Assembly: GCA_022843745.1 (NCBI GenBank)
Contig: JALHNB010000014.1
Location: forward strand, 1-64,000
Direction of reading: 5' to 3'
DNA length: 64,000 bases
Source: Anaerolineae bacterium
Lineage (GTDB): Bacteria > Chloroflexota > Anaerolineae > Aggregatilineales > Phototrophicaceae
In this document: positions 1 to 64,000 of the stretch, in pieces
Layout of the letters: every line of letters starts with the position of its first letter
How positions within the stretch are numbered: the first letter of the stretch is position 1
Translations under genes and position numbers: made by a program
Notes under the pieces: generated by a model
Databases searched by the model: none
What the model was told of the DNA's origin: nothing
Seen by the model: the letters and a program-made list of their open reading frames with translations, nothing else

Positions 1-280
1 TAGGCGGGATAATAATCGTTGCGCCATTGGAACCATGCACGAAATACCCACGGATTTCATGGTTAACGGTCTTGCCAGGGAATGAAATGATTTCATAGTC
101 CGTCATGCCCTGCCCGTCCGGCTCCCATTGACCGCCGCAAGCCATATGTGTGATTGCCCAGATTTGCAAAAACCCAAATGCAGTCGGTATTCCAGCGAGG
201 AGTGTGACTAAAATGACGGCGAAAATCCCCAAAATACGGAAAATCCGCCGTTTACTTCGTTCGCGATTCTGCGGTTCCAA
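1..280 (-). CDS. alpha/beta-hydrolase-like membrane-anchored protein (5' part only)
   Basis: Only the first 93 codons lie in the window; the gene runs off the left edge. The open frame begins at a TTG at 280-278, nine bases after the stop of the sensor fusion gene, and an in-frame TAG lies just upstream, so no earlier start is likely. The N-terminus is basic (about RSKRR), followed by one hydrophobic segment (about residues 13-37), then a soluble part with a run like YEIISFPG and GYFVHGSNGATIII. That run resembles the beta strands before the oxyanion region in alpha/beta hydrolases of the dienelactone or BAAT type. The catalytic Ser is not included, so the family call is tentative. Same strand and tight spacing suggest co-transcription with the sensor gene. 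Confidence 0.5.
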   Translation of the reverse strand, partial: MEPQNRERSKRRIFRILGIFAVILVTLLAGIPTAFGFLQIWAITHMACGGQWEPDGQGMTDYEIISFPGKTVNHEIRGYFVHGSNGATIIIPP

Positions 281-288
281 TTTACAGC

Positions 289-3200
289 CTATGGCCTACG
301 GAACACGTAGCCGACTCCCTGCTGGGTGTGAATATAGCGCGGGCTGTCAACTGTTGGCTCTAACTTCTTACGAAGGCGGCTGACATTGACCCACAAATAT
401 TGAGTCTCCGCCTGATACTCCGGCCCCCACACCTTGTCGAGAAGCTGCTTGTGCGTCAATACCTGATTTTCATTGATCGCCAGCGTGTTCAGTAGATCAT
501 ACTCAATTCGCGTTAATTCAATGGGCTTATTCGTCAGGAACACCTCGCGCCGCGCAAAGTCGATATACAGATCGCCCAGGTCAAGCGGTTCGCGGGTGCG
601 GGTCGGCAGATCGACCACGCGCTTAAGAATGACATCGACACGTGCCATCAGTTGATCCTCGCTGATGGGTTTGGTGATGAAGGCATCGGCATATTTGAGC
701 GCCCGCAGTTCTTCAGCGACAGAAGCTTCGTCCGCCAGCATGATGATCGGCACCTGGGTACGCTTGCGCATCCGTTCGCAGATGTCCAGGCTGTTGGTGT
801 CCGTCAAATTCACGTCCAGCACTACCAGATCGAGGCGTGTGGCGTTCACATCGCGCAGCGCGTCCTCACCGGATTTATACGGCAGCATCTCATAGCCCTG
901 TCCCTTGAGTTTGTTGCGCAGGACAGATACCAGGTTGGATTTACCCTCCACGACCATAATCGTTTTGGGTTGACGCTTCTGGACGCTGTAACCGCTGCTT
1001 CGCTGATCGTCGCGGATAACTGGTTCCGGTAGCAGCTCGATGATGTCGGGGCGGGGCGGTGGAGCGATAACCACGCCATCCGATTGTCCGGTGGGCAGAG
1101 AAATTGTGATGATCGTGCCTTTGCCCAGTGTACTTTCCGCCCAGATGCGCCCACCATGCCGCTGCACTAATTCGCGGCTGAGATAGAGGCTCAGGCCACC
1201 GATAGCTTCGTCGCTCTCGTCGTCCGATTGCGCGAAAGGTTCAAAAATAAGATCGAGTTTATCCGGTGCGATGCCCGGCCCCTGATCCTGTACGATTAAG
1301 CGGACTTCCGAGGCGCGGCTTTCCATTTTGACATTAACTGAAGTGCCTTTAGGGGTGGCTTCGAAGGCGTGCTGAAGTACCGTACTAATCACCTTTTCCA
1401 TACGCATCTCGTCGATTTTAACCATCGGCAGACGCGCCGGAGCATCGACACGGGCTTGCCGACGATAATCGGCAAAGATGCGGCTGTCGAGGACATTCTG
1501 GAGAACATCGTAGAGGTCGGTTTCTTCACGCTCCAGCACCAACCCGGTCACTTCCAGGTTATAAATATCGAGGAAATTCTCCCAGAGTTGACCGACATTT
1601 TCGATATTTTTCTCAATCTGGCGCAGGAAACGAGTCCGCTCACGTGGGCTTAAGCGGGCTTGCTGCTCAATCAGTGTGGTCACTAATCCGCGCAGTTCAG
1701 CGTGTGGGATGCGAATTTGCTCCGACATCAGATCCAAAAGCGACATCTGCTTACTGAACATGCTCTGGAAGCGCGTGTTGTCGCGGATAATGCCGATCCA
1801 GCCCAGGTATTCGCTGTTCAGTGTGCCGATAATACGCGTAAACTCGACGTTGATCGTTCGATCCGGGTCAAGTTTGATTTCAAGGATGGTGTAATTTTCA
1901 CCATGATCGTCATCACTGAGAACGCTGGTCACGGCTTTATGAAGCTGCGCAAAGACTTTTTCTGGCTCGTCCGATTTTTGCGACAGATTATTGAGCAGCA
2001 CATCGGGTTCCTGATAGAGCACGTCCGATGGGTTGATGGTCGTCAACTCAGCAAACTGTGTGTTGACGAACGCCACGCTGCCCGTGTTATCGACAAAGAA
2101 AATACCTTCGTAAATGCTGCGTAAGATCGCTTCCAGCCGTCCGCCTTTTTCGCCCATCGCGGTGGTCAGGGTATTACGCACCAGCGCTTGTCCGGCGGCG
2201 TGAGCCAGACTTTTCATCAGGTTCGCGTCTTCCAGGCCGAACTGAACATTGCCGGTAGGGCTGGCGATGACACCACCCGCGACACGAGCCGAGTCGATAA
2301 TCGGAAAAAGCATCAACTGCTGACCGCGTAACCCGCGATAGAGTGGCCCCAGCGGGTCTTTTTGCCCCCGCAGGAGTTGCAGGGATATTTGAAGACCGTC
2401 GTCTAGCTCCTCAAACAGCTTATCGACCATGCCTTTGTCGTGAAGCTCGGTAAAAATTTCGACCACTTCGCGCTGGGCAGCATCCACAATTACACTTTCG
2501 GAATTTTCGCCCGAATACAACCATGTCAGCGCCTGATTGACACCGGGAATATCTTCCACCAGTTCGCGCAAATTCGTAACAACATCCTGGGCATTATCAA
2601 GGACGACAAAGCGCTGCCAGGCTTTCAACAAATGCGAACTCACCAGCACACGGCGTTCCTGCTCCTCATAATGCTGGGCGTTCTGAAGCGCGGTTGTAAA
2701 TTGAGCCGCGAACAGCTCGTAGATTATCAGGTCTTCCTGATCCAATGGACGATTGATGGTTCCAAAAACTGCCAGCGCCCCATAGGTGTATTCAGGGTAT
2801 GTCAGCGGGACGATAATGGCTGACTCGATTTTTGGCAGCGCTGGAATGGGCGTAAAATAGCCATCCGTTTTGATGTCGAGAAATGTCTGGACAAAACCCG
2901 TATCAATAACCCGTCGAAACGGATCATACTCGTGGGCGTGGATCAGGCTGTCATGCAGCGCGGTTTTGCTCACGCCATCGCGTCCGGCGTAAACATGCAG
3001 CACATCCCCTTCGCGGATGATAATCGCCATGCCGTAGAGCTTAAAGGTTCGGCAGGTCATATCAATGGTATCGGCGATAAGGGATTTGGGGTCTGTGGCT
3101 GTATGCAGGCGACGTGCCAACGAAGTAAGCGCCTGTAAATTATTATTGCGTTTCGCCAGTGCGCGATTTTGACGACGCTGTTGCAACACCAATCGCAGCC

Positions 3201-3543
3201 GACGATGCAGTTCGTCTTTAACCAGATTATTAGTTAAAAAATCGGTGACACCCGCCTTGACCAGATCCGATTGATAGGTGCTGTCGGTGTTATCCGATAA
3301 TACCAGCACCGGGATAAGTGGAAAGCGGCGCTTGATTTCCCGCACGACACGGGCAATTTCAGCCTGAAACAGGATGTCATCCAGCACAACTAAATCGTAC
3401 TCACCATCGCGCAGGGTTTGCATGGCCTGTCCAGGGTCGCTGACGATCAGCACGTTATAAGCTTCGGGATTGAGCATTGTCGTCAGGTTCGGCGTATTTG
3501 CACTGACCAGCAGCATTTCGGAAGGTTGAGCGATCATAACCAT
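289..3543 (-). CDS. REC-GAF-GAF-PAS-HATPase-REC-wHTH sensor/regulator fusion, degenerate kinase
   Basis: The 1084-residue protein carries both a histidine-kinase-like module and an OmpR-type DNA-binding output. Order by residue: receiver-like domain (about 10-120), coiled coil, GAF (150-295), second GAF-like region (315-460), PAS (470-590), dimerisation-like helices (600-665), HATPase (710-815), receiver (860-975), winged helix (985-1084, ending GVGYVFRRP). Expected catalytic residues are missing. The H-box reads SEQIRIPH at 607-614, so the position of the phospho-acceptor His is Glu. The N-box reads VLQHAFEAT, with His725 where Asn normally binds Mg. The G1 box (DQGPGI, 753-758) is kept. The first receiver has Asp55/56 but no acidic pocket or Lys. 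The second keeps Asp910 and Lys958. It probably acts as a ligand-sensing or phospho-accepting transcription factor rather than an autokinase. The ATG follows AGGTG. Confidence 0.9.
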   Translation of the reverse strand: MVMIAQPSEMLLVSANTPNLTTMLNPEAYNVLIVSDPGQAMQTLRDGEYDLVVLDDILFQAEIARVVREIKRRFPLIPVLVLSDNTDSTYQSDLVKAGVTDFLTNNLVKDELHRRLRLVLQQRRQNRALAKRNNNLQALTSLARRLHTATDPKSLIADTIDMTCRTFKLYGMAIIIREGDVLHVYAGRDGVSKTALHDSLIHAHEYDPFRRVIDTGFVQTFLDIKTDGYFTPIPALPKIESAIIVPLTYPEYTYGALAVFGTINRPLDQEDLIIYELFAAQFTTALQNAQHYEEQERRVLVSSHLLKAWQRFVVLDNAQDVVTNLRELVEDIPGVNQALTWLYSGENSESVIVDAAQREVVEIFTELHDKGMVDKLFEELDDGLQISLQLLRGQKDPLGPLYRGLRGQQLMLFPIIDSARVAGGVIASPTGNVQFGLEDANLMKSLAHAAGQALVRNTLTTAMGEKGGRLEAILRSIYEGIFFVDNTGSVAFVNTQFAELTTINPSDVLYQEPDVLLNNLSQKSDEPEKVFAQLHKAVTSVLSDDDHGENYTILEIKLDPDRTINVEFTRIIGTLNSEYLGWIGIIRDNTRFQSMFSKQMSLLDLMSEQIRIPHAELRGLVTTLIEQQARLSPRERTRFLRQIEKNIENVGQLWENFLDIYNLEVTGLVLEREETDLYDVLQNVLDSRIFADYRRQARVDAPARLPMVKIDEMRMEKVISTVLQHAFEATPKGTSVNVKMESRASEVRLIVQDQGPGIAPDKLDLIFEPFAQSDDESDEAIGGLSLYLSRELVQRHGGRIWAESTLGKGTIITISLPTGQSDGVVIAPPPRPDIIELLPEPVIRDDQRSSGYSVQKRQPKTIMVVEGKSNLVSVLRNKLKGQGYEMLPYKSGEDALRDVNATRLDLVVLDVNLTDTNSLDICERMRKRTQVPIIMLADEASVAEELRALKYADAFITKPISEDQLMARVDVILKRVVDLPTRTREPLDLGDLYIDFARREVFLTNKPIELTRIEYDLLNTLAINENQVLTHKQLLDKVWGPEYQAETQYLWVNVSRLRKKLEPTVDSPRYIHTQQGVGYVFRRP

Positions 3544-3582
3544 TTACACACCTGCTCACTGTTGAAGGATTGGCATATTCGG

Positions 3583-3612
3583 ATTATAGTATTCAAATGG
3601 GTCGTCATTCAA
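3583..3612 (-). promoter_or_regulatory. sigma-70-type promoter for the sensor fusion gene
   Basis: Read on the reverse strand, TTGAAT (3612-3607) is followed after 18 bp by a perfect TATAAT (3588-3583). The ATG is about 40 bp downstream. Seen directly; activity is inferred. Confidence 0.6.
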
Positions 3613-3715
3613 AACGGTTTTCTAAACAGTAAAAAACCAATAAGAAACTTATTATCTTTATTAAGCAGAATCGTTAAATAATTTCAACTTGGATTATGTC
3701 ATGATATACTTGAGG

Positions 3716-3721
3716 TATAAT
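3716..3721 (+). promoter_or_regulatory. -10 box (TATAAT) for the FHA gene
   Basis: A perfect TATAAT lies 53 bp before the chosen GTG start. No convincing -35 hexamer sits at 16-18 bp, so this is only a candidate. Confidence 0.35.
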
Positions 3722-3774
3722 CCCAAATCTATCATACATTGTATCATTATACCGAGTTGAGGAGATCGAATAAA

Positions 3775-4206
3775 GTGCCTGGCGATACCCGCAAACTCAA
3801 TCTAGACGACGACAGTGCCTTAGCTTCTCAGGAAATCACCGCTATTGATATGGGGATGCCTCGTCCCTGGAAGATCGCTCTGAGAATCTTGCAGAAGGAA
3901 AATCGTGTTATTTTTGACCTGGCTGGCCCAATGGTCATTGGCCGTAAAGTCCCGGAAGGCAACAGCTTTCCCGATATTGATCTGGGGCCATATAACGCCG
4001 AAGATATGGGTGTATCCCGTACCCATCTGACACTGAAACTCGACGGAGATCGAATAGTCGCAGTCGATAATGGCAGCGCTAACGGAACGCTCCTGAATAA
4101 CGAACGCCTGAAACCCTTGGTTGCCTATCCGGTGCGCGATGGTGACGAAATGAGCCTGGGGCTGATGAAAGTCAAAATCGAACTGCTGATGAATCCTTTT
4201 AGCTGA
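3775..4206 (+). CDS. FHA-domain protein
   Basis: A 143-residue soluble protein with a C-terminal forkhead-associated domain, which binds phosphothreonine peptides. The hallmark residues are visible: GRKV near residue 57, SRTHL near 82, and NGSANGTLLNN near 100. The first 45 residues are probably a flexible tail and contain several Thr/Ser. The start is the GTG at 3775, with GAGGAG ten bases upstream; a TTG 12 codons earlier keeps the frame but has no ribosome site. It is divergent from the sensor fusion gene and shares its intergenic region. The phosphoprotein partner cannot be named from this window; no Ser/Thr kinase is adjacent. Confidence 0.85.
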   Translation: MPGDTRKLNLDDDSALASQEITAIDMGMPRPWKIALRILQKENRVIFDLAGPMVIGRKVPEGNSFPDIDLGPYNAEDMGVSRTHLTLKLDGDRIVAVDNGSANGTLLNNERLKPLVAYPVRDGDEMSLGLMKVKIELLMNPFS

Positions 4207-4318
4207 TGCGGCCTCTTCTTGCGCTGTTCTGATAAAACACACATCCTCTTGTAACATTTAGCGCTCAATCGTGACTATAATGTGACTAAATCTGAGCGAG
4301 AGATAAAAGGAACCGACG

Positions 4319-4933
4319 ATGGATTTTCTGAGACGGCGTAAAGAGGAAGATAAAGTTAAAAGCGAAGGACGGCTGCCACCCGGCCAATCGCTGACCCAAA
4401 AATTCCCCGTACTGACCTATGGCCCCAACGCTCGTTTTGACCCCGCAATCTGGGATATGCGCGTTTTTGGCGAAGTCGATAAAGAGATGCGCTGGTCATG
4501 GGATGAATTTCTTGCCTTGCCAACCGTGACGATCACTTGCGACATTCACTGTGTGACGCGCTGGAGCAAGTTTGATACGCTCTGGGAAGGTGTCAAATTT
4601 ACCGACTTTATCAAGTTGTTCGGAGTCAAGCCGACGACCCGCTACGTCATCGCTCACTGCGATCATGGTTACACGACCAATCTGCCGATTGAAGCCATGA
4701 TGGAAGATGATGTGCTGCTGGCCTACAAATATGACGGCAAATTCCTGGAACCCGATCACGGTTTTCCGGTGCGGACGCTCGTACCGAAGCGTTACTTCTG
4801 GAAAAGTGCGAAATTTTTGCGCGGCCTGGAATTCAGCACCGTCGATAAGCCGGGCTTCTGGGAGCAATCCGGGTATCATAACGATGGCGACCCCTGGAAA
4901 GAGGAACGCTACGGACGGCGTGGATTTTTCTAA
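4319..4933 (+). CDS. sulfite-oxidase-like molybdopterin oxidoreductase
   Basis: A 204-residue protein of the oxidoreductase molybdopterin-binding (SUOX/YedY) fold. The segment TITCDIHCVTRWSKFDTLW (about residues 62-80) carries the cysteine that normally ligates molybdenum. HGYTTNLPIE and KSAKFLRGLEF are other family signatures. No Tat or Sec signal is visible and no dimerisation domain follows, so it is a short, probably cytoplasmic member. The start ATG has AAAAGG upstream. A TATAAT at 4276-4281 may serve as its -10. Its substrate cannot be deduced. Confidence 0.85.
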   Translation: MDFLRRRKEEDKVKSEGRLPPGQSLTQKFPVLTYGPNARFDPAIWDMRVFGEVDKEMRWSWDEFLALPTVTITCDIHCVTRWSKFDTLWEGVKFTDFIKLFGVKPTTRYVIAHCDHGYTTNLPIEAMMEDDVLLAYKYDGKFLEPDHGFPVRTLVPKRYFWKSAKFLRGLEFSTVDKPGFWEQSGYHNDGDPWKEERYGRRGFF

Positions 4934-4947
4934 ATCGAAGATTTCTC

Positions 4948-4972
4948 GTAGGGGCAGGTCTCAGACCTGTCC
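4948..4972 (+). repeat. GTAGGGGC-type palindromic intergenic repeat, copy 1
   Basis: GTAGGGGCAGGTCTC followed by its imperfect inverse. This family recurs at 10083, 15277, 22122, 29483, 30335 and 40529, always at or near gene ends. Confidence 0.8.
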
Positions 4973-4978
4973 TTTTTT
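4952..4978 (+). terminator. Rho-independent terminator after the molybdopterin oxidoreductase
   Basis: GGGCAGGT pairs with ACCTGTCC across a short loop and is followed by six T. It coincides with repeat copy 1, so the repeat seems to work as a terminator. The reverse-strand gene from the right stops inside the T run. Confidence 0.65.
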
Positions 4979-5306
4979 ACCCCGCAAATGCCCCACAAAA
5001 CGTCAGCAAATCGTGTTCACCTTCAAATTCACATAACGTATGCAGTAGTTCATCGGGCAGCTTGAACCATTCAGGGCTGACTTTGTATTCGCGCAGGGTG
5101 TCATGCAGGATTCGCTCGGATTTGCGGGCGAACATGCTGGGGATCGTGTGGACGATGTGCATATCGAGCACGCCGGGGATACTGAGTTGTTCGGCACGTT
5201 TTGTTGGGTGTTTGGAGATGCCGATTTTGTGGTAGCCCAGCGACGACTCAGCGATATACACCGATTGCTTGTCGATATATTGAAAAACCGTGCTGCTGTT
5301 CATCAT
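4977..5306 (-). CDS. T5orf172 / GIY-YIG-like domain protein
   Basis: A 109-residue protein. The run SVYIAESSLGYHKIGISK, followed by a Leu-rich segment, Arg65/Glu67 and a closing PEWFKL, matches the T5orf172 (MUG113) branch of the GIY-YIG nuclease superfamily, where VYI plus KIGxS replaces GIY-YIG. Such proteins are usually fused to DNA-binding domains; this one has no added domain. It starts at the first of two ATGs, preceded by AGAGG at five bases. It converges with the oxidoreductase gene and ends in its terminator. Function unknown; DNA cleavage is possible from the family only. Confidence 0.75.
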   Translation of the reverse strand: MMNSSTVFQYIDKQSVYIAESSLGYHKIGISKHPTKRAEQLSIPGVLDMHIVHTIPSMFARKSERILHDTLREYKVSPEWFKLPDELLHTLCEFEGEHDLLTFCGAFAG

Positions 5307-5411
5307 TCAAACCTCTAATAACTTGTTTGAATCTGGTTTCATTATACCGCAAATCTGTTCGTTTTGTAAGAGTAGGCTTACTTGTTAGTTGAAATAGTTT
5401 AGACTTCGGAT

Positions 5412-6149
5412 TTACCTCAGAGGACGGAGGTAGCTTCCTATGGGAGTAATTCCAAGTGACAGGATATTGCCTCCAATTGAGGGTAACAATTCCGAACTTG
5501 CATAAAGACCCGAGATAAATGATACATGTGCATCTAAATATCTAAGTCGCCCCTCAAGTGTAGGGCTAGGAATCTTTTTCCCAGCTAGGGAAGCATCTAT
5601 TGCAGGAAGCATAAATTCCATGATTTCGTCCAGGCGGATTTCTATAGCGTCTGAGATCCAAGCATAAGGGCCGTAGTCACCGTTGCGCAATTTAGGGTAA
5701 GGAGCAGTAGTTATTTCTTGGGGTGGAAAATCATGGCCCGCGATAAAATTGTGAAAATCATAGTGTAGAAAATTCCCCTCAACGTTGCGGATGTGATAAA
5801 GGGTTGGCAATTTGACCCCATCTTTTTCTATGTACCCCGCCAGATGAAATCCCGACTCTATTTTTGTACTACCAACGGCTTGCTGCAACGTGTTTGCAAG
5901 CTCATTGGCAAACTCATCCAGTGATTTTATGTGAGCATGATTAATGATGAATTTTTTAATCCATAAATCAGTCCGAGTACCACGAATACCTCCCAGACCC
6001 CACATCGAAATGCCTGCTTTCAAGTAGGGAATCTGTTGAAGTTTCTCACAATCATTTTTTACATATGGAGGCCGCCCTGCATATCTCATTGCGCTGTCCG
6101 CGACCATTGCTATACCATATTCGCTTAATTCCGTGATGATGAGTGTCAT
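5412..6149 (-). CDS. putative proteasome-like Ntn-hydrolase
   Basis: A 245-residue protein that I do not recognise by name. The N-terminus reads MTLIITELSEYGIAMVADSA. This is the arrangement of proteasome beta, HslV and Anbu proteins: a Thr right after Met, a strand, Gly, then a (V/A)(A/S)DS turn. I therefore start at the ATG at 6149; a TTG eight codons earlier would bury the Thr. GGIRGTRTD (about 55-63) and GHDFPPQ further on are compatible with a sandwich fold but not diagnostic. The coding sequence is visibly more AT-rich than its neighbours, which may point to transfer. No upstream gene shares the strand, so it is probably monocistronic. Confidence 0.5.
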   Translation of the reverse strand: MTLIITELSEYGIAMVADSAMRYAGRPPYVKNDCEKLQQIPYLKAGISMWGLGGIRGTRTDLWIKKFIINHAHIKSLDEFANELANTLQQAVGSTKIESGFHLAGYIEKDGVKLPTLYHIRNVEGNFLHYDFHNFIAGHDFPPQEITTAPYPKLRNGDYGPYAWISDAIEIRLDEIMEFMLPAIDASLAGKKIPSPTLEGRLRYLDAHVSFISGLYASSELLPSIGGNILSLGITPIGSYLRPLR

Positions 6150-6329
6150 TTTGCTTACTACAATTCTTTGCAAATGCAGTTAAAATTCGTCCCTAGATTC
6201 AACTGTGCCATAATTTTATCAATCTCTATGATTACGCGCATAAGTCGTTGAAAAACTAAATAACGTAATATGGGTTTACGTAGGGCAACCATTCGCTAAC
6301 CGTATGTCGCAACTGCTTGCGGCTCCCTT

Positions 6330-6335
6330 TATAAT
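6330..6335 (+). promoter_or_regulatory. -10 box (TATAAT) before the lipoprotein gene
   Basis: A perfect TATAAT lies 28 bp upstream of the ATG at 6364. No clear -35 is present at standard spacing. Confidence 0.4.
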
Positions 6336-6363
6336 GAGAAGAAGTTATGATCGGAGCAAAATT

Positions 6364-8616
6364 ATGCACGCGCGACGGCTGCTCATCACGACTCTGGCAA
6401 TTTTGCTGCTATCGGCTTGCAATCTGGGTGTACCAGAAGTCACGCCGACAGTTGCCCCTTCGCGCACACCCAGCAATACACCCGACGCGCCGTTCACTAC
6501 TACGCCCACTATTACACCCAGTGATACGCCTAATCCGACTTTGATTGCGCAGCTTCTTGCAACAAATACGCCGACTCTCACGCTGACATTGACGCCAACC
6601 GATACACCGACATCAACAGAAACCGACACGCCGACAGCCACCACAACTTCAACGGCGACGAATACGCCGACTCCTACTGAAACCACGACGGCGACAGCCA
6701 GCATCACCGTGACAAATACAGCCACGCCAACCGCGACGGTAACGCCTACAGCGACTTCGACACCCACTTCGACGTCGACTCTCACGCGAACGCCAACACT
6801 GACCGCCACACCGCTGCCGACTGCAACGCCGCTCCCGCCGCCAACGAGTACGTCGATTCCGTCGCCAACACCACTGCCGGTTATCCAGCCTAGCAATACG
6901 CCAAGTTTGACACCGACGATTCCCACCGTGACGATTCCAGCCACCTTGACACCGCTGCCGACGCTGACGAATACGCCGCCGAGAGCGACTTTTACGCGCA
7001 CTTTGTCACCGACGGAAATGGCTGAAGCACTCGGCACATTTGCGGCAACTTTTACGCCGAATCCCACAGGTACGCCCACGCGAACACTTGCGCCGCCGAC
7101 TCTGGACGTAACGCCGACTTTTATTACCGCCGAAGCCAACACGCCGCCGGCGAATGTCCCGCCTCTGCTGGAAACGACGACACCTGCCGCGCCGCCAATC
7201 ACCGAGACACCCCAATCAGCGCCGCCAACCTTGCAATTTACACCCGATATATCCGGCCCACCGACCCTCGTTCCAGTGAATATCGAGCGGCTAGTTTTCG
7301 GCCTCAGCACGACAGGTATAGTGCCGCGCGGTGGCTTCGGCCTGCTCAATAACGTGACCTTGTTTGAGCGCAATCCGGTCAACACAGCCCAATACGCCGT
7401 GACCGATGGCTCCGGCATTCTGTATTTCACGGGCGTGGATGGACAAAATGCGATTCGCCCGGACATGTCGCCGTTTTCACGCTTTATTCCCCTCTCGCGC
7501 GATGAAAATAACGTGTTCGTGGCCGATATTGCCTGGTCACCGGATGGTCAATATCTCGCGTTTCTGGTCGATGGCGATAAAGTGGCCGATGATGGCATCT
7601 GGTTTTTCCAGCCAGGGGCGTTTGATCCGATTCAACTGCTGGTCGATTGTCACCAGTCCGGACATCCTGGCTGTCTGATCGTCACCAGCCCCACCGGGCC
7701 TGAGCTTTGGGAAAGCCTCTCGCTCGATTGGTCGCCGCTGAGTGATGCCATTCTCGTCAGGACGCAGCTTCCGACTGAAAACCGTATTGGCCTGACGATT
7801 GTGCCGATCAGCCGGAATTTGCAAGTACGCGACGCGCGTCCTCCGGTGATGCGCTACGAATATGGCAGTTGGGAAAATAACGGCAATCGAATTCTCGTCA
7901 GTGGCAGCGCACCCGATGGCAATGTCTATGTAGCCTGGGTCAATCGCGACGGCTCATTCAGCGAAATGGTCTTTCAGGCCAGAGATGCGGCAGGGCTATG
8001 GGTACAAAATGCCGTCCAGCGTGCCGATGGCTCGATTTTTACACTCGGTGCGCCGTACAGTGAAGGCGGCCCCGGCGGAACGATGCGGATTTACGATCAA
8101 TTCGGGCAGGCGCTCACTGGCACAATCGGTAACGGCCCGCCGCAGCGCGTCGAATGGAGTCCCGACCACAGCGCTGCAATCGTCATCGTCAGCGGACGAG
8201 TCTATCTGGCGACGATCACAGGCAGCGTGACGGACATCACCGACGAAGTAGCCGGGGCACAGGCGATTAACTGGGTCAATGGCGATTTGCCCGTTTCCGA
8301 TAGTCCGCAAATCGATTCGTCAGGTTTTACACCTATTGGCGAACAACCTTCTTCGGGTACATCGCCTGATACATCCTCTGGCACAACCATTACACAAATG
8401 CGCGTGATTTCCGCCGATTGCCTTAATCTCCGCACCGAACCTAACACGAACGCACCGATCATATCCTGCCTTGCGCCGGGTGAGGTCGTAACAGTCCTTT
8501 CAAATACTCCCACCAATGCTGAAAATATCGTGTGGTGGCAGGTGCAAAGCGCGACTCCGGGCATCAGTGGCTGGATCGCTGGTGAGATAAACGGTACAGT
8601 TACACTTGGGTCATAA
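6364..8616 (+). CDS. Thr/Pro-rich lipoprotein with beta-propeller and SH3b domain
   Basis: A 750-residue lipoprotein. The signal peptide ends in the lipobox LLSAC with Cys19, so it should be lipid-anchored on the outer face of the membrane. Residues about 25-300 are an extended Thr/Pro linker built of TPT-like units. Next comes a TolB/WD-like propeller (about 310-640) with repeats such as [16 protein letters not shown] and [16 protein letters not shown]. The C-terminus (about 677-750) is an SH3b domain ([15 protein letters not shown] ... GWIAGE). The start is the ATG at 6364 with GGAG seven bases upstream; 20 codons of open frame before it lack a signal. The layout suggests a stalk that carries a propeller through the cell wall. 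A related SH3b/propeller pairing occurs at 60896. Confidence 0.85.
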
Positions 8617-8696
8617 TGTCATAAATAGGAATACCGTAATATAGCCTGCAATGGTTAATTTGTAGTATGTTAATTGTTGGGTGAACACAGAGGAAC

Positions 8697-8927
8697 GTGA
8701 CAATCATTATGATACCGAAGAAAGTTGAACGACCTGGAAGCAAAACTGGGGCAGTTCCCCGTTTTGTGGATCCAATAGAAATGCACCTGGAATCACCGCA
8801 GCCGCCAACACTGCCGGAGATGGATTTCGATGAAGGGGTAACAGGCATGATTATCCTGCGACCCGAAGGCGTTGATGCAGCCAAAGACGCTGAAGACGAC
8901 CCGATAGCCAGCGCCAGAGTCAGTTAG
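8697..8927 (+). CDS. small acidic hypothetical protein
   Basis: An open frame of 76 codons with no recognisable domain; rich in Pro, Glu and Asp, no membrane segment. Support: AGAGGA at 8689-8694 just before the frame, and a strong terminator shortly after its stop. The start is unclear: GTG at 8697 is only two bases from the AGAGGA, while the ATG at 8709 is 14 bases away. Function unknown. Confidence 0.45.
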   Translation: MTIIMIPKKVERPGSKTGAVPRFVDPIEMHLESPQPPTLPEMDFDEGVTGMIILRPEGVDAAKDAEDDPIASARVS

Positions 8928-8962
8928 AATTTTTTGTAACTTGCAGCATACTTATTCTTTTT

Positions 8963-8990
8963 GCCCGGCAGCCTTGTCGGGCTTTTTATT
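8963..8990 (+). terminator. Rho-independent terminator
   Basis: GCCCGGCA and TGTCGGGC form an 8-bp stem (one G-U pair) around GCCT, followed by TTTTTATT. It closes the transcript of the lipoprotein and the small acidic gene. Confidence 0.85.
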
Positions 8991-9149
8991 TGTCACCTTA
9001 TAATGCCGAGCCGATTTGTAATCTTCATTATCATCTGTAAACTACTAGAGGCGGTCAGCACTTTAGTTATTGAGTGAGTCAGCTTTTTGCTGAAATGCTG
9101 AGACGCTGATAAGCTGACGAGCTAAAAGCTTTTTTTACGGAGGAATTAA

Positions 9150-10064
9150 ATGAAAATCGGTTCAGGTTCACATACTTACGAATGGATTGAAGGCTGGGCA
9201 AAAGTTCCTGCCAGTGTCACGCTGGGCTACACACACGGTGTGGTCGAGGACAGCAAGGGGCGAATTTATATTCATCATACAGGCACACCATCGGTAGCCA
9301 TTTTTGAGCCGGATGGGACGTTTGTAAGCGCCTGGGGTAACGAATATTCGGCGGGCGCACATGGCCTCTATCTCAACGCCGAGGCCGATGGCGAATACCT
9401 CTATCTTTCCACAACGAGTATGGGATTCGTCGCCAAGACGACGCTCGATGGACACGAAATTTACCGCATCGGTACGCCAGATTTGCCCAATATCTATGAT
9501 GCCGAGAAGAAATTTTCGCCGACTGAAACCGCTGTCGCCCCCAATGGTGATGTCTATATCACCGACGGCTATGGTCAGTCCTGGGTTCACATCTATAATG
9601 CGAAGGCTGAATATCTCCGGTCATTTGGCGGTAAAGGAGATGAACTCGGCAAATTAAACAATCCACACGGCATCAAAATTGACACACGTGGCAGTGAGCC
9701 GCTGGTACTAGTATCTGACCGAGGCAACAATCGCCTGCAATATTTCACCCTTGACGATAAACCTGTGAGAGTGACCAAAGGGATGATCCGGCTGCCTTGC
9801 ACGACTGATCAGTGGCAGGACGAGATTTATATTCCCGATCTGCACTCACGCCTGACAGTTCTCGACAAAAACGACAATCTCATCACGCACCTGGGCGAAC
9901 GGGAAAATGGCTGGCATATTCCAGGCTGGCCGAATATCGCGCACGATCTGCGTCAGGTTGGCAATTTCACCTCACCCCACGATCTCCATGTTGACGGCAG
10001 CGGCAATATTTACGTCGCCGAGTGGGTTTCGGACGGGCGCGTCACCAAATTGCAGCGCGTGTAA
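9150..10064 (+). CDS. NHL-repeat six-bladed beta-propeller protein
   Basis: A 304-residue propeller with repeated NHL/SMP-30-like blades: THGVVEDSKGRIYIHH, AVAPNGDVYITDGYG, NPHGIKIDTRG and SPHDLHVDGSGNIYVAEW. It resembles bacterial proteins annotated as peptidyl-alpha-hydroxyglycine amidating-lyase-like, but catalytic residues cannot be assigned with confidence. No signal peptide is present, so it is likely cytoplasmic. A strong GGAGG lies six bases before the ATG. The 220 bp upstream holds a terminator and AGCTGA-rich low-complexity DNA. Confidence 0.8.
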   Translation: MKIGSGSHTYEWIEGWAKVPASVTLGYTHGVVEDSKGRIYIHHTGTPSVAIFEPDGTFVSAWGNEYSAGAHGLYLNAEADGEYLYLSTTSMGFVAKTTLDGHEIYRIGTPDLPNIYDAEKKFSPTETAVAPNGDVYITDGYGQSWVHIYNAKAEYLRSFGGKGDELGKLNNPHGIKIDTRGSEPLVLVSDRGNNRLQYFTLDDKPVRVTKGMIRLPCTTDQWQDEIYIPDLHSRLTVLDKNDNLITHLGERENGWHIPGWPNIAHDLRQVGNFTSPHDLHVDGSGNIYVAEWVSDGRVTKLQRV

Positions 10065-10082
10065 ATATTGATTGTATTTGTT

Positions 10083-10107
10083 GTAGGGGCGGGTCTGAGA
10101 CCTGCCC
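10083..10107 (+). repeat. GTAGGGGC-type palindromic repeat, copy 2
   Basis: GTAGGGGCGGGTCTGAGACC then TGCCC: same family as 4948, with the same GGTCTNAGACC core. It lies between two convergent gene ends and probably stops transcription both ways. Confidence 0.8.
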
Positions 10108-10112
10108 TTGCC

Positions 10113-11222
10113 TCACTGCCCCGAGGAAACAAACTCACGTTCCAAAGCTGTGCGCCAGAGCGCTAACGCCGGACGCTCGATGCCATTTTCGTCATACAAT
10201 CCGGTATCGCGCCAGGCAATTATGAAATCTTCGCTTGCTCCCATTTGCTGCCACAGTGCATCGTAATCGCGCAGTACAAAATTCACGATAAAGCGAAATT
10301 GGTATTTTTGAGCCGCCTCCAGAAGCAGCGTCATGTATTGAGCCTGCTTGTCCTCATCTGAATCAAATTCCAACCGCATGTCCTCCACTTGGATTGTGAA
10401 ATCCTGAGCTGCGTAGCCTGTTTCACTGATCGCCAACGGTTTATCGGTCAACCCGGCAAGCTGGTCAAAAATATTTTGTGGGATGCTGTTGGTCATATAG
10501 GCGGTCAGGTAAGGATAGACGGACAGCGCGAGGAAATCGGTATAATCGATGATATCGTTGAGCGCTTGCAATTGCATTTCGTGATCTGCGTCGGTATAGC
10601 CTTCCAGCAGATCAACCCCCGTCATCGATACCATGACTGGTAAATTGGGATGAGCTTCTTTGAGGCGCGCATATAGGTGGCTGTGCAGCGTCATATAGCT
10701 ATCCCAGATTTCCGGCTGATTTTTCATCAATAAATTAACTTCGATGCCAATCAGCAAATAATCCGGATCGAAAAAATTGATGGCGGATTCCGCCCAATGA
10801 TAAAACGCGGTCTCCACGTCGGGATGATCAAAGCTATATCCATCAAATGGCGCGGGTAGGGGCATATCATCCTGTTCGCCGCGATATGCCGCCAGTCCCG
10901 AGCGCCAAAAATTGATCGGCGTAACCGTAATCAGCACCTGATGTCCTTCCGGCGTGCGTGAACGGCGCAGTTCCCAATCATTCATGATATTGTCGCTGTA
11001 AGGATCACCTTTCAGCGCTTCAACCCAGGGTACCCCGTTATCAAAATGATGAACGATCAAATCGGCATCCTCGGCAATCCTTTCATACGTGAAATCGATG
11101 GCATCAAAACTGATGTCATAAGGAAAAGGCGTAAAACCCAGGTAGAACGGACGTGGTTCTTCCTGGGCATCTATTGGCTTATAAACCAGCGCTAGCAGCA
11201 GGATTAGGATCAGTGTACGCAT
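10113..11222 (-). CDS. secreted glycosidase-like TIM-barrel protein
   Basis: A 369-residue protein with a cleavable signal peptide (MRTLILILLLALVYKPIDA). The mature part looks like a clan GH-A barrel: LIGIEVNLL is a candidate for the acid/base strand end (Glu in IEVN) and LAISETGYAA for the nucleophile strand (Glu in SETG). The DFLALSVYPY strand between them also fits galactanase/GH53-like folds. Substrate unknown. The start is the ATG at 11222, with AGGGGG six bases upstream; a TTG eight codons earlier is less likely. It converges with the NHL gene. Confidence 0.65.
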   Translation of the reverse strand: MRTLILILLLALVYKPIDAQEEPRPFYLGFTPFPYDISFDAIDFTYERIAEDADLIVHHFDNGVPWVEALKGDPYSDNIMNDWELRRSRTPEGHQVLITVTPINFWRSGLAAYRGEQDDMPLPAPFDGYSFDHPDVETAFYHWAESAINFFDPDYLLIGIEVNLLMKNQPEIWDSYMTLHSHLYARLKEAHPNLPVMVSMTGVDLLEGYTDADHEMQLQALNDIIDYTDFLALSVYPYLTAYMTNSIPQNIFDQLAGLTDKPLAISETGYAAQDFTIQVEDMRLEFDSDEDKQAQYMTLLLEAAQKYQFRFIVNFVLRDYDALWQQMGASEDFIIAWRDTGLYDENGIERPALALWRTALEREFVSSGQ

Positions 11223-11379
11223 GATGGCCCCCTTTATTGTGCGCAACGTATGTCAAAAATTTATACGGGTCGAATCATTTAAGGTTGCGGTTTCATTTGC
11301 TTTAGCCTTACGCAAGGATGAAACTTTAGCATGAAAACAAGTTCATCTTTTGAAAGTATAGCGATCTAAAGTAGATTTT

Positions 11380-12291
11380 ATGATGACCAACCCTACCGTA
11401 AGTATCATCGTTCTGAATTACAACAGCCGCGAAGACACGCTCGACTGTCTGCGCTCGCTGGAACACCTGACGTATCCCTCGGTTCAGATTATCGCCGTCG
11501 ATAATGGTTCCACTGATGGCTCAGTGCCTGCCATCCGTGCTGCCTATCCCAACATTACCCTGATTGACACGGGCAAGAACCTGGGCTTCACAGGCGGTAA
11601 CAATGTCGGCATCAAATATGCGCTCGATCATGGGGCAGATTATGTGATGCTGCTCAATAATGACACGATTATTGCCCCGGATATGATCGACCTGATGATC
11701 GAACCGATGGAAAACGATCCGACGATTGGTGTCAGCGGGCCGACGATTTATTACTACGATGCGCCGGACACGATCTGGTCAGCCGGGGGTGTGATTGACT
11801 GGAAACGCGGCATAACTTCGATGGTTGGCCTCAATCAGGAAGATAAGGCGCAGTTCGGGTTCAAGCCAATCCCAGTGGATTTTGTCACAGGCTGTGCGAT
11901 TCTGGCGCGGCGGGCGGTCTGGGAAGGTGTTGGTTTATTAGACGACAAATTTTTCATGTATTACGAAGAAACCGAATGGTGTGTGCGGGCGACGCGGGCG
12001 GGCTATAAAATTGTGCATGTTCCATCGGCGATGATGTGGCATAAAATTTCGCTTGAGGCCCGTGCCACCTCGCCCCGCACCTATTATTATATGACCCGCA
12101 ACCGGCTGCTGTTTCTCAGTAACACTCATGCCAGCCTGCAAACCTGGTGTTATACCGGGGTAGAATTGGGGCGCACCCTCTTAAGCTGGTCGCTCCGTCC
12201 CAAGTGGCAGGATCGGCGGCATCTGCGCGGGACGATGCTGCGTGCGATTCGCGATTTTTCGACGGGTCGCTTCGGGCAGATGATGGTTTAG
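11380..12291 (+). CDS. family 2 glycosyltransferase
   Basis: A 303-residue GT-A enzyme. The N-terminus VSIIVLNYNSREDTLDC, then VDNGSTDGS, GGNNVGIKYA and a DxD-type LNNDT are the nucleotide-sugar and metal sites. GCAILARR and YYEETEWCVRA follow as in rhamnosyltransferase-like GT2 proteins. The C-terminus has amphipathic helices that may contact the membrane. It leads a three-gene run with a GT4 enzyme four bases downstream and a polytopic membrane protein, probably acting in surface polysaccharide or glycolipid synthesis. Confidence 0.9.
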   Translation: MMTNPTVSIIVLNYNSREDTLDCLRSLEHLTYPSVQIIAVDNGSTDGSVPAIRAAYPNITLIDTGKNLGFTGGNNVGIKYALDHGADYVMLLNNDTIIAPDMIDLMIEPMENDPTIGVSGPTIYYYDAPDTIWSAGGVIDWKRGITSMVGLNQEDKAQFGFKPIPVDFVTGCAILARRAVWEGVGLLDDKFFMYYEETEWCVRATRAGYKIVHVPSAMMWHKISLEARATSPRTYYYMTRNRLLFLSNTHASLQTWCYTGVELGRTLLSWSLRPKWQDRRHLRGTMLRAIRDFSTGRFGQMMV

Positions 12292-12295
12292 CGCG

Positions 12296-13486
12296 ATGCA
12301 GCTTATTTTTGTCTCCTGGTGGTGGCCTTATCCCGCCAATAATGGCTCAAAGATTCGCATTTATAACCTTCTGCGTCAGTTAGCCTGTGTTCATGAAGTC
12401 ACGCTGCTGTCTTTTGCCGAGTCAGACGAAGCCACACCAGACGACATCGCCCACATGCGCACATTTTGCCATAAGGTCGAGATATTCCCCAAGCCACACG
12501 TGCAACCGGGCAAAATCGAGTCCCTTCAAGGCTATCTAGCTTCCTGGCCGCGCTCGATGGTCTACAACTACAGCCCCGCAGTCGCCGAGCGAATCCAGCA
12601 GATTATCAAGTCCACCGAAATTGATTTAGTGATCGCCTCAGAGGTCGATACTTTACGCTATCTTGAGGCTGTCCCCGGCATCCCGACCATTCTTGAAGAG
12701 GTGCAGCTAACCTATTATTTGAATCGGGTCGAAGAAGTGGGCAGCGCAGCAGGTTTCCGCGCACAGTTGACACTGAATAAATTGACAGGAGCTTTGCGGA
12801 AGCTGCATCAACAAGGCACACGTTTCACTGTCGCTTCCGAGTCAGAACTCGTCAATATCCAGCGTTGGGTATCGCCGGATGCCAAACCCAACGTTATTTT
12901 GAACGGTGTTGATACGCAGACTCACCAGCCATCAGACATCGCGCCGCCGCCTGATACGATGATTTACCCCGGCGCAGTGACCTTCAACGCCAACCTCGAT
13001 GCCGTTTCCTACTTTATTCAGGACGTTCTGCCGCTGATCCGCCAGCAAGCACCACAAGCAGAATTTACGGTCACAGGCAAAACAGGCGATGTCGATGTGA
13101 GCAATTTGCGAAACCAGCCAGGTGTCGTTTTCAGCGGCTATCTGCCATCGGTCAGTGATGCCGTTCGCCAGAGCTGGGCAACCGTTGTCCCGCTGCGAAT
13201 GGGTGGTGGCACACGTCTTAAAATCCTTGAATCAATGGCGCTCGGTACACCTGTTGTCTCGACCCGTAAAGGCGCGGAAGGCCTAAACGTCCAGGATGGA
13301 AGCGAGATTTTGCTTGCCGATACCCCGGATGAGATGGCAAAAATATTGTGCGATTTATTTGAGAATCCCGACCTGCGGGCAAAAATTGCGGTTAATGGAC
13401 GTAAGCGCGTTGAACAGGAATATGACTGGACGGTGATTGGCCGCCAGCTCCTTAATTTCGTTGAAGAAGTAGTCAAAAAAGGGTAA
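12296..13486 (+). CDS. family 4 glycosyltransferase (GT-B)
   Basis: A 396-residue GT-B enzyme. The N-terminal acceptor domain begins MQLIFVSWWWPYPANNGSKI; the C-terminal donor domain contains FSGYLPSVSDAVRQS, PLRMGGGTRLKILESMALG and GTPVVSTRKGAEGL, typical of GT4 retaining enzymes. It starts four bases after the GT2 stop, implying translational coupling. It ends four bases before the next gene. Confidence 0.9.
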   Translation: MQLIFVSWWWPYPANNGSKIRIYNLLRQLACVHEVTLLSFAESDEATPDDIAHMRTFCHKVEIFPKPHVQPGKIESLQGYLASWPRSMVYNYSPAVAERIQQIIKSTEIDLVIASEVDTLRYLEAVPGIPTILEEVQLTYYLNRVEEVGSAAGFRAQLTLNKLTGALRKLHQQGTRFTVASESELVNIQRWVSPDAKPNVILNGVDTQTHQPSDIAPPPDTMIYPGAVTFNANLDAVSYFIQDVLPLIRQQAPQAEFTVTGKTGDVDVSNLRNQPGVVFSGYLPSVSDAVRQSWATVVPLRMGGGTRLKILESMALGTPVVSTRKGAEGLNVQDGSEILLADTPDEMAKILCDLFENPDLRAKIAVNGRKRVEQEYDWTVIGRQLLNFVEEVVKKG

Positions 13487-13490
13487 TGGT

Positions 13491-15233
13491 ATGGTCACTC
13501 AAGCGCAACCTATCGGCGCACAGCCCACAAAAAATCAAACTCAGATAGCGGCCATGTTCACACTGCGCGAATGGGTGTTGGTGGGTGCGGTCATTCTTGT
13601 CATACTGGCGATTACAGCCGTGCCGTATTTCTTTGCCTATCGGACTGCGCCTGATGATATGCAGTTTATGGGTGTTCTTTATAACGTTCCCGACCATTTT
13701 CAGTATTTTTCGTGGATGCGTGAGTCGCAGACTAAATTTCTGGTGCCGAATCAGTTAACGCCGGAATACAGCACACCGTTGTTGTTCAACTTCCTGTGGT
13801 GGACACTGGGGCGCATCGAAGTGTTGACGGGTCTGGATTACGCCACGCTGTACCAGATCACGCGCTGGTTAGCGGGTGGATTTGTGATGGCTGCGACTTA
13901 TTTTTTCTGCGGTATCGTGTTCCAAAATCGCGCCAAACGCTGGACAGCTTTCCTGGTTGGAACGCTTGGTACGGGCTTTGGCTGGCTGCTGGTCGTCGAA
14001 AAGTACGTGCGTCGCTCGGCGGATATTAACTCACCGTTTGCCGTCTACACCTCTGAGCCGAATACGTTTTTTAATATTCTTGCTTTCCCGCATTTTTCGA
14101 TAGCGGCAGGCTTGATCGCAGTGATTTTCGGGCTGGTACTGTTGGGTCAGCGCTCGAAAAAGCTGAGTTATGCCTGGTTAGCGGGTGTGGTTTCGCTGCT
14201 TTTGAGCGCCCAGCACAGCTATGATATGTTCATCATTTATCCGGTGATCGGCCTGTATGCGCTGTTCATCTGGATACGGGATCGCAAATTTCCGATGTAT
14301 CTGTTTAAACTCGGCCTGATCGTTGTGCTGATTTCCATGTGGCCTGCGCTGCAAGCTTTTTACATCACGACTGCTGATGAAGTGTGGAAAGGCGTTCTCT
14401 CGCAGTTTGATAATGCAGGCGCGTGGACACCTGCACCCTATCTGCTGCCCATTCTGATGGGCTTTGGCTGGCTGTTGGCGATCTGGGCGCTTGATATTCG
14501 TACTGCATGGCGTGACCGCGATGATACGCACCTGTTCATCATGGCCTGGTTTCTTACACATTTCATCGTAGCCTACATCCCCTTAAATTTCCAAATTCAC
14601 TTGTTAAGTGGTTGGCAGATTGTGACGGGCGTACTGGCGACCATTGGCCTCTATACCCGTGTTCTCCCCTGGTTGCAAAAGCGCTTTGCCAACCGATCAC
14701 GCCAGCAGTTGATTCGTGTGGCCTCGATTGCGCTGATATTGATCGTGCTGCCGACCAATCTGTATATTTTCGCATGGCGACTCCAGGATTTACGGGCTGC
14801 ATCGCGAGATATTGATGGGCGTGATCCCGGAAATCATTATTATCTCCGAACCAGCCAGGTCGCGGGTATGGATTATCTTGAAACACAGGTGAAATCGGAC
14901 GATGTGGTCTTTGCCAGCCTTACGATAGGTGAATTTGTGCCGACTCTGACAGGGGCGCGTTCGTTCCTGGGGCATTGGGCGCAAACGCTCGACTTTTTTG
15001 GCAAGAAGGATATGGTAGACGCATTTTTCAACAGCGCGACGGATGATACGGATCGCGAACAAATCCTGAGTCACTACAGCGTGGATTATGTGTTTTTCGG
15101 CGAAGAAGAACGCCGCCTGGGCGATTATGATCCTGCAGATGCCCCCTATCTGAGCGAAGTTTACAATCAGGACGGCGTGGTCATCTACCATGTCGATCTT
15201 GATGAAGTAGCGATGGCGGTGATGGCGGAATAA
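13491..15233 (+). CDS. polytopic membrane protein, possible GT-C type
   Basis: A 580-residue protein with about 10-12 hydrophobic helices from residue 25 to 430 and a soluble C-terminal domain (about 440-580). An early loop contains PDDMQFMGVLYN, where acidic residues after the first helix resemble the first loop of GT-C glycosyltransferases, which use lipid-linked sugars. I do not recognise the exact family, so the enzyme call rests on the fold pattern and on being the third gene of a glycosyltransferase operon. A flippase or polymerase role is possible instead. Confidence 0.6.
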   Translation: MVTQAQPIGAQPTKNQTQIAAMFTLREWVLVGAVILVILAITAVPYFFAYRTAPDDMQFMGVLYNVPDHFQYFSWMRESQTKFLVPNQLTPEYSTPLLFNFLWWTLGRIEVLTGLDYATLYQITRWLAGGFVMAATYFFCGIVFQNRAKRWTAFLVGTLGTGFGWLLVVEKYVRRSADINSPFAVYTSEPNTFFNILAFPHFSIAAGLIAVIFGLVLLGQRSKKLSYAWLAGVVSLLLSAQHSYDMFIIYPVIGLYALFIWIRDRKFPMYLFKLGLIVVLISMWPALQAFYITTADEVWKGVLSQFDNAGAWTPAPYLLPILMGFGWLLAIWALDIRTAWRDRDDTHLFIMAWFLTHFIVAYIPLNFQIHLLSGWQIVTGVLATIGLYTRVLPWLQKRFANRSRQQLIRVASIALILIVLPTNLYIFAWRLQDLRAASRDIDGRDPGNHYYLRTSQVAGMDYLETQVKSDDVVFASLTIGEFVPTLTGARSFLGHWAQTLDFFGKKDMVDAFFNSATDDTDREQILSHYSVDYVFFGEEERRLGDYDPADAPYLSEVYNQDGVVIYHVDLDEVAMAVMAE

Positions 15234-15276
15234 ACATCGTCATTTAAATCTGCGGTATTTGATGGGAATACGGTTT

Positions 15277-15305
15277 GTAGAGGCGACTCGCCGAGTCGCC
15301 CCTAC
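15277..15305 (+). repeat. GTAGGGGC-type palindromic repeat, copy 3
   Basis: GTAGAGGCGACTCG is followed by its near-perfect inverse ending in GCCCCTAC. It lies between two convergent gene ends. Confidence 0.8.
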
Positions 15306-15322
15306 GCGATGCAATTTCCTGA

Positions 15323-16615
15323 TTACCCCGCTGCCTGTGCTTCGAGTTCATCGGTGTACTGTGCGATCCAATCGAGCGCGACCACACGTTCTCCCAATGC
15401 CTGACTGATAATTTCCGTGTTTGCGACAACCTCGGCAGGCGTATCACCGTCGTATAACACGACCACTCCCGGCAAAACTGACTCGGTACTCTCGGTAAAG
15501 ATGAGTGCATTTTCGGACGAAGTGACCCCAGCTTCATCGTCTACCAATGAAACGGTCAGATCACTGCCCATCGCTGAGACAAACTCCTCCAGAAGCGAGC
15601 CTGATGTCAGCGCGACACCATAAACAGCCGCAGGTTCGCCTTCAACGGTGACTTCGTTTCCTGCCGCGTCCGTCATTGTGATTGGGAATGACGGATACTG
15701 CTCAGGATAGAGGTAAGCCGCAGCGTCTTTTACACCTTCCACGATAAACTGGCTGACCGTCGTCAGGTGAGCATCGCTGGCGACATAAACGCGATTATTT
15801 GTGACGGCATTCAAGCTCGCAAAAGCCGGGTTATTTTTGAACGTGTCGATGAATGTCGGATCCCAGGGTGTCCAGCCAGAAAGCAGAATCACGGCCGGGT
15901 TCTGTTCGATAATGAATTCATCGGTAATCGGCGCGAATTGGGTAACACCGCCCGCTACGGTCACATCAAGACCTCCGGCAGCGATGATAATTTCGCTGAT
16001 CGTTGAATCAATGCCGCTGGTGTAATTGCCCGGTGTCAGATACAGGGCGCTCACAGCCGTTTCCTGTGTGCCAATCGCTGCGGAAATTTCAGCGAGTTGA
16101 GCATCCATATCGGCGATCATGGCTTCAGCGGCTTCCTCCGCACCAACAGCCTGTCCCAGAAGGTTGATATTGTCGCGAATTTGTTGTAAGCCAATTGGGA
16201 AGCCCGTCGCGAAAACGGTTAAACCAGCGTCACGAAGCTGCTGGATAACTTCCGGCGCAGTGAAGCTGGCAACGAACACAATATCCGGCTCAAGGCTGAT
16301 GATTTTTTCCGTGTCAGAAGCCGCTTCGATGCTGTTCGGCACTTGCGCGGCGGTCAAGGCGACGTTGCTGATGCCAGGATCGGTTGCAAAGGAAGTGACA
16401 GCGACAAAGCGCTCTGGCCCGATGAGCGGCAGCAGCACTTCATCGGAGCTGAGTGTGACACTCAGAATTTTCTGTGGCGGCTCGTTAATGGTGACTTCTG
16501 TACCCAAGCCATCGACCAGTGTGCGCGGCCATTCGCCCTCTTGCGCGGCAGCGAACGGGACAACCGCCAGCAACAGCAGAAGCGATAAAAATATCAGAAT
16601 CCGATTCTTATTCAT
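15323..16615 (-). CDS. ABC substrate-binding protein, TroA/BtuF-like
   Basis: A 430-residue secreted protein (signal peptide ending PFAAA). Residues about 28-300 form a cobalamin/iron-complex binding domain: RTLVDGLGTEVTI, KIISLEPDIVFV, and an inter-lobe helix with LLGQAVGAEEAAEAM. The C-terminus is long for the family. From residue 310 it restarts with FPITMTDAAGNEVTVEGEPA and VYGVALTSG, which resembles the N-lobe start of the same protein, so it looks like a partial internal duplication. Under the cobalamin riboswitch with the permease gene upstream, it is most likely a corrinoid-binding protein. No lipobox is seen. Confidence 0.85.
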   Translation of the reverse strand: MNKNRILIFLSLLLLLAVVPFAAAQEGEWPRTLVDGLGTEVTINEPPQKILSVTLSSDEVLLPLIGPERFVAVTSFATDPGISNVALTAAQVPNSIEAASDTEKIISLEPDIVFVASFTAPEVIQQLRDAGLTVFATGFPIGLQQIRDNINLLGQAVGAEEAAEAMIADMDAQLAEISAAIGTQETAVSALYLTPGNYTSGIDSTISEIIIAAGGLDVTVAGGVTQFAPITDEFIIEQNPAVILLSGWTPWDPTFIDTFKNNPAFASLNAVTNNRVYVASDAHLTTVSQFIVEGVKDAAAYLYPEQYPSFPITMTDAAGNEVTVEGEPAAVYGVALTSGSLLEEFVSAMGSDLTVSLVDDEAGVTSSENALIFTESTESVLPGVVVLYDGDTPAEVVANTEIISQALGERVVALDWIAQYTDELEAQAAG

Positions 16616-16638
16616 CTTTGTCTCCTAAAGATAGATAG

Positions 16639-16688
16639 CAGCCAGCTAAAAGTTAATCAGTAAAAAGCTGAATGCTGTTAGCCGGCTG
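16639..16688 (-). other. intercistronic inverted repeat between permease and binding protein
   Basis: CAGCCAGCTA and TAGCCGGCTG can pair (one G-U) around a 30-base AT-rich loop. There is no T run, so it is not a normal terminator. It might stabilise mRNA or adjust the ratio of permease to binding protein, or merely be AGCTGA-type low-complexity DNA. Confidence 0.35.
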
Positions 16689-16698
16689 ACAAGCTCAA

Positions 16699-17781
16699 CT
16701 ACAACAAACGGGAGCTGCTGCGGTAGCGCCACAGCAGGTAAAGGAAAAACGGCCCGCCGATCACGCCCGTAATCACGCCAACGGGGATTTCCTGACTGGC
16801 GATGAGCAAGCGTGCGAACGTATCCGCCAGAACCAGAAAAATCGCGCCGCCCAGCGCACTGGCAGGGAGTAAAACACGATAATCCGGCCCGATAACCAGC
16901 CGGAGGATGTGCGGCACAACCAGCCCGACAAATCCAATCGGCCCGACCATGCTCACGGCGACTCCAGCAATCAGCGAGGTCAGCGCCAGCAGGATAAAGC
17001 GTGTACGCGGGACGTTTGTCCCCAAACCTTGCGCCGTTTCCTCGCCCAATAAAAAGAGATTGAGGTCACGACTGTAGCGATAGATCAGAAGGATGCTGAC
17101 GGTGATCGGCAAAACGATAACGTAAAAATGTCGCCAGCCACGCCCGGAGAGTCCGCCTACCAGCCATTGCAGGATGGACAGCGTTTCGGTGTAGTCTTCG
17201 GCCAACAGTACCATCAACGAGATTAACGCGCTCAAAAAAGCATTGAGGGCGATCCCCGCCAATAGCAGCGACATGATATTCGTTCGTCCGCGCTCCAGCG
17301 ACAGCACATAGACAATCACGGATGCGATCATCGCGCCCGCGAAAGCAAAGAACGGCACAACCCACAATCCAGTCAGCGCCAGCCCGGTGACAAAAGCCAG
17401 AACCGCGCCAAACGAGCCGCCCGCGCTGACTCCCAGTATGCCGGGATCAGCCAGCGGATTGCGGAAAATGCCCTGCATGACCGCGCCTGCTACCGCCAAT
17501 GCCGCGCCAACCAGCATACCCGTCAGGATGCGCGGCAGGCGTACCTGATGCACAATCGTGACCTGGCTGTCCGCGATGCTCGAATCCAGCGGAAAGCCCA
17601 ACCCATGCAGCAAAATACGCGCAACATCTCCATAAGCGATCTGCGACGAGCCGCTGCCGATGGCGATGATCGTTATCAACACGAGCAGCGCCAGCAGTGA
17701 GAGGGATACCCATATCAAACGCTGTCCGGGTGATTGACGGGCGAGTAAAAATGTTTTTTGGACGGTAGCGGACGAGGCCAT
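16699..17781 (-). CDS. FecCD/BtuC-family ABC permease
   Basis: A 360-residue permease with about 10 membrane helices. The family motifs are clear: QVRLPRILTGMLVGAALAVA, GIFRNPLADPGILGVSAGGS, and VGFVGLVVPHILR near residue 280, the coupling helix that contacts the ATPase. It is the first gene after the cobalamin riboswitch and precedes the binding protein, with 83 bp between them. No ATP-binding subunit is encoded next to it, so an ATPase elsewhere must serve it. The ATG has AGAGGA about ten bases upstream. Confidence 0.9.
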   Translation of the reverse strand: MASSATVQKTFLLARQSPGQRLIWVSLSLLALLVLITIIAIGSGSSQIAYGDVARILLHGLGFPLDSSIADSQVTIVHQVRLPRILTGMLVGAALAVAGAVMQGIFRNPLADPGILGVSAGGSFGAVLAFVTGLALTGLWVVPFFAFAGAMIASVIVYVLSLERGRTNIMSLLLAGIALNAFLSALISLMVLLAEDYTETLSILQWLVGGLSGRGWRHFYVIVLPITVSILLIYRYSRDLNLFLLGEETAQGLGTNVPRTRFILLALTSLIAGVAVSMVGPIGFVGLVVPHILRLVIGPDYRVLLPASALGGAIFLVLADTFARLLIASQEIPVGVITGVIGGPFFLYLLWRYRSSSRLL

Positions 17782-17821
17782 GCGCGTAAATCCTCTTGAT
17801 CTCTTACATGGCCAGCGGGGA

Positions 17822-17856
17822 TAGAAAAACCCTCAGAACAAATGTTGCTGAGGGTT
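17822..17856 (-). terminator. riboswitch-controlled intrinsic terminator
   Basis: In RNA sense, CTGAGGGTT pairs with AACCCTCAG after an 11-base loop in a 9-bp stem that ends in a U-rich tail (TTTTTCTAT). The outer arm shares GGTTAG (17853-17858), which can instead pair with CTAACC at 17894-17899, giving an antiterminator. Cobalamin binding would be expected to free the terminator. Confidence 0.75.
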
Positions 17857-17923
17857 AGAAGACACCACAAAAGGCGAAATACGCCTGATGCTCCTAACCT
17901 TTTACCGCGAAGGCCATTTGGAA

Positions 17924-18050
17924 CGCAATCAAGGCGGGCGACCGGACTTTTCCGTTTTACCAGAATTACCGTTGCGGGACAGCGCCGGACTTTCACCGGC
18001 TTCGCCATTATGTTCTCGCCATCCGGGACAGAGAACACCTTGATTGCTGC
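17924..18050 (-). promoter_or_regulatory. cobalamin riboswitch aptamer
   Basis: In RNA sense the segment opens with GCAATCAAGG and closes with CCTTGATTGC, a 10-bp P1 stem. Inside are GCCGGTGAAAGTCCGGC, GCTGTCCCGCAACGGTAA and AAGTCCGGTCGCCCGCC, in the order of the conserved B12-riboswitch core (GGTGAAANTCC, CCCGC-ACNGTAA, B12-box region). An expression platform with antiterminator and terminator follows. It precedes a BtuC/FecCD permease and a BtuF-like protein, which fits the ligand. Confidence 0.9.
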
Positions 18051-18065
18051 TTATTGATTGATTTC

Positions 18066-18094
18066 AGTATATCAGCTTAATATGTTTCGTTCAA
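18066..18094 (-). promoter_or_regulatory. sigma-70 promoter for the riboswitch transcript
   Basis: Reverse strand: TTGAAC (18094-18089), 17-bp spacer, TATACT (18071-18066), about 16 bp before the aptamer begins. The -35 abuts the extra 3'-end copy of the upstream dioxygenase gene. Confidence 0.65.
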
Positions 18095-18095
18095 C

Positions 18096-18154
18096 TACTC
18101 CCAGGGATCGTCAGCAACTTTCAGGGATTAACCAGTTATTCCCAGGGATCGTCA
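18096..18154 (-). repeat. 41-bp-period duplication of a CDS 3' end
   Basis: TGACGATCCCTGGGAATA (18154-18137), the end of the dioxygenase gene, recurs as TGACGATCCCTGGGAGTA (18113-18096) past its stop. Both read ...DDPWE-stop; the single difference in this stretch is a synonymous A/G in the Glu codon, and the stops are TAA versus TAG. See 40552 and 49846 for similar cases. Confidence 0.75.
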
Positions 18155-18939
18155 AACGGGATTGCCGGATAACCGCCACCGCCAAAGGGCGTATCGGGTC
18201 TTTCGTGATCGCCCATCAGCGCACGGCGGCGAGGCGTGGTTCGCGCCAGAAATTCCGGGTCGGTTGCTTCACGATCTGAGCGCCGCAGCCAGGGCGGACT
18301 GTAAATATAGTGCATGTTGTAGCGATCAAAATTCATGTTATTGGGCATGGGCGAGTGCCAGACACCGTTGTGGAAAATCAGCACCGCACCGGGCTTGCAG
18401 GTGATGATGTGCTGGATCGGCGAGGCGTAAATTTCATGCCGCGCGCTTTCCGGCATTTCTACTTTGCTCTTGTGGCTGCCGGGGATCATCATCATGTTGC
18501 CCATGTAGAGGTGCGATTGGTCGGTCAAGTTATAGCTGGCGCGGAGTTGCAGCAGCGGCACAGGGTAGCCAACTTCGCGGAATTCGGTCACGCCAGAGCC
18601 GTCCTGATGCCAGCCAACACTTTGACTCCCGGCGGGTTGGATCGTACACCACGCGGCCTGAAGCACGAATCGGTCTCCATACAAGGCGCGAATTTTTGGC
18701 AGCACGGCGGGATGGTCAATCAGGCGTTCCAGAGCAGGCTCTTTTTCAAAGCCTCTGCCGATTTGCAGCAGGCGTTCTTTAGGGTGTCCAGCGTGTAAAC
18801 GTTTCGTGGCTTCCAGCGCCTCTGCACATTCTTCGGGACTCAGGACATCCTCGATCAGAATGTAGCCGAAGCACTCAAATAAAAAGCAGTCCATCTCGGT
18901 CATTTCGCCGGGTTTTGATAGGGGTGGGTCAATGAACAT
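18136..18939 (-). CDS. phytanoyl-CoA dioxygenase (PhyH) family protein, paralogue 1
   Basis: A 267-residue Fe(II)/2-oxoglutarate oxygenase. Metal ligands are visible in GWHQDGSG (His-x-Asp) and VWHSPMPNN (distal His). The 2OG-binding Arg is probably in the YSPPWLRRSDRE region. It follows its close paralogue by 28 bp and an MDR dehydrogenase before that; all three are probably one operon. AAGGTGA precedes the ATG. The substrate is unknown; PhyH enzymes hydroxylate varied small molecules. The gene's 3' end is echoed downstream. Confidence 0.9.
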   Translation of the reverse strand: MFIDPPLSKPGEMTEMDCFLFECFGYILIEDVLSPEECAEALEATKRLHAGHPKERLLQIGRGFEKEPALERLIDHPAVLPKIRALYGDRFVLQAAWCTIQPAGSQSVGWHQDGSGVTEFREVGYPVPLLQLRASYNLTDQSHLYMGNMMMIPGSHKSKVEMPESARHEIYASPIQHIITCKPGAVLIFHNGVWHSPMPNNMNFDRYNMHYIYSPPWLRRSDREATDPEFLARTTPRRRALMGDHERPDTPFGGGGYPAIPFDDPWE

Positions 18940-18967
18940 TTTTAAATCACCTTCTTAAATCGGATTA

Positions 18968-19807
18968 TCAGGGTACGGCGACAGGATTTTTAATCGGTTC
19001 GAGGCCGGGATCGACCCAGGCATCGTCAAATGGAATGGGCGGGAAACCGCCGAGGAATGGCCCTTCAGGACGGTCATAATCACCCATGATCGAGCGCCGC
19101 CGCGCGGATGTTTTTGTCAGAAATTCGGGGCTGGTGAAGTGCCGATCTCCCCGGCGAACCCAGACCGGGCAGTAGATATAGTGCATATTGTAGCGATGAT
19201 AATCCTGATTGTTGGGCATGGGCGTGTGCCAGACACCATTATGAAACAGCAGGACGCTGCCTGCTTTTGCACGGATAATTTGCTGAATCGGCGCGGCATC
19301 GAGTGCTTCGCGACTCTCTTTCGGCAGGCTGAATTTACTTTTGTGACTGCCGGGGATCATCATCATATTGCCCATGTTCAGATCGTCCTGATCGGTCAGG
19401 TTGAAGCTGGCGCGGAGTTGGATCAGCGGAACAGGGTAGCTGACCTCTTTATAGTCGTAAGCCGATGAGCCGTCCTGATGCCAGTGCAGCCAGGTCGATT
19501 TAGCAGGCAAAATGGTACACCATGCCCCACCCAGCAGGAAATTATCACCCAGCAGTGCGCGAATTTTCGGCAGCACGGCGGGATGGTCAATCAGGCGTTC
19601 GATGGCAGGCTCATTCTCGAAGCCCCTGCCAATCTGCTTCAAGTCGTTTTTGGGCTGCCCTTCGTGAACACGCATCGCGGCTTCGAGTGTTTTTTCGCAT
19701 TCTTCTTTGCTCAAAACGTCCTCTATGACGATGTATCCGAAGCAGTCAAAAATAAAACGATCCATCTCGGTCATTTCACCGGGTTTGGATAAGGGAAAAA
19801 CATCCAT
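18968..19807 (-). CDS. phytanoyl-CoA dioxygenase (PhyH) family protein, paralogue 2
   Basis: A 279-residue paralogue of the downstream gene; the two share the opening PLSKPGEMTEMD and most of the core. The iron site is in HWHQDGSS and VWHTPMPNN. A strong AGGAGG sits seven bases before the ATG. The last 20 residues differ from paralogue 1. The pair suggests a tandem duplication with possible specialisation on two related substrates. Confidence 0.9.
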   Translation of the reverse strand: MDVFPLSKPGEMTEMDRFIFDCFGYIVIEDVLSKEECEKTLEAAMRVHEGQPKNDLKQIGRGFENEPAIERLIDHPAVLPKIRALLGDNFLLGGAWCTILPAKSTWLHWHQDGSSAYDYKEVSYPVPLIQLRASFNLTDQDDLNMGNMMMIPGSHKSKFSLPKESREALDAAPIQQIIRAKAGSVLLFHNGVWHTPMPNNQDYHRYNMHYIYCPVWVRRGDRHFTSPEFLTKTSARRRSIMGDYDRPEGPFLGGFPPIPFDDAWVDPGLEPIKNPVAVP

Positions 19808-19825
19808 AGGTAAACCTCCTGAGAG

Positions 19826-20860
19826 TTATGTATAGTCCAGCAGTGTTTTGATGGTCTGGTCGGGATGTGCATAAATAAATTGATAAGCTTCAATCGCGTC
19901 TTCGTAGCGATAGCGTTTTGAAATGATCGGGTCAGTGATGACGCGCCCGGTTTCCAGCAGGCGGATCGCGGTTTTTTCGATTCGCGCTAAATCCCACATC
20001 GGATAGCAGCGGTGCGGCATACCCCAGACGGGCATACTCGATTTGAGCGTTGGGCGGTTGTGATGCCATTCGCCACCGAGATTGAGTGTGCGTTCGCCTT
20101 TGTAATAGCTTGCGGCGACGATCAGGCCGCTAACATGAATGCTCTTGACGGCGGTGTCGAGCGCACTGTAGGAGCCGGAAATTTCGATGGCGACATCCAC
20201 GCCTTTTTTATTCGTCGCTTTTTTAATTTCTAAGGCCGCATCACACTCGCGTGGATTAAACACCTCGTCCGCACCAAAATCTTTCGCCAGTTTGAGGCGA
20301 TTTTCGAACAGGTCAACCGCGAAAACCTTTTCAGCGCCGCTGAGACGCGCGACCTGCACCGCCATTAACCCCAACACGCCGAGGCCGAACACCGCCACGT
20401 TATCGCCGACTTTGATCTCCGCGTCGTGGCAGGCGGTGAGTGCATAAATCGTTGGGTCGGTGAACAATGCCGTTTCCGGTTTCATGTTCTCCGGCAGGTG
20501 ATAAAGATTTTTGGCTTTTTTCACATTGGTTGGGCGATGCGCCATCTCGCCATGCACCCGATCCCCGACTTTGAAATCGCTCACATCGCTGCCGACTTCG
20601 ACGACCTCGCCTGTCAGCCATGAGCCGAGATTAATCGGGTAAAAACCGCGTCCTTCAGGCGTGCGCTCCATGAACAGGCGATATTCGGGATCAAATGATT
20701 TTTCGATAAATGGAGTTTGTCCGGTGTAGAGGGTAAGTTCTGTGCCGTGTTTGATGCCGCTGACAATCGCCTTGACGCGCACCTCGTCTGACTTGAGTGC
20801 TGGCTCCTGATAATCGCGAAATTCAATCGTTTTTTCGGCTGTAACCACAAATTCTTTCAT
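19826..20860 (-). CDS. zinc-type MDR alcohol-dehydrogenase-like oxidoreductase
   Basis: A 344-residue medium-chain dehydrogenase. The Rossmann motif VFGLGVLGLMAVQ (about 160-172) and the acidic strand-end VFAVDLFENR point to NAD. The GroES-like N-domain has SGIKHGTELTLY where zinc enzymes have a catalytic Cys, and there is no structural four-Cys lobe, so zinc-dependent alcohol oxidation is doubtful. It is first in the operon with two PhyH genes and probably acts on the same compound. AAAGGA precedes the ATG. Confidence 0.85.
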   Translation of the reverse strand: MKEFVVTAEKTIEFRDYQEPALKSDEVRVKAIVSGIKHGTELTLYTGQTPFIEKSFDPEYRLFMERTPEGRGFYPINLGSWLTGEVVEVGSDVSDFKVGDRVHGEMAHRPTNVKKAKNLYHLPENMKPETALFTDPTIYALTACHDAEIKVGDNVAVFGLGVLGLMAVQVARLSGAEKVFAVDLFENRLKLAKDFGADEVFNPRECDAALEIKKATNKKGVDVAIEISGSYSALDTAVKSIHVSGLIVAASYYKGERTLNLGGEWHHNRPTLKSSMPVWGMPHRCYPMWDLARIEKTAIRLLETGRVITDPIISKRYRYEDAIEAYQFIYAHPDQTIKTLLDYT

Positions 20861-20994
20861 GGATCATCCTTTATACAAAAACCATCTTTATTTAGTGATG
20901 TATAGTAACGCTGGATGCCGAAAAATGCTTTGCGAATGGACTGCAAATGCGCGGGATGAGTGGGGTTATTTGAGAGTGTCGGAGTAGAGTAATT

Positions 20995-21540
20995 TTAGCT
21001 CACCGCATACGGCGACTCATCGGGCTTAAAATTGCCAATTATGCTGACATACAGCGACAAATAGGCTTCATAAACGTGCGCTCTTTTCTCGTATTTCATC
21101 TTCAATTTCGCGATCAGTCGGTGCGCAGATTGGTTCTCGGTCTGGGTGACGGCGACAATGCGCTGAAGATTTTGCGTTTCAAAGGCATAACGCAGACAGG
21201 CACGTGCGGCTTCTGTCGCCAACCCCTTGAGTCGATAGGCTTTGGCGATTACGCAGGTCAATTCAATTTCGTGCGTGTTATCCAGCGGTTGCAGCCCGCA
21301 GTGTCCGATCAATTTGCCGGATTCCTGTTCAATCACCGCCCACAGGCCATAACCATGATCTGCCCACTCGTCGTTAATGCCTTTAATAATCGACTCGACT
21401 CGCGCTCTTGGAACAGGCTTGCCAATCGGAAGCCAGCGCATTGTCTGTTCATCAGCCAGAATAAATCGGTGATAATCGACGGCATCTTCCAGCGCGAAAG
21501 GCCGCAAAATCAAGCGTTTGGTTTTAATCGTGGGTGTCAT
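20995..21540 (-). CDS. GNAT acetyltransferase, RimJ/RimL-like
   Basis: A 181-residue N-acetyltransferase. It has TKRLILRPFALEDA at the start, a CoA-loop region KAYRLKGLATEAARACLRYAF, and NQSAHRLIAKL after it, as in RimJ-type enzymes. The ATG overlaps the stop of the upstream paralogue (ATGA), so the two are translationally coupled. The substrate is unknown. Confidence 0.85.
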   Translation of the reverse strand: MTPTIKTKRLILRPFALEDAVDYHRFILADEQTMRWLPIGKPVPRARVESIIKGINDEWADHGYGLWAVIEQESGKLIGHCGLQPLDNTHEIELTCVIAKAYRLKGLATEAARACLRYAFETQNLQRIVAVTQTENQSAHRLIAKLKMKYEKRAHVYEAYLSLYVSIIGNFKPDESPYAVS

Positions 21541-22088
21541 GATGGATGCACAATATAAAGTGAATCATCGGGTTGGTAGGCCTCGCGGGTTTGCGTAAAC
21601 AGCAAAAGGGTCAAATTGTAGTATTTGTCTGTCTCGCCTTGACGCTGCATCCCGATTTTTTCCAGGACGTGCTGCGAAGGTTTGTTTTCAGGATATGTGA
21701 GGCCGATGATATTGTCGAGTTCCGTGTTCTCGAAACCGTAGCGCAGGCAGGCACGTGCCGCCTCGGTAGCAATCCCCTTGCCCCAATAAGGCTTGCCGAA
21801 AGCATAAGCAAGCTCGACGGTTTCTGGCTCATTACGGAGATGGATAAGCCCGCAGTGTCCCAGGAATTGCTGCGATTCTTTGTCGATCACCGCCCAGATG
21901 CTAAAGCCGTGTTCGATGCCGTACTCAACAAAGCGGTTCATGCTTCGTTCGGCTTCCGTTTTGGTGCGCGTTTTCCCGTCTCCGAGATAGCGCATCACCT
22001 CGGCGCTGCCGTAAATCTGATGATAATTTTCGTCCAGGTCGTCGGCTTGAAATGGCCGGATGATGAGACGTTCAGTTTCAATTTGCAT
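21537..22088 (-). CDS. GNAT acetyltransferase, RimJ/RimL-like
   Basis: A 183-residue paralogue of the next gene: TERLIIRPFQADDL, GKPYWGKGIATEAARACLRYGF, ENKPSQHVLEKIGM. I start at the ATG at 22088, where homology begins; the open frame continues 28 codons further but runs through a GTAGGGGC repeat. No clear ribosome site is seen. Confidence 0.85.
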   Translation of the reverse strand: MQIETERLIIRPFQADDLDENYHQIYGSAEVMRYLGDGKTRTKTEAERSMNRFVEYGIEHGFSIWAVIDKESQQFLGHCGLIHLRNEPETVELAYAFGKPYWGKGIATEAARACLRYGFENTELDNIIGLTYPENKPSQHVLEKIGMQRQGETDKYYNLTLLLFTQTREAYQPDDSLYIVHPS

Positions 22089-22121
22089 GGTTTCAACTTT
22101 AATTATTCGGGCAAATTTGTC

Positions 22122-22162
22122 GTAGGGGCGCATAGAGGGCGACCCGCCGGGTCGCCCCTGCA
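22122..22162 (+). repeat. GTAGGGGC-type palindromic repeat, copy 4
   Basis: GTAGGGGCG, a short insert, then GGGCGACCCGCCGGGTCGCC and CCTGC. It lies between pepF and the GNAT pair, all on the reverse strand, so it may attenuate or terminate pepF transcription. Confidence 0.7.
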
Positions 22163-22171
22163 GAATAGACA

Positions 22172-23992
22172 TTAAAACTTATCGGGATAGAGTTCGTGCG
22201 CGATGCGTTCTTCTTCGTCAACCATCTCGCGCAGGATCGCCAGCCCATCGTTCCAGAAGTTGAGATCGGTCAGGTCAATGCCTGCCTTCGCCAGAATCTT
22301 GTCCGGCCAATCGGAATCGCCCGCTGTCAGCACGTCGATAAACTGGGGTACGAATTCCGCGCCGCGCTGCTGATAGTTCCGATAGAGCGCCAGCACCAGC
22401 AGTTCACCGAATGAATAGGCGTAAACATATCCCGGCGTGTTCAGGAAATGAGGGATATAGCTCCACCAGATCGAGTAATCGTCGCGCAGATTAACGCTGC
22501 CCTGGAACATCGCTCTTTGCGTTTCCATCCAGAATTCGCTGATGCGCCCTGTCGAAAGTTCGCCTTCCGTGCGGCGGGCATTGTGCAGCTTATCCTCAAA
22601 GCGGTTCATCGCGATCTGGCGGTAGATCGTGGCGAAGTTGCCCTCGATTTTCTCTGCCAGCATCGCTAGCCGAACTTCGGGATCGGATTCTTTGCTCATC
22701 AGGTCGCTGAAAACCAGCATCTCGCCAAAAGTAGAAGCCATTTCCGCAGTCGTCAGCGGCGTGTAGAGGCCAAAGATGCCATGCTCCTGCCCGGAGAGAT
22801 ACATATGGATGCCGTGACCCAGTTCATGCGCCAGCGTCATCACGTCGTTGGCCTTGCCCGTGTAATTGACAAACACGTAAGGGTGAGCCGATGGGACAGT
22901 CGGCGAGGCAAATGCGCCGCCGCGCTTGCCGGGTGTGACCGGGGCGTGAATCCAATTGCCGTCGAAGAATTTTTCCGCGACCTCGGCTATGGTTGGGCTG
23001 AATGCCGAAAATGCCTTGAGGACAATTTCGCGGGCTTCATCCCAGGTGTAAAAGGCATCGCTGGTTTTGACGGGCAGCGGCGCGTAACGGTCATATTCGG
23101 TGAGTTCGTCGTAGCCGAGCAGCGCACGTTTGAGATTATAGTGCCGCGCCACCAAATCATAATTTGACGTGACCGACTGAATGAGCGCATCAACGACGGC
23201 ATCCGGCGCTTTGTTATCCAGGTTGCGGGCGGATACCCAGGTCGGGAATTTGCGGCGTTTGTCGTCGGACGCTTTATCATTCGCCAGAACATTGAAAATA
23301 TAGGTGAATTCCATCGACTTATCGCGCAGGGCTTTTGTAATCGCGTCGTTGGCTTTGGCACGGATTTCGCGATCCTCATCGTGCAGTTTGGTCAAAACCT
23401 GCGTGAGGGTCAGCTTCTCGCCGTCATAATCCAGCCGCATCGCGCCGATCAACTGCGTGAAAAAGCGTGTCCAGGCGCTCCGTCCCGTAACCGATTTTTC
23501 GACCAGCAGTTGTTCCTCGATTTCGCTCAATTGATAGGGCTGGTAGCGGCGTTCGGCTTCAAGATAATGCTGAAATTTTGCAAGGGTTGGGTCAGCCAGC
23601 AGATTTTTGACAGCGCTTTCTTCAGCTTTACCCCATTCCAGCTCAAAAAATAGCAGCTTTTGAGTGACCTGCGAGGAATATTCGGTTGTTTTCTGCACCA
23701 GTGCGCCATATTGGGGATTGTTGGTGTCGGTGGAAAACAGCAGCGATGAGAACGAGCCGATCCGCCCGCGCTGATCGTAAATTGCTTCCAGCTCGACCAT
23801 CGCATCCATCATTTCTTCGCTGTCAAGCTGCGCCACCCGCCCGCGATAGGTGCTAGCGAAGCTTTCGACGCGCGTGTCCAACGCTTTCATATCACGCTCA
23901 AAAGCGGGGTCATCAATGCCGGAATAAAAAACCGACAAATCCCAGATGACGTTTTCCGCGCCTGTTGCTTTTTCTACACTCGGAGCAACCAT
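22172..23992 (-). CDS. pepF: oligoendopeptidase F (M3 metallopeptidase)
   Basis: A 606-residue cytoplasmic peptidase. The zinc motif HELGH is at residues 389-393, preceded by VMTLA and followed by STFGEML, where the third ligand Glu is expected. The N-terminal helical region and the C-terminal YSFGELLVLALYR match the PepF/M3B family and its usual length of about 600. It degrades short peptides. Its 5' side faces a 31-bp tandem array shared with the divergent pterin dehydratase gene. Confidence 0.93.
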   Translation of the reverse strand: MVAPSVEKATGAENVIWDLSVFYSGIDDPAFERDMKALDTRVESFASTYRGRVAQLDSEEMMDAMVELEAIYDQRGRIGSFSSLLFSTDTNNPQYGALVQKTTEYSSQVTQKLLFFELEWGKAEESAVKNLLADPTLAKFQHYLEAERRYQPYQLSEIEEQLLVEKSVTGRSAWTRFFTQLIGAMRLDYDGEKLTLTQVLTKLHDEDREIRAKANDAITKALRDKSMEFTYIFNVLANDKASDDKRRKFPTWVSARNLDNKAPDAVVDALIQSVTSNYDLVARHYNLKRALLGYDELTEYDRYAPLPVKTSDAFYTWDEAREIVLKAFSAFSPTIAEVAEKFFDGNWIHAPVTPGKRGGAFASPTVPSAHPYVFVNYTGKANDVMTLAHELGHGIHMYLSGQEHGIFGLYTPLTTAEMASTFGEMLVFSDLMSKESDPEVRLAMLAEKIEGNFATIYRQIAMNRFEDKLHNARRTEGELSTGRISEFWMETQRAMFQGSVNLRDDYSIWWSYIPHFLNTPGYVYAYSFGELLVLALYRNYQQRGAEFVPQFIDVLTAGDSDWPDKILAKAGIDLTDLNFWNDGLAILREMVDEEERIAHELYPDKF

Positions 23993-24069
23993 ATTGTTTT
24001 GACTCTTTCTTTGTCTAGCAGCGTTCGTTGTATTCGTGTTTCAGTTAATACTACAAGATCAAGGATTTG

Positions 24070-24193
24070 GTTTCAATTAGACCACCTGTAAATCACCTTA
24101 GTTTCAATTAGACCATCTATAAATCACTGTAGATTCAATTAGATCATCTGTAAATCACCTTAGTTTCAATTAGACCATCTGCAAGCCACTGCT
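24070..24193 (+). repeat. four tandem copies of a 31-bp unit
   Basis: Units start at 24070, 24101, 24132 and 24163, exactly 31 bp apart, with the core TTTCAATTAGACCATCTGTA. Variation is by scattered substitutions and the last copy is the most diverged at its end. There are no spacers, so this is not a CRISPR. It occupies the region between divergent pepF and the pterin dehydratase and ends next to the latter's -35 zone. Three helical turns per unit would put all copies on the same DNA face. Confidence 0.9.
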
Positions 24194-24201
24194 GAACAGG
24201 C

Positions 24202-24207
24202 TATAAT
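24202..24207 (+). promoter_or_regulatory. -10 box (TATAAT) for the pterin dehydratase operon
   Basis: A perfect TATAAT directly after the tandem array, 32 bp before the ATG. The matching -35 position (CTGCAA) is poor, suggesting activator dependence, perhaps through the array. Confidence 0.5.
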
Positions 24208-24239
24208 TTATAGTGAGCTTAGATGAGGAGTAAATTGAG

Positions 24240-24542
24240 ATGGCGATTACTGCATTAACCGATAAACAAGTGAGCGATGGCCTGAGCAAACTCCCTGGGT
24301 GGGAACGCGAGGGCGATAAAATCAAGAAGACCTACAAGCTGGATACCTACATGGCGGGGTTAGCGTTCGCCTGTGCTGTCGGCACGGTCTGCGAGGCGAT
24401 GGATCATCACCCGGATTTATTCATCGGCTGGAAGCGCGTCGAAGTGGGCTTCAGCACCCATGACGCGGGAAATAAGATCAGCCAGAATGATCTTGATGCA
24501 GCGGCGAAGGTCGAAGCGCTCGGCTATCCACGCCCGAAATAA
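24240..24542 (+). CDS. pterin-4a-carbinolamine dehydratase
   Basis: A 100-residue protein of the PCD/DCoH family. The signature EAMDHHPDLFIGW and the later FSTHDAGNKIS contain the active-site His residues and match the family length. It dehydrates 4a-hydroxytetrahydropterin in pterin recycling, or in some bacteria supports molybdopterin. GAGGAG lies nine bases before the ATG. It heads a four-gene operon. Confidence 0.93.
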   Translation: MAITALTDKQVSDGLSKLPGWEREGDKIKKTYKLDTYMAGLAFACAVGTVCEAMDHHPDLFIGWKRVEVGFSTHDAGNKISQNDLDAAAKVEALGYPRPK

Positions 24543-24545
24543 GGT

Positions 24546-24884
24546 ATGGAAAACTTTCTGCGGATTTTCGGCTGGCCGCACGAACTGCTGCATGTCCTGG
24601 CGCTGCTGCTCATCGGGCGGCGGCCCGAAAGCGTGAACCGAACCCATGTCGATATTCCCGCTGATCTTTCGACGCGGCAGTATGTGTTTGTCGCTGGGCT
24701 GCCCGCGCTGATTTTCGGCGGTGCAGCGCTTATCAGCTTCATCGCTTTTCTGGAAGCGCCGGATATTGCTCACTCCGTGCTGCGTCTGGTCATCACGGGT
24801 ATATTTTCGATAGCTGCATTCGGGACAATGGGCGATATTGCGTTGATTATCGAGCGGATAATGACCGACAAACCGCCTACATAA
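24546..24884 (+). CDS. small membrane protein with HELLH zincin-like motif
   Basis: A 112-residue protein. HELLH at residues 13-17 fits HExxH, followed by VLALLLIGRRPES; two or three hydrophobic helices follow (about 46-68 and 76-104). This resembles DUF3267-type putative membrane zincins, but is shorter. No third zinc ligand can be assigned, so peptidase activity is only a possibility. It starts three bases after the dehydratase stop. Confidence 0.6.
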   Translation: MENFLRIFGWPHELLHVLALLLIGRRPESVNRTHVDIPADLSTRQYVFVAGLPALIFGGAALISFIAFLEAPDIAHSVLRLVITGIFSIAAFGTMGDIALIIERIMTDKPPT

Positions 24885-24898
24885 AAAAGGAAAATCAC

Positions 24899-25288
24899 TT
24901 GAATCATAAAGAAGAAGGCGAAAAATATCTCGCCCAGAACGCCAAATATGATGACGTAAAAGTCACACCCAGTGGCCTCCAATACACGGTCAAAAAGCAG
25001 GGTAACGGCCCAAAGCCCGGCCCCAACGATACGGTTGAGGTCAATTATCATGGCACGTTCATCAACAACAAGGCTTTTGACAGCACCTACAGTGGCGACC
25101 CCGCGATATTTCCACTGGAGGATGTCATCGCGGGCTGGACGGAAGGCTTACAGTTGATGCCGGTTGGCTCAATCTACAAATTTTATGTCCCTTATAATCT
25201 GGCCTATGGGGAAGAGGGTTATCCCGGCGCGATTCCACCCTTTGCCACACTCATTTTCGAAATCGAACTACTGACGATCCAATCGTAA
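24899..25288 (+). CDS. FKBP-type peptidyl-prolyl isomerase
   Basis: A 129-residue FKBP. Hallmarks are SGLQYTV, VEVNYHGTFINNKAFDSTY, EDVIAGWTEGLQLMPVGS, YNLAYGEEGYPGAIPPFATLIFEIELL. There is no signal peptide, so it is cytoplasmic. It starts with TTG at 24899, eight bases after AAGG; no in-frame ATG precedes it. It catalyses proline isomerisation during folding. Confidence 0.92.
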   Translation: MNHKEEGEKYLAQNAKYDDVKVTPSGLQYTVKKQGNGPKPGPNDTVEVNYHGTFINNKAFDSTYSGDPAIFPLEDVIAGWTEGLQLMPVGSIYKFYVPYNLAYGEEGYPGAIPPFATLIFEIELLTIQS

Positions 25289-25299
25289 GGAGCATCATT

Positions 25300-26007
25300 T
25301 TGCAGCGTATTTTCATCACGGGTACGAATCGGGGAATCGGTCTCGAAATGGTGCGCCAATTTTCGCAACGCGCCGATACGCATGTTTTCGCCGCCTGCCG
25401 CAAGCCAGCCGATGCTGTCGAACTCCAGGCGCTTGCCGCCCAGCACCCGAACAGCATCACCATCATCCCTCTGGAAACCACCGATCAGAATTCGATCAAT
25501 GCGTCAGCCGAAAAAGTAGCCGCACAGGTGGATGGCCTCGAACTGCTCATCAATAACGCCGCAGTCAATCCATCGCGCCCCAAGCAGCTATTTGGTGAAA
25601 TGACTGCTGAGATGATGCTCTCGACGCTGCACGTCAATGCCGTCGCGCCCCTGATGGTGGTGCAGGCTTTTGCGCCGCTGCTCAAAGCTGGAGTGCAGGC
25701 GAAAATCATCAATATCTCGTCAGGCCTGGGGTCAATGACCCGAAAATTGACAGGTGGACTCTATGGCTACAGCCCCAGCAAAGCCGCGCTCAATATGGTG
25801 ACACGCGGGCTAGCCGCAGACCTCAAACCCTTTGGTATCACGACGATTTCGCTGCACCCCGGTTGGGTACAAACTGATATGGGCAGCCCGGAGGCCGACC
25901 TTCCAGCTTCAGAGTCGGTACAAGCCATGCTCAAAATCGTGGATGGCCTGACGGAAGAAGATAACGGTACTTATCTGCGATGGGACGGAGAACCCCTTCC
26001 CTGGTAA
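25300..26007 (+). CDS. short-chain dehydrogenase/reductase
   Basis: A 235-residue SDR. TGTNRGIG is the cofactor loop, NNAAVN the central motif, and GYSPSKAALN gives the Tyr-x3-Lys catalytic pair with an upstream Ser in INISSG. Like C-factor-type SDRs it is short. It starts with TTG at 25300, seven bases after AAGGAG, the second TTG start in this operon. The substrate is unknown. Confidence 0.9.
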   Translation: MQRIFITGTNRGIGLEMVRQFSQRADTHVFAACRKPADAVELQALAAQHPNSITIIPLETTDQNSINASAEKVAAQVDGLELLINNAAVNPSRPKQLFGEMTAEMMLSTLHVNAVAPLMVVQAFAPLLKAGVQAKIINISSGLGSMTRKLTGGLYGYSPSKAALNMVTRGLAADLKPFGITTISLHPGWVQTDMGSPEADLPASESVQAMLKIVDGLTEEDNGTYLRWDGEPLPW

Positions 26008-26115
26008 TGTATCAATATCACTGATTTTCGCTGCGGAGTGACATTAGGCTAATTTGCCTTGCGCTCCTATAATTCCTAATAACGAACCGATAAAACAGAT
26101 TGCGCGATCAAAATC

Positions 26116-27000
26116 ATGAGAATCAGACGTTCTTTATTATTCATGCCCGGTGATGACCGCCACAAAATCGAAAAAGGCGCTGCCCTCGGCACGGATTCGA
26201 TCATCATGGACTTGGAGGATGGCGTAGCCTTTAGCCGCAAGCACGAGGCGCGTGAAGTCATTGCTGCGGCACTGCAAGATGTCGATTTCGGTCAGACTGA
26301 AAAATTGATCCGCATCAATCCAGCCGTTGGCGCGGGTTTGTATGTGGATGATATTGAGCAGACGATTGGCGCACGGCCTGATGGCTATGTCCTGCCAAAA
26401 GTCGAATCGCTGCGTCAGATTGAAGATGTGTCGCTGCGCCTGACGAACGCCGAATACGACCATAATTTACCGAGTGGGGCGATTAAATTGCTGGCGATTA
26501 TCGAAACGGCGCGTGGCATCGTCAACCTGCGCGAATTTGGCCTGGAGCATGATCCGCGTCTGGTTGCGCTGATTTTTGGCGCGGAAGACCTGGCAAGCGA
26601 CATTGGCGCGGTGCGCACACCGGACGGTTGGGAGGTGTTTTATGCCCGCAGCGCCGTTGTTATCCATGCCAAAGCGATGGGAATTCAGGCCATTGATACA
26701 CCCTACGTGCATGTCGAAAATCTGACAGGTCTGGCGGCGGAAACAGAGCAGGCACACTATATGGGCTATACGGGGAAGCTGGCGATTCACCCGCGTCAGG
26801 TTGCGCCGATACAGGCTGTATTTACCCCGAAACCGGAAGAAATCGAGCGCGCAAAACGTCTAATCCATGAGCATCATAGCCATCAGGCCGCTGGCGAGGG
26901 TGTCTTTGTTCTGGACGGTAAAATGATTGATATGCCAATGGTGCGCGCCGCCGAGCTTGTCCTGTTCCGCGCTCGCGCTGCTGGAATTTTAGCCGATTGA
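26116..27000 (+). CDS. HpcH/HpaI-family CoA lyase (CitE/malyl-CoA lyase-like)
   Basis: A 294-residue TIM-barrel lyase. RRSLLFMPGDDRHKIEK and SIIMDLEDGV carry the substrate and metal site (Glu/Asp), LPKVES and IIETARGIVN form the next strands, IFGAEDLASDIG is the second metal region, and GKLAIHPRQV is the C-terminal signature. It cleaves or forms beta-hydroxyacyl-CoA bonds with Mg. No other citrate-lyase subunit is nearby, so a stand-alone malyl- or citramalyl-CoA lyase is more likely than citrate lyase. Confidence 0.88.
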   Translation: MRIRRSLLFMPGDDRHKIEKGAALGTDSIIMDLEDGVAFSRKHEAREVIAAALQDVDFGQTEKLIRINPAVGAGLYVDDIEQTIGARPDGYVLPKVESLRQIEDVSLRLTNAEYDHNLPSGAIKLLAIIETARGIVNLREFGLEHDPRLVALIFGAEDLASDIGAVRTPDGWEVFYARSAVVIHAKAMGIQAIDTPYVHVENLTGLAAETEQAHYMGYTGKLAIHPRQVAPIQAVFTPKPEEIERAKRLIHEHHSHQAAGEGVFVLDGKMIDMPMVRAAELVLFRARAAGILAD

Positions 27001-27039
27001 TTGTTGACTTGGGCTTTTGATTTTTGACTTAAGGAGTGC

Positions 27040-27456
27040 ATGTTGTCAGCTTTGATCCCTGACTCACACAAGGATTTATTGGATAAACCCGTCTATGTAG
27101 TCGTGACGACGCTGATGGCTGACGGCCAGCCACAGTCTACCGTTGTCTGGTTCGATTATGAGGGCGAATACCTGCGCCTCAACACCGCACGTGGGCGACA
27201 AAAAGAAAAAAATCTCGCCAGAGATAAGCGAGTGAGCGTGATGTTTGTCGATCCGCAAAACCCATTCCGCTGGATGGAGATTCGTGGTATTGTGGGTGAA
27301 CCCACTGAAGACGGCGCTGTCGATCACATCCACAAACTGTCGATGAAATATACGGGCAAGCGTTATTATGGCGATTTTGCGCCTGCGGAACGCCAATCTC
27401 AAGAAACACGTATAATGTATAAGATACAACCAACGAAAGTTCTGGTTTCCCACTGA
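27040..27456 (+). CDS. PPOX-class F420/FMN-dependent oxidoreductase
   Basis: A 138-residue split-barrel protein. VYVVVTTLMADGQPQSTVVWFDYEG and TARGRQKEKNLARDKRVSVMF are the cofactor-binding pattern of the PPOX F420 family (Rv1155-like), ending in GKRYYGDF. It likely reduces a small molecule with F420H2 or FMN. AAGGAG lies three bases before the ATG and six before the next codon, TTG, which could be the true start. A strong terminator follows. Confidence 0.88.
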   Translation: MLSALIPDSHKDLLDKPVYVVVTTLMADGQPQSTVVWFDYEGEYLRLNTARGRQKEKNLARDKRVSVMFVDPQNPFRWMEIRGIVGEPTEDGAVDHIHKLSMKYTGKRYYGDFAPAERQSQETRIMYKIQPTKVLVSH

Positions 27457-27476
27457 CCAACGATTGACGATTAACG

Positions 27477-27501
27477 GACACGGGAAGCCGTGTCTTTTTT
27501 T
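27477..27501 (+). terminator. Rho-independent terminator after the PPOX gene
   Basis: GACACGG and CCGTGTC form a perfect 7-bp stem around GAAG, followed by seven T. Confidence 0.9.
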
Positions 27502-27539
27502 GCAAATCTGAAAGCTGGGAAGTGAACGTATTATTGCCT

Positions 27540-28151
27540 ATGAACATCAACCCGAACCTCCTCATTTCTGATCCTCAACCGAGCCGAGCCGATGCGCTCA
27601 AAAACCGGGCGCTGCTTCTGGAAACCGCACAGCGATTGTTTGCCGAGCAAGGTGTCGAAAATGTTTCGATGACAGCGATTGCCGATGCTGCCGAAGTCGG
27701 TAAAGGTACGCTCTATCGGCATTTTAAAAGCAAGTCGGAATTGTGCCACGCGCTGCTCGATCATGAAACGCGCGATTTGCAGGAACGATCTTTACGCCGC
27801 CTGCAAAATTATGGCGATCCACATGATGATTTAAGCTGGTTTTTAGAGCAGGTCGCTCTGTTTGTGATTCGGAACTCGCGTCTGTTGTGCGTCGGGGCGA
27901 ACTCGCGCACGGATAACGAAGGCGAAACTCCGATGTTGATACTCGAACATCCTGCGCATTTCTGGTGGCGCATCACTATTCGTGGCCTCTTGCAGCGTAT
28001 CCAGCCATCCGGTGACCTCGACTATATGGCAGATGTTCTCTATGTGATGCTGGACGTTCATACCCTCTACTTCCAGCGCGAGAAACTCGGCTACGATACC
28101 AGCCGCATCATTGACGGCCTCATCTCGACCACGATCTCTCTCACCCGGTAA
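27540..28151 (+). CDS. TetR-family transcriptional regulator
   Basis: A 203-residue TetR protein. The helix-turn-helix VSMTAIADAAEVGKGTLYRH with FKSKSELCHALL follows LLETAQRLFAEQG. The ligand domain (about 80-203) has no known effector. Two copies of an inverted repeat lie at 28150 and 28226, the first overlapping this gene's own stop codon, and are its likely operators for the downstream yceI promoter. The start is uncertain: ATG at 27540, or GTG at 27522 six codons earlier. Confidence 0.9.
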   Translation: MNINPNLLISDPQPSRADALKNRALLLETAQRLFAEQGVENVSMTAIADAAEVGKGTLYRHFKSKSELCHALLDHETRDLQERSLRRLQNYGDPHDDLSWFLEQVALFVIRNSRLLCVGANSRTDNEGETPMLILEHPAHFWWRITIRGLLQRIQPSGDLDYMADVLYVMLDVHTLYFQREKLGYDTSRIIDGLISTTISLTR

Positions 28152-28169
28152 ACGGACTTGAGTCCATTT
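28150..28169 (+). promoter_or_regulatory. operator copy 1 (TetR site)
   Basis: AAACGGACT TG AGTCCATTT: an inverted repeat with one mismatch, starting in the tetR stop codon and lying about 15 bp upstream of the -35 at 28185. Confidence 0.7.
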
Positions 28170-28184
28170 CTAATCAAATTCTTA

Positions 28185-28213
28185 TAGACAACGCCACCAT
28201 TGTGATGTATTCT
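28185..28213 (+). promoter_or_regulatory. sigma-70 promoter for yceI-like gene
   Basis: TAGACA (28185-28190), 17-bp spacer, TATTCT (28208-28213). It lies between the two operator copies. Confidence 0.55.
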
Positions 28214-28225
28214 AAGCACATTAAC

Positions 28226-28245
28226 AAACGGACTTGAGTCCGTTT
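28226..28245 (+). promoter_or_regulatory. operator copy 2 (TetR site)
   Basis: AAACGGACT TG AGTCCGTTT: perfect 9-bp arms, about 12 bp after the -10, so bound repressor would block initiation. Confidence 0.75.
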
Positions 28246-28277
28246 AACTCAGCAGCTAAACAATAGGAGAAATCACA

Positions 28278-28826
28278 ATGGCTCTATGGAATATCGACAC
28301 CGCCCACGCTTCGGCTGACTTTTCGGCTCGTCACATGATGATTACAACCGTGCGCGGCGGCTTCCGCAGCATTAGCGGCACGATTGAATATGACCCGGCA
28401 AATCCAGCGGCAGCCTCGGTTGAGGCCGTCATTGAGACTGCTTCGATCACCTCGACCGGACTCGAACAGCGCGACAACCATCTGAAAAGCGGTGATTTTC
28501 TGGACATCGAAAATTACCCGACCATTACCTTCAAAAGCACCAAGGTTGAACCCACCGGTGATGGCACAGAAGCCAAAATCACAGGTGATCTGACCATTCG
28601 CGGTGTGACCCGCCCGGTGACGCTGAAAGCCGAGTTTCTGGGACAGGAAAAATCGCCCTTTGGTACGACCAACATCGGCTTTACCGGCACGACCAAGATC
28701 AATCGCGAAGATTTCGGCCTGACCTGGAACATGGCGCTGGAATCCGGTGGCTGGCTGGTTGGCAAAGAAATCAGCATTACGCTCGATGTTGAAGCTGTTT
28801 TGGTGACAGAACCCGCTGCGGTCTAG
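28278..28826 (+). CDS. YceI-family lipid-binding-like protein
   Basis: A 182-residue YceI protein: WNIDTAHASADFSARHMM at the start, then GTIEYDPANP, LKSGDFLDIENYPTITF and LTIRGVTRPVTL, closing with FGLTWN. YceI folds as a lipocalin-like barrel that binds isoprenoid-type amphiphiles. Most relatives are secreted; this has no signal peptide and should be cytoplasmic. It is the first gene after the paired TetR operators. AGGAGA precedes the ATG. Confidence 0.92.
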   Translation: MALWNIDTAHASADFSARHMMITTVRGGFRSISGTIEYDPANPAAASVEAVIETASITSTGLEQRDNHLKSGDFLDIENYPTITFKSTKVEPTGDGTEAKITGDLTIRGVTRPVTLKAEFLGQEKSPFGTTNIGFTGTTKINREDFGLTWNMALESGGWLVGKEISITLDVEAVLVTEPAAV

Positions 28827-28873
28827 CGATTTCTCGCTATAATAAAGTCATCATATCTGCTAAGGGGAGCGCC

Positions 28874-29473
28874 ATGTCATCACCTATTCGTGTACTCGGT
28901 ATTTCGGGCAGTTTACGCAAAGCTTCACTGAACACCCAACTGCTCCGAGCCGCTAGTAAGATGATGCCAGAGCATGGCATGACGCTCGAAATTTGTGATC
29001 TGTCGCAGCTTCCTATGTATAACTCTGATATTCATGAGCAGGGCTTTCCCGCAGCCGTCGAAGAATTTCGCACCCGCGTTGCCCGTGCCGATGCTCTGCT
29101 CATCACGACTCCTGAATATAATGGCTCAGTCACAGGCGCACTCAAAAATGCGCTGGACTGGGCTTCACGTGCGCCGCACAATGCTGCTCCGGGGACACCT
29201 TCGCCGATCAGCCGAAAGCCGATGGCAATGGCAAGCGTCGGCGGCAGATTTGGCGGCCTCCGTTCGCAGATTCATTTGCGCCAGATCGCCGATCACATGA
29301 ATTTGCAGACCGTCAAAAAACCAGAAGTTTTTGTCAGCAATGCGCCGACCAAAGCTTTTGACCACGAAGGTGATCTGGTTGACCCGCAAACGATCAAATT
29401 TCTCAAAGACCTTTTGGGCGAATTGGCCGTGATAACCCGCCAATCCCAGCGCAGCGAAAAAGTAACGGTCTAA
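28874..29473 (+). CDS. NADPH-dependent FMN reductase
   Basis: A 199-residue flavodoxin-like reductase. ISGSLRKASLNTQLLRAA is the FMN phosphate loop and TPEYNGSVTGALKNALDW the second flavin site. It transfers electrons from NADPH to FMN, quinones or azo compounds. A TATAAT lies at 28838 and AAGGGGAG before the ATG, so it may have its own promoter as well as read-through from yceI. Confidence 0.9.
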   Translation: MSSPIRVLGISGSLRKASLNTQLLRAASKMMPEHGMTLEICDLSQLPMYNSDIHEQGFPAAVEEFRTRVARADALLITTPEYNGSVTGALKNALDWASRAPHNAAPGTPSPISRKPMAMASVGGRFGGLRSQIHLRQIADHMNLQTVKKPEVFVSNAPTKAFDHEGDLVDPQTIKFLKDLLGELAVITRQSQRSEKVTV

Positions 29474-29482
29474 ATCCTAACC

Positions 29483-29510
29483 GTAGGGGCGTAGTGCGCT
29501 ACACCCCTAT
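29483..29510 (+). repeat. GTAGGGGC-type palindromic repeat, copy 5
   Basis: GTAGGGGCGTAGTG followed by its near inverse CGCTACACCCCTAT. It lies between the FMN reductase and pirin genes, both forward. Confidence 0.75.
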
Positions 29511-29539
29511 AACCATGAACACACGAGGTATAAAACGGT

Positions 29540-30325
29540 ATGGCGACATTTTCGCTGCAAGAAACACTCATTGAGCCGGGTTTTACTCGGTCTGCGTCAT
29601 TTCAGCATTTTCCAGCAAAGGCCTTTCCAGTCATTCATCCGGTGCATTGGCTGAATTCGCATTTTGCGGTTGGTGGCTGGAGTCCCTTGCAGCGTCTTAG
29701 CGGGATGCTCACGGCGCATATGACGCGCATTGCCCCGCATAACGGCTTCACCTGGCATCCTCATCGCGGCCTGGAAATTTACACCTGGGTGCTGGAAGGC
29801 ACGATCTATCACGAAGATACCACAGGCGGCAAAGGCGAAATCCGCCCCGGTGAGATTCAGCGCATGTTTTCCGGTGATTACATCGAACATATGGAAATGA
29901 ATAATACCGATGATCCGGTGCGCGTGATTCAAATCTGGTTTATCGCGGATCGCCATCATCGCGGTATTGAACCCCATTATCAACAGGCCGGACGTGATTT
30001 ATTGGTAGCCCGAAGTGTAGGTGACGCAACCGTCTACAGCCTGATTGGTGATGATTCGCCGATGGATCAGCATATGACCGGACGGCTCTCGGCGGCATCC
30101 ATTTCCAACGGTAAAACGCATCTGGAAGCCCCGCGCGAAGGCGAAGATTTATTCGTCTATGTTACCGACGGCGCAGGCACAGCCCAGCATAACGACGAGA
30201 ATATTGCGCTGGCGCAGTATGACGTAATTCTCGCCAAGCCGGATGTCGCTCCCGTGACGATCCAGCCCGCCCCCGGCGAAACGCTGCATTTTATGAGCTT
30301 CTATCTGCCGAGTTTTCTGGATTAG
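29540..30325 (+). CDS. pirin-family protein
   Basis: A 261-residue bicupin. The N-cupin motif GFTWHPHRGLEIYTWVLEG and YHEDTTG carry the metal-binding His residues, with a later HMEMN. Pirins bind Fe and can act as quercetin dioxygenase or redox sensors. In line with YceI and FMN reductase upstream, a redox/xenobiotic role is plausible. GAGGT sits ten bases before the ATG. Confidence 0.9.
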   Translation: MATFSLQETLIEPGFTRSASFQHFPAKAFPVIHPVHWLNSHFAVGGWSPLQRLSGMLTAHMTRIAPHNGFTWHPHRGLEIYTWVLEGTIYHEDTTGGKGEIRPGEIQRMFSGDYIEHMEMNNTDDPVRVIQIWFIADRHHRGIEPHYQQAGRDLLVARSVGDATVYSLIGDDSPMDQHMTGRLSAASISNGKTHLEAPREGEDLFVYVTDGAGTAQHNDENIALAQYDVILAKPDVAPVTIQPAPGETLHFMSFYLPSFLD

Positions 30326-30334
30326 ATGTTTCTC

Positions 30335-30360
30335 GTAGGGCGACACATGTGTCGCCCTAC
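30335..30360 (+). repeat. GTAGGGC-type perfect palindrome, copy 6
   Basis: A perfect 26-bp palindrome with half-site GTAGGGCGACACA. It lies nine bases after the pirin stop and is followed by a separate terminator. Confidence 0.8.
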
Positions 30361-30386
30361 AAAGATTACGCATGTGCGAAAATTTC

Positions 30387-30413
30387 AAAGGCGACCATAC
30401 GGTTGCCTTTTTG
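30387..30413 (+). terminator. Rho-independent terminator after pirin
   Basis: AAGGCGACC pairs with GGTTGCCTT (one G-U) around ATAC and is followed by T residues. Confidence 0.75.
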
Positions 30414-30479
30414 ATTCGTGCCTTATGCGCGAAATTGCGGATAATCTCCGCATAAAATTGCTGCAAAAGGAAAATAATA

Positions 30480-32849
30480 ATGCGCCCACGACGACAGGCT
30501 GAGGAACATACTTCATTTCAGGATGTACCTGCTTTTAACCCAAAACTGGATATTAAAACCGATGTCGCGATGGTTTACGGCTTGCGGGCGGATTTGTCGG
30601 AGCGAGTCACGAGTTGGGAGAAAGCCGGATATATCCCGCATGTCATGACGGGCGTGTCCTGGGGTGATTATCAGGATTACGTGCGCGGTGAATGGGACGG
30701 CGAACAGCATTACGATGACGCACAGGCCGCGACAGGCGGCTTCAAACTCGAACACGGCATTAACCAGGGGCATGATGTCTATTATATGGTGCCGACCAAA
30801 CCATATACCGCTTATCTTGCCGAAAAACTGAAGGCCGTTGTTGATTCAGGCGCACGAGCCATCCACCTGGAAGAACCAGAATTCTGGGTGCGCGGTGGTT
30901 ATGCCGAAAGCTTTAAGCGTGAATGGCAGGATTTTTACGGCGAACCCTGGCAAGAACCCGAATCATCACCGGATGCCCGCTACCGAACCTCGCGTTTGAT
31001 GCAATATTTGTACACCCGCGCGATTGATACCCTGTGCCGCGAATTGAAAGCCTACGCGAACGAAAAAGGCATCCGCGATTTTCGCTGCTATGTACCGACT
31101 CACTCGTTGGTCAATTATGCCCATTGGCGCATCGTCAGCCCGGAAGCGGCGCTGCTGCATATCCCCGATTGCGATGGAATCATCGCTCAGGTCTGGACAG
31201 GCACATCACGCACGGCGACGGTCTATCAGAATCGGCTGAAAGAGCGCACCTTTGAGGCCGCATATTGTGAATATGGCTCGTCTGTCGCCATGATGCGCGG
31301 CACAGGCAAACATCTCTGGCTGCTGGCTGACCCGATTGAAGATGACCCCAATTTTTCGTGGGCCGATTATCGCTATAACTGGGAATGTACGGTTGCGGCC
31401 TCGCTGTTGTTCCCCGAAAATGCGCGTTTTGAAGTCGTTCCCTGGCCTCGGCGCGTGTTTTTAGGCACCTATCCCAAACTCGACAATATCAAAGAGCAGC
31501 CTTTGTACCCAATTGTCGAGTCGTATGTCGCGCGTCTGAAAGATGAAAATTCGAAAGTCGATTTGCGCGAAGCCGTCGATTATTTTGAGCAGTACGCCCG
31601 TGCGCAGGGTGTCAGCTCGGAGACACTCGGCTTTTCGTCACAGCCCCGGAAGATCGAAGGTGAAATCCGCTTTGGCGATGTGCTGGCCTATATTTTCTCG
31701 TTTTACAAACATCTCAACGAGACGTTGGAGCAGAGCAAAGCCGAACGCCTGCGCGATGCTATCGGCAAATTTTATCTTGACCCCACCGAGGAGCGCATAG
31801 GCATCCCCAGTACCTATGCCACCGAACTGCAAGTCGTGTTTAACGCATTGGCGGACATGGACTGGAAGCAGGAAGAAATCGTCTGGATGAACAGCCAACC
31901 TGGTGTCGGCCTGTGCTTGTCCGATACGCTTATGTTCCAGCGCGGCGATCCCGATCCCAGCGACAAGGATATGTCCTCGCTCTACGGCCTGAGCTTGCCG
32001 CTGATTAAACACGGCCTGCCGCTGCAAATTGTACAGTTGGAAATGCTGCGCGGAAGTCTGGTCGGGATGCGTGTGCTTTTGCTCACCTACGAAGGCATGA
32101 AGCCCGCCACCGAGCAGACCCATACCCTCCTGGTGGAATGGGTCAATCAAGGCGGCATTCTCATCCTGTTCGGTGATGGTGATAGCTACAACAGCGTGCG
32201 CTCGTGGTGGAATCAGGAAGGCAATGATTATCCCAGCCCGCAGGCGCATCTCTATAAGCAGCTTGCGATTCCAGAACTGCCAGGCACTTATCCCTGCGGC
32301 AGCGGCGCGGTTATCATCGCCAGCGAAAGCCCAACCGCGCTTGCCCATGATCCCGAAGGCGCAAATGTCGTCAGGGCTTACGTTCACCGGGCGCTGAATC
32401 ATCTGAAATTAACCTGGACGGAGCAGAACAGCTTTGTTCTCTATCGCGGGCCGTATGTCATCGCCGTCGGAATGGACGAGTCGAACATCGAAACGAACAC
32501 GGTGCTGCACGGGAATTTTGTCAATTTATTTGACAGCCAATTGGAAATACTGACGGATGTTGAGATCGTCCCCAATAGTCGTTGGCTGCTGTATGACGTG
32601 AATCGTGTCAAAGAGCAGGCGTGGGTGATCGCTGCAAGCGGATTGGTGAGCGACGAGAGCGTAAAGGATCACCAGATCACGTTTAACCTTTCCGGCGCGG
32701 AAGGCACAACGGCTGTAGCGCGGGTTTTGCTGCCCGAAGCACCGCAAAGTGTTTCCGTTCCAGACTCGCAATGGGATGCAGCCTCAAAAACGCTGTTTTT
32801 ATCCTGCCCCGCTGTGTCACAAGGCGTTTCAATTTCGATAGGTTGGTAA
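30480..32849 (+). CDS. uncharacterised large protein, possible glycoside-hydrolase-like barrel
   Basis: A 789-residue cytoplasmic protein that I cannot name. Residues about 25-350 look like an alpha/beta barrel: VAMVYGLRADL, YIPHVMTGVSW, AIHLEEPEFWVRGGY (a Glu-rich strand end typical of a catalytic site) and LWLLADPIED. A helical region follows, then an alpha/beta region (about 480-640) with RVLLLTYEGMKP and GGILILFGDGDSYN, like a beta-galactosidase trimerisation or glutamine-amidotransferase-like domain, and a C-terminal beta region. This order resembles large glycosidases such as GH42. AAGGA precedes the ATG. Confidence 0.6.
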   Translation: MRPRRQAEEHTSFQDVPAFNPKLDIKTDVAMVYGLRADLSERVTSWEKAGYIPHVMTGVSWGDYQDYVRGEWDGEQHYDDAQAATGGFKLEHGINQGHDVYYMVPTKPYTAYLAEKLKAVVDSGARAIHLEEPEFWVRGGYAESFKREWQDFYGEPWQEPESSPDARYRTSRLMQYLYTRAIDTLCRELKAYANEKGIRDFRCYVPTHSLVNYAHWRIVSPEAALLHIPDCDGIIAQVWTGTSRTATVYQNRLKERTFEAAYCEYGSSVAMMRGTGKHLWLLADPIEDDPNFSWADYRYNWECTVAASLLFPENARFEVVPWPRRVFLGTYPKLDNIKEQPLYPIVESYVARLKDENSKVDLREAVDYFEQYARAQGVSSETLGFSSQPRKIEGEIRFGDVLAYIFSFYKHLNETLEQSKAERLRDAIGKFYLDPTEERIGIPSTYATELQVVFNALADMDWKQEEIVWMNSQPGVGLCLSDTLMFQRGDPDPSDKDMSSLYGLSLPLIKHGLPLQIVQLEMLRGSLVGMRVLLLTYEGMKPATEQTHTLLVEWVNQGGILILFGDGDSYNSVRSWWNQEGNDYPSPQAHLYKQLAIPELPGTYPCGSGAVIIASESPTALAHDPEGANVVRAYVHRALNHLKLTWTEQNSFVLYRGPYVIAVGMDESNIETNTVLHGNFVNLFDSQLEILTDVEIVPNSRWLLYDVNRVKEQAWVIAASGLVSDESVKDHQITFNLSGAEGTTAVARVLLPEAPQSVSVPDSQWDAASKTLFLSCPAVSQGVSISIGW

Positions 32850-32860
32850 GGCGTATTTTT

Positions 32861-32911
32861 CTCCCCTCTCCATGAGCCTGCGAAATGGGGAGGGGTCAGG
32901 GGGAGGGGTTG
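32861..32911 (+). repeat. CCCCTCTCC direct repeat, copy A
   Basis: CTCCCCTCTCCATGAG, then a loop and ATGGGGAGGGG, which pair as a hairpin, plus a GGGGGAGGGGTTG tail. An almost identical copy lies at 35050 in the same orientation; the two bracket the methyltransferase-GT9 pair. Confidence 0.85.
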
Positions 32912-32917
32912 AATTTC

Positions 32918-33946
32918 CTACTGCTTATCCAGCACCACAATCGTCGGATTCTGACCGAACAGGCTTATCTCGATCTCTTGAGTGCATTCCAGTCTGGGCA
33001 AAACAACAAGCTCCGGTGTCCCTGTCAGAATCACGATGCGCCCGCCGGGGACGAGGACGCGCCGCATTTCGGCCAGCGCATCGCGATAGAGACTTGCCAA
33101 CTCAGAATCGACTTGTACCTGCCGCCCCCAGGGCAGATTCGAGACGATGCAATCCATTGACGCATCCGCCAGTGGCAAGGTTCGAGCATCACACTGCTGC
33201 ACAGGCACGGTTACGCCCGCTTGTTGGAGATTCGTTCGGGCATGTTCGACAGCCGCAGCATCCGCATCGCCGCCCTGAGCCGCCGCGCCCATCAACGCCG
33301 CTTCCACCAGAATCGTCCCGCTACCACAAAATGGGTCGAGCAGGGATTGCCCTGGCGCGGTTTTCGCCAATTTCACCAGCGCGGCGGCAACAGGCGGCTT
33401 CAGCGAACCGGGAAGGTGCGCCAGTTTATAGGGGCGTTTGTTCAGCGCTTCCTGTCCCAAACGGACACCCACTAACGCTGTCTCATGATCAATAAAAACA
33501 CGCAAATTGAGTTCAGCGATTGAATCGTCTGCCGAGTAAATCCAATCGTAAGTGTTGTAGACTCCATCGGCGACAGCGAGTTTGATCTCGTCGGCGCTGT
33601 AATTGCGCTTGCCGACAAAATTAGCTGTGACCGAAAATGTCGGACGTTCAGGCACGGGGCGGAGTTCGGCGCAGGCTTCATAAGCCGATTGCAAATCAAT
33701 ATCGCTGCTGTAGCGCGTTATTTTTTTCAGCACATCGCGGGTATGCCCAATATCCGACCATGTTCCCACATCGATAAATACATCGTCCACCGTGCGCAGG
33801 CCGAGCAGTGCCGCTAACGATCCTTCACAGGTAGCCATGACGCGGCGATAGGCTGTTTGCGTAATGGTTATGTCCGGCATTGCTGCCATTTCGTCGGCGC
33901 TGATGCCTTCCAGCCCGCGCGTGGTCAGCGCAAAAATGCGTCTCAT
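32918..33946 (-). CDS. THUMP-domain RNA methyltransferase
   Basis: A 342-residue protein with an N-terminal THUMP-type RNA-binding region (about 1-150) and a class I methyltransferase: LLDPFCGSGTILVEAALM is SAM motif I and SNLPWG is motif IV, the Trm14/TrmN-like variant of NPPY. It probably makes m2G or a related mark in tRNA. The ATG overlaps the stop of the GT9 gene (TGATG), so translation is coupled; a TTG one codon earlier is unlikely. Confidence 0.88.
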   Translation of the reverse strand: MRRIFALTTRGLEGISADEMAAMPDITITQTAYRRVMATCEGSLAALLGLRTVDDVFIDVGTWSDIGHTRDVLKKITRYSSDIDLQSAYEACAELRPVPERPTFSVTANFVGKRNYSADEIKLAVADGVYNTYDWIYSADDSIAELNLRVFIDHETALVGVRLGQEALNKRPYKLAHLPGSLKPPVAAALVKLAKTAPGQSLLDPFCGSGTILVEAALMGAAAQGGDADAAAVEHARTNLQQAGVTVPVQQCDARTLPLADASMDCIVSNLPWGRQVQVDSELASLYRDALAEMRRVLVPGGRIVILTGTPELVVLPRLECTQEIEISLFGQNPTIVVLDKQ

Positions 33947-35022
33947 CAATGCGTCTCGCGATTTAAAAAGTTCAAAATTTTATCCTCTGCTTCGTCAACG
34001 CTGATGCCATCCCGCGACCAATCCCAATCCTGCGGTGTTCCTGCTGCCACACCGCGCTGCTGGATTGCGGCAGGCTTCCACAGCGCAATCGAATCCGGTG
34101 TAAACGGAGCGTAACGTGCCGGGTCGGATGGGCCAAGAATCATCGCCGTTTTTGCGCCTGCTGCCGCTGCGAGATGGGTTAAACCCGTGTCGTTGCCGAT
34201 ATAAACTTGCGCCATATTCGCCAGCGCCGCGATCTGCCCGAATGATAATTCGCCCACAAACGCCGTCGATGGCATTTGCAACCGTGATTGTACCGCTGAT
34301 ATGAGCGATTCGTCGCCCGGCCCGGCGACCAAAACGGCATGATGAACGCCAATTTTTGCCGATAAACGATTTGCCAGACTCGCGAAATTTTCGAAAGGCC
34401 AGCGTTTACTGTCCATCACCATGCCAGGGTTGCGCCCACCCGCCGGATTCATCACCAGGTATGAGCTGTGGAAACCACGTGCCGCCAGCAGGTCGCGAAC
34501 AGTGTCTCGATTTTCAGCGTTTACCGGGACATTGACATAACAATCTGTCGTATCCAGCCCCAGAGCGCGGGTCACATCCAGGTAAATTTCGGCCTCGTGG
34601 CGTACTTGATCGGGGTCAATTTTCGCGCGTATTTGGTAGCCGAAGCCGCGTCCGCCACTGTCCAGGCCAGCACGAAGCGGGATCCCCGAAAGCAGCATCG
34701 CCAAACTCATCAGCGGTGAGCGCACCAACGATACCGCCATGTCAAAATTTCCGGCGCCTAGTTGGCGCACGAATCGCAAAAATCCTGATGCCGATTTGAC
34801 GGGCAGGGCGCTTGGCCCGGTGTCCAGAACCGCGTCGAGCAGGTCGTGCTTCTCGATGGCTCCGCGCGACCAACTGCCCACCGCCCAGGTGATATGCGCG
34901 TCAGGATAGCCGCGCCGCAGTGCCTTGAGCGTCGCCGTCGCCAGGATCACATCGCCAATGCAGCAGGGGAGAATGAGAACTATTCGAGAAGGAGATGTAA
35001 AAGTTTTGCTCTTGGTGCTCAT
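33946..35022 (-). CDS. family 9 glycosyltransferase (heptosyltransferase-like)
   Basis: A 358-residue GT9 enzyme: IVLILPCCIGDVILATATLKALR at the N-terminus, NPAGGRNPGMVMDSKRWP in the donor domain, and IGNDTGLTHLAAAAGAKTAMILGPSDP as the signature. GT9 proteins add heptose to LPS in diderms; here the acceptor is more likely another surface glycan. It is unusual to find it coupled to an RNA methyltransferase. Confidence 0.9.
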   Translation of the reverse strand: MSTKSKTFTSPSRIVLILPCCIGDVILATATLKALRRGYPDAHITWAVGSWSRGAIEKHDLLDAVLDTGPSALPVKSASGFLRFVRQLGAGNFDMAVSLVRSPLMSLAMLLSGIPLRAGLDSGGRGFGYQIRAKIDPDQVRHEAEIYLDVTRALGLDTTDCYVNVPVNAENRDTVRDLLAARGFHSSYLVMNPAGGRNPGMVMDSKRWPFENFASLANRLSAKIGVHHAVLVAGPGDESLISAVQSRLQMPSTAFVGELSFGQIAALANMAQVYIGNDTGLTHLAAAAGAKTAMILGPSDPARYAPFTPDSIALWKPAAIQQRGVAAGTPQDWDWSRDGISVDEAEDKILNFLNRETH

Positions 35023-35049
35023 TTATTTTTACCCCTACGCAGCCTTTTG

Positions 35050-35099
35050 CTCCCCTCTCCATGAGCTTGCGAAATGGGGAGGGGCCGGGGGAGGGGTTG
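35050..35099 (+). repeat. CCCCTCTCC direct repeat, copy B
   Basis: Matches copy A at 32861 over about 50 bp with few substitutions (for example GAGCTTGCG for GAGCCTGCG). Confidence 0.85.
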
Positions 35100-35149
35100 C
35101 ATTAAAAATCTACGCCTAGAGTAGGATAAATGGTGAGGATATAAATTTC

Positions 35150-36088
35150 TCACACACTCCGCCCACTGAAAAATCGCATCACCAAATCTTTACGCGCGAA
35201 GAAGATAATGGTCAGCGCGGCGAGAAAGCCGACCAGATGCGCGAGATTATTCACGCCAGATAACTCCGCGCCTTGCTGCATAACCTCGAATGAAGGCAAG
35301 AGTTCGCGGATGAGGAAATAAAACAGGAACGGCCAGGCAGGAATCCGAACCGTCCAGCGCCACATCGGTGCCACACTCAGGCTTTTAGGGGAACCAATCG
35401 CGTGTGCGACGACGACAATCGGCCAGCGGATAATCGACCCCAATCCCCACAGGCAGTTGACCTGCGCACCGGGGAACAGCAGCAAATATGCCCCCATCAG
35501 GCCTGCAATCGCGCCGCTTGCGCCCACACTGGGACGATCAAAATCTGCCGGATTCAGGACACCGCTGCCCAGGTTTGCAACCATGCCTGCCAGCAGATAA
35601 AACATCAGAAAGCGCCAGGGGCCGCAGGCATCCTCTACTCGTCGTCCAAAAGTCCACAGAAAAATCATGTTGCCAAGCAAATGAAACAAGTCAGCGTGCA
35701 TGAACATGCTGGTGAACGTCGTAAAACCACCGATGCTGATCCCTTCGCGCATGTAGGATGTGCGAAAGCCGAACGTCCACACCTGCTGGACAAAGTTATT
35801 GAGCATATCATAACCAGCCGGATCGCCCTCTTCCATTGCTGCGAATCCCTGATAAAGATCGGGCGCTTGCAGGACGATGAAAATCAGCGAATTGAGGATA
35901 ATCAGCGAAATGGTGATATAGGGCAGCGTGCGGTAGCGCACGGTTCCGGTATCACTGAAAGGCATTGGCAGGATAAACGAGCTGATAACGAGCCATAAGA
36001 GAATTTGGAGGATAAAAGACAGGAACAAAAACATTGCGCCAATCATGATTGTTTTTCCTCTACCGCCATTTCGTTTTTCCTCTACCAT
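35150..36088 (-). CDS. rhomboid-family intramembrane serine protease
   Basis: A 312-residue protein with six or seven membrane helices. Signatures: MFMHADLFHLLGNMIFLWTFG, VGASGAIAGLMGAYL with the catalytic Ser, and NNLAHLVGFLAAL with the catalytic His. Rhomboids cut membrane proteins within or near the bilayer. Its ATG overlaps the TPR gene's stop (TGATG). Being last in the large operon, it may process one of its products. Confidence 0.9.
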   Translation of the reverse strand: MVEEKRNGGRGKTIMIGAMFLFLSFILQILLWLVISSFILPMPFSDTGTVRYRTLPYITISLIILNSLIFIVLQAPDLYQGFAAMEEGDPAGYDMLNNFVQQVWTFGFRTSYMREGISIGGFTTFTSMFMHADLFHLLGNMIFLWTFGRRVEDACGPWRFLMFYLLAGMVANLGSGVLNPADFDRPSVGASGAIAGLMGAYLLLFPGAQVNCLWGLGSIIRWPIVVVAHAIGSPKSLSVAPMWRWTVRIPAWPFLFYFLIRELLPSFEVMQQGAELSGVNNLAHLVGFLAALTIIFFARKDLVMRFFSGRSV

Positions 36089-37431
36089 CAACGGCCCATA
36101 AGTAACTCTTCTATCGAAGGGATGTCCGTTGGCGGGACGGGATTCATGAGCAAATTAATTGCCACGCCAAAGACCAGCACGAACGCCGCCACTAACAAGC
36201 CCGCGCCACCGATGCCGATCACGAATCGCAGCCCATCGGGGATAATCGGGAGTTCACTATCCTTGATAATCGGGTCTTCCGCGTCTTCATCTTCTTCGGA
36301 TCGTTTGGCTTTGTCCGGCACAGCGCCGCCCAATATCTTCGCCAGCGGTTTCTGCTGCGGCGATGACGTGGCGGTGACGAGCAAATAGCCACCGATAAAA
36401 GCCAGCAGGATACCGAGCCAGCGTTGCAGGCCAAGATTAAGCAAATCCAGCCCCGCGTCGTGCCACGCCAGCACGATAAAAATCACGGTGATTCCTGCTG
36501 CTTCACGCAGCGCCAATGCCAGACTGCCACGTTCCCGATCACTAAGCATCGGCACATGTTCGAGTAATTTTTTGTCGGCTTCGCGGCCTTCTTTGGTCGT
36601 CGTGCCGAGCCGCGCCGCGCGATCATAATATTTCAGCGCCTCGGCATCACGACCTGCTGCTTTATTCAGATCGCCCATGCGCGTGAGCAGTTTTTGACTT
36701 CTGGGATGCTCCTCGATGACCCCGGACAGCATTTCGAGGGCGCGCATATGCTGTTCCTGATGGATGAAGCGATCAACGATGGATGCAATCATCGTGTCAT
36801 CAGCTTCTGGCAGCCGCACCAGCCGTTCGCCGACGGCTTCCATCTCAGCAAACTCACCTTTATGTTTGGCAATATCCATCGCTGTCAGGTAAATCGAAGG
36901 GTGATGTGTGCCAGCGTCCATCGCCCGCCAGACCAACTCACGCGCATCGTCAATATATTTCAGGCGGGAGAGGTAGCCGACGGCGTTGCGCATCGCGATT
37001 TCATGATCGACCTGAACATCCAGCACGCCCACCCACTTTTCAATCGCACCCTCGACATTGCCAGCCTCGACCAGATCATCGGCCTCTTTGAGCATGGCTC
37101 GGAGACGTTTTTCTTCAGTGAGCGAGAGTTTACGATTTGCCCGCGTGTCCGGCTTTTTCTCATCACCCGTTGATACCGATGCGCTGCCACCGTTAAGCTG
37201 GCGCTTGAGCGATAGCGCCAGCTCGTTGGCGGGATTGATGGCTAACGCGCGGTCAACGCATTGTAAGCGTTTTTGAGGATCGGAGATCGTGCGTGCCAGC
37301 CACAGCCAGGCCATTTCGTTCTGTGGATCGAGTCGCAGGGATTCGGTCAATAATCGCCGTGCTTCTCCTGCATCCTTGCGTTCACGTAAAGCCAGAACAC
37401 CCTCGCGAAAAAGCGACTGTGCCTCGTTCAT
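36088..37431 (-). CDS. TPR-repeat membrane protein
   Basis: A 447-residue protein. Residues about 1-65 and 105-285 hold TPR repeats (EAQSLFREGVLALRERKD, AWLWLARTISDPQKRLQCVD, AEALKYYDRAARLG). Membrane helices follow near 305-350 and 405-435, separated by an acidic linker with SEEDEDAED. It starts at the ATG at 37431 with AAAGGG eight bases upstream. The TPR face should be cytoplasmic and could recruit the MoxR/DUF58 proteins to the membrane; this is inference. Confidence 0.82.
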   Translation of the reverse strand: MNEAQSLFREGVLALRERKDAGEARRLLTESLRLDPQNEMAWLWLARTISDPQKRLQCVDRALAINPANELALSLKRQLNGGSASVSTGDEKKPDTRANRKLSLTEEKRLRAMLKEADDLVEAGNVEGAIEKWVGVLDVQVDHEIAMRNAVGYLSRLKYIDDARELVWRAMDAGTHHPSIYLTAMDIAKHKGEFAEMEAVGERLVRLPEADDTMIASIVDRFIHQEQHMRALEMLSGVIEEHPRSQKLLTRMGDLNKAAGRDAEALKYYDRAARLGTTTKEGREADKKLLEHVPMLSDRERGSLALALREAAGITVIFIVLAWHDAGLDLLNLGLQRWLGILLAFIGGYLLVTATSSPQQKPLAKILGGAVPDKAKRSEEDEDAEDPIIKDSELPIIPDGLRFVIGIGGAGLLVAAFVLVFGVAINLLMNPVPPTDIPSIEELLMGR

Positions 37432-37582
37432 TGCCAATACCCTTTATTTGCGCACACTTCTACTTTCAATTATATGCAAAGCGAAAATAATCGGCGAAAA
37501 GATTCGGATGAAATTGGCGTGAAAATTGTAAAGGATACTGGACAAAAGACACCTTGCGCCAAAACAGTGCCCTTTCCAGAAA

Positions 37583-40489
37583 TTACTTGCGCTCTTTACG
37601 CCGCTTCAACAGTTCACTGGCGACGTTCGCACCTTCTTCGCGTTGTAGTGGGTTGATCGGATCAAAACGTGGCTTTTCACCGGGGGGTGCCGGCTCAAGC
37701 GTTGGCGTTTCACGTTCCGTGCGCGATTTGTCACGATTGATGCGCAGGGCGCTGATGCTGCTCTCGGCGGGTGCGCCAATATCTTCAGCACGTTGGCGGC
37801 CTCGTTCCTTCGCGCCGATTAAGGATGATAAACGCTCCGACGGCCCCTCTGCCATGACTGGGACACGGCCAAAAATCGCCATCCGCGCCCGACGCAGATC
37901 GCTGAGGGTGATAATCAGGCGGCGAACGGCGATGTCAAACGGCAGCAGCAGCAAAACGATCAGCAAAAACCAGGGCCAGAGCGGAGTACGGGCATTTTGC
38001 GCGATGAGATTATGTTCAAACGGCAGCATCGGGTCTTCGAGCATATCGCGCCCGTTGGTCAGCCCCGCCATATCGCGCAAGAGATTCAAATCGACACCGC
38101 GATTCAGAATATTGTATTCCGACGAATAACTCATCACCCAACCTGCGCGTTGGCTGACCTCAATCGACTGGTCGTTAACGATCCCTTGCCCGTTCACACC
38201 CAGAAAATAAGCGCCTTCCTGCTGAGGTGTGAAAACGGCTTCGTAACGCCCCGGCGCGACCTGTCGCAGCAGCAGCGGTTCTCTAGGAGGGTCGTTGGGC
38301 GATAATCGCGCTGAATCGGTGACAGTAAGCCCCATATTCAGCCCATTCATAAATTGTCCAGCATCGTCTCGTGCATCAATTACCACACGCGCCTGTTCGC
38401 CCTCCAGCACCACGCGCATTTCCAGATTATTTGACCCGCCTTCAGTGATCGTCCAGCGGATTGCCTGACTCCAGAAGCGAATATAATTGTCCCATGTTAC
38501 CCATTGCGCTCCCCAGCGTGCCGTTGCATCGCTGGTAAAAGCTACCGCGCGTCCTAAACCATATTGCCAGGAAGCCAGAATGGGGTCGTTATAGGGCGCT
38601 GGCCCGCGCAAAATGACTTGTGCCGTGCGTTTGGGTGTGGTCGCTATATAACCGAGAAGCTGCGGCGCAGAATTGATACCCTCCATAATCGGACTGCTGT
38701 TCGAAAGCGAGGGAACAAAAGCGTCTTCCAGAATGTAGGAGCGCGTAGCCAGAACGGTTTCCAGCGTAAAAATCGTTGGAATACTTTCGACATTGGTCAC
38801 GGCATGAAAATTCCCCTGACCGACTTCCGCCATTTCACCGAGAAAAGGTGGCGCACCGCCGCCAATCGAGATCACCGACGTTGTGATGCCCGCTTCGTCA
38901 TAAAGCTGTTGGGTGAGTTCAACCAGATTACGTGGATTCGCGCCGCCGTCTGTGAGCAGAATAATATGCTTGCGTTCCGAAGGGTCGTTGATGAGATCAC
39001 GCGCGACCAGTGTCATCCCGGCCAGAATATCCGTCCCACCGCTGGCACGCAGCGAAGCAACCTGACGTTGCAGGGCAACACGATCATAAACGGGCTGGAT
39101 GTCGGCAATCCAGTAACCCACCGAGTCGAACGACACTACTCCGGCGCGGTCTGAGGGCTGAAGAAAATCAATCGAGCGGATAATGGCTTCTTTCGCCAGT
39201 TCGATATTGGGGATGTCGCCATCGCCCGGAACGCCCATGCTGCCAGAACGGTCAATCAGATAAGCGATGGTCAACTGTGGCAAGCGCTGTTGATCGCGAA
39301 TCTGCATTTCGACAGGCAGTGTCTCTTCCAGCGGCGTTTGGAAATAGCCTCCCGCGCCATAAGAATCCGGCCCGCCAATGACAATCAAACCGCCACCCAG
39401 GTCTCTGACATAAGTTTGCAGCGTTTCCATACGCTCCGGGGAAAGGGTCGTTGCCGGAACATTCGCCAGTATTACGCTGTCGTATTCGAGCAGTGGTGCC
39501 AGCCCAATAGGTATGTCATTCGGGCCAGTTCGGTCAACGGTTACTCCTGCTTCTTCCAGCGCGGGGATAAGATACTGCGTTTCATCATCGGATGTACCCA
39601 CCACCAGGACGCGCGGTGGACCGATCACCTGGCTAAATGCCGAAAGCTCATTGTTCTGGTAAAAATTATCGCCGCTGACAGGCTCGACCTGAATACGAAA
39701 ATCTTTGAAGCCGGTCTCCGCGCCTGCCAACGTCAGTGTTTTGCTATTTGACCCGGCGCGTAGATTGGCGATTTCCTGATGAATGATCTGCCCGGATGCC
39801 TGTATCGTAATACGTGCGGAAGTGTCTTCTTCGGCATCAATCGTCCAGCTCAGATCAAAAGGCTGTCCGGCGGTCACACCTGTCGGCACGTTCAACTCCG
39901 TCACCTGCACCTCTGGCCCCGGTGCCTGGGAAAACGCGGCATAGCTGATCTCTACACCTGCCGCTGCTGCCAACCGCACTGCCGCGTCGGTATCGCCCAC
40001 AGTTGGACGACCATCGGTCAGGATTACCATGCGTTTTGCCGCGTCATTTGGGAAAAGTGCCAATCCCAGACGGATCGCCTCGGCAATATCGGTATTGCTT
40101 TTGGTCGGCGCGGATTGGATCGCTGGCAGTTCGCGCACGGCATTAACGGGATGTTCCGGCACAGAATTCGCGCCGAATACAATCACGCCAGAGACATCAT
40201 CCGGTCCCATGCTTTGCAGCGATTCGCGCACATATTCCAGTTGAGCATCCTGAATTTCCGGGCCGATACTGTCGGAGACATCCACCAGAAAAATCACGGC
40301 TAATTTATCAGCGGCACGGCTGATTTGTGTCCCCGCAAGCGCCAACACTGTCAGCGCCATGATCGCGACTCGCAGCGTGAGGCTGATCCCGTCACGGCGA
40401 CGACGATAGGCATGACGCGGCCAGCCGATATACAACACAATCGGGATCGCTAACAATAAAACCAGAGCCAACGGATTTGTAAATGACAT
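37583..40489 (-). CDS. BatA-like membrane protein with two VWA domains
   Basis: A 968-residue protein. N-terminal helices (about 5-25 and 38-55) match the aerotolerance-type region. VWA 1 follows (about 62-190; MIDAS DVSDS at 70-74), a CARF/Ig-like segment, a GATase1-like module (about 290-395; GGGLIVIGGPDSYGAGG), then VWA 2 (about 403-570; DRSGS at 413-417). A beta region and one more helix (about 845-865) lead to a charged tail. Both MIDAS sites look able to bind metal. Two VWA domains around a GATase-like fold is a rare layout. Confidence 0.88.
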   Translation of the reverse strand: MSFTNPLALVLLLAIPIVLYIGWPRHAYRRRRDGISLTLRVAIMALTVLALAGTQISRAADKLAVIFLVDVSDSIGPEIQDAQLEYVRESLQSMGPDDVSGVIVFGANSVPEHPVNAVRELPAIQSAPTKSNTDIAEAIRLGLALFPNDAAKRMVILTDGRPTVGDTDAAVRLAAAAGVEISYAAFSQAPGPEVQVTELNVPTGVTAGQPFDLSWTIDAEEDTSARITIQASGQIIHQEIANLRAGSNSKTLTLAGAETGFKDFRIQVEPVSGDNFYQNNELSAFSQVIGPPRVLVVGTSDDETQYLIPALEEAGVTVDRTGPNDIPIGLAPLLEYDSVILANVPATTLSPERMETLQTYVRDLGGGLIVIGGPDSYGAGGYFQTPLEETLPVEMQIRDQQRLPQLTIAYLIDRSGSMGVPGDGDIPNIELAKEAIIRSIDFLQPSDRAGVVSFDSVGYWIADIQPVYDRVALQRQVASLRASGGTDILAGMTLVARDLINDPSERKHIILLTDGGANPRNLVELTQQLYDEAGITTSVISIGGGAPPFLGEMAEVGQGNFHAVTNVESIPTIFTLETVLATRSYILEDAFVPSLSNSSPIMEGINSAPQLLGYIATTPKRTAQVILRGPAPYNDPILASWQYGLGRAVAFTSDATARWGAQWVTWDNYIRFWSQAIRWTITEGGSNNLEMRVVLEGEQARVVIDARDDAGQFMNGLNMGLTVTDSARLSPNDPPREPLLLRQVAPGRYEAVFTPQQEGAYFLGVNGQGIVNDQSIEVSQRAGWVMSYSSEYNILNRGVDLNLLRDMAGLTNGRDMLEDPMLPFEHNLIAQNARTPLWPWFLLIVLLLLPFDIAVRRLIITLSDLRRARMAIFGRVPVMAEGPSERLSSLIGAKERGRQRAEDIGAPAESSISALRINRDKSRTERETPTLEPAPPGEKPRFDPINPLQREEGANVASELLKRRKERK

Positions 40490-40528
40490 GATCGCAAATC
40501 TCGATCTTCTATCTATATCAGGTTGGTT

Positions 40529-40548
40529 GTAGGGGCGACTGCCCCTAC
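40529..40548 (+). repeat. GTAGGGGC-type palindromic repeat, copy 7
   Basis: GTAGGGGCGACTGCCCCTAC: the minimal form of the family, between the two VWA genes inside the operon. Confidence 0.8.
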
Positions 40549-40551
40549 GAA

Positions 40552-40619
40552 TATTCTGCTAAACATTGGCGCGTCGTGTCACCAGTATTTTGCTAAACAT
40601 TAGCGCGTCGCGTCACGGG
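40552..40619 (-). repeat. 34-bp tandem duplication of the BatA-like gene's 3' end
   Basis: Copies at 40586-40619 (in the gene) and 40552-40585 (past the stop). Both read VTRRANV-stop on the reverse strand. Within those codons the only differences are synonymous (ACG/ACA and GCT/GCC). Confidence 0.85.
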
Positions 40620-42503
40620 ACGCATGATCGTCGGTGTGCGCAAACGCTGATGATAAACGTACCACTCGATCAGTAAAATGAGCAGCCCTAACAACGCCGC
40701 CAGCGGCCAGAACTCTAGCTGACCCACGTCCTCGCGCTCGCCGGGGGTAATCGTCGCGCTGCCCAGGGTGATGGTGTCGTGTGGTGTGATGTCGCTTTCC
40801 TGGGGTTCGAACAAATTAACCACGAATGGCTGATTTTGTTCGACAACTTCATCTTTTATCACATCAAGTGCATAGATGCCTGTCAGACTCGTTTCGGCAT
40901 AGATAATCGACTGGCGATCAATCGCTATCGTGCGCTCCGAGCCATTCGGTAAACTGATTTGCAGGCTGTCTGCCGTCAGCGGCGGGTAGATCATCAATGA
41001 TTCGCCCACGTTCAAGCCGTTGGGTACGGAAATGATGTTTTGCGGCGAGTACCAATTCATCAGATTCGACATCAGCACCGGCCAGGTGATTTGTAATGGC
41101 AGGTCAGAATTGTGAAGGTCAAATGTCAAAATCGCAACCTGTCGTCCATCAATCTCACCCGCCAGCAGCAGCGGGCCTTCATCCGCATTAATGAGAGGAT
41201 TCGCCCAATCTGCGCCGCTGATTTCGCGGAACGACAGCACATGCACATCCTGAAAATCGACAAACGCCATGCGCGGATCATTGGTCTGAACGAGCGGATT
41301 GGTCATTGTCTCGTTTTCCGCGCCTACAGTAAATAAATCGGTACTGCGCGGCGGGTTGATAATCAAAAGATCGCCTTCAGGCAGCGTGGCAGGCAGCCAT
41401 CCATCCAGAATATAGAGGTCATAGGTTTCCTGCGAGGGCAAACCCCGCGCCAGATCGCCTTTAAAACCCTGGATTGACGGCAAGCTGTTCAAGACCTGCT
41501 CGATGAATAGATTACCCGGTGTCATCAGCAATACGCGGCGGTTGGCTGCTCCGCTGGAAATTGCCCACGCCGTGTTATCTTCCGCGAGATAATCCGAAAC
41601 TTGTGTACTGCTTGAGGGAATCACACTCGCTTCAATGACCGCAAAATTATCTTGCAGGTCTTCATAGACCAGCGAGACATTATTATGCGCTGGAATTGTA
41701 TAAAAATCCGATGCGGTCAGTGTCGAATCGATGCTCATGCTGAATACGACTTCGGCCTCTTCATCACCGTAATTCGTGATTTGCGCGAATAGCTGGGGAC
41801 TCTGGTTGGGCAGTACGCTGGTCGCCAACGCCGTAATCGCGATATTGCTGCTGGACTGACCGACAGGCAAATAGGTCACTTTTCCAGGCACATTGGGCAG
41901 CAGTGCGGGATCGCCCAATCCGCCGTCGCTGATGATGACCACGTTGAAGTCTGTCGCGCCTACCGAGCTACCAATCGCCAATGTCAGTGCGCCACTCCAA
42001 TCCGCGCGAGCCTGACTCGGCTGTGCGCTGCTGATGGCTGTGCGCAGCGCGAGGGGATCATTGGTCGATGTAGCGATAACTTCTGGCACATCTGTTACGC
42101 GGATGACGGTCATCGTATTGGAAGCGGACATCGTATCCACCTCACCGAGCGCCTGACGTTTGGCATCTTCAAAGCGTGATGTGCCGTTAATATCTGTGGC
42201 GTTCATGCTGGCAGAAGCATCCAGCAGCAGCACGATTTGACCCGTCCCAGCGGCGGGAACGGTGATAAATGGACGTGCCAGTGCAAAGATCAAGGCCAAT
42301 AAAATAAGCAATTGTAAAAGCAGGAGCAGATTTCGCTTGAGACGCTGCCAGGGTGTGTTGGCCTCATTGTCCTTGAGAAGCTGCTGCCACAGAAATGTGC
42401 TGGATACCAGCACCTCACGACGGCGCAAGCGCAGCATATACATGAGGATGATGGGGATGGCGAGTGCAGCGCCGATGAAGGCCAGGGGCGTTAAGAATGA
42501 CAT
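40593..42503 (-). CDS. BatA-like VWA membrane protein
   Basis: A 636-residue protein. The N-terminal pair of helices with LRLRRREVLVSSTFLWQQLLKD matches the BatA/aerotolerance N-domain. The VWA domain has MIDAS DASAS at 95-99 and VVIISDGG. The central region (about 225-560) is Ig-like and GATase-like; a single helix (about 603-622) is near the end. VWA MIDAS proteins are the usual partners of MoxR ATPases. The operon spacing to DUF58 is broken by a GxxExxY cassette. Confidence 0.88.
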   Translation of the reverse strand: MSFLTPLAFIGAALAIPIILMYMLRLRRREVLVSSTFLWQQLLKDNEANTPWQRLKRNLLLLLQLLILLALIFALARPFITVPAAGTGQIVLLLDASASMNATDINGTSRFEDAKRQALGEVDTMSASNTMTVIRVTDVPEVIATSTNDPLALRTAISSAQPSQARADWSGALTLAIGSSVGATDFNVVIISDGGLGDPALLPNVPGKVTYLPVGQSSSNIAITALATSVLPNQSPQLFAQITNYGDEEAEVVFSMSIDSTLTASDFYTIPAHNNVSLVYEDLQDNFAVIEASVIPSSSTQVSDYLAEDNTAWAISSGAANRRVLLMTPGNLFIEQVLNSLPSIQGFKGDLARGLPSQETYDLYILDGWLPATLPEGDLLIINPPRSTDLFTVGAENETMTNPLVQTNDPRMAFVDFQDVHVLSFREISGADWANPLINADEGPLLLAGEIDGRQVAILTFDLHNSDLPLQITWPVLMSNLMNWYSPQNIISVPNGLNVGESLMIYPPLTADSLQISLPNGSERTIAIDRQSIIYAETSLTGIYALDVIKDEVVEQNQPFVVNLFEPQESDITPHDTITLGSATITPGEREDVGQLEFWPLAALLGLLILLIEWYVYHQRLRTPTIMRPVTRRANV

Positions 42504-42518
42504 GAGTCAGAGTCCATT

Positions 42519-43000
42519 AAAAACTTAACGCAAAGGCGCAGGGAAGCAAAGGCGCAGGGAGCGTTTAATATCATAATCCATTGACCACTCGACGTATACC
42601 ATTCTTAACGAGCTTTTCACCGAAATTAATCACTAATCCGAGTTTCATTTGCGTCAGCCGAAGATAAGTCAAGGTTTGAGCCTCAAATATTGGATTGTAT
42701 TCAATTGTTGCTTTGCACTCAACGATAACCAAATTATTCACCGTTACATCAATTCTCAAAGGCGTAGCGAGAACGATGCCTTTGTAGTCTATCGATAGAA
42801 TTTTTTGTCTCTCGACTGTGAAACCCTGCTGTCTGAGTTCATAAACCAATGCTTCTTCGTACACACTTTCCAATAGTCCCGGCCCACCCAATGTTCGGTG
42901 AACTTCAATCGCAGCTACCACAATTTGACCACTGATCTCATTTTCTTTCATAAAAATTTCTCTGCGTCTTTGCTCCTCTGCATCTCTGCGTTGAGTTTTT
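42519..43000 (-). mobile_element. GxxExxY cassette with terminal inverted repeats
   Basis: Left end 42519-42563 (AAAAACTTAACGCAAAGGCG...) and right end 42956-43000, whose reverse complement begins AAAAACTCAACGCAGAGATG. The ends match over about 45 bp with mostly A/G and C/T differences. The only gene inside is the GxxExxY ORF. The unit sits between the BatA-like and DUF58 genes of the large operon. No target-site duplication can be assigned. Confidence 0.65.
42571..42951 (-). CDS. GxxExxY protein (PDDEXK-like)
   Basis: A 126-residue protein of the GxxExxY family. The naming motif is GLLESVYEEAL. Downstream IDVTVNNLVIVECKATIEYNP contains the D-x(n)-ExK layout of PD-(D/E)XK nucleases, and AQTLTYLRLTQMKLGLVINFG is the conserved C-terminus. 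These genes are related to ORFs in 23S rRNA intervening sequences. The gene lies between inverted repeats, which supports a mobile history. Confidence 0.9.
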   Translation of the reverse strand: MKENEISGQIVVAAIEVHRTLGGPGLLESVYEEALVYELRQQGFTVERQKILSIDYKGIVLATPLRIDVTVNNLVIVECKATIEYNPIFEAQTLTYLRLTQMKLGLVINFGEKLVKNGIRRVVNGL

Positions 43001-43023
43001 AATTTTGCGTTTTTCTTCTTGCC

Positions 43024-43923
43024 TTACTTCAACAATCCCAGCCGCCGCATATCCTGCAAAATCAGCTTTTCCCAGGTGACGCTGGTATCCACCATCAGGT
43101 AATGTGCGCCACGTTTGCGACAGTCTGCGCGGATTTCTTCACGCCAGGCTTCCAAACGCCGCATGTACATTTCGCGCATGGAGGCATCAATAGTGACTTC
43201 CTGTGGTTGTCCGGTTTCGGCATCAATGAGTCGCAAATCTCCTGCCATTGGGGGTTCCAATTCTTCCGGCGCGAGAACATGGATCATGACCACCTCGTAG
43301 CCACGTCCCATCAGTGCGTTGATTCCGTCCAGATAGCCGGACGGCGAAAACATATCGCTGATGATAAAGCACAACCCAGGTCGCCGCGCCCGCAGCGCAT
43401 AATTAATGAGAACCGGATTGAGGTCGGTGACACCCTGGGCTTTTAATCCGCTCATAAATTTGAGCATGGGGATGCCTTGCACCTGCCCACGCGCCGGGCC
43501 AAAGCTATCTGCGCCGGAGTCGCTGACCGCCGTCACCATCATACGGTCATTGCTTGTGAGCGAGGTGTAGGCCAAACCCGCCGCCAGCCGCCGCGCAAAA
43601 GTGAATTTGTTATGCTCCGCGCTCTCGTCCTTCGGCCAATCCATGCTGGCGGACGTGTCGAGGATGATATGGACGGCTAAATCTTCTTCGTCTTCGAGCA
43701 GTTTGATGTACGGACGCTGCAAACGGGCAAAGACATTCCAATCCAGCCGCCGCAGGTCATCGCCGCGCGTATAATTGCGATAATCGGCAAACTCGATGCT
43801 CGTGCCGCGCTTCGTAGAACGGCGTTCGCCTTTCATCGCCCCGGCGCGTACCCGTGACGACCACAGCATCACCTGTTCGAGTTTGCGTCGCGTTTTCTCG
43901 TCAAATACTTTGTCGTCGGCCAT
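43024..43923 (-). CDS. DUF58 protein
   Basis: A 299-residue DUF58 protein: GTSIEFADYRNYTRGDDLRRLDW and NVFARLQRPYIKLLEDEEDL form the family signature, followed by a VWA-like part with LDTSASMDW. No membrane helix is present. DUF58 proteins are partners of MoxR ATPases in a chaperone-type system; the MoxR gene is upstream, separated by two GNAT genes. Confidence 0.92.
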   Translation of the reverse strand: MADDKVFDEKTRRKLEQVMLWSSRVRAGAMKGERRSTKRGTSIEFADYRNYTRGDDLRRLDWNVFARLQRPYIKLLEDEEDLAVHIILDTSASMDWPKDESAEHNKFTFARRLAAGLAYTSLTSNDRMMVTAVSDSGADSFGPARGQVQGIPMLKFMSGLKAQGVTDLNPVLINYALRARRPGLCFIISDMFSPSGYLDGINALMGRGYEVVMIHVLAPEELEPPMAGDLRLIDAETGQPQEVTIDASMREMYMRRLEAWREEIRADCRKRGAHYLMVDTSVTWEKLILQDMRRLGLLK

Positions 43924-43924
43924 T

Positions 43925-44374
43925 TCAGTTCACCTTCAGGCGATAAACCATTTCGCCTTGCCCGATACCTGTGTCTTCGAACCCTAAATTCACATAAAGC
44001 GCTTTTGCGTCCGCATTGTCGAGCGCAAAACAGACGTAAACAGCATCGCAATTTGTCTCTGCTTTAAGGCGCTCAACAGCCTGCTGCATTCCTGCTCTGG
44101 CATAACCCCGTCGTTGATAATTTTGATCCACCATCAAACGGACGATTTCCCACCATGTTGAGCCTCGATAATTAACGAAGCCATACATGACAAAACCGAC
44201 GGGGGTGTCGTCATCGTAAATGCCGAACGGCGCAAACCGATGCTCTGGCTCATAATGCGCTTGTACGATCGAATAAGCATTTGAGGCGACAAGATGCCTC
44301 TGATGGTCAGCAACACTGAGCCGCGAAACTTCATCCCAATTATCTTTGGTGATTGCTCGAAGGGTTGTCGCCAT
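43925..44374 (-). CDS. GNAT acetyltransferase, paralogue A
   Basis: A 149-residue GNAT of the spermidine-acetyltransferase-like group: MATTLRAITKDNWDEV, PVGFVMYGFVNY, IVRLMVDQNYQRRGYARAGMQQ as the CoA loop, and ALYVNLGFEDTG. It is a tandem paralogue of the upstream gene and lies one base before the DUF58 start. Both are probably passengers in the MoxR-DUF58 operon. Confidence 0.88.
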   Translation of the reverse strand: MATTLRAITKDNWDEVSRLSVADHQRHLVASNAYSIVQAHYEPEHRFAPFGIYDDDTPVGFVMYGFVNYRGSTWWEIVRLMVDQNYQRRGYARAGMQQAVERLKAETNCDAVYVCFALDNADAKALYVNLGFEDTGIGQGEMVYRLKVN

Positions 44375-44379
44375 GCTGT

Positions 44380-44811
44380 CTATATCACCTTCAGGCGATA
44401 TATAACCTCGTCCTCGTCTATCGTTCCCGTGTCCTCGAAACCCACGCCAATATACAGATTTTTCGCCGCGATATTTTCCGGCTCAAAGCTAATATAGATA
44501 GCCTCGCACATCGGCAGCATTTTCATGCGTTCAATCGTTTGCTCCATAATCGCGCGACCATAGCCTTTGCGCTGGTGATTTTTATCCACCATCAGCCGGA
44601 AAATGAGCTGCATATCTTTGCCTTCATAATGGTACTGCCCGTACATCACGAATCCGACGGGCGTATCACCCTCAAAAGCCCCTAGCGGCACAAGCTTCAA
44701 CTCCGGCTGATAATGCGCTTGTGTCAGCGAAAATGTATTTGGGGCTACGAAGTGCTTTTGATCGTCAGCGACTTGTAACTGAGTGATGGCAAACCAGTTG
44801 TCGTGATTCAT
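44380..44811 (-). CDS. GNAT acetyltransferase, paralogue B, possibly frameshifted at its 5' end
   Basis: A 143-residue paralogue of the next gene (MNHDNWFAITQL, PVGFVMYGQYHY, LMVDKNHQRKGYGRAIMEQ, NLYIGVGFEDTG). An upstream ATG at 44831 encodes MNITLRE in a frame off by one base. With one added base the protein would begin MNITLRE-MNHDNW and align without gaps to the paralogue's MATTLRA-ITKDNW. So the first seven codons appear lost through a single-base deletion, or it is a sequencing error. Confidence 0.8.
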   Translation of the reverse strand: MNHDNWFAITQLQVADDQKHFVAPNTFSLTQAHYQPELKLVPLGAFEGDTPVGFVMYGQYHYEGKDMQLIFRLMVDKNHQRKGYGRAIMEQTIERMKMLPMCEAIYISFEPENIAAKNLYIGVGFEDTGTIDEDEVIYRLKVI

Positions 44812-44847
44812 TCTCGCAGCGTAATATTCATGTCTAGATTTCAGCTC

Positions 44848-45843
44848 TCAATTCTTCCGAACTGTCGTCAGCAAGTCCTTGATGATGTCATCGGGGTTGA
44901 TGCCTTCCGCCAATCCCTCAAAATTGAGCAGGATACGATGCCGCAAAGCGCCTGTCGCAACGGATTGAATATCTTCAAATGACACGTTAAAGCGACCTTC
45001 CAGCAGCGCGTTCACTTTTGCGCCGATGATGAGCGCCTGCGCACCGCGTGGGCTTGCACCATAACGCACAAATTGGCGTACTTTGTCCGTCGCTGTAGGC
45101 TGGTCAGGGTGGGTCGCTACAATCACACGTGCCACATAATCGTTGATATGGCTGGCGACGGGCGTATTCAGCGCCAGCTTGCCCATGTTGATAACCTGTT
45201 TGCCATCGGCGACTTTGTGCGGCATCGGCACATCTGCGCCTGTCGTGCGTTCCAGAATATTGACGAGATCGCCAACTGTCGGGAATTCGACATTCACTTT
45301 GAACATAAAACGGTCAAGTTGGGCTTCTGGCAGGGGATATGTCCCCTCCATTTCAAGCGGATTTTGGGTCGCCAGCACAAAAAACGGCGGTTCAAGTTTG
45401 TAGCTGCGGTTGGCAACCGTGACAGTCTTTTCCTGCATGGCTTCCAGCAGGGCGGACTGTGTTTTTGGCGTGGCGCGGTTGATCTCATCTGCCAGGATCA
45501 GATTGGCAAAAACAGGCCCTTCGTGGAAGCGAAAGACGCGCCGCCCTTCTTCGGTCTCCTCCATAATATCGGTGCCGGTGATGTCCGACGGCATCAGGTC
45601 AGGCGTAAATTGGATACGGGCAAATTTCAGATCGAGCGCGTCAGCCATTGTGCGGATCAGCATCGTTTTGCCCAGGCCGGGGACACCTTCAAGGAGCGCG
45701 TGTCGTCCGGCGAGAATGCAAATCATCACACTGCGCACAACCTCATTCTGGCCGACGATCACGCGCATGACCTCGGCCTCAATTGCCTGCGCGATGCTGC
45801 TGAATTCTTCGAGTTTGATGTCCTGTACGGGTGCGTCTGTCAT
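44848..45843 (-). CDS. MoxR-family AAA+ ATPase
   Basis: A 331-residue ATPase: Walker A GVPGLGKT at residues 53-60, Walker B LILADEINRA, sensor LATQNPLEMEGTYPLPEAQLDRF, and the AAA lid with YGASPRGAQALI. MoxR ATPases remodel or insert cofactors into VWA-containing partners. I start at the ATG at 45843, with AAGGA seven bases upstream. It sits in the centre of the DUF58/VWA block. Confidence 0.95.
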   Translation of the reverse strand: MTDAPVQDIKLEEFSSIAQAIEAEVMRVIVGQNEVVRSVMICILAGRHALLEGVPGLGKTMLIRTMADALDLKFARIQFTPDLMPSDITGTDIMEETEEGRRVFRFHEGPVFANLILADEINRATPKTQSALLEAMQEKTVTVANRSYKLEPPFFVLATQNPLEMEGTYPLPEAQLDRFMFKVNVEFPTVGDLVNILERTTGADVPMPHKVADGKQVINMGKLALNTPVASHINDYVARVIVATHPDQPTATDKVRQFVRYGASPRGAQALIIGAKVNALLEGRFNVSFEDIQSVATGALRHRILLNFEGLAEGINPDDIIKDLLTTVRKN

Positions 45844-45857
45844 AAGATTTCCTTGTG

Positions 45858-46127
45858 TCAACCGGGTTGCAATTGTGGTTTTATGGTTGGGCGAATACCT
45901 CTTAACATGCCTTCGATTTCTAGCCCTTCGTCTAACTCTGTCCAGTAAACGGCATCTGGCAGTAGTTCAATCGACTTTTGTTGTTCGATATTTGCCTCAG
46001 CAAGCCAGGGATACCAGGATATAGGGGTTGAAATAACACGTTCATCTTCCAAAGTTACCCACAGTTTTTTATCGTGTATATCGACACCGATAGGGCGAAT
46101 AAACTTATATCGTTTGTGCTCAACCAT
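45858..46127 (-). CDS. DUF2442 protein
   Basis: An 89-residue protein with GVDIHDKKLWVTLEDERVIS and the DUF2442 C-terminal signature YWTELDEGLEIEGMLRG. It is preceded by GGAGGAG. It directly follows a DUF4160 gene; these two families are frequent neighbours and are suspected toxin-antitoxin-like pairs, though this has not been shown here. Its stop lies just before the MoxR gene. Confidence 0.85.
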   Translation of the reverse strand: MVEHKRYKFIRPIGVDIHDKKLWVTLEDERVISTPISWYPWLAEANIEQQKSIELLPDAVYWTELDEGLEIEGMLRGIRPTIKPQLQPG

Positions 46128-46128
46128 T

Positions 46129-46413
46129 TTACTTCTCCTCCTTACTTGGATTGTAAGGGATGTCTGGGTGCATAGCATTCCATAACTCGATTAGTTTCGC
46201 TCGGTAAGGTTTCAAAAGGTTACGAACGTCATTCAACTCACGATCACGAAAACCTGAGCTATCCATAACAGCCAGTTCTTCCGGCTCAAAATTGATACGC
46301 GCGATATTATCACTTTGATAAACGTGAACATGTGCAGGCAAATGATCGTTTGGAAACATAATTACAACTAAGCCATGTCGATTTTTCAGTTCAGGAAAGA
46401 GTTTTGGCGACAT
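46129..46413 (-). CDS. DUF4160 protein
   Basis: A 94-residue protein: LVVIMFPNDHLPAHVHVYQ and INFEPEELAV followed by RELNDVRNLLKPYRAKLIELWN, the DUF4160 pattern with its DH-x-PAHVHV core. Homology begins at the ATG at 46413, one base after the stop of the Gln-rich gene; the longer open frame upstream is a shadow. Its stop precedes the DUF2442 ATG by one base, so the pair is coupled. Confidence 0.85.
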   Translation of the reverse strand: MSPKLFPELKNRHGLVVIMFPNDHLPAHVHVYQSDNIARINFEPEELAVMDSSGFRDRELNDVRNLLKPYRAKLIELWNAMHPDIPYNPSKEEK

Positions 46414-46414
46414 T

Positions 46415-48328
46415 CTATCTTGGTTGGCTCTGTCCCGGCTCCAGCGATGTGAAATAATCGCGCACCACATCGCGCAGACCCAGTGGGATGTAATCACTTT
46501 CCAGGGAGCGATTCGCCTCTGTGAGATATTCACCGTAAACCTGATTGTAGGGTACGAGCGATTGTCCATCAGGATTTTGAGAAAATTCACCTTCTGTTGC
46601 TGGAATATCACTGGCATCCGGCTCTAAGAATATCTGCTCATCGCCTTCACCACCGACACGCTGTGGCGTATAGACCAGCGGCATTTCGCCTTCGCCTGTG
46701 CCATCTGGTTCGTTATCCTGTACACCTGTATTTGTGCTGCCCTGTGTACTGTTTTGATCACTGCCAGCGTCACCCTGGGTATCACCTGCGCCGCTGCCCT
46801 CACCGGGTTGCTGACTGCCAGATGGCTGGCTCTCACTGCTATTGTTGCCTTCCTGACCTTCGCCAGAAGAATCGGCTTGCATCTGGCTGGATTGACTTCC
46901 TGGTTGCCCCTGGTCGCCGGGCTGCTGACCAGACTGACCGGACTGACTCTGGGAATCGCCCGGCTGCTGACCCTCGCCCGGTTGTTGTCCTTGTTGGCCT
47001 GGCTGTTCGCTTTGCTGCTGAATTTCCTGTACACCTTCGCTGCCCTGCTGCTCGCCAGACTGCTGTTCGCCTGTTTGACTGTCGCTGGGCTGACTTTCCG
47101 ACGAACTTTGCTGATTTTGCGCGTTGGGCTGGCTGGATTGTGAAATCTGCTGGGCGGCGTTATTTAACTGCTGGGCGGCCTCGTTCATTTGCTGCGCCGA
47201 TGATGATTGCTGCTGCATTTCCTGCTGACCCTGCTGCATATTCTCGGCAGCCTGCTGCATCGCGTTTTGCGCAGCCTGCATATCGCCATTACGGAGTGCA
47301 TCAGCCGCTTCGCGTAAGGATTGTGCGGCCTGTGGGTTTGCGTCCTGAAGGGCTTCAGCGGCCTGGTCGAGCGCGTCAGCAGTCTCCATGCGCTCGGCCT
47401 CGCTCATGCCTTCCATATTTTGCTGCAATTGTTCTAAGGTCTGAATCGCATCCTGACCCTGCTGTCCCTGTTGAGACTGCTGTGGTGCATCCGCCATCTC
47501 GGAAAGTTCACGCAGCGCCTCGGCAGCCTGCTCCATACCCGCACGCTGGTCTTGAGCCGCTTGATCCATATTTTGCGCTTGTTCACGGAGTTCAGACTCG
47601 GCATCGGATAGCGCGGCGAAAGCTTCCTCCGGCTTGACTTCCGGTTCCGCAAGCTTTTCACTTGTTTTTTCAAGCTCCTGGAGCAGTTGGGCGCGTTCTT
47701 CGTCCGTCAAAGCAGGATCGGAAGCGATATTTTGAGTGATTTCGTTTACGGCAGTTCCGGCATCGGTGATCGCGATCTCGCCTTCTTTACCCTGATTTGC
47801 CGCTTCTGTTTGAGAATTGGGAAGCACTAGAAGCAAAAGAAAAATTCCTAGAATCCCCAATGCTCCCAGCCATGATCGCCAATCCCAGATAAACGGAATT
47901 TGGTCGTTCGCATTGACAACCCGCGCTTTTTCCCAGGCATCCTGAAGCTGAAAACTGGTCAATTCGTCGTTACTGCGAATCTGCCCCGCGATCAGTTCAA
48001 GAGCGGTAGAAGTGCGCTCGCCCAGGTTGAACATCACGTCAAAACTGCGAGCGGCTTCCAGATTGGAACGCGGCCTTAACCACACCACCAAGAGCATTGT
48101 CGCGATACCAAGCAGAACAGCCACAGCCGTAATCATCACGATCTGTTCATTCGCCAGAAAGGGGCGAGTGCGGGCAATCAAAAGCATCACAAGACCCAGA
48201 ATCAGGCCTGGGATGACACTGCGCGGCAGCCAGACGAGCGTTTTTTGCGCCCGCAAACGGCGATCCCACGCGCGAACAATGCCATTTAAAGCGTCATGTT
48301 GTTCCTGGAATGCAGTTTGTGTTGCCAT
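46415..48328 (-). CDS. Gln-rich coiled-coil membrane protein of the MoxR/VWA operon
   Basis: A 637-residue protein. Membrane helices lie near 35-55, 65-85 and 155-175. After them comes a long helical coiled-coil region (about 190-370), then a Gln/Ser/Gly/Pro low-complexity stretch (about 370-560), and a conserved-looking tail (PYNQVYGEYLTEAN ... LRDVVRDYF). The layout resembles DUF4175-type proteins found with MoxR/BatA genes. The start is ATG at 48328 with GAGG six bases before. The repeated CAG-rich DNA also creates long antisense open frames. Confidence 0.75.
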   Translation of the reverse strand: MATQTAFQEQHDALNGIVRAWDRRLRAQKTLVWLPRSVIPGLILGLVMLLIARTRPFLANEQIVMITAVAVLLGIATMLLVVWLRPRSNLEAARSFDVMFNLGERTSTALELIAGQIRSNDELTSFQLQDAWEKARVVNANDQIPFIWDWRSWLGALGILGIFLLLLVLPNSQTEAANQGKEGEIAITDAGTAVNEITQNIASDPALTDEERAQLLQELEKTSEKLAEPEVKPEEAFAALSDAESELREQAQNMDQAAQDQRAGMEQAAEALRELSEMADAPQQSQQGQQGQDAIQTLEQLQQNMEGMSEAERMETADALDQAAEALQDANPQAAQSLREAADALRNGDMQAAQNAMQQAAENMQQGQQEMQQQSSSAQQMNEAAQQLNNAAQQISQSSQPNAQNQQSSSESQPSDSQTGEQQSGEQQGSEGVQEIQQQSEQPGQQGQQPGEGQQPGDSQSQSGQSGQQPGDQGQPGSQSSQMQADSSGEGQEGNNSSESQPSGSQQPGEGSGAGDTQGDAGSDQNSTQGSTNTGVQDNEPDGTGEGEMPLVYTPQRVGGEGDEQIFLEPDASDIPATEGEFSQNPDGQSLVPYNQVYGEYLTEANRSLESDYIPLGLRDVVRDYFTSLEPGQSQPR

Positions 48329-48462
48329 CATTTGCCTCACATCTTATCAAGTGGAGACGGACGTTCGTTATCATGATACGGTATTCGTTATCATTACACG
48401 GCGTTCAGGAGGAATGTTCAGAGTTGGCGCTGATCCTGTTACACCGTTCGCCAATGTTTTCC

Positions 48463-49839
48463 TCATGCTTCGACCTTGCGCATCTGGCGCACCGCTAAAA
48501 CGATCAGGACGGTTGAAATGACCAGATAGGCAATCGAAAAGCTGATCCAGGGCGAAACCAGCGGAATGGTGCTGCCATCGCTGCTGAGTGTGACCGACCA
48601 AAAGCCGATGACCTGCCGATCCGTCAACAATTGCTGCGCCGTTAGCGCGGTTGCGACAGGATTCAGGCTGACCAGTATCAGACCAATGTAAATTAAAATG
48701 GATTCGACAACCGGGGAGCTGCTAACGCCTGACCCATAACCCGCTACCGCATTGACGAAAGCGTTCAGAAAGGGGAGGCTGAGAATGATGGGGATGCCAA
48801 ATGTAACCGCCAGCGCAATCGTATACGAGCGAATGCTGGCGGAGAGGGTGCGCGGCGTGATCGCCGAAAAATAGATGCCGACTGTTCCCAACGCAATCGC
48901 GGTGACAGCCAGGATGACAAACGAAAAGATGAGTTCGAGTTCGGTCACACCGCCGAATAGAAACGCGATACTTTGCAGCGGAATGGCGGAAAACAGCAGT
49001 AAAAGAATGTAACTGAGCGCCGATTCGAGCTTGCCAATGACAAACGACGGGCTGGCAAGAAGCGTTGTGCGCAGCAAATCATACGTCTGCCGTTCGCGTT
49101 CACCCGTGATCGCGCCTGCGGTAAATGCTGGAGCGATAAAAATAATCAATAGAAGTTCGACAGCCACCAGCCCAACGAATAACACGCGCCCGATTGATCC
49201 CGCAGAGGCCGAGCCACCTGCCTGTGCCAATGGGGTGTAAATCAGGTACAGCAGCGCCGTGAAGCCACTCATCAGGCCGAGATATATCGTCAGGACGATA
49301 AAAGCGCGAACCCCACGCATCCGCCCGCGCAGTTCCTTGAGCATGACCGGATTAATGCGAAAGGCGCGAACATCCCGACTAATGATGATACCACTCCACA
49401 CTGCCGCGATAATCGAGAAGATCGCTGGCGTGAAACCTAATAAAACAACCCCGACGATATTGACAGCGACCACAAGCCAGATCGCAGGCAGCGCCCAGAT
49501 TTCACGTGCCAGGATGCCGATCATGAGTACCAGAACCAGGCTGATGTCCACCAGAATCAGCAGGATGACGGTTGCTAATGCCGCGTCATCAGCGCTGGAA
49601 AAACGTCCAAGCAGGAGTGTGTGTAACGTTGTAAATAGATTGGGGATGATTTTTAAGCCGCCGAGGAATGCCAGCACGATCAGGATGATAGCGAGTGCGC
49701 CATTGGCGATAGCGCCCCAGCGCAGCACCGTCGCAGCACGTTCGAGCCGCTGTTCGCGCGGAGTCAGCGATTCTTCCGGTAGATCGATCCACTCCACTGG
49801 CGTTACATCCTGTGCCATACCGATAAACCTTTCAGCCAT
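48463..49839 (-). CDS. ABC-2 type transporter permease
   Basis: A 458-residue membrane protein with about 12 hydrophobic segments. The central segment VMLKELRGRMRGVRAFIVLTIY is the cytoplasmic elbow of ABC-2 permeases, and ITGERERQTYDLLRTTLLASP is the coupling helix motif. Its ATPase is encoded upstream at 50725, with small inserted genes between. The substrate is not evident. Confidence 0.88.
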   Translation of the reverse strand: MAERFIGMAQDVTPVEWIDLPEESLTPREQRLERAATVLRWGAIANGALAIILIVLAFLGGLKIIPNLFTTLHTLLLGRFSSADDAALATVILLILVDISLVLVLMIGILAREIWALPAIWLVVAVNIVGVVLLGFTPAIFSIIAAVWSGIIISRDVRAFRINPVMLKELRGRMRGVRAFIVLTIYLGLMSGFTALLYLIYTPLAQAGGSASAGSIGRVLFVGLVAVELLLIIFIAPAFTAGAITGERERQTYDLLRTTLLASPSFVIGKLESALSYILLLLFSAIPLQSIAFLFGGVTELELIFSFVILAVTAIALGTVGIYFSAITPRTLSASIRSYTIALAVTFGIPIILSLPFLNAFVNAVAGYGSGVSSSPVVESILIYIGLILVSLNPVATALTAQQLLTDRQVIGFWSVTLSSDGSTIPLVSPWISFSIAYLVISTVLIVLAVRQMRKVEA

Positions 49840-49845
49840 AACGAT

Positions 49846-49920
49846 AAAATCAGGCTATGTCGTGCGCCGTATCACCGAATATTCAAAAAATCGGGCTATG
49901 CCGTGCGCCGTATTACCGAA
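49846..49920 (-). repeat. 41-bp-period duplication of a CDS 3' end
   Basis: A 34-bp segment containing the last codons (SVIRRTA-stop) at 49887-49920 recurs at 49846-49879 with three transitions; the extra copy would read SVIRRTT-stop. Compare 18096 and 40552. Confidence 0.85.
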
Positions 49921-50243
49921 CATCCCATTGAATTGGCTTGCAGAAAATTGACGACGGCCTGGATTTCGGACTCTGAACAACCGAGCAGAATTTTTACTTC
50001 CGCGTCGTGCTTCATAAGATCAATAGTACATACAACAGCATTGGCGCTTTTCAGGGTATTTGAGCCAAGCCAGACATCAATCCCGCCGCCATCACTTGCC
50101 GTTGTGCCATCCAGATAGCCGTAATCCAATGGGTATATCATATCCGAATAACGGGGATGTGCCGAATTTTTGGGGCGGTCAATGATGATTGATGCATTGG
50201 TGACAAGCTGGTCGATGGCGTTCCAGAATGAGTCATCCGACAT
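49896..50243 (-). CDS. short inorganic-pyrophosphatase-like protein
   Basis: A 115-residue protein. IIIDRPKNSAHPRYSDMIYP followed by LDYGYLDGTTASDGGGIDVWLGS resembles the core of family I pyrophosphatases (RPKGSxHP, YPVNYGYI, DxxxxDV). It is much shorter than the canonical 160-200 residues, so catalysis is uncertain. It sits between the ABC ATPase and permease genes, one of the small insertions in the operon. Confidence 0.7.
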   Translation of the reverse strand: MSDDSFWNAIDQLVTNASIIIDRPKNSAHPRYSDMIYPLDYGYLDGTTASDGGGIDVWLGSNTLKSANAVVCTIDLMKHDAEVKILLGCSESEIQAVVNFLQANSMGCSVIRRTA

Positions 50244-50245
50244 TT

Positions 50246-50467
50246 TTAAGGGGCTGGAGCTTCTGCTGGCTCAACGACAATAGCAGCCCGCACAACTTCC
50301 ATGACGAAATCTTGTGCATCTAAAATTTCCAATAGGATGGGCGAGCCTTGATCGGTCATATGTAAAATGGTTTGACCAACTTGCTCCGCATGATCGACTT
50401 GACCTTTTTGATCGAACCAGATCATCAAAATGTCATCTTCCCGGTCATATCTCATCTTGTACTTCAT
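50246..50467 (-). CDS. DUF2283 protein
   Basis: A 73-residue protein: MRYDREDDILMIWFDQKG, then QTILHMTDQGSPILLEILDAQDF, the DUF2283 pattern. It overlaps the upstream DUF4258 gene by 23 bases and lies two bases ahead of the next gene. DUF4258-DUF2283 pairs behave like toxin-antitoxin candidates in other genomes; no activity can be shown here. Confidence 0.85.
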   Translation of the reverse strand: MKYKMRYDREDDILMIWFDQKGQVDHAEQVGQTILHMTDQGSPILLEILDAQDFVMEVVRAAIVVEPAEAPAP

Positions 50468-50714
50468 AACGATTTCTCCTAGCCGGGTAAAACGTGATTA
50501 CCAATATTCCTTCAGAATCCTCAACAAAGACTGCTCTCAAAAGATGATTTTTACTCACAATTTTTTGTGCAATTGGTGGATGGGTTGTCTGATCTACGGA
50601 CTCAGGATTCGTCACAGCATCAATAACCTGTTCTTTTGTGACTACAAAACCCATCTCTGCCAAATCTCCAAACTTTTGCTCAGCGTGTTTGGTAAAGCGA
50701 ATAGCTTTGCTCAT
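50445..50714 (-). CDS. DUF4258 protein
   Basis: An 89-residue protein: IRFTKHAEQKF near the start, VTKEQVIDAVTNPE, LRAVFVEDSEGILVITFYP at the end, as in DUF4258 and related RelE-like folds. It begins ten bases after the ABC ATPase stop and overlaps DUF2283, suggesting a two-gene cassette. Confidence 0.82.
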   Translation of the reverse strand: MSKAIRFTKHAEQKFGDLAEMGFVVTKEQVIDAVTNPESVDQTTHPPIAQKIVSKNHLLRAVFVEDSEGILVITFYPARRNRYEVQDEI

Positions 50715-50724
50715 GGAATTGGGC

Positions 50725-51681
50725 TTATGTCACGATGCCCTTTGTCACGCGCATGAACATCGACTCCAGGTCTTTGGTTTCTTCGCTGAAGCCGAGAATC
50801 GCAATTGCTGCGCCGTGTAATTTCTGGTTGACTGCTGCCACGCCATCATCATCCCCTGTGAAATCGATTCTCACGCGGGAACGTCCGGCTTTTGGCTCCA
50901 AAATCGTCACGTTGACGACATTTTCCATCTCAGCGACCAACGATTTCACCGCTTCGGCAGCTTCGTTGTCGCGTACCGTGACCATGATCTCGCGGTGCGG
51001 CATCAATTGAGCGCGCATCTCGTCCATGCTGCCCTGCACGACCATCTGGCCTGCTTCGACAATACCGATATGCGTACAAATTTCAGCGACATCCGCCAGA
51101 ATATGCGAGGAAAAAAATATCGTCTTGCCCATTTTTGCTAACTGCACCAGCAGTTCACGGATTTCTACACGCGCACGTGGGTCTAAACCGGAGGCAGGTT
51201 CATCGAGAATCAGGACGGCGGGGTCATGCGCCAGGGTGCGTGCCAGTGAAAGACGCTGCTTCATACCACGACTGAGCTTATCGACCATATCTTCGCGGCG
51301 GTGCGAAAGATCGACCAATTCCAGCAAATCTTCGATCAGGCGTTTGCGTTCACTTTCGGCAATATCGTAACAGGCGGCGAAAAAATCGAGATATTCCCAG
51401 ACGCGCATGTCGTCGTAAACGCCGAATTCATCGGGCATATAGCCAATCGCGCGGCGCACGGCACGTGGTTCATCGGTCACAGAATGTCCCGCGATCCAGG
51501 CCTTGCCATTTGTTGGACGTGTAAGCGTGGTCAGCATCCGCATCGTCGTGGTTTTGCCCGCGCCATTTGGCCCGACAAAGCCATAAATCGACCCCAGTGG
51601 CACTTCCAGTGACAGGCCGTTGACCGCCGAAAATTTGCCGTAGCGCTTAACAAGTTCTTTGGTTTCGATAATCAGACTCAT
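50725..51681 (-). CDS. ABC transporter ATP-binding protein
   Basis: A 318-residue ATPase: Walker A GPNGAGKTTT, Q-loop region, signature LSRGMKQRLSLARTL, Walker B VLILDEPASGLD and His in SSHILADV. A C-terminal domain of about 90 residues resembles those in ABC-2 exporters. It pairs with the permease at 48463. Confidence 0.93.
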   Translation of the reverse strand: MSLIIETKELVKRYGKFSAVNGLSLEVPLGSIYGFVGPNGAGKTTTMRMLTTLTRPTNGKAWIAGHSVTDEPRAVRRAIGYMPDEFGVYDDMRVWEYLDFFAACYDIAESERKRLIEDLLELVDLSHRREDMVDKLSRGMKQRLSLARTLAHDPAVLILDEPASGLDPRARVEIRELLVQLAKMGKTIFFSSHILADVAEICTHIGIVEAGQMVVQGSMDEMRAQLMPHREIMVTVRDNEAAEAVKSLVAEMENVVNVTILEPKAGRSRVRIDFTGDDDGVAAVNQKLHGAAIAILGFSEETKDLESMFMRVTKGIVT

Positions 51682-51714
51682 ATCCGTTAAACTCGCTTCC
51701 GCTGTTTCCGATAA

Positions 51715-51830
51715 GCTTTTAGTCGTTAGTCTCTAGTCATTAGCTTCCAGTCGTTAGTTTCTGGTTGTTACGTTTTGATCTTTAGCTATCGACTAAAGAC
51801 TATGGCCTAACGACTCATAGTATAAATCAA
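51715..51830. repeat. degenerate TAGTC/GTTAG low-complexity tract
   Basis: A run of variants of TTAGTCGTTAGTCTCTAGTC filling most of the gap between the two operon genes. Similar word-repeat tracts (AGCTGA-type) occur at 9078-9130 and 16625-16695. No gene is seen in it. Confidence 0.6.
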
Positions 51831-51871
51831 AATCCAGTCAAATAGACCAGCACAAATTATCGAGCGAGAAC

Positions 51872-54415
51872 CTATGATGCCTCAAATGTCCCCTCCTGCT
51901 CGACAGATAGCCTTCCGATTCGCATGTAGCCGCCCGATTCATTCGCGGTAAGCCGGACTTCCACAGCGTTGAGAGGCCCCAGGAATCGCGCCGGATCGCT
52001 CAACGTGTACAGGCTTATGGTGGTGCTGTTTTCGGTTTGCTGCATCTCAACGGGTGTCCATTCGCCCGCATCCCAGTCCCATAGCTCTAGAGGAACTTCA
52101 GATCGAACTGCGCCTGTACTATCCAGCCTCAGCCGCAGTTCGCGCACATCGTCCAGGACAGCGCCGCGTATCGGCGTGAATCGGAAAACAGCCTCATCGC
52201 CCGGTTGTAAGACCGTGTTTACCGGAGCCAGGTCTGCTGTTATACCAGTTCGCTCCAACGCGACCCATGTAAACCGATCACCCGGAATCACCACATTGCC
52301 CACCGGGGGAGTCGAATCGACGGCGAGTTCAATAATATGGAAGGTTGTATCAATGGAGTCCCATGTCGCACCCGTCAATTCGGTTTGGAGTGGGGTGACA
52401 TTCGACCAGCCGACCAGGTAAACGCGATCACCGCGCCCACTGGAAAGATAGGGATCGCTGCTGAAGGAGGACAGGAAAAACTGGCGGCGGCGGAGTTCCT
52501 GTTCTTCGGTTGTCGTGCCGGGTGCTGAAGTATAAGCTCGCCCCTCATAATTTTCGTCGCCCAGAATATCAATCACCGTCTGCTCAAGCGTCCGGCTATC
52601 CTGCGAAAAACGTTGAAAACTCAGGCGCGGTGTTACTTCTCCACTGTTGCGTTCCAGCGGGGATGGCGCGGGTGGTTCATTCTCGTTCGATAAAATCAAA
52701 TCGAATGTCTCGACATCACCGGGCTGGAGGTCTCCGCCTAACCGCAGCACAACCCCTCGTGCCAGAATCACCGGATCAGTCAGGGCTTGATCGCTGTCAT
52801 TACGCACCGATCCACGCACGACTTGCTGACCGGGCAGGTCGCCAGGAAGCACCGAAACCTGACCGCTGACGGCTGGCTTGTCGATAAGCGTAGAGGTGTT
52901 GAACGTCGCGATAAAACTGGCATCAACCGAGAAATTCTCGGCCTGGAAAGTATCGGTTTGTCGAATATCTGTCGCCGTTTGAATATTGCTGGCAAAAGGA
53001 TTGGTCTGGATGATACGTGCAAGAGGTCGCAGGAAGCTATTATCTTCCATTGCCAGCGTATAAGTTGAGCGCCGAGGGGAAAGCAGCCCCACCAGCCCAT
53101 CAACCTGAGCACGTTCGCTGTCGGGCCACGATTGGACAACCGCCAGACGGCTGACTGTCGCGATATTGCCGCGCAGATTAAAGCCCACTGCCCACGCCAG
53201 AACTGTGAAGCCGAGAATAAAGAGTGGAATGGTCAGCCAGGCGTATTCCCGGCGGTTGATGCGGTTGAGGACGGCATAATTGAGTGGCCCGATGAGCGCG
53301 ACATAAATTGCCAGAAAACCGCACAGAGGCAGGACATCCGGCAGTAAATTAAAGCCGGGTAAAATTTCAGCAGCCGTGACCGCGCGATCTGTGTTGGTCA
53401 GGCCGTGCGTCCAGCTTGGGCGCGGCGGCACACTCGATGCCAGCGTGAACCACAATTCGGTTAACCCCGGCCATGTGCGCAAGGATTGTGTGATTGGGTC
53501 GATGGTCAGATAATCGACCACGCCCAAACCCATGTAGCGTCGCGCAACCAACGGAAGGCCATCCGTGGTCGCAGCTAACACTTCCGCATCTGGCTTCAAT
53601 ACCCCCGTGACGACGATCGTTTCGCCACTGAGGTCAACATTTCGATTTTGTGTCAGCGTCCCTAAGGCGCTTAAATCCTCAGTTGTTTCGCTGTTGCCCG
53701 GTGTTATTGGCAGCAGGTCGTTTAACCCGGCAGCGGTTGCCTGCCAATTTGCTCCGCCTGTTACCACTAAGTGCCCACCCTGCGTCACCCAATCTTCAAT
53801 TGCTTGTGTTTGATCGCTGGTCAATGTGCCTGTATCGACATCACTAAACAGGATCATGTCAGCGGCATTGAGAGCGACCACGCGATCCGGAATATTTTCG
53901 ATTAGCCAGTTACCCTGGAAAGCGTTGTATCCGCCGACTCGAACACCCGTCAAATCCACCGACCCAACGCTGGATTCGGTGACGACCACATAAAGCTGGT
54001 CTTGTGTCAGGACACCCTGCATGGGGGCTTCCTGCGAGGTGATAACCAATCCGTCATCATTAATCAACTCGACGCGAACCTGATTGGCAAAACTTCGGGC
54101 GGTCAGATAGAGAAATACGGCTTTGCGTGATCCAGAAGGTAATTCAATCGGTACGCTCCAGGTGTTGGTAAAAGCGTTTCCTGAAGTCTCTGGACGCACC
54201 ACAAGCCGACCTATAATGTCATCACCGTTATTGCCGACTTCAATCCTGAGCGGGAACCAGTAATTTTCACGAAAGAGGCCGTCAAAACCAACATTGCTAA
54301 TGGACAAATCGACCAGCGATTGTGTGTCCTGACGGGGTGGGGAGAATCCCATAAGTGAAAGAAAAAGACCTAACAATAAAAGTCGCATTAACCCGGGTTT
54401 TTGCATAAACTTCAT
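51872..54415 (-). CDS. large signal-peptide membrane protein heading the ABC/MoxR operon
   Basis: An 847-residue protein I cannot name. It has an N-terminal signal sequence (LLLLGLFLSLMGFS), an extracellular beta region, a GATase1-like module (about 165-300; IEDWVTQGGHLVVTGGANW), two or three membrane helices (about 365-420), then more extracytoplasmic beta domains to the C-terminus. This resembles the auxiliary proteins that accompany ABC-2 transporters (GldG-like arrangement). It lies first, behind the only strong promoter of the block. Confidence 0.7.
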   Translation of the reverse strand: MKFMQKPGLMRLLLLGLFLSLMGFSPPRQDTQSLVDLSISNVGFDGLFRENYWFPLRIEVGNNGDDIIGRLVVRPETSGNAFTNTWSVPIELPSGSRKAVFLYLTARSFANQVRVELINDDGLVITSQEAPMQGVLTQDQLYVVVTESSVGSVDLTGVRVGGYNAFQGNWLIENIPDRVVALNAADMILFSDVDTGTLTSDQTQAIEDWVTQGGHLVVTGGANWQATAAGLNDLLPITPGNSETTEDLSALGTLTQNRNVDLSGETIVVTGVLKPDAEVLAATTDGLPLVARRYMGLGVVDYLTIDPITQSLRTWPGLTELWFTLASSVPPRPSWTHGLTNTDRAVTAAEILPGFNLLPDVLPLCGFLAIYVALIGPLNYAVLNRINRREYAWLTIPLFILGFTVLAWAVGFNLRGNIATVSRLAVVQSWPDSERAQVDGLVGLLSPRRSTYTLAMEDNSFLRPLARIIQTNPFASNIQTATDIRQTDTFQAENFSVDASFIATFNTSTLIDKPAVSGQVSVLPGDLPGQQVVRGSVRNDSDQALTDPVILARGVVLRLGGDLQPGDVETFDLILSNENEPPAPSPLERNSGEVTPRLSFQRFSQDSRTLEQTVIDILGDENYEGRAYTSAPGTTTEEQELRRRQFFLSSFSSDPYLSSGRGDRVYLVGWSNVTPLQTELTGATWDSIDTTFHIIELAVDSTPPVGNVVIPGDRFTWVALERTGITADLAPVNTVLQPGDEAVFRFTPIRGAVLDDVRELRLRLDSTGAVRSEVPLELWDWDAGEWTPVEMQQTENSTTISLYTLSDPARFLGPLNAVEVRLTANESGGYMRIGRLSVEQEGTFEAS

Positions 54416-54440
54416 CCAATAAACGAAATCTGCTATTCAC

Positions 54441-54469
54441 ATTATGGCGTAACATCTCATTTGGTTCAA
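54441..54469 (-). promoter_or_regulatory. sigma-70 promoter of the ABC/MoxR/VWA operon
   Basis: Reverse strand: TTGAAC (54469-54464), 17-bp spacer, CATAAT (54446-54441), 26 bp before the ATG. Confidence 0.65.
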
Positions 54470-54511
54470 CCAATCCTCATTTTCCCCTTTTAACGATCAT
54501 TACGCAAAATT

Positions 54512-54540
54512 TTGAATTGTTATCATACAATATATAAGAT
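54512..54540 (+). promoter_or_regulatory. sigma-70 promoter for the PAS histidine kinase
   Basis: TTGAAT (54512-54517), 17-bp spacer, TAAGAT (54535-54540), 30 bp before the ATG. It is back to back with the operon promoter. Confidence 0.5.
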
Positions 54541-54569
54541 TATTATCAGCAGTAAGTGACCTTTGCCCC

Positions 54570-56804
54570 ATGAATAACCAAGAATTTGACTCCAACCTCT
54601 ATCGTATTTTGGCTAGGAATCTGCCAGACATGGCAGTTTTTATGTTCGATCATTCGATGCGTTATCTGGTTGCCGAAGGGGCGGTGGTAGCCACGCTGGG
54701 TATGATACCTGAAAAGCTTGAAGGCAGAATTATTCATGAAGTAGCACCTTCAGAAATTGTCGAAGTCATTGTGCCTCACTATATAGCGGCTCTGAAAGGC
54801 GTTGAAGGGCAATTCACAATCGAATTTAACCATCGGGTATATAACGTAAAAGTTGTGCCAATCCGAAATCATCTGGACGAGATTAGCGCGGCGATGTCCG
54901 TTGTACAGGACATTACTGAACAGACAAAAATCGAAAATGACCTGCGAGACAGCCAAAAGCGTTATCGGGCGCTTTTTGAGCAGTTCAATGATGCCGTTTT
55001 TATCATCAACCCGGATGGGCGATTCTTAAAGGTGAATCAAAAAGCAGCGACTATGTTGGGGTATGGGATTGATGAGTTGGTCGGCGTAGAAATTCAGCAA
55101 ATTATCGCTCCGGCTGAACATGACGAGAGCCAGAGTCTTCTGGCAGCTTTTAAAGTGGGGCAGGTATCCCCCGTTTACGAACGCACCCTGATAAAAAAAG
55201 ATGGTGCGAAGATAATAACAGAAGTAAATATTACCCTTATGGTTGACGACAGCGGAGATTTGCTTCATATACAGGCCGTCGTGCGCGATATTACCCAACG
55301 CAAACAGGCTGAAACGGCTTTGCGCATGAGCGAAGAGCGCCATCGCATCATTTCTGAACTCATTTCGGATTTTGCGTATTCGGTTGCAGTTGGCGTTGAT
55401 GGTTCAATGGAATACGAATGGGTGACGTTTGACCCCCTGATTCGTCTTACTGGATTCACAGTTGAGGAGTTGGAGGAGAAAACGAAATGGGATATTTACC
55501 ATCCTGATGATCGCCTAAAGCTCGCGGAGGATCGGCAGAAGCTTCTAAAAGGCGAAGCGGTTACCGGTGAATATCGCATATTTACAAAAAACGGTGACGT
55601 AATCTGGATTCATGCTTACCGCCGCCCCATCTGGGATGAGAAACAAAATCGTGTTGTGCGTTTCCACGCCGTCTCGCAGGACATTACAAATCGCAAAATT
55701 ACTGAAGAAGCTCATCGTAAAAGCGAAGAACGCTTTCGATTAGTCGCACAGGTGACGAGCGACGCACTCTATGATCTGGATTTGGTCACGAAAACAATCT
55801 GGCGCAACGAAGGTTATCAGAAGCTGTTCGGTTTTCCACATACCACCACGCAAGAATTGAGTTGGTGGACGGACGGGATTCACCCCGATGACCGGATTGA
55901 TGTTCTTGAGAGTGGTTATAAGGCGATTGACGGTGATAGCCAAACCTGGGAGCGAGAATATCGCTTTAAGGATTATGAGGGTAAATACATTGATATTGTC
56001 GATAAACGTTATATCATGCGCAGTGAAACAGGAACCGCATTGCGTATCATTGGTGCGATCAGCGACATTACTCAACGTAAGCAGGCTGAACGGCAAGCAC
56101 TCGAATTAAATATTGAGCGTGAAAAGGTGCGCTTGTTGAGCGAATTTATCACCGCGCTTTCTCATGATTTTCGCACACCCTTGACGATTATCACCACCAG
56201 TATTCACCTGTTAAGGAAATCGACAGACCCGGAATATCAGGCCGATCAATTTGAAAAATTGCAGCAGCAGGTTGCGCATATCGAAAAATTAGTCGATGGC
56301 ATCGTTACTATGTCGCGTCTGGATCATGATATTGAAGTCAATTTGCAACAGACCGATCTGAATGAATTGATTATTTATGCGGATATTCACAAGCAGAAAG
56401 ACTATAAAGCCAAGGAGTTGTCGGTCACGTTTCAATTGGATCGCAGGCTTCCACGCATCCAGGTTAATCAGGAGTGGATGTATCGCAGCTTTTTAAATCT
56501 GCTTGAAAACGCGATTCTGTATACACCGGATGGTGGAGCGATCACGATTGAGACATGCGGGCGAGAAGATATGTTTATCTTCGAAATTACCGATACAGGC
56601 ATCGGTATCAGTCAGGAGAGTTTACAGTATATTTTTGATCCGCTTTATCGTGCTGAAAAACATCGTCCAACCGGAGGCCAGGGGTTGGGGCTAACAATTG
56701 CCAAGCGGGTGATCGACAAGCATGGTGGGCGTATTGAGGTCGAAAGTGCAATGGGTCAGGGGAGTACCTTCCGAATTTGTCTGCCGATGCATCGGGAAAG
56801 TTAG
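54570..56804 (+). CDS. PAS-domain sensor histidine kinase
   Basis: A 744-residue cytoplasmic kinase without membrane helices. Four PAS domains lie at about 10-118, 130-245, 255-377 and 385-505. The HisKA H-box is SHDFRTPLT with His532; the HATPase has N-box NLLENAILYTP (Asn647), G1 DTGIGI (675-680) and G2 GGQGLGLTIAKR. All catalytic elements are intact, unlike the fusion at 289. No response regulator is adjacent, so it is an orphan kinase. Confidence 0.95.
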   Translation: MNNQEFDSNLYRILARNLPDMAVFMFDHSMRYLVAEGAVVATLGMIPEKLEGRIIHEVAPSEIVEVIVPHYIAALKGVEGQFTIEFNHRVYNVKVVPIRNHLDEISAAMSVVQDITEQTKIENDLRDSQKRYRALFEQFNDAVFIINPDGRFLKVNQKAATMLGYGIDELVGVEIQQIIAPAEHDESQSLLAAFKVGQVSPVYERTLIKKDGAKIITEVNITLMVDDSGDLLHIQAVVRDITQRKQAETALRMSEERHRIISELISDFAYSVAVGVDGSMEYEWVTFDPLIRLTGFTVEELEEKTKWDIYHPDDRLKLAEDRQKLLKGEAVTGEYRIFTKNGDVIWIHAYRRPIWDEKQNRVVRFHAVSQDITNRKITEEAHRKSEERFRLVAQVTSDALYDLDLVTKTIWRNEGYQKLFGFPHTTTQELSWWTDGIHPDDRIDVLESGYKAIDGDSQTWEREYRFKDYEGKYIDIVDKRYIMRSETGTALRIIGAISDITQRKQAERQALELNIEREKVRLLSEFITALSHDFRTPLTIITTSIHLLRKSTDPEYQADQFEKLQQQVAHIEKLVDGIVTMSRLDHDIEVNLQQTDLNELIIYADIHKQKDYKAKELSVTFQLDRRLPRIQVNQEWMYRSFLNLLENAILYTPDGGAITIETCGREDMFIFEITDTGIGISQESLQYIFDPLYRAEKHRPTGGQGLGLTIAKRVIDKHGGRIEVESAMGQGSTFRICLPMHRES

Positions 56805-56896
56805 ATTATGCTAACCAATCCTGTACCTATCTCGACACGATTCTCATATACTGTTAGACTGTTGATTATAGTTCTGTGAAGATGGATGAGGGTGGG

Positions 56897-57781
56897 ATGG
56901 ATAGTGAAGCGGTTAAGGCATCTCGGCAGATACTGAGACGTATACAGGATCACTTATATCACGCGCATCTCAACCTGGGTGGCATAGAAAAATCAGCGGG
57001 ATTGGTGGATGTCCTGCATCACCCTACCAGTACGCTTGCCAGTCTGAATTACATCACGCCACGTCGGAGTACGGCCTGGATTTCAGCCGACAATATCCAG
57101 CAGGGTATTGATCAGATGCGCAAGATTGAACGAACCCCTCGTGTTCAATATATTGAAGGGCTATTCCCGCCCATATTTTCAAAAACGCTGATAGGCTTGG
57201 GATTGGGCGTCGAATGGGAACTGCCATTGATGGTTTATATACCCGGCGGTTTTAACGGTGTCATACCCCCGCCTGTAGATGAAGTATCACTACCCGATGG
57301 CCTTCGCATTGAGTCTGTTAACGACCAACGCGGAATCGAATTATGGTGGTATGTTTGGCGCAATGCCTTTTATGACGTGATGACGCTGGGGGTCGAGCCG
57401 CTGTTCGTGGGGCGCGACATGGCTGCGCTCAAAATGGGCTACCAGATCGACATTCTGGCCTATCGGGGCAGTTTCCCATTGGGCGTGGCACGGGTGAGCA
57501 TTCACGAAAAAACCGCGCATATCCTGGGGTTGGCATTGATGAAAGAAGAACGCACACCGGAGATGACACGAGCGCTGCAATCCGCCGTGATGAAAGCCGC
57601 GCTGGAGCGTAATTGCACGCTGATTTACGCGCCGGGTGAAACGGAGGCAGATCGTCGCTTGTGCCGGGAAATGGGCTTTCTCGATTTTGGCAGTATCATT
57701 CGTTATTCCACTGATCCTCTTGAAGCCGACGAGGAAAAAGATGACCACATCCTGGGACAGCCTATACTTGCCCTCCGTTGA
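56897..57781 (+). CDS. GNAT-like protein
   Basis: A 294-residue protein. The N-terminal half is not recognised. The C-terminal half (about 125-275) has a GNAT-like layout: LRIESVNDQRGIELWW, LGVARVSIHEKTAHILGLAL, YAPGETEADRRLCREMGF. The typical CoA loop (R/Q-x-x-G-x-G/A) is not clear, so activity is doubtful. I start at ATG 56897 with GAGGGTGG upstream; GTG 56876 and ATG 56882 are alternatives. It overlaps the next gene by 41 bases. Confidence 0.6.
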   Translation: MDSEAVKASRQILRRIQDHLYHAHLNLGGIEKSAGLVDVLHHPTSTLASLNYITPRRSTAWISADNIQQGIDQMRKIERTPRVQYIEGLFPPIFSKTLIGLGLGVEWELPLMVYIPGGFNGVIPPPVDEVSLPDGLRIESVNDQRGIELWWYVWRNAFYDVMTLGVEPLFVGRDMAALKMGYQIDILAYRGSFPLGVARVSIHEKTAHILGLALMKEERTPEMTRALQSAVMKAALERNCTLIYAPGETEADRRLCREMGFLDFGSIIRYSTDPLEADEEKDDHILGQPILALR

Positions 57782-58541
57782 GGCTGAAGCAATTCTCAAA
57801 ACGCTGCAAGAATCACTGATTGCATTGGGCTATGAACTTTATGACCCCTTTGGGTTGATCCCCGGCAAATCCTACCCGCAGACGACACGGTTGTTTATCG
57901 CGCCGCCTGTTGAAGGGTGGACACGCATATTCGGCTCTCTCGACCCTCAGCTTTTACCGCAGCTTTCGAATGTGTCGCTGTGCCTCCGCCTGAGTCTGAA
58001 CGATGATGAAGCGATTATCGAAACTTACATTGATGGTGCGCAGGTTGAGCTGCAAAACGCGCTAAAATCCTATGTGCGTCCTGGTCGCGATCTGGAACGC
58101 AATCTGAACGGCCCGATCATTCTTCCAGCGGAGGAAACTGGCGATTCCATTTTTGATACGCTGCCCGATGACGTACAATCACTGGCAGATCGTGTGGATA
58201 AGAGGCAAGCGCAAAAGATGTTTGACCGCCTGAGTGGAAATCTGATGAAAAAGGCCGCTGGAAACGATTCGGAAAAAATGTCCAATGCCGCCCGCGACCT
58301 GATGAGCGCGCCGGATTGGAACAGTTCTGGTGGACAGCGAATCCGTGCCTTAATGGGATGTCTGACCGTGCCTGCAAATTGGCGTGAGCCGGATTTCACG
58401 ACTCTGCGCGATGCCTACCAACTCCACGCCCGCCGTCGTCGCAATCCAAATGCGATGCTCTATCCGGGAGATGCCGAAACAATGGAAAAGCTGCCGGACG
58501 CTTTGAACTATACACCCGTTTACGCAGGTCGAAAGGTTTAG
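57741..58541 (+). CDS. hypothetical protein
   Basis: A 266-residue soluble protein of unknown family. It starts with MTTSWDSLYLPSVEAEAILK at the ATG at 57741 (GAGGA upstream); the frame extends 35 codons further inside the previous gene. It includes charged helical stretches and a C-terminal run HARRRRNPNAMLYPGDAETM. The 41-base overlap with the previous gene suggests coupling. Confidence 0.6.
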   Translation: MTTSWDSLYLPSVEAEAILKTLQESLIALGYELYDPFGLIPGKSYPQTTRLFIAPPVEGWTRIFGSLDPQLLPQLSNVSLCLRLSLNDDEAIIETYIDGAQVELQNALKSYVRPGRDLERNLNGPIILPAEETGDSIFDTLPDDVQSLADRVDKRQAQKMFDRLSGNLMKKAAGNDSEKMSNAARDLMSAPDWNSSGGQRIRALMGCLTVPANWREPDFTTLRDAYQLHARRRRNPNAMLYPGDAETMEKLPDALNYTPVYAGRKV

Positions 58542-58543
58542 CG

Positions 58544-59107
58544 ATGACTGTGGAAGATCGCGCACGTTGGGACGCTATCTACCGTCAGCGCAATCAAACC
58601 CCTTATCCTGACCCGGATCCGTTTTTGTTTGAATATACGCCGCCGTTGAACGGGTCTTCTGAAAAACGTGCGCTTGATCTGGCCGGTGGGGTCGGACAAA
58701 ATGGCTTATGGCTGGCGCAGCAGGGTTATACCGTTGACGTGATGGACATCAGCCGCATGGCGTTGATACGGGGTCGCGCCGAGATGATTTCGCAAGACCT
58801 CCGTAACCTCAATTTTCTGCAAGTTGATCTGGATAATATTGACCTCAAATTGAACAAATATCATCTGATCTGCGTTTTTCGTTATCTCAAGCGAGACCTT
58901 TTTCCTCAGATTCGCTCCACAATTCCCCCCGGCGGACGCATCATTTACGAGACATTTAATATCCACTACCTGGAAATTGTGCCGCAGTTTAACCCCATTT
59001 TTCTTTTAGAACCGGGTGAACTGGCAGGTTATTTTGCAGACTGGAAGATCGTCCATAACGCCGAAGTCAAACATCTCTCGCGTCTGGTCGCTATCAAGCC
59101 AGGGTGA
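58544..59107 (+). CDS. class I SAM-dependent methyltransferase
   Basis: A 187-residue methyltransferase of the TehB/Tam type. RALDLAGGVGQNGLWLAQQG is SAM motif I, YTVDVMDISRMAL motif II, and HLICVFRYLKRDLFPQIR the post-I region. It lies two bases after the previous stop and overlaps the next start (GTGA). Confidence 0.88.
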   Translation: MTVEDRARWDAIYRQRNQTPYPDPDPFLFEYTPPLNGSSEKRALDLAGGVGQNGLWLAQQGYTVDVMDISRMALIRGRAEMISQDLRNLNFLQVDLDNIDLKLNKYHLICVFRYLKRDLFPQIRSTIPPGGRIIYETFNIHYLEIVPQFNPIFLLEPGELAGYFADWKIVHNAEVKHLSRLVAIKPG

Positions 59108-60045
59108 GCAGCGTGCTATTTTCCTCCTGGCGAACACGTGCGCTATTGGCGGTAATGCTGACCTTCGGTTCAGAAATTATGCTGTGGACGAATCCGCCGG
59201 GCCGCACAGCGCTGGATTGGCTGATTCTGGCGGTGGGATACCTGGCACTAAGCGCTATTTTACTCGATCTGGTTGTTCGCTACCGCATTCGCGATCTGTT
59301 TGGATTAATGGCGCTGGCGGGTGTTTATGGATTGGCCGCAGGGCTGCTGCTCAATCCGCAAACGGCGCTGGTAGATGTACCACGCACACTGATAACGCGC
59401 GTGATGGGCGCACACACGTTGATGGGATTAGCGATGCTCGCGCTTTTCCTGAAAGTCGGAAATTTGCGTCGTACATCTCTGATTGTGGTTGCGGTTGCGG
59501 GTTTAGCCTGGGGCATGTGGGTGCGCTGGTTGCCGACTCTTGCAGACAGTATCGCGCCTGAAACTTCGCTCACGACGATGTTGGTCTACGGCGCTGTTGG
59601 GATATTGCTGATAATTGCTCTCCTATATAGGTCTGGATTTTCACCCAATAATCTCCAGCTTTCCCTTTTTGAATGGATTGTCACAGCCGCTGCCCTGATA
59701 GCAATTTTGTTGATGCGCCTTAGTGCTGGCAACATTGATTCACTATCGCTGGTCATCATTGTTATTCTGATCGCGTTTTGTGTCATGATGCTGTGGTTTC
59801 AAAAGCGCGAAAAAGGAACGATGCTGCTTGATAAACGGATTTTTGAACACCTTCCGATTGTGGCACCCCTGCTGTTTTTGGGCGTGGGCATTGTCGGCTA
59901 CAGCCTGCCTTTTAATGCCGATGGGGAGCAGCTTGCGTTCATCGTTGGGTTATTCACGGCGTTTGGTCTGGTATGGCTGCCAACTGTCTCGCTGGTGATG
60001 GGTGTGCGAGCCAATCGTAAATTGACCCGCCAGCGACGGCTGTGA
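59104..60045 (+). CDS. polytopic membrane protein
   Basis: A 313-residue protein with eight or nine hydrophobic helices and short loops. I recognise no family. It starts at GTG 59104 overlapping the methyltransferase stop, so the two are translationally coupled. Function unknown. Confidence 0.7.
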   Translation: MSSVLFSSWRTRALLAVMLTFGSEIMLWTNPPGRTALDWLILAVGYLALSAILLDLVVRYRIRDLFGLMALAGVYGLAAGLLLNPQTALVDVPRTLITRVMGAHTLMGLAMLALFLKVGNLRRTSLIVVAVAGLAWGMWVRWLPTLADSIAPETSLTTMLVYGAVGILLIIALLYRSGFSPNNLQLSLFEWIVTAAALIAILLMRLSAGNIDSLSLVIIVILIAFCVMMLWFQKREKGTMLLDKRIFEHLPIVAPLLFLGVGIVGYSLPFNADGEQLAFIVGLFTAFGLVWLPTVSLVMGVRANRKLTRQRRL

Positions 60046-60085
60046 GATAGGCGACATCAACAAATTATTTAATTAATGAGCGTGC

Positions 60086-60829
60086 ATGGATACAAATAAA
60101 TTGGACGACGAGCTACTTTCTGAGTTTATAGACAGTTTTTATGGCTATGGAAACTACGGTGGGCGTTACTGGTTTATCGGAATGGAAGAAGGTGGAGGCA
60201 AGGATTTAAAAGAAATCCAAAAGCGTTTGTCTCTCTGGGAGGATCGTGGCAAAAGAGAGTTAGAAGATATTGCCGATTACAGCATTAAATTGGATGCGAA
60301 AAACAGATTTTTTACAGGGAAATATGCTTTACAAACGACATGGAATAAATTAATTCGTATTGTTCTCAGTGCTCAGACAGCAGCAACAGAAGTGGATACC
60401 GTCAGAAAATATCAGCTTGAAAAACTTGGCAGACTTGATGGTGAAACATGCTTGCTCGAATTAATGCCTTTGCCCTCATATTCCACTAAATCATGGATAT
60501 ACAGCGAATATTCAGCACTTGTAGAACTAAAATCTCGTGAAACCTATTTTTCTTCCTATGCCGAGCGACGTGCAGATGGCATCAAAAAGAAAATTGAAAA
60601 GCATCGCCCCTCTGCCGTCGTGTTCTACAGTGTTAACCCGTCATACATGGAATGGTGGGAGAAGATTGCTGGCACGAGTTTCAGAGACAATAACGTTGGA
60701 GATAACTCATATTATTCTGCTGACCGGGATGGCACAAAATTCTTGATCGTTAAACACCCCGCCACCAAAGGGATTAGCAATAATTATTATCATGAGATTG
60801 GAAAATTATTGACCTCTTTAATCCATTAA
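60086..60829 (+). CDS. AT-rich gene of unknown function, possibly UDG-like
   Basis: A 247-residue protein. YWFIGMEEGGGKDL near residue 28 and IVKHPATKGIS near 227 sit where motifs A (G-x-x-P-G) and B (HPS) occur in the uracil-DNA-glycosylase superfamily, with LLELMPLPS between. The match is weak and no catalytic assignment is safe. Codon use is distinctly AT-richer than neighbouring genes, consistent with transfer. Confidence 0.4.
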   Translation: MDTNKLDDELLSEFIDSFYGYGNYGGRYWFIGMEEGGGKDLKEIQKRLSLWEDRGKRELEDIADYSIKLDAKNRFFTGKYALQTTWNKLIRIVLSAQTAATEVDTVRKYQLEKLGRLDGETCLLELMPLPSYSTKSWIYSEYSALVELKSRETYFSSYAERRADGIKKKIEKHRPSAVVFYSVNPSYMEWWEKIAGTSFRDNNVGDNSYYSADRDGTKFLIVKHPATKGISNNYYHEIGKLLTSLIH

Positions 60830-60895
60830 CGGATTCGGTTGCCTGAGTATCCGTTTAGACGTTATCATTGAGAGAGTTGCGAAAGGATCATCAAT

Positions 60896-62596
60896 ATGCT
60901 CAGGCGATTTCCAGTTTTACTATTATTCATGATTTTGGGCGTGTTCCCAGCAGCGCTCTATGCGCAGGGCGTACCAGAGCAGGTGAATGCTGCCCTTGAT
61001 AGCCTCAGCCAGGGTTCGGGACTGACCATCGGCCTCAATGACCTCGAAAATTGGCGTTGGGCGCAGGATAACTATCCCGATACCAGCCTGGGATGCCCGC
61101 GTGAGGGCGCAGCTTATGCCCAGGTGGTTACGTTGGGCTACAAATTTTTGCTCACCTACCGGGGAAAGACTTACGATTACCGCGTTTCGGGCGATAGTCG
61201 AACCGTCATCCTTTGCAGCACGACAGGCGAAACGGAAGACGCATCAGCGACTGCTACGCCAATTACCCCGGATACCATCGACTCCAGCGTCCCCTGTGCA
61301 GCGCCTGAGCCAGGTGTTGTTTATATGCCGACCCGGTTAACAACAGGTATTCAGGCGCGAGTGGCAACTGGCCCGCCGAATAATCAGCGCAGCGCTCCGG
61401 GGATTGATGCGCCTTTCCTGGGAGATATTCCGGGCGGTTCGGTTATCAACATCGTTGCTGGGCCGGAATGTACAGAGGGTCTGCTGTGGTGGCAAGTGGA
61501 TTATGACGGGCGCGTAGGCTGGACCGTCGAAGGGCGCGATGGCACCTATTGGCTGGAAACCATCCCCGGCATTCCGCTGCCAGAAAATCTCCCCGCGATT
61601 ACGGGCGAAAATGCGGCATCGCTGGTCGAAATTTCGCGAACCGAAAATAATGTCGTTTCCGAACTGATGGCTTCTCCTGCTGGCGATCTGGTCGCTGTTC
61701 TAGGCGGACGTGGCACAAATGGGGTTTGGTTGTACGATCTGGCTGAACTCGCGGCAGCACCAAGACTATTACGTGGAACCGTCCAGCTTATGAGTCTGGA
61801 TTTTAACGCTGATGGTACACTGCTCTTGCTGGGAGATGTGGACGGCGGTATCCGCATATGGGATACCGATCCCCAGGCGGCGCTCCTGGAAACAACCTAT
61901 CTCGGTGGGCATCAGTCCAATACCAGCGCGGTGGATTTCAGCCCGGATGGAACGTTGATCGCGTCAGTTGGCTCGGTTGCGAACACAACTGCCGAAGTGG
62001 ATCATAACAACGCGATTTTGCTGTGGGATGTCGCGACGGTGGAACAGCAGACAGCGCTTGGCGGTCACACCGCGCGGGTGAACGCGCTCGATTTCAGCCC
62101 CGATAACACGCTTCTGCTCTCCGCCAGCGGTGAAGGCAACGCCCAAACAATTGATAACAGCGTTCGTTTATGGGATGTCGCTGCCGGGACGCAGGCTGCG
62201 ATTCTGGAAAGCCACAGCGCTCCTGTACGTGCCGCCAAATTTAGCCCGGACGGAACATTGATTGCCTCAGCCAGCCTCGATGGTCAACTGATTCTCTGGG
62301 ATGCGGCTACCCGTGAACAGACAATCGAGTTGCAAGCATCTGGTGCGCCGATTATCGCGCTGGCCTTTAGCCCGGATGGCACGTTGTTGGCAACGGCGGG
62401 CGGCGATCCAAATGTCACATCACCCGATTACCGCATTCGTATCTGGGATGTCGCATCCGGTGAAGTGATCGCAACGTTAGAAGGGCATACCGGCGCTGTT
62501 GGTGGTCTGGACTTCACGCCTGATGGTAATGTGCTGGTTTCGGTCAGCGAAGATCACAGCATTCGCTTCTGGGGCGCTACCGATTCTGTTGGATAA
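60896..62596 (+). CDS. secreted SH3b and WD40 beta-propeller protein
   Basis: A 566-residue secreted protein. A signal peptide (VLLLFMILGVFPAALYAQ) precedes a small domain (about 27-110), an SH3b-like domain (about 140-225; WWQVDYDGRVGWT) and about seven WD40 repeats (about 235-566) with SPDGTLIAS and LWDVA units. SH3b plus propeller also occurs in the lipoprotein at 6364. AAAGGA precedes the ATG. Confidence 0.88.
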   Translation: MLRRFPVLLLFMILGVFPAALYAQGVPEQVNAALDSLSQGSGLTIGLNDLENWRWAQDNYPDTSLGCPREGAAYAQVVTLGYKFLLTYRGKTYDYRVSGDSRTVILCSTTGETEDASATATPITPDTIDSSVPCAAPEPGVVYMPTRLTTGIQARVATGPPNNQRSAPGIDAPFLGDIPGGSVINIVAGPECTEGLLWWQVDYDGRVGWTVEGRDGTYWLETIPGIPLPENLPAITGENAASLVEISRTENNVVSELMASPAGDLVAVLGGRGTNGVWLYDLAELAAAPRLLRGTVQLMSLDFNADGTLLLLGDVDGGIRIWDTDPQAALLETTYLGGHQSNTSAVDFSPDGTLIASVGSVANTTAEVDHNNAILLWDVATVEQQTALGGHTARVNALDFSPDNTLLLSASGEGNAQTIDNSVRLWDVAAGTQAAILESHSAPVRAAKFSPDGTLIASASLDGQLILWDAATREQTIELQASGAPIIALAFSPDGTLLATAGGDPNVTSPDYRIRIWDVASGEVIATLEGHTGAVGGLDFTPDGNVLVSVSEDHSIRFWGATDSVG

Positions 62597-62611
62597 AGCC
62601 TCTTAAATGTT

Positions 62612-62641
62612 GGGGCGGCTTCAAGGTCGCCCCGATATTTT
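62612..62641 (+). terminator. hairpin after the WD40 gene
   Basis: GGGGCG pairs with CGCCCC around a 10-base loop, followed by GATATTTTT. It may be a worn member of the GTAGGGGC family. Confidence 0.5.
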
Positions 62642-62718
62642 TCCTCGTAGATACCTGCGCGATTCGAAATAATGCCAGTTTTGATGCTATGCACCTTTGG
62701 GTTTCGCCATTCGTGATC

Positions 62719-62747
62719 TTGAAAAGTCTCCTATATTTTGCTAAAAT
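62719..62747 (+). promoter_or_regulatory. sigma-70 promoter for rpsB-tsf
   Basis: TTGAAA (62719-62724), 17-bp spacer, extended -10 TGCTAAAAT (hexamer 62742-62747). A leader of about 125 bases follows, with a hairpin TGGCGA-ACA-TCGCCA near 62757-62771. Confidence 0.8.
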
Positions 62748-62880
62748 CCATCCGGCTTGGCGAACATCGCCAGGTAAAATCCACACGTCCCGACTCAGGC
62801 GAGTGTTGTCACAGCAACGTGATGAGCGTTTGGGGATGAAGGTCGTGATCGTTTAAACACACAGTTGGAGAATACAGCAC

Positions 62881-63729
62881 ATGCCCTCATCAGTTTCTAT
62901 GAAGGCGCTTCTGGAAACAGGCGTCCACTTCGGCCACCGCACGCCCAAGTGGAATCCCAAAATGAAGCCCTATATCTTTGCCGAACGTAACGGCATTCAC
63001 ATCATCGACCTGCAACAGACCATCGTTAACCTGAACAGCTACTATGACATGATCCGCGATATTGTTGCGGGTGGTGGCACGGTTCTGTTTGTCGGCACGA
63101 AGCGTCAGGCGCAGGAAACGATTGCTACCGAAGCTGCACGCTGCCGGATGCCCTACGTGAATCATCGCTGGTTGGGTGGTACGCTCACAAACTGGCGCAC
63201 CATTCGCGAACGTATCGAAACGCTGAAGAAGCTCGAACGCCGCCGCGATGCGGGTGAATTTGAACTGTTGACCAAAAAAGAAGGTCTGATCCTGGAGCGC
63301 GAGATCGTCAAATTGAATCTGCGCCTGGGCGGTATCCGCGAAATGAAGCGTTTACCCAATATTTTGCTGATCGTCGATACCATCCGCGAGGCGACAGCCG
63401 TTAAAGAAGCCAATATCCTCGAAATCCCGTTGATGGCGTTGGCCGATACGAACAGCAACCCGGATGACATTGATTTTATTATCCCAGCTAATGATGATGC
63501 TGTACGCGCGATCAAGCTCATCATCGCAGCAATGGCGGATGCCGTAATTGAAGGCCAGGCCATGCGCAAGAGCGATGACGGTGATGAATCAGGTGAAGAA
63601 GGAATCGATTTCTCGGCCTATGCGGACGAAGAAGAAGGCGACGAACAATACCTTGGTGCTTCAACACTGGCAAAACTGCGCGACTCCAAGTTGTTTGCTG
63701 ACGAAGAACTTGAAGACGAGGACGTATAA
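62881..63729 (+). CDS. rpsB: 30S ribosomal protein S2
   Basis: A 282-residue S2 protein: [20 protein letters not shown] at the N-terminus, [20 protein letters not shown], and [24 protein letters not shown]. The last 60 residues form an acidic extension ([12 protein letters not shown] ... DEELEDEDV) beyond the usual length of about 240. TTGGAG lies nine bases before the ATG. It is followed two bases later by tsf. Confidence 0.97.
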
Positions 63730-63731
63730 GA

Positions 63732-64000
63732 ATGGCAGCAATAACTGCTCAAATGGTAAAAGACCTGCGTGATGCAACGGGCGCTGGCCCGCTGGATTGC
63801 AAAAAGGCGCTGGAACAGAATGATGGTGATGTCAACAAGGCGATTGAATATCTCCGCGAAAAGGGCCTGGCCCGCGCCGCGAAGAAACTCGGTGCAGGCC
63901 GCGCGATGAACGAAGGTTTGATCTACACCTACTCCCACCACAACAAACGGCTGGGTGTGATTGTAGAAGTGAACTGCGAAACCGATTTTGTCGCCAATAC
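63732..64000 (+). CDS. tsf: elongation factor Ts (5' part)
   Basis: The first 89 codons; it continues past the window. [20 protein letters not shown] is the N-terminal UBA-like EF-Tu-binding motif, then [14 protein letters not shown] and [10 protein letters not shown]. It exchanges GDP on EF-Tu. The rpsB-tsf order is the standard one. Confidence 0.97.

Follow-up and report, generated by a model that had tools for sequence, protein, structure and literature searches.

REPIN-RAYT systems and the intervening sequences of 23S rRNA genes are the described arrangements to which the small GxxExxY gene cassette reported here, found in an Anaerolineae genome, comes closest. RAYT transposases are thought to let REPINs spread. 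In REPIN-RAYT systems (PMC3116915), a genome has few enzyme genes, each accompanied by a short inverted-doublet repeat of a type peculiar to it; doublets lacking the gene, as well as single repeats, are scattered between genes, and repeat and enzyme change jointly. The cassette resembles that system in each of these respects. Its enzyme, however, has a predicted PD-(D/E)XK fold, whereas RAYT is a tyrosine transposase; its arms are arrays of 8-9-nt tandem units, and its gene sits within a single arm pair. Because the enzymes are unrelated, the cassette is not a REPIN-RAYT member, and the dispersed inverted doublets matching a linked enzyme that are described below constitute a functional likeness.

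The 23S rRNA intervening sequences with an S23p/IVP ORF, which PMC4990558 presents as thought to be selfish, likewise have a small single ORF between inverted ends that would pair in RNA. The cassette differs from them in that its protein belongs to another family than IVP (PF05635) and in its position between protein genes rather than in rRNA; IVP genes outside rRNA carry arms of 7-nt units, against 8-9-nt units in GxxExxY cassettes. With MITEs and insertion sequences, the cassette shares inverted ends with and without a gene as well as scattered copies, but its ORF belongs to no known transposase family and no target duplication was seen by eye. Enzyme and ends fit no described mobile-element class found in the open PMC literature.

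GxxExxY proteins are found in many bacterial phyla. Within the open PMC literature (subscription journals and preprints being outside its scope), no paper was found that assigns a role to them, or that links them or the repeat strings described here to mobile arms.

The cassette and its protein

The window, a stretch of 64,000 nucleotides of contig JALHNB010000014.1, contains the cassette between two genes that we take, from their sequence, to be of DUF58 type and VWA/BatA-like (Table 1). The arms pair over 54 nt, with 42 of 54 positions (78%) complementary and 380 nt between them, and form the single long inverted repeat of the region 42300-43300, where two other pairs reach only 14 and 20 nt. 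Local inverted alignment of the ORF's 200-bp flanks gave a score of 30, compared with a maximum of 18 in 2,000 dinucleotide shuffles and of 16 at 1,234 positions of the same geometry elsewhere in the window, ruling out a chance inverted repeat. The inverted ends around one GxxExxY ORF that the preliminary description had proposed are thus real, its limits (42519-43000, with ends of about 45 bp) being a few bases too narrow. The window's own genome has one GxxExxY match in all.

Table 1. Positions of the cassette, its parts and its flanking genes in the window, and of related loci elsewhere
Feature	Position	Strand	Remarks
VWA/BatA-like gene (presumed)	40593..42503	-	flanking gene
Insertion site	42504..43023	.	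520-bp space between two minus-strand genes
Cassette	42516..43003		488 bp of the gap
Left inverted arm	42516..42569	.	downstream of the GxxExxY ORF in the gene's own sense; tandem 8-nt units CGCAAAG-G-CGCAGGG-A-AGCAAAG-G-CGCAGGG within outer ATTAAAAACTTAA
Direct repeat in left arm	42530..42560	+	GCAAAGGCGCAGGGA twice, 16-nt spacing
GxxExxY ORF	42571..42951	-	126 aa; predicted PD-(D/E)XK nuclease fold; D68, E78, K80
Right inverted arm	42950..43003	.	ATTAAAAACTCAACGCAGAGATGCAGAGGAGCAAAGACGCAGAG...; upstream with respect to the gene's own direction
DUF58-type gene (presumed)	43024..43923	-	flanking gene
IVP / four-helix-bundle loci	L166-L195		own-genome copy L173 (G000:C76:25444-25758)
Second Geomonas spot	downstream flanks of L048, L054, L058, L061, L062		five species
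Sphingomonas parapaucimobilis locus L363	NZ_CP155749.1 480894-485247		fabD-fabG operon

In the profile search, the window ORF scored 134.9 bits against TIGR04256 (GxxExxY; cut-off 35), identifying it as a family member, and 124.4 bits against PF13366 (PDDEXK_3; cut-off 22); no other match was obtained at E 0.001, neither to the RAYT tyrosine transposase nor to a transposase of any known family. The element thus has the terminal inverted repeats of an insertion sequence or DNA transposon and, by this search, lacks the accompanying transposase.

The residues E28, Y31, D68, K80 and Q92 are invariant in 42 sequences, at least 90% of which also have E78. The predicted structure (pLDDT 95.3, pTM 0.89) matched Cas4-like SSO0001 (4ic1) with a Foldseek E of 4.9e-4 and a VIA Z of 9.2 (rmsd 3.7, 100 residues), and archaeal Hjc (1gef) with a Z of 7.2 (rmsd 3.3 over 87 residues), a level rated common by the tool; Cas4 and Hjc structures gave Z values of about 7 against the model. 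Identity in these alignments was about 15%, the likeness residing in the predicted fold and the D-E-K catalytic pattern, and no sequence relative was found among PDB chains up to E 1. From the modelled fold together with the D-E-x-K residues, we are confident in placing the protein in the PD-(D/E)XK nuclease superfamily, with catalysis being predicted. To our knowledge, no protein of this fold drives repeat-arm elements of such a kind.

Values of dN/dS between 0.015 and 0.23 were obtained for 11 of 14 pairs (three gave no value, and dS exceeded 1 in three of the 11), indicating that GxxExxY is kept as a working protein under purifying selection. Broken copies also occur, with a stop codon in loci L096 and L034.

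Arms and arm units around other GxxExxY genes

Loci were sampled from a genome contig collection (45 loci) and from the window's genome and 60 relatives (30 loci), 26 of these 61 genomes holding GxxExxY over the cut-off; extra copies came from 15 genomes picked for holding the gene. In the printed flanks, most GxxExxY genes are surrounded by inverted arrays of short purine-rich units. By strict local alignment of 200-bp flanks, 66 of 93 copies exceeded the 99th percentile of the controls, which was 15 (medians 22 and 10); the controls were 930 positions in the same loci, nine duplicate loci had been dropped, and 93 of 98 copies had enough flank. An initial test with a laxer gap cost had placed 42 of 71 copies above its own control 99th percentile. 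After enlargement by 20 further loci (two duplicates dropped, 113 of 116 copies with enough flank), 82 of 113 copies scored above 15, the controls being those of the 93-copy set and not rerun, and 31 failed. The inverted ends that the preliminary description had suggested looking for in 200-bp flanks are therefore present at most of the GxxExxY copies tested.

The idea that any small gene shows such arms was rejected, since none of 22 PIN-domain genes from the window's 61 genomes passed the arm test, compared with 23 of 31 GxxExxY copies there (22 of 30 fetched PIN loci had full flanks and were used, with gene ends approximated). The association was lower in a separate Bacteroidales draw, for which 60 genomes were taken from the order to which G072 (source of locus L070 and recorded as Prevotella) belongs. 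The gene was over the cut-off in 28 of these genomes, and 27 of 29 fetched loci supplied the copies tested. Here, 8 of 28 copies or fragments exceeded the set's own control 99th percentile of 21 and 20 failed, with a median arm score of 15.5 against 10 in controls. To the eye, several further copies in this draw have unit-like arms. With 82 of 113 copies passing in the main set and 8 of 28 in the Bacteroidales draw, the association of GxxExxY with arms is widespread and not universal.

Of 93 loci, 44 have GxxExxY co-directional with both neighbours and 8 have it running against both (p=4e-7); the corresponding counts in the Bacteroidales draw were 16 and 0 of 20. Spread by plasmids or phages was not indicated, with the gene in 8 of 72,556 plasmid records and in no record of the phage collection.

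In 162 arms, self-similarity was highest at a lag of 8 (z=26), followed by 9 (z=13); lesser peaks lay at 2 and 10. A unit-run count, made without a control, found at least three units in 58 of the 98 flanks upstream of the gene and in 48 of the 98 downstream of it. The units vary between copies. In the window's subclade, they read [CT]AACGCAAAG-N-CGCAGAG-N-CGCAAAG, in a second subclade AACCGCCAAG-N-CGCCAAG-NN-CGCCAAG or AACCACAGAG-N-CACAGAG-NN-CACAGAG, and in rumen Bacteroidales TCACACAGAAATCACAGAAATCACAGAA; AACCGCGAATAACGCGAATAGCGCGAAT, CAGGGATAAAAGGGATACAGGGGAT and more occur elsewhere.

Arm similarity drops as protein distance grows: for the 85 copies that have arms, rho is -0.469 over 3,490 pairs from different genomes with a tree distance over 0.3. 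This value was reached in none of 500 global shuffles and in none of 500 within-genome shuffles (17 genomes, 50 copies), for which the null mean was -0.198 and the lowest value -0.41; therefore, copies sharing one genome tend to bear the arms of their own subclade. As far as sequence comparison goes, this within-genome match is the strongest sign that the GxxExxY protein may read the arms.

Gene-less arm pairs and insertion sites

Matches to three unit patterns were counted in the 61 genomes, the reversed pattern serving as control; the tests on genome counts use hand-copied counts. One unit type gave 162+128 matches in genome G041 (control 0+0), another 64+78 in G022 (control 0+1). Twenty fetched stretches proved to be inverted arm pairs, mostly of two or three units, with loops of about 10 to about 150 bp. 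The median number of unit matches was 23 in genomes with GxxExxY and 1 in those without, and at least ten matches were present in 20 of 26 and 4 of 35 genomes, respectively. The relation between gene-less copies and presence of the gene held after matches beside genes had been removed (p=1.7e-7), and in gene-bearing genomes the matching unit type was enriched over other types (p=0.018, 0.001 and 0.008), all these genome-count comparisons being uncorrected for kinship.

Exceptions are genomes G002 and G033, with many repeat copies and no GxxExxY detected. In the window's own genome, CACRGAG double units number 100 (control 0+1; loci L296-L325), some paired and some solo; the sole GxxExxY of this genome has CGCAAAG-type arms, and none of the CACRGAG arm type was found there. 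At L153 (G047:C1:784101-785606), one transporter-like gene is flanked on each side by a complete gene-less palindrome. A palindrome of a different type, with GTAGGGGCG ends, was seen in the window's own genome (L309, L313) and as a lineage-specific insertion in Geomonas (G065:C12, about 27791-27963).

For the DUF58-VWA site, 30 genomes were fetched, and in 17 of them both flanking genes could be recognised. The gap between them is 19, 19, 46, 51, 73, 125, 126 and 169 bp in eight relatives without the cassette, and 389-639 bp in seven genomes with GxxExxY, the window included. The cassette is reversed at this site, with its own arms, in G009 and G027; in G004 (L258 = L100), GxxExxY is kept in a 389-bp gap and the arms are gone. 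By eye, the G004 translation is missing the GxxExxY-helix Glu, a residue invariant in the 42 sequences. The gaps of 660 bp in G008 (L248) and 626 bp in G022 (L251) have no GxxExxY match and, by eye, another small ORF; L248 starts with a single CGCAAAG-like stretch.

One intergenic site in five Geomonas species is occupied by members of two GxxExxY subclades, each subclade having arms of its own. The subclade found there is not the same in G065 and G069, whose flanks are 91.6% (upstream) and 88.8% (downstream) identical. A second Geomonas spot, near a gene end, is empty in G069, holds a gene-less 8-nt-unit palindrome in G065 and G068, and is occupied in G066 and G070 by an IVP-like gene whose arms consist of 7-nt units. 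Among the 18 insertion-like gaps listed for a 172.6 kb Geomonas alignment (91.6% identity), three are unit-type palindromes, one of them unique to G065 and the other two to G069.

A cassette with ends TTCACGCG and CGCGTGAA separates fabD from fabG in Sphingomonas parapaucimobilis, where the two genes are 464 bp apart; in S. paeninsulae, where there is no cassette, the fabD stop and the fabG start are about 30 bp apart. The GxxExxY reading frame annotated in S. parapaucimobilis extends across the downstream arm. In Bacteroides finegoldii, the cassette comes after radA. Insertions are located between genes, often directly behind a stop codon. Inspection by eye revealed no target-site duplication at the junctions in the window, in Sphingomonas or in Geomonas, the empty sites being too divergent for a firm test. 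Given the ends found at most copies and the existence of occupied, empty and swapped sites, the earlier idea of a transposon-like cassette has largely held up.

Interpretation of the cassette and its IVP parallel

With a probability of roughly 0.6, we read 42516-43003 as a mobile, probably selfish, single-gene cassette whose PD-(D/E)XK nuclease would recognise its own arms, in the manner of REPIN-RAYT. That gene and arms occur together, that arm type goes with subclade, that gene-less pairs exist and that sites differ by presence, absence, reversal or swap of the cassette is established by the sequence comparisons; movement is what we infer from them. In the proposed mechanism, the best-supported step, to which the covariation points, is that the protein would bind, at the DNA level, the 8-9-nt units that make up its own arms, the arms perhaps being presented as an extruded cruciform or a single-stranded hairpin. 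Cutting at the arms or ends, suggested by fold and geometry, would come second in support, and spread of its own cassette and of gene-less copies, suggested by copy number and site differences, third. The co-directional bias (44 vs 8) suggests a dependence on host transcription that a plain transposon would not need.

Against the mobile-cassette reading stand this bias, the copies that fail the arm test (31 of 113, and 20 of 28 in the Bacteroidales draw), the scarcity of the gene on plasmids and its absence from the phage collection, and the fact that neither a target-site duplication nor an excision product nor movement was observed. So do the repeat-rich genomes G002 and G033, in which no gene was detected, and the 100 CACRGAG double units of the window's own genome, for which no GxxExxY of matching type was found. 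Genomes such as G002 and G033 would be expected if an unlinked enzyme spread the repeats and GxxExxY were a passenger, or a nuclease useful to the host in defence or repair, caught between two copies, and the strong purifying selection on the gene and its co-directional neighbours would also suit such a passenger. Yet a passenger should neither match its subclade's arm type within genomes nor occur with an enrichment of the matching gene-less type, and we regard this explanation as unlikely. Quite unlikely, in our view, is a homing-type element, with a nuclease that would cut sites lacking the cassette or bearing a foreign type and be copied into them by recombination through flanking homology, so that cassettes mostly interchange at fixed sites. 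The two subclades at one site in sister Geomonas species are in keeping with this, as is the use of the DUF58-VWA site in several genera and in both orientations, but gene-less copies in many unrelated places require moves to new sites.

The preliminary description had also considered that the paired ends fold in RNA and are spliced or processed. A transcript would indeed fold to a long hairpin (z -2.53), and both the co-directional bias and the IVP-like architecture could be accommodated by arms that work as RNA, with the hairpin undergoing cleavage or splicing in the manner of 23S rRNA intervening sequences. Differences between arms, however, showed no preference for G-U-compatible over disrupting changes (200 vs 176, p=0.24; 82 loci), insertions in reverse orientation also exist, and the protein fold is DNA-nuclease-like. 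With no Rfam family found in 42300-43300 up to E 10 either, the RNA-level reading gained no support and is very improbable.

The link to 23S rRNA intervening sequences drawn in the preliminary description is wrong by family and close in architecture. Those sequences carry PF05635, whereas the window matches only PF13366 and TIGR04256, and the window element sits between two protein genes, outside any 23S rRNA gene. PF05635 (23S_rRNA_IVP) genes of the same genomes nevertheless have inverted arms of their own, 15 of 27 exceeding the control 99th percentile. Over 30 such arms, the periodicity is strictly 7 nt, identity being 0.70 at lag 7 and reaching 0.73 at lag 14; the arms have GTTATCA, GATGAGT and GGGAGTG among their unit types and presumably resemble the STRR heptamers of cyanobacteria. 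In Geomonas, an IVP gene and a GxxExxY-type palindrome use a common insertion spot.

Returning to the mobile-cassette reading, the 7-nt-unit arms of IVP genes and the shared Geomonas spot lend support to a wider but tentative proposal, which we hold at somewhat less than even odds: GxxExxY (PD-(D/E)XK) and 23S rRNA-IVP (four-helix bundle) genes may represent parallel branches of a single, hitherto undescribed class of bacterial mobile DNA, made up of a small gene inside inverted arrays of short tandem units, plus gene-less copies. Unit length would be set by family (8-9 nt and 7 nt) and GxxExxY unit sequence by subclade, common insertion spots could be used, and rRNA intervening sequences would be members that landed in rRNA. 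The parallel has a bearing on the long-standing problem of the nature of 23S rRNA intervening sequences.

The gene-plus-arms package and the gene-less arms across many bacteria point to an undescribed kind of mobile DNA, and a mobile-element class built on a nuclease fold is suggested. For the GxxExxY family, the tie to arm-specific repeats provides a testable job, and many unexplained intergenic palindromes gain a likely owner. Protein subclade and 8-9-nt unit covary naturally, which would amount to a ready-made specificity code.
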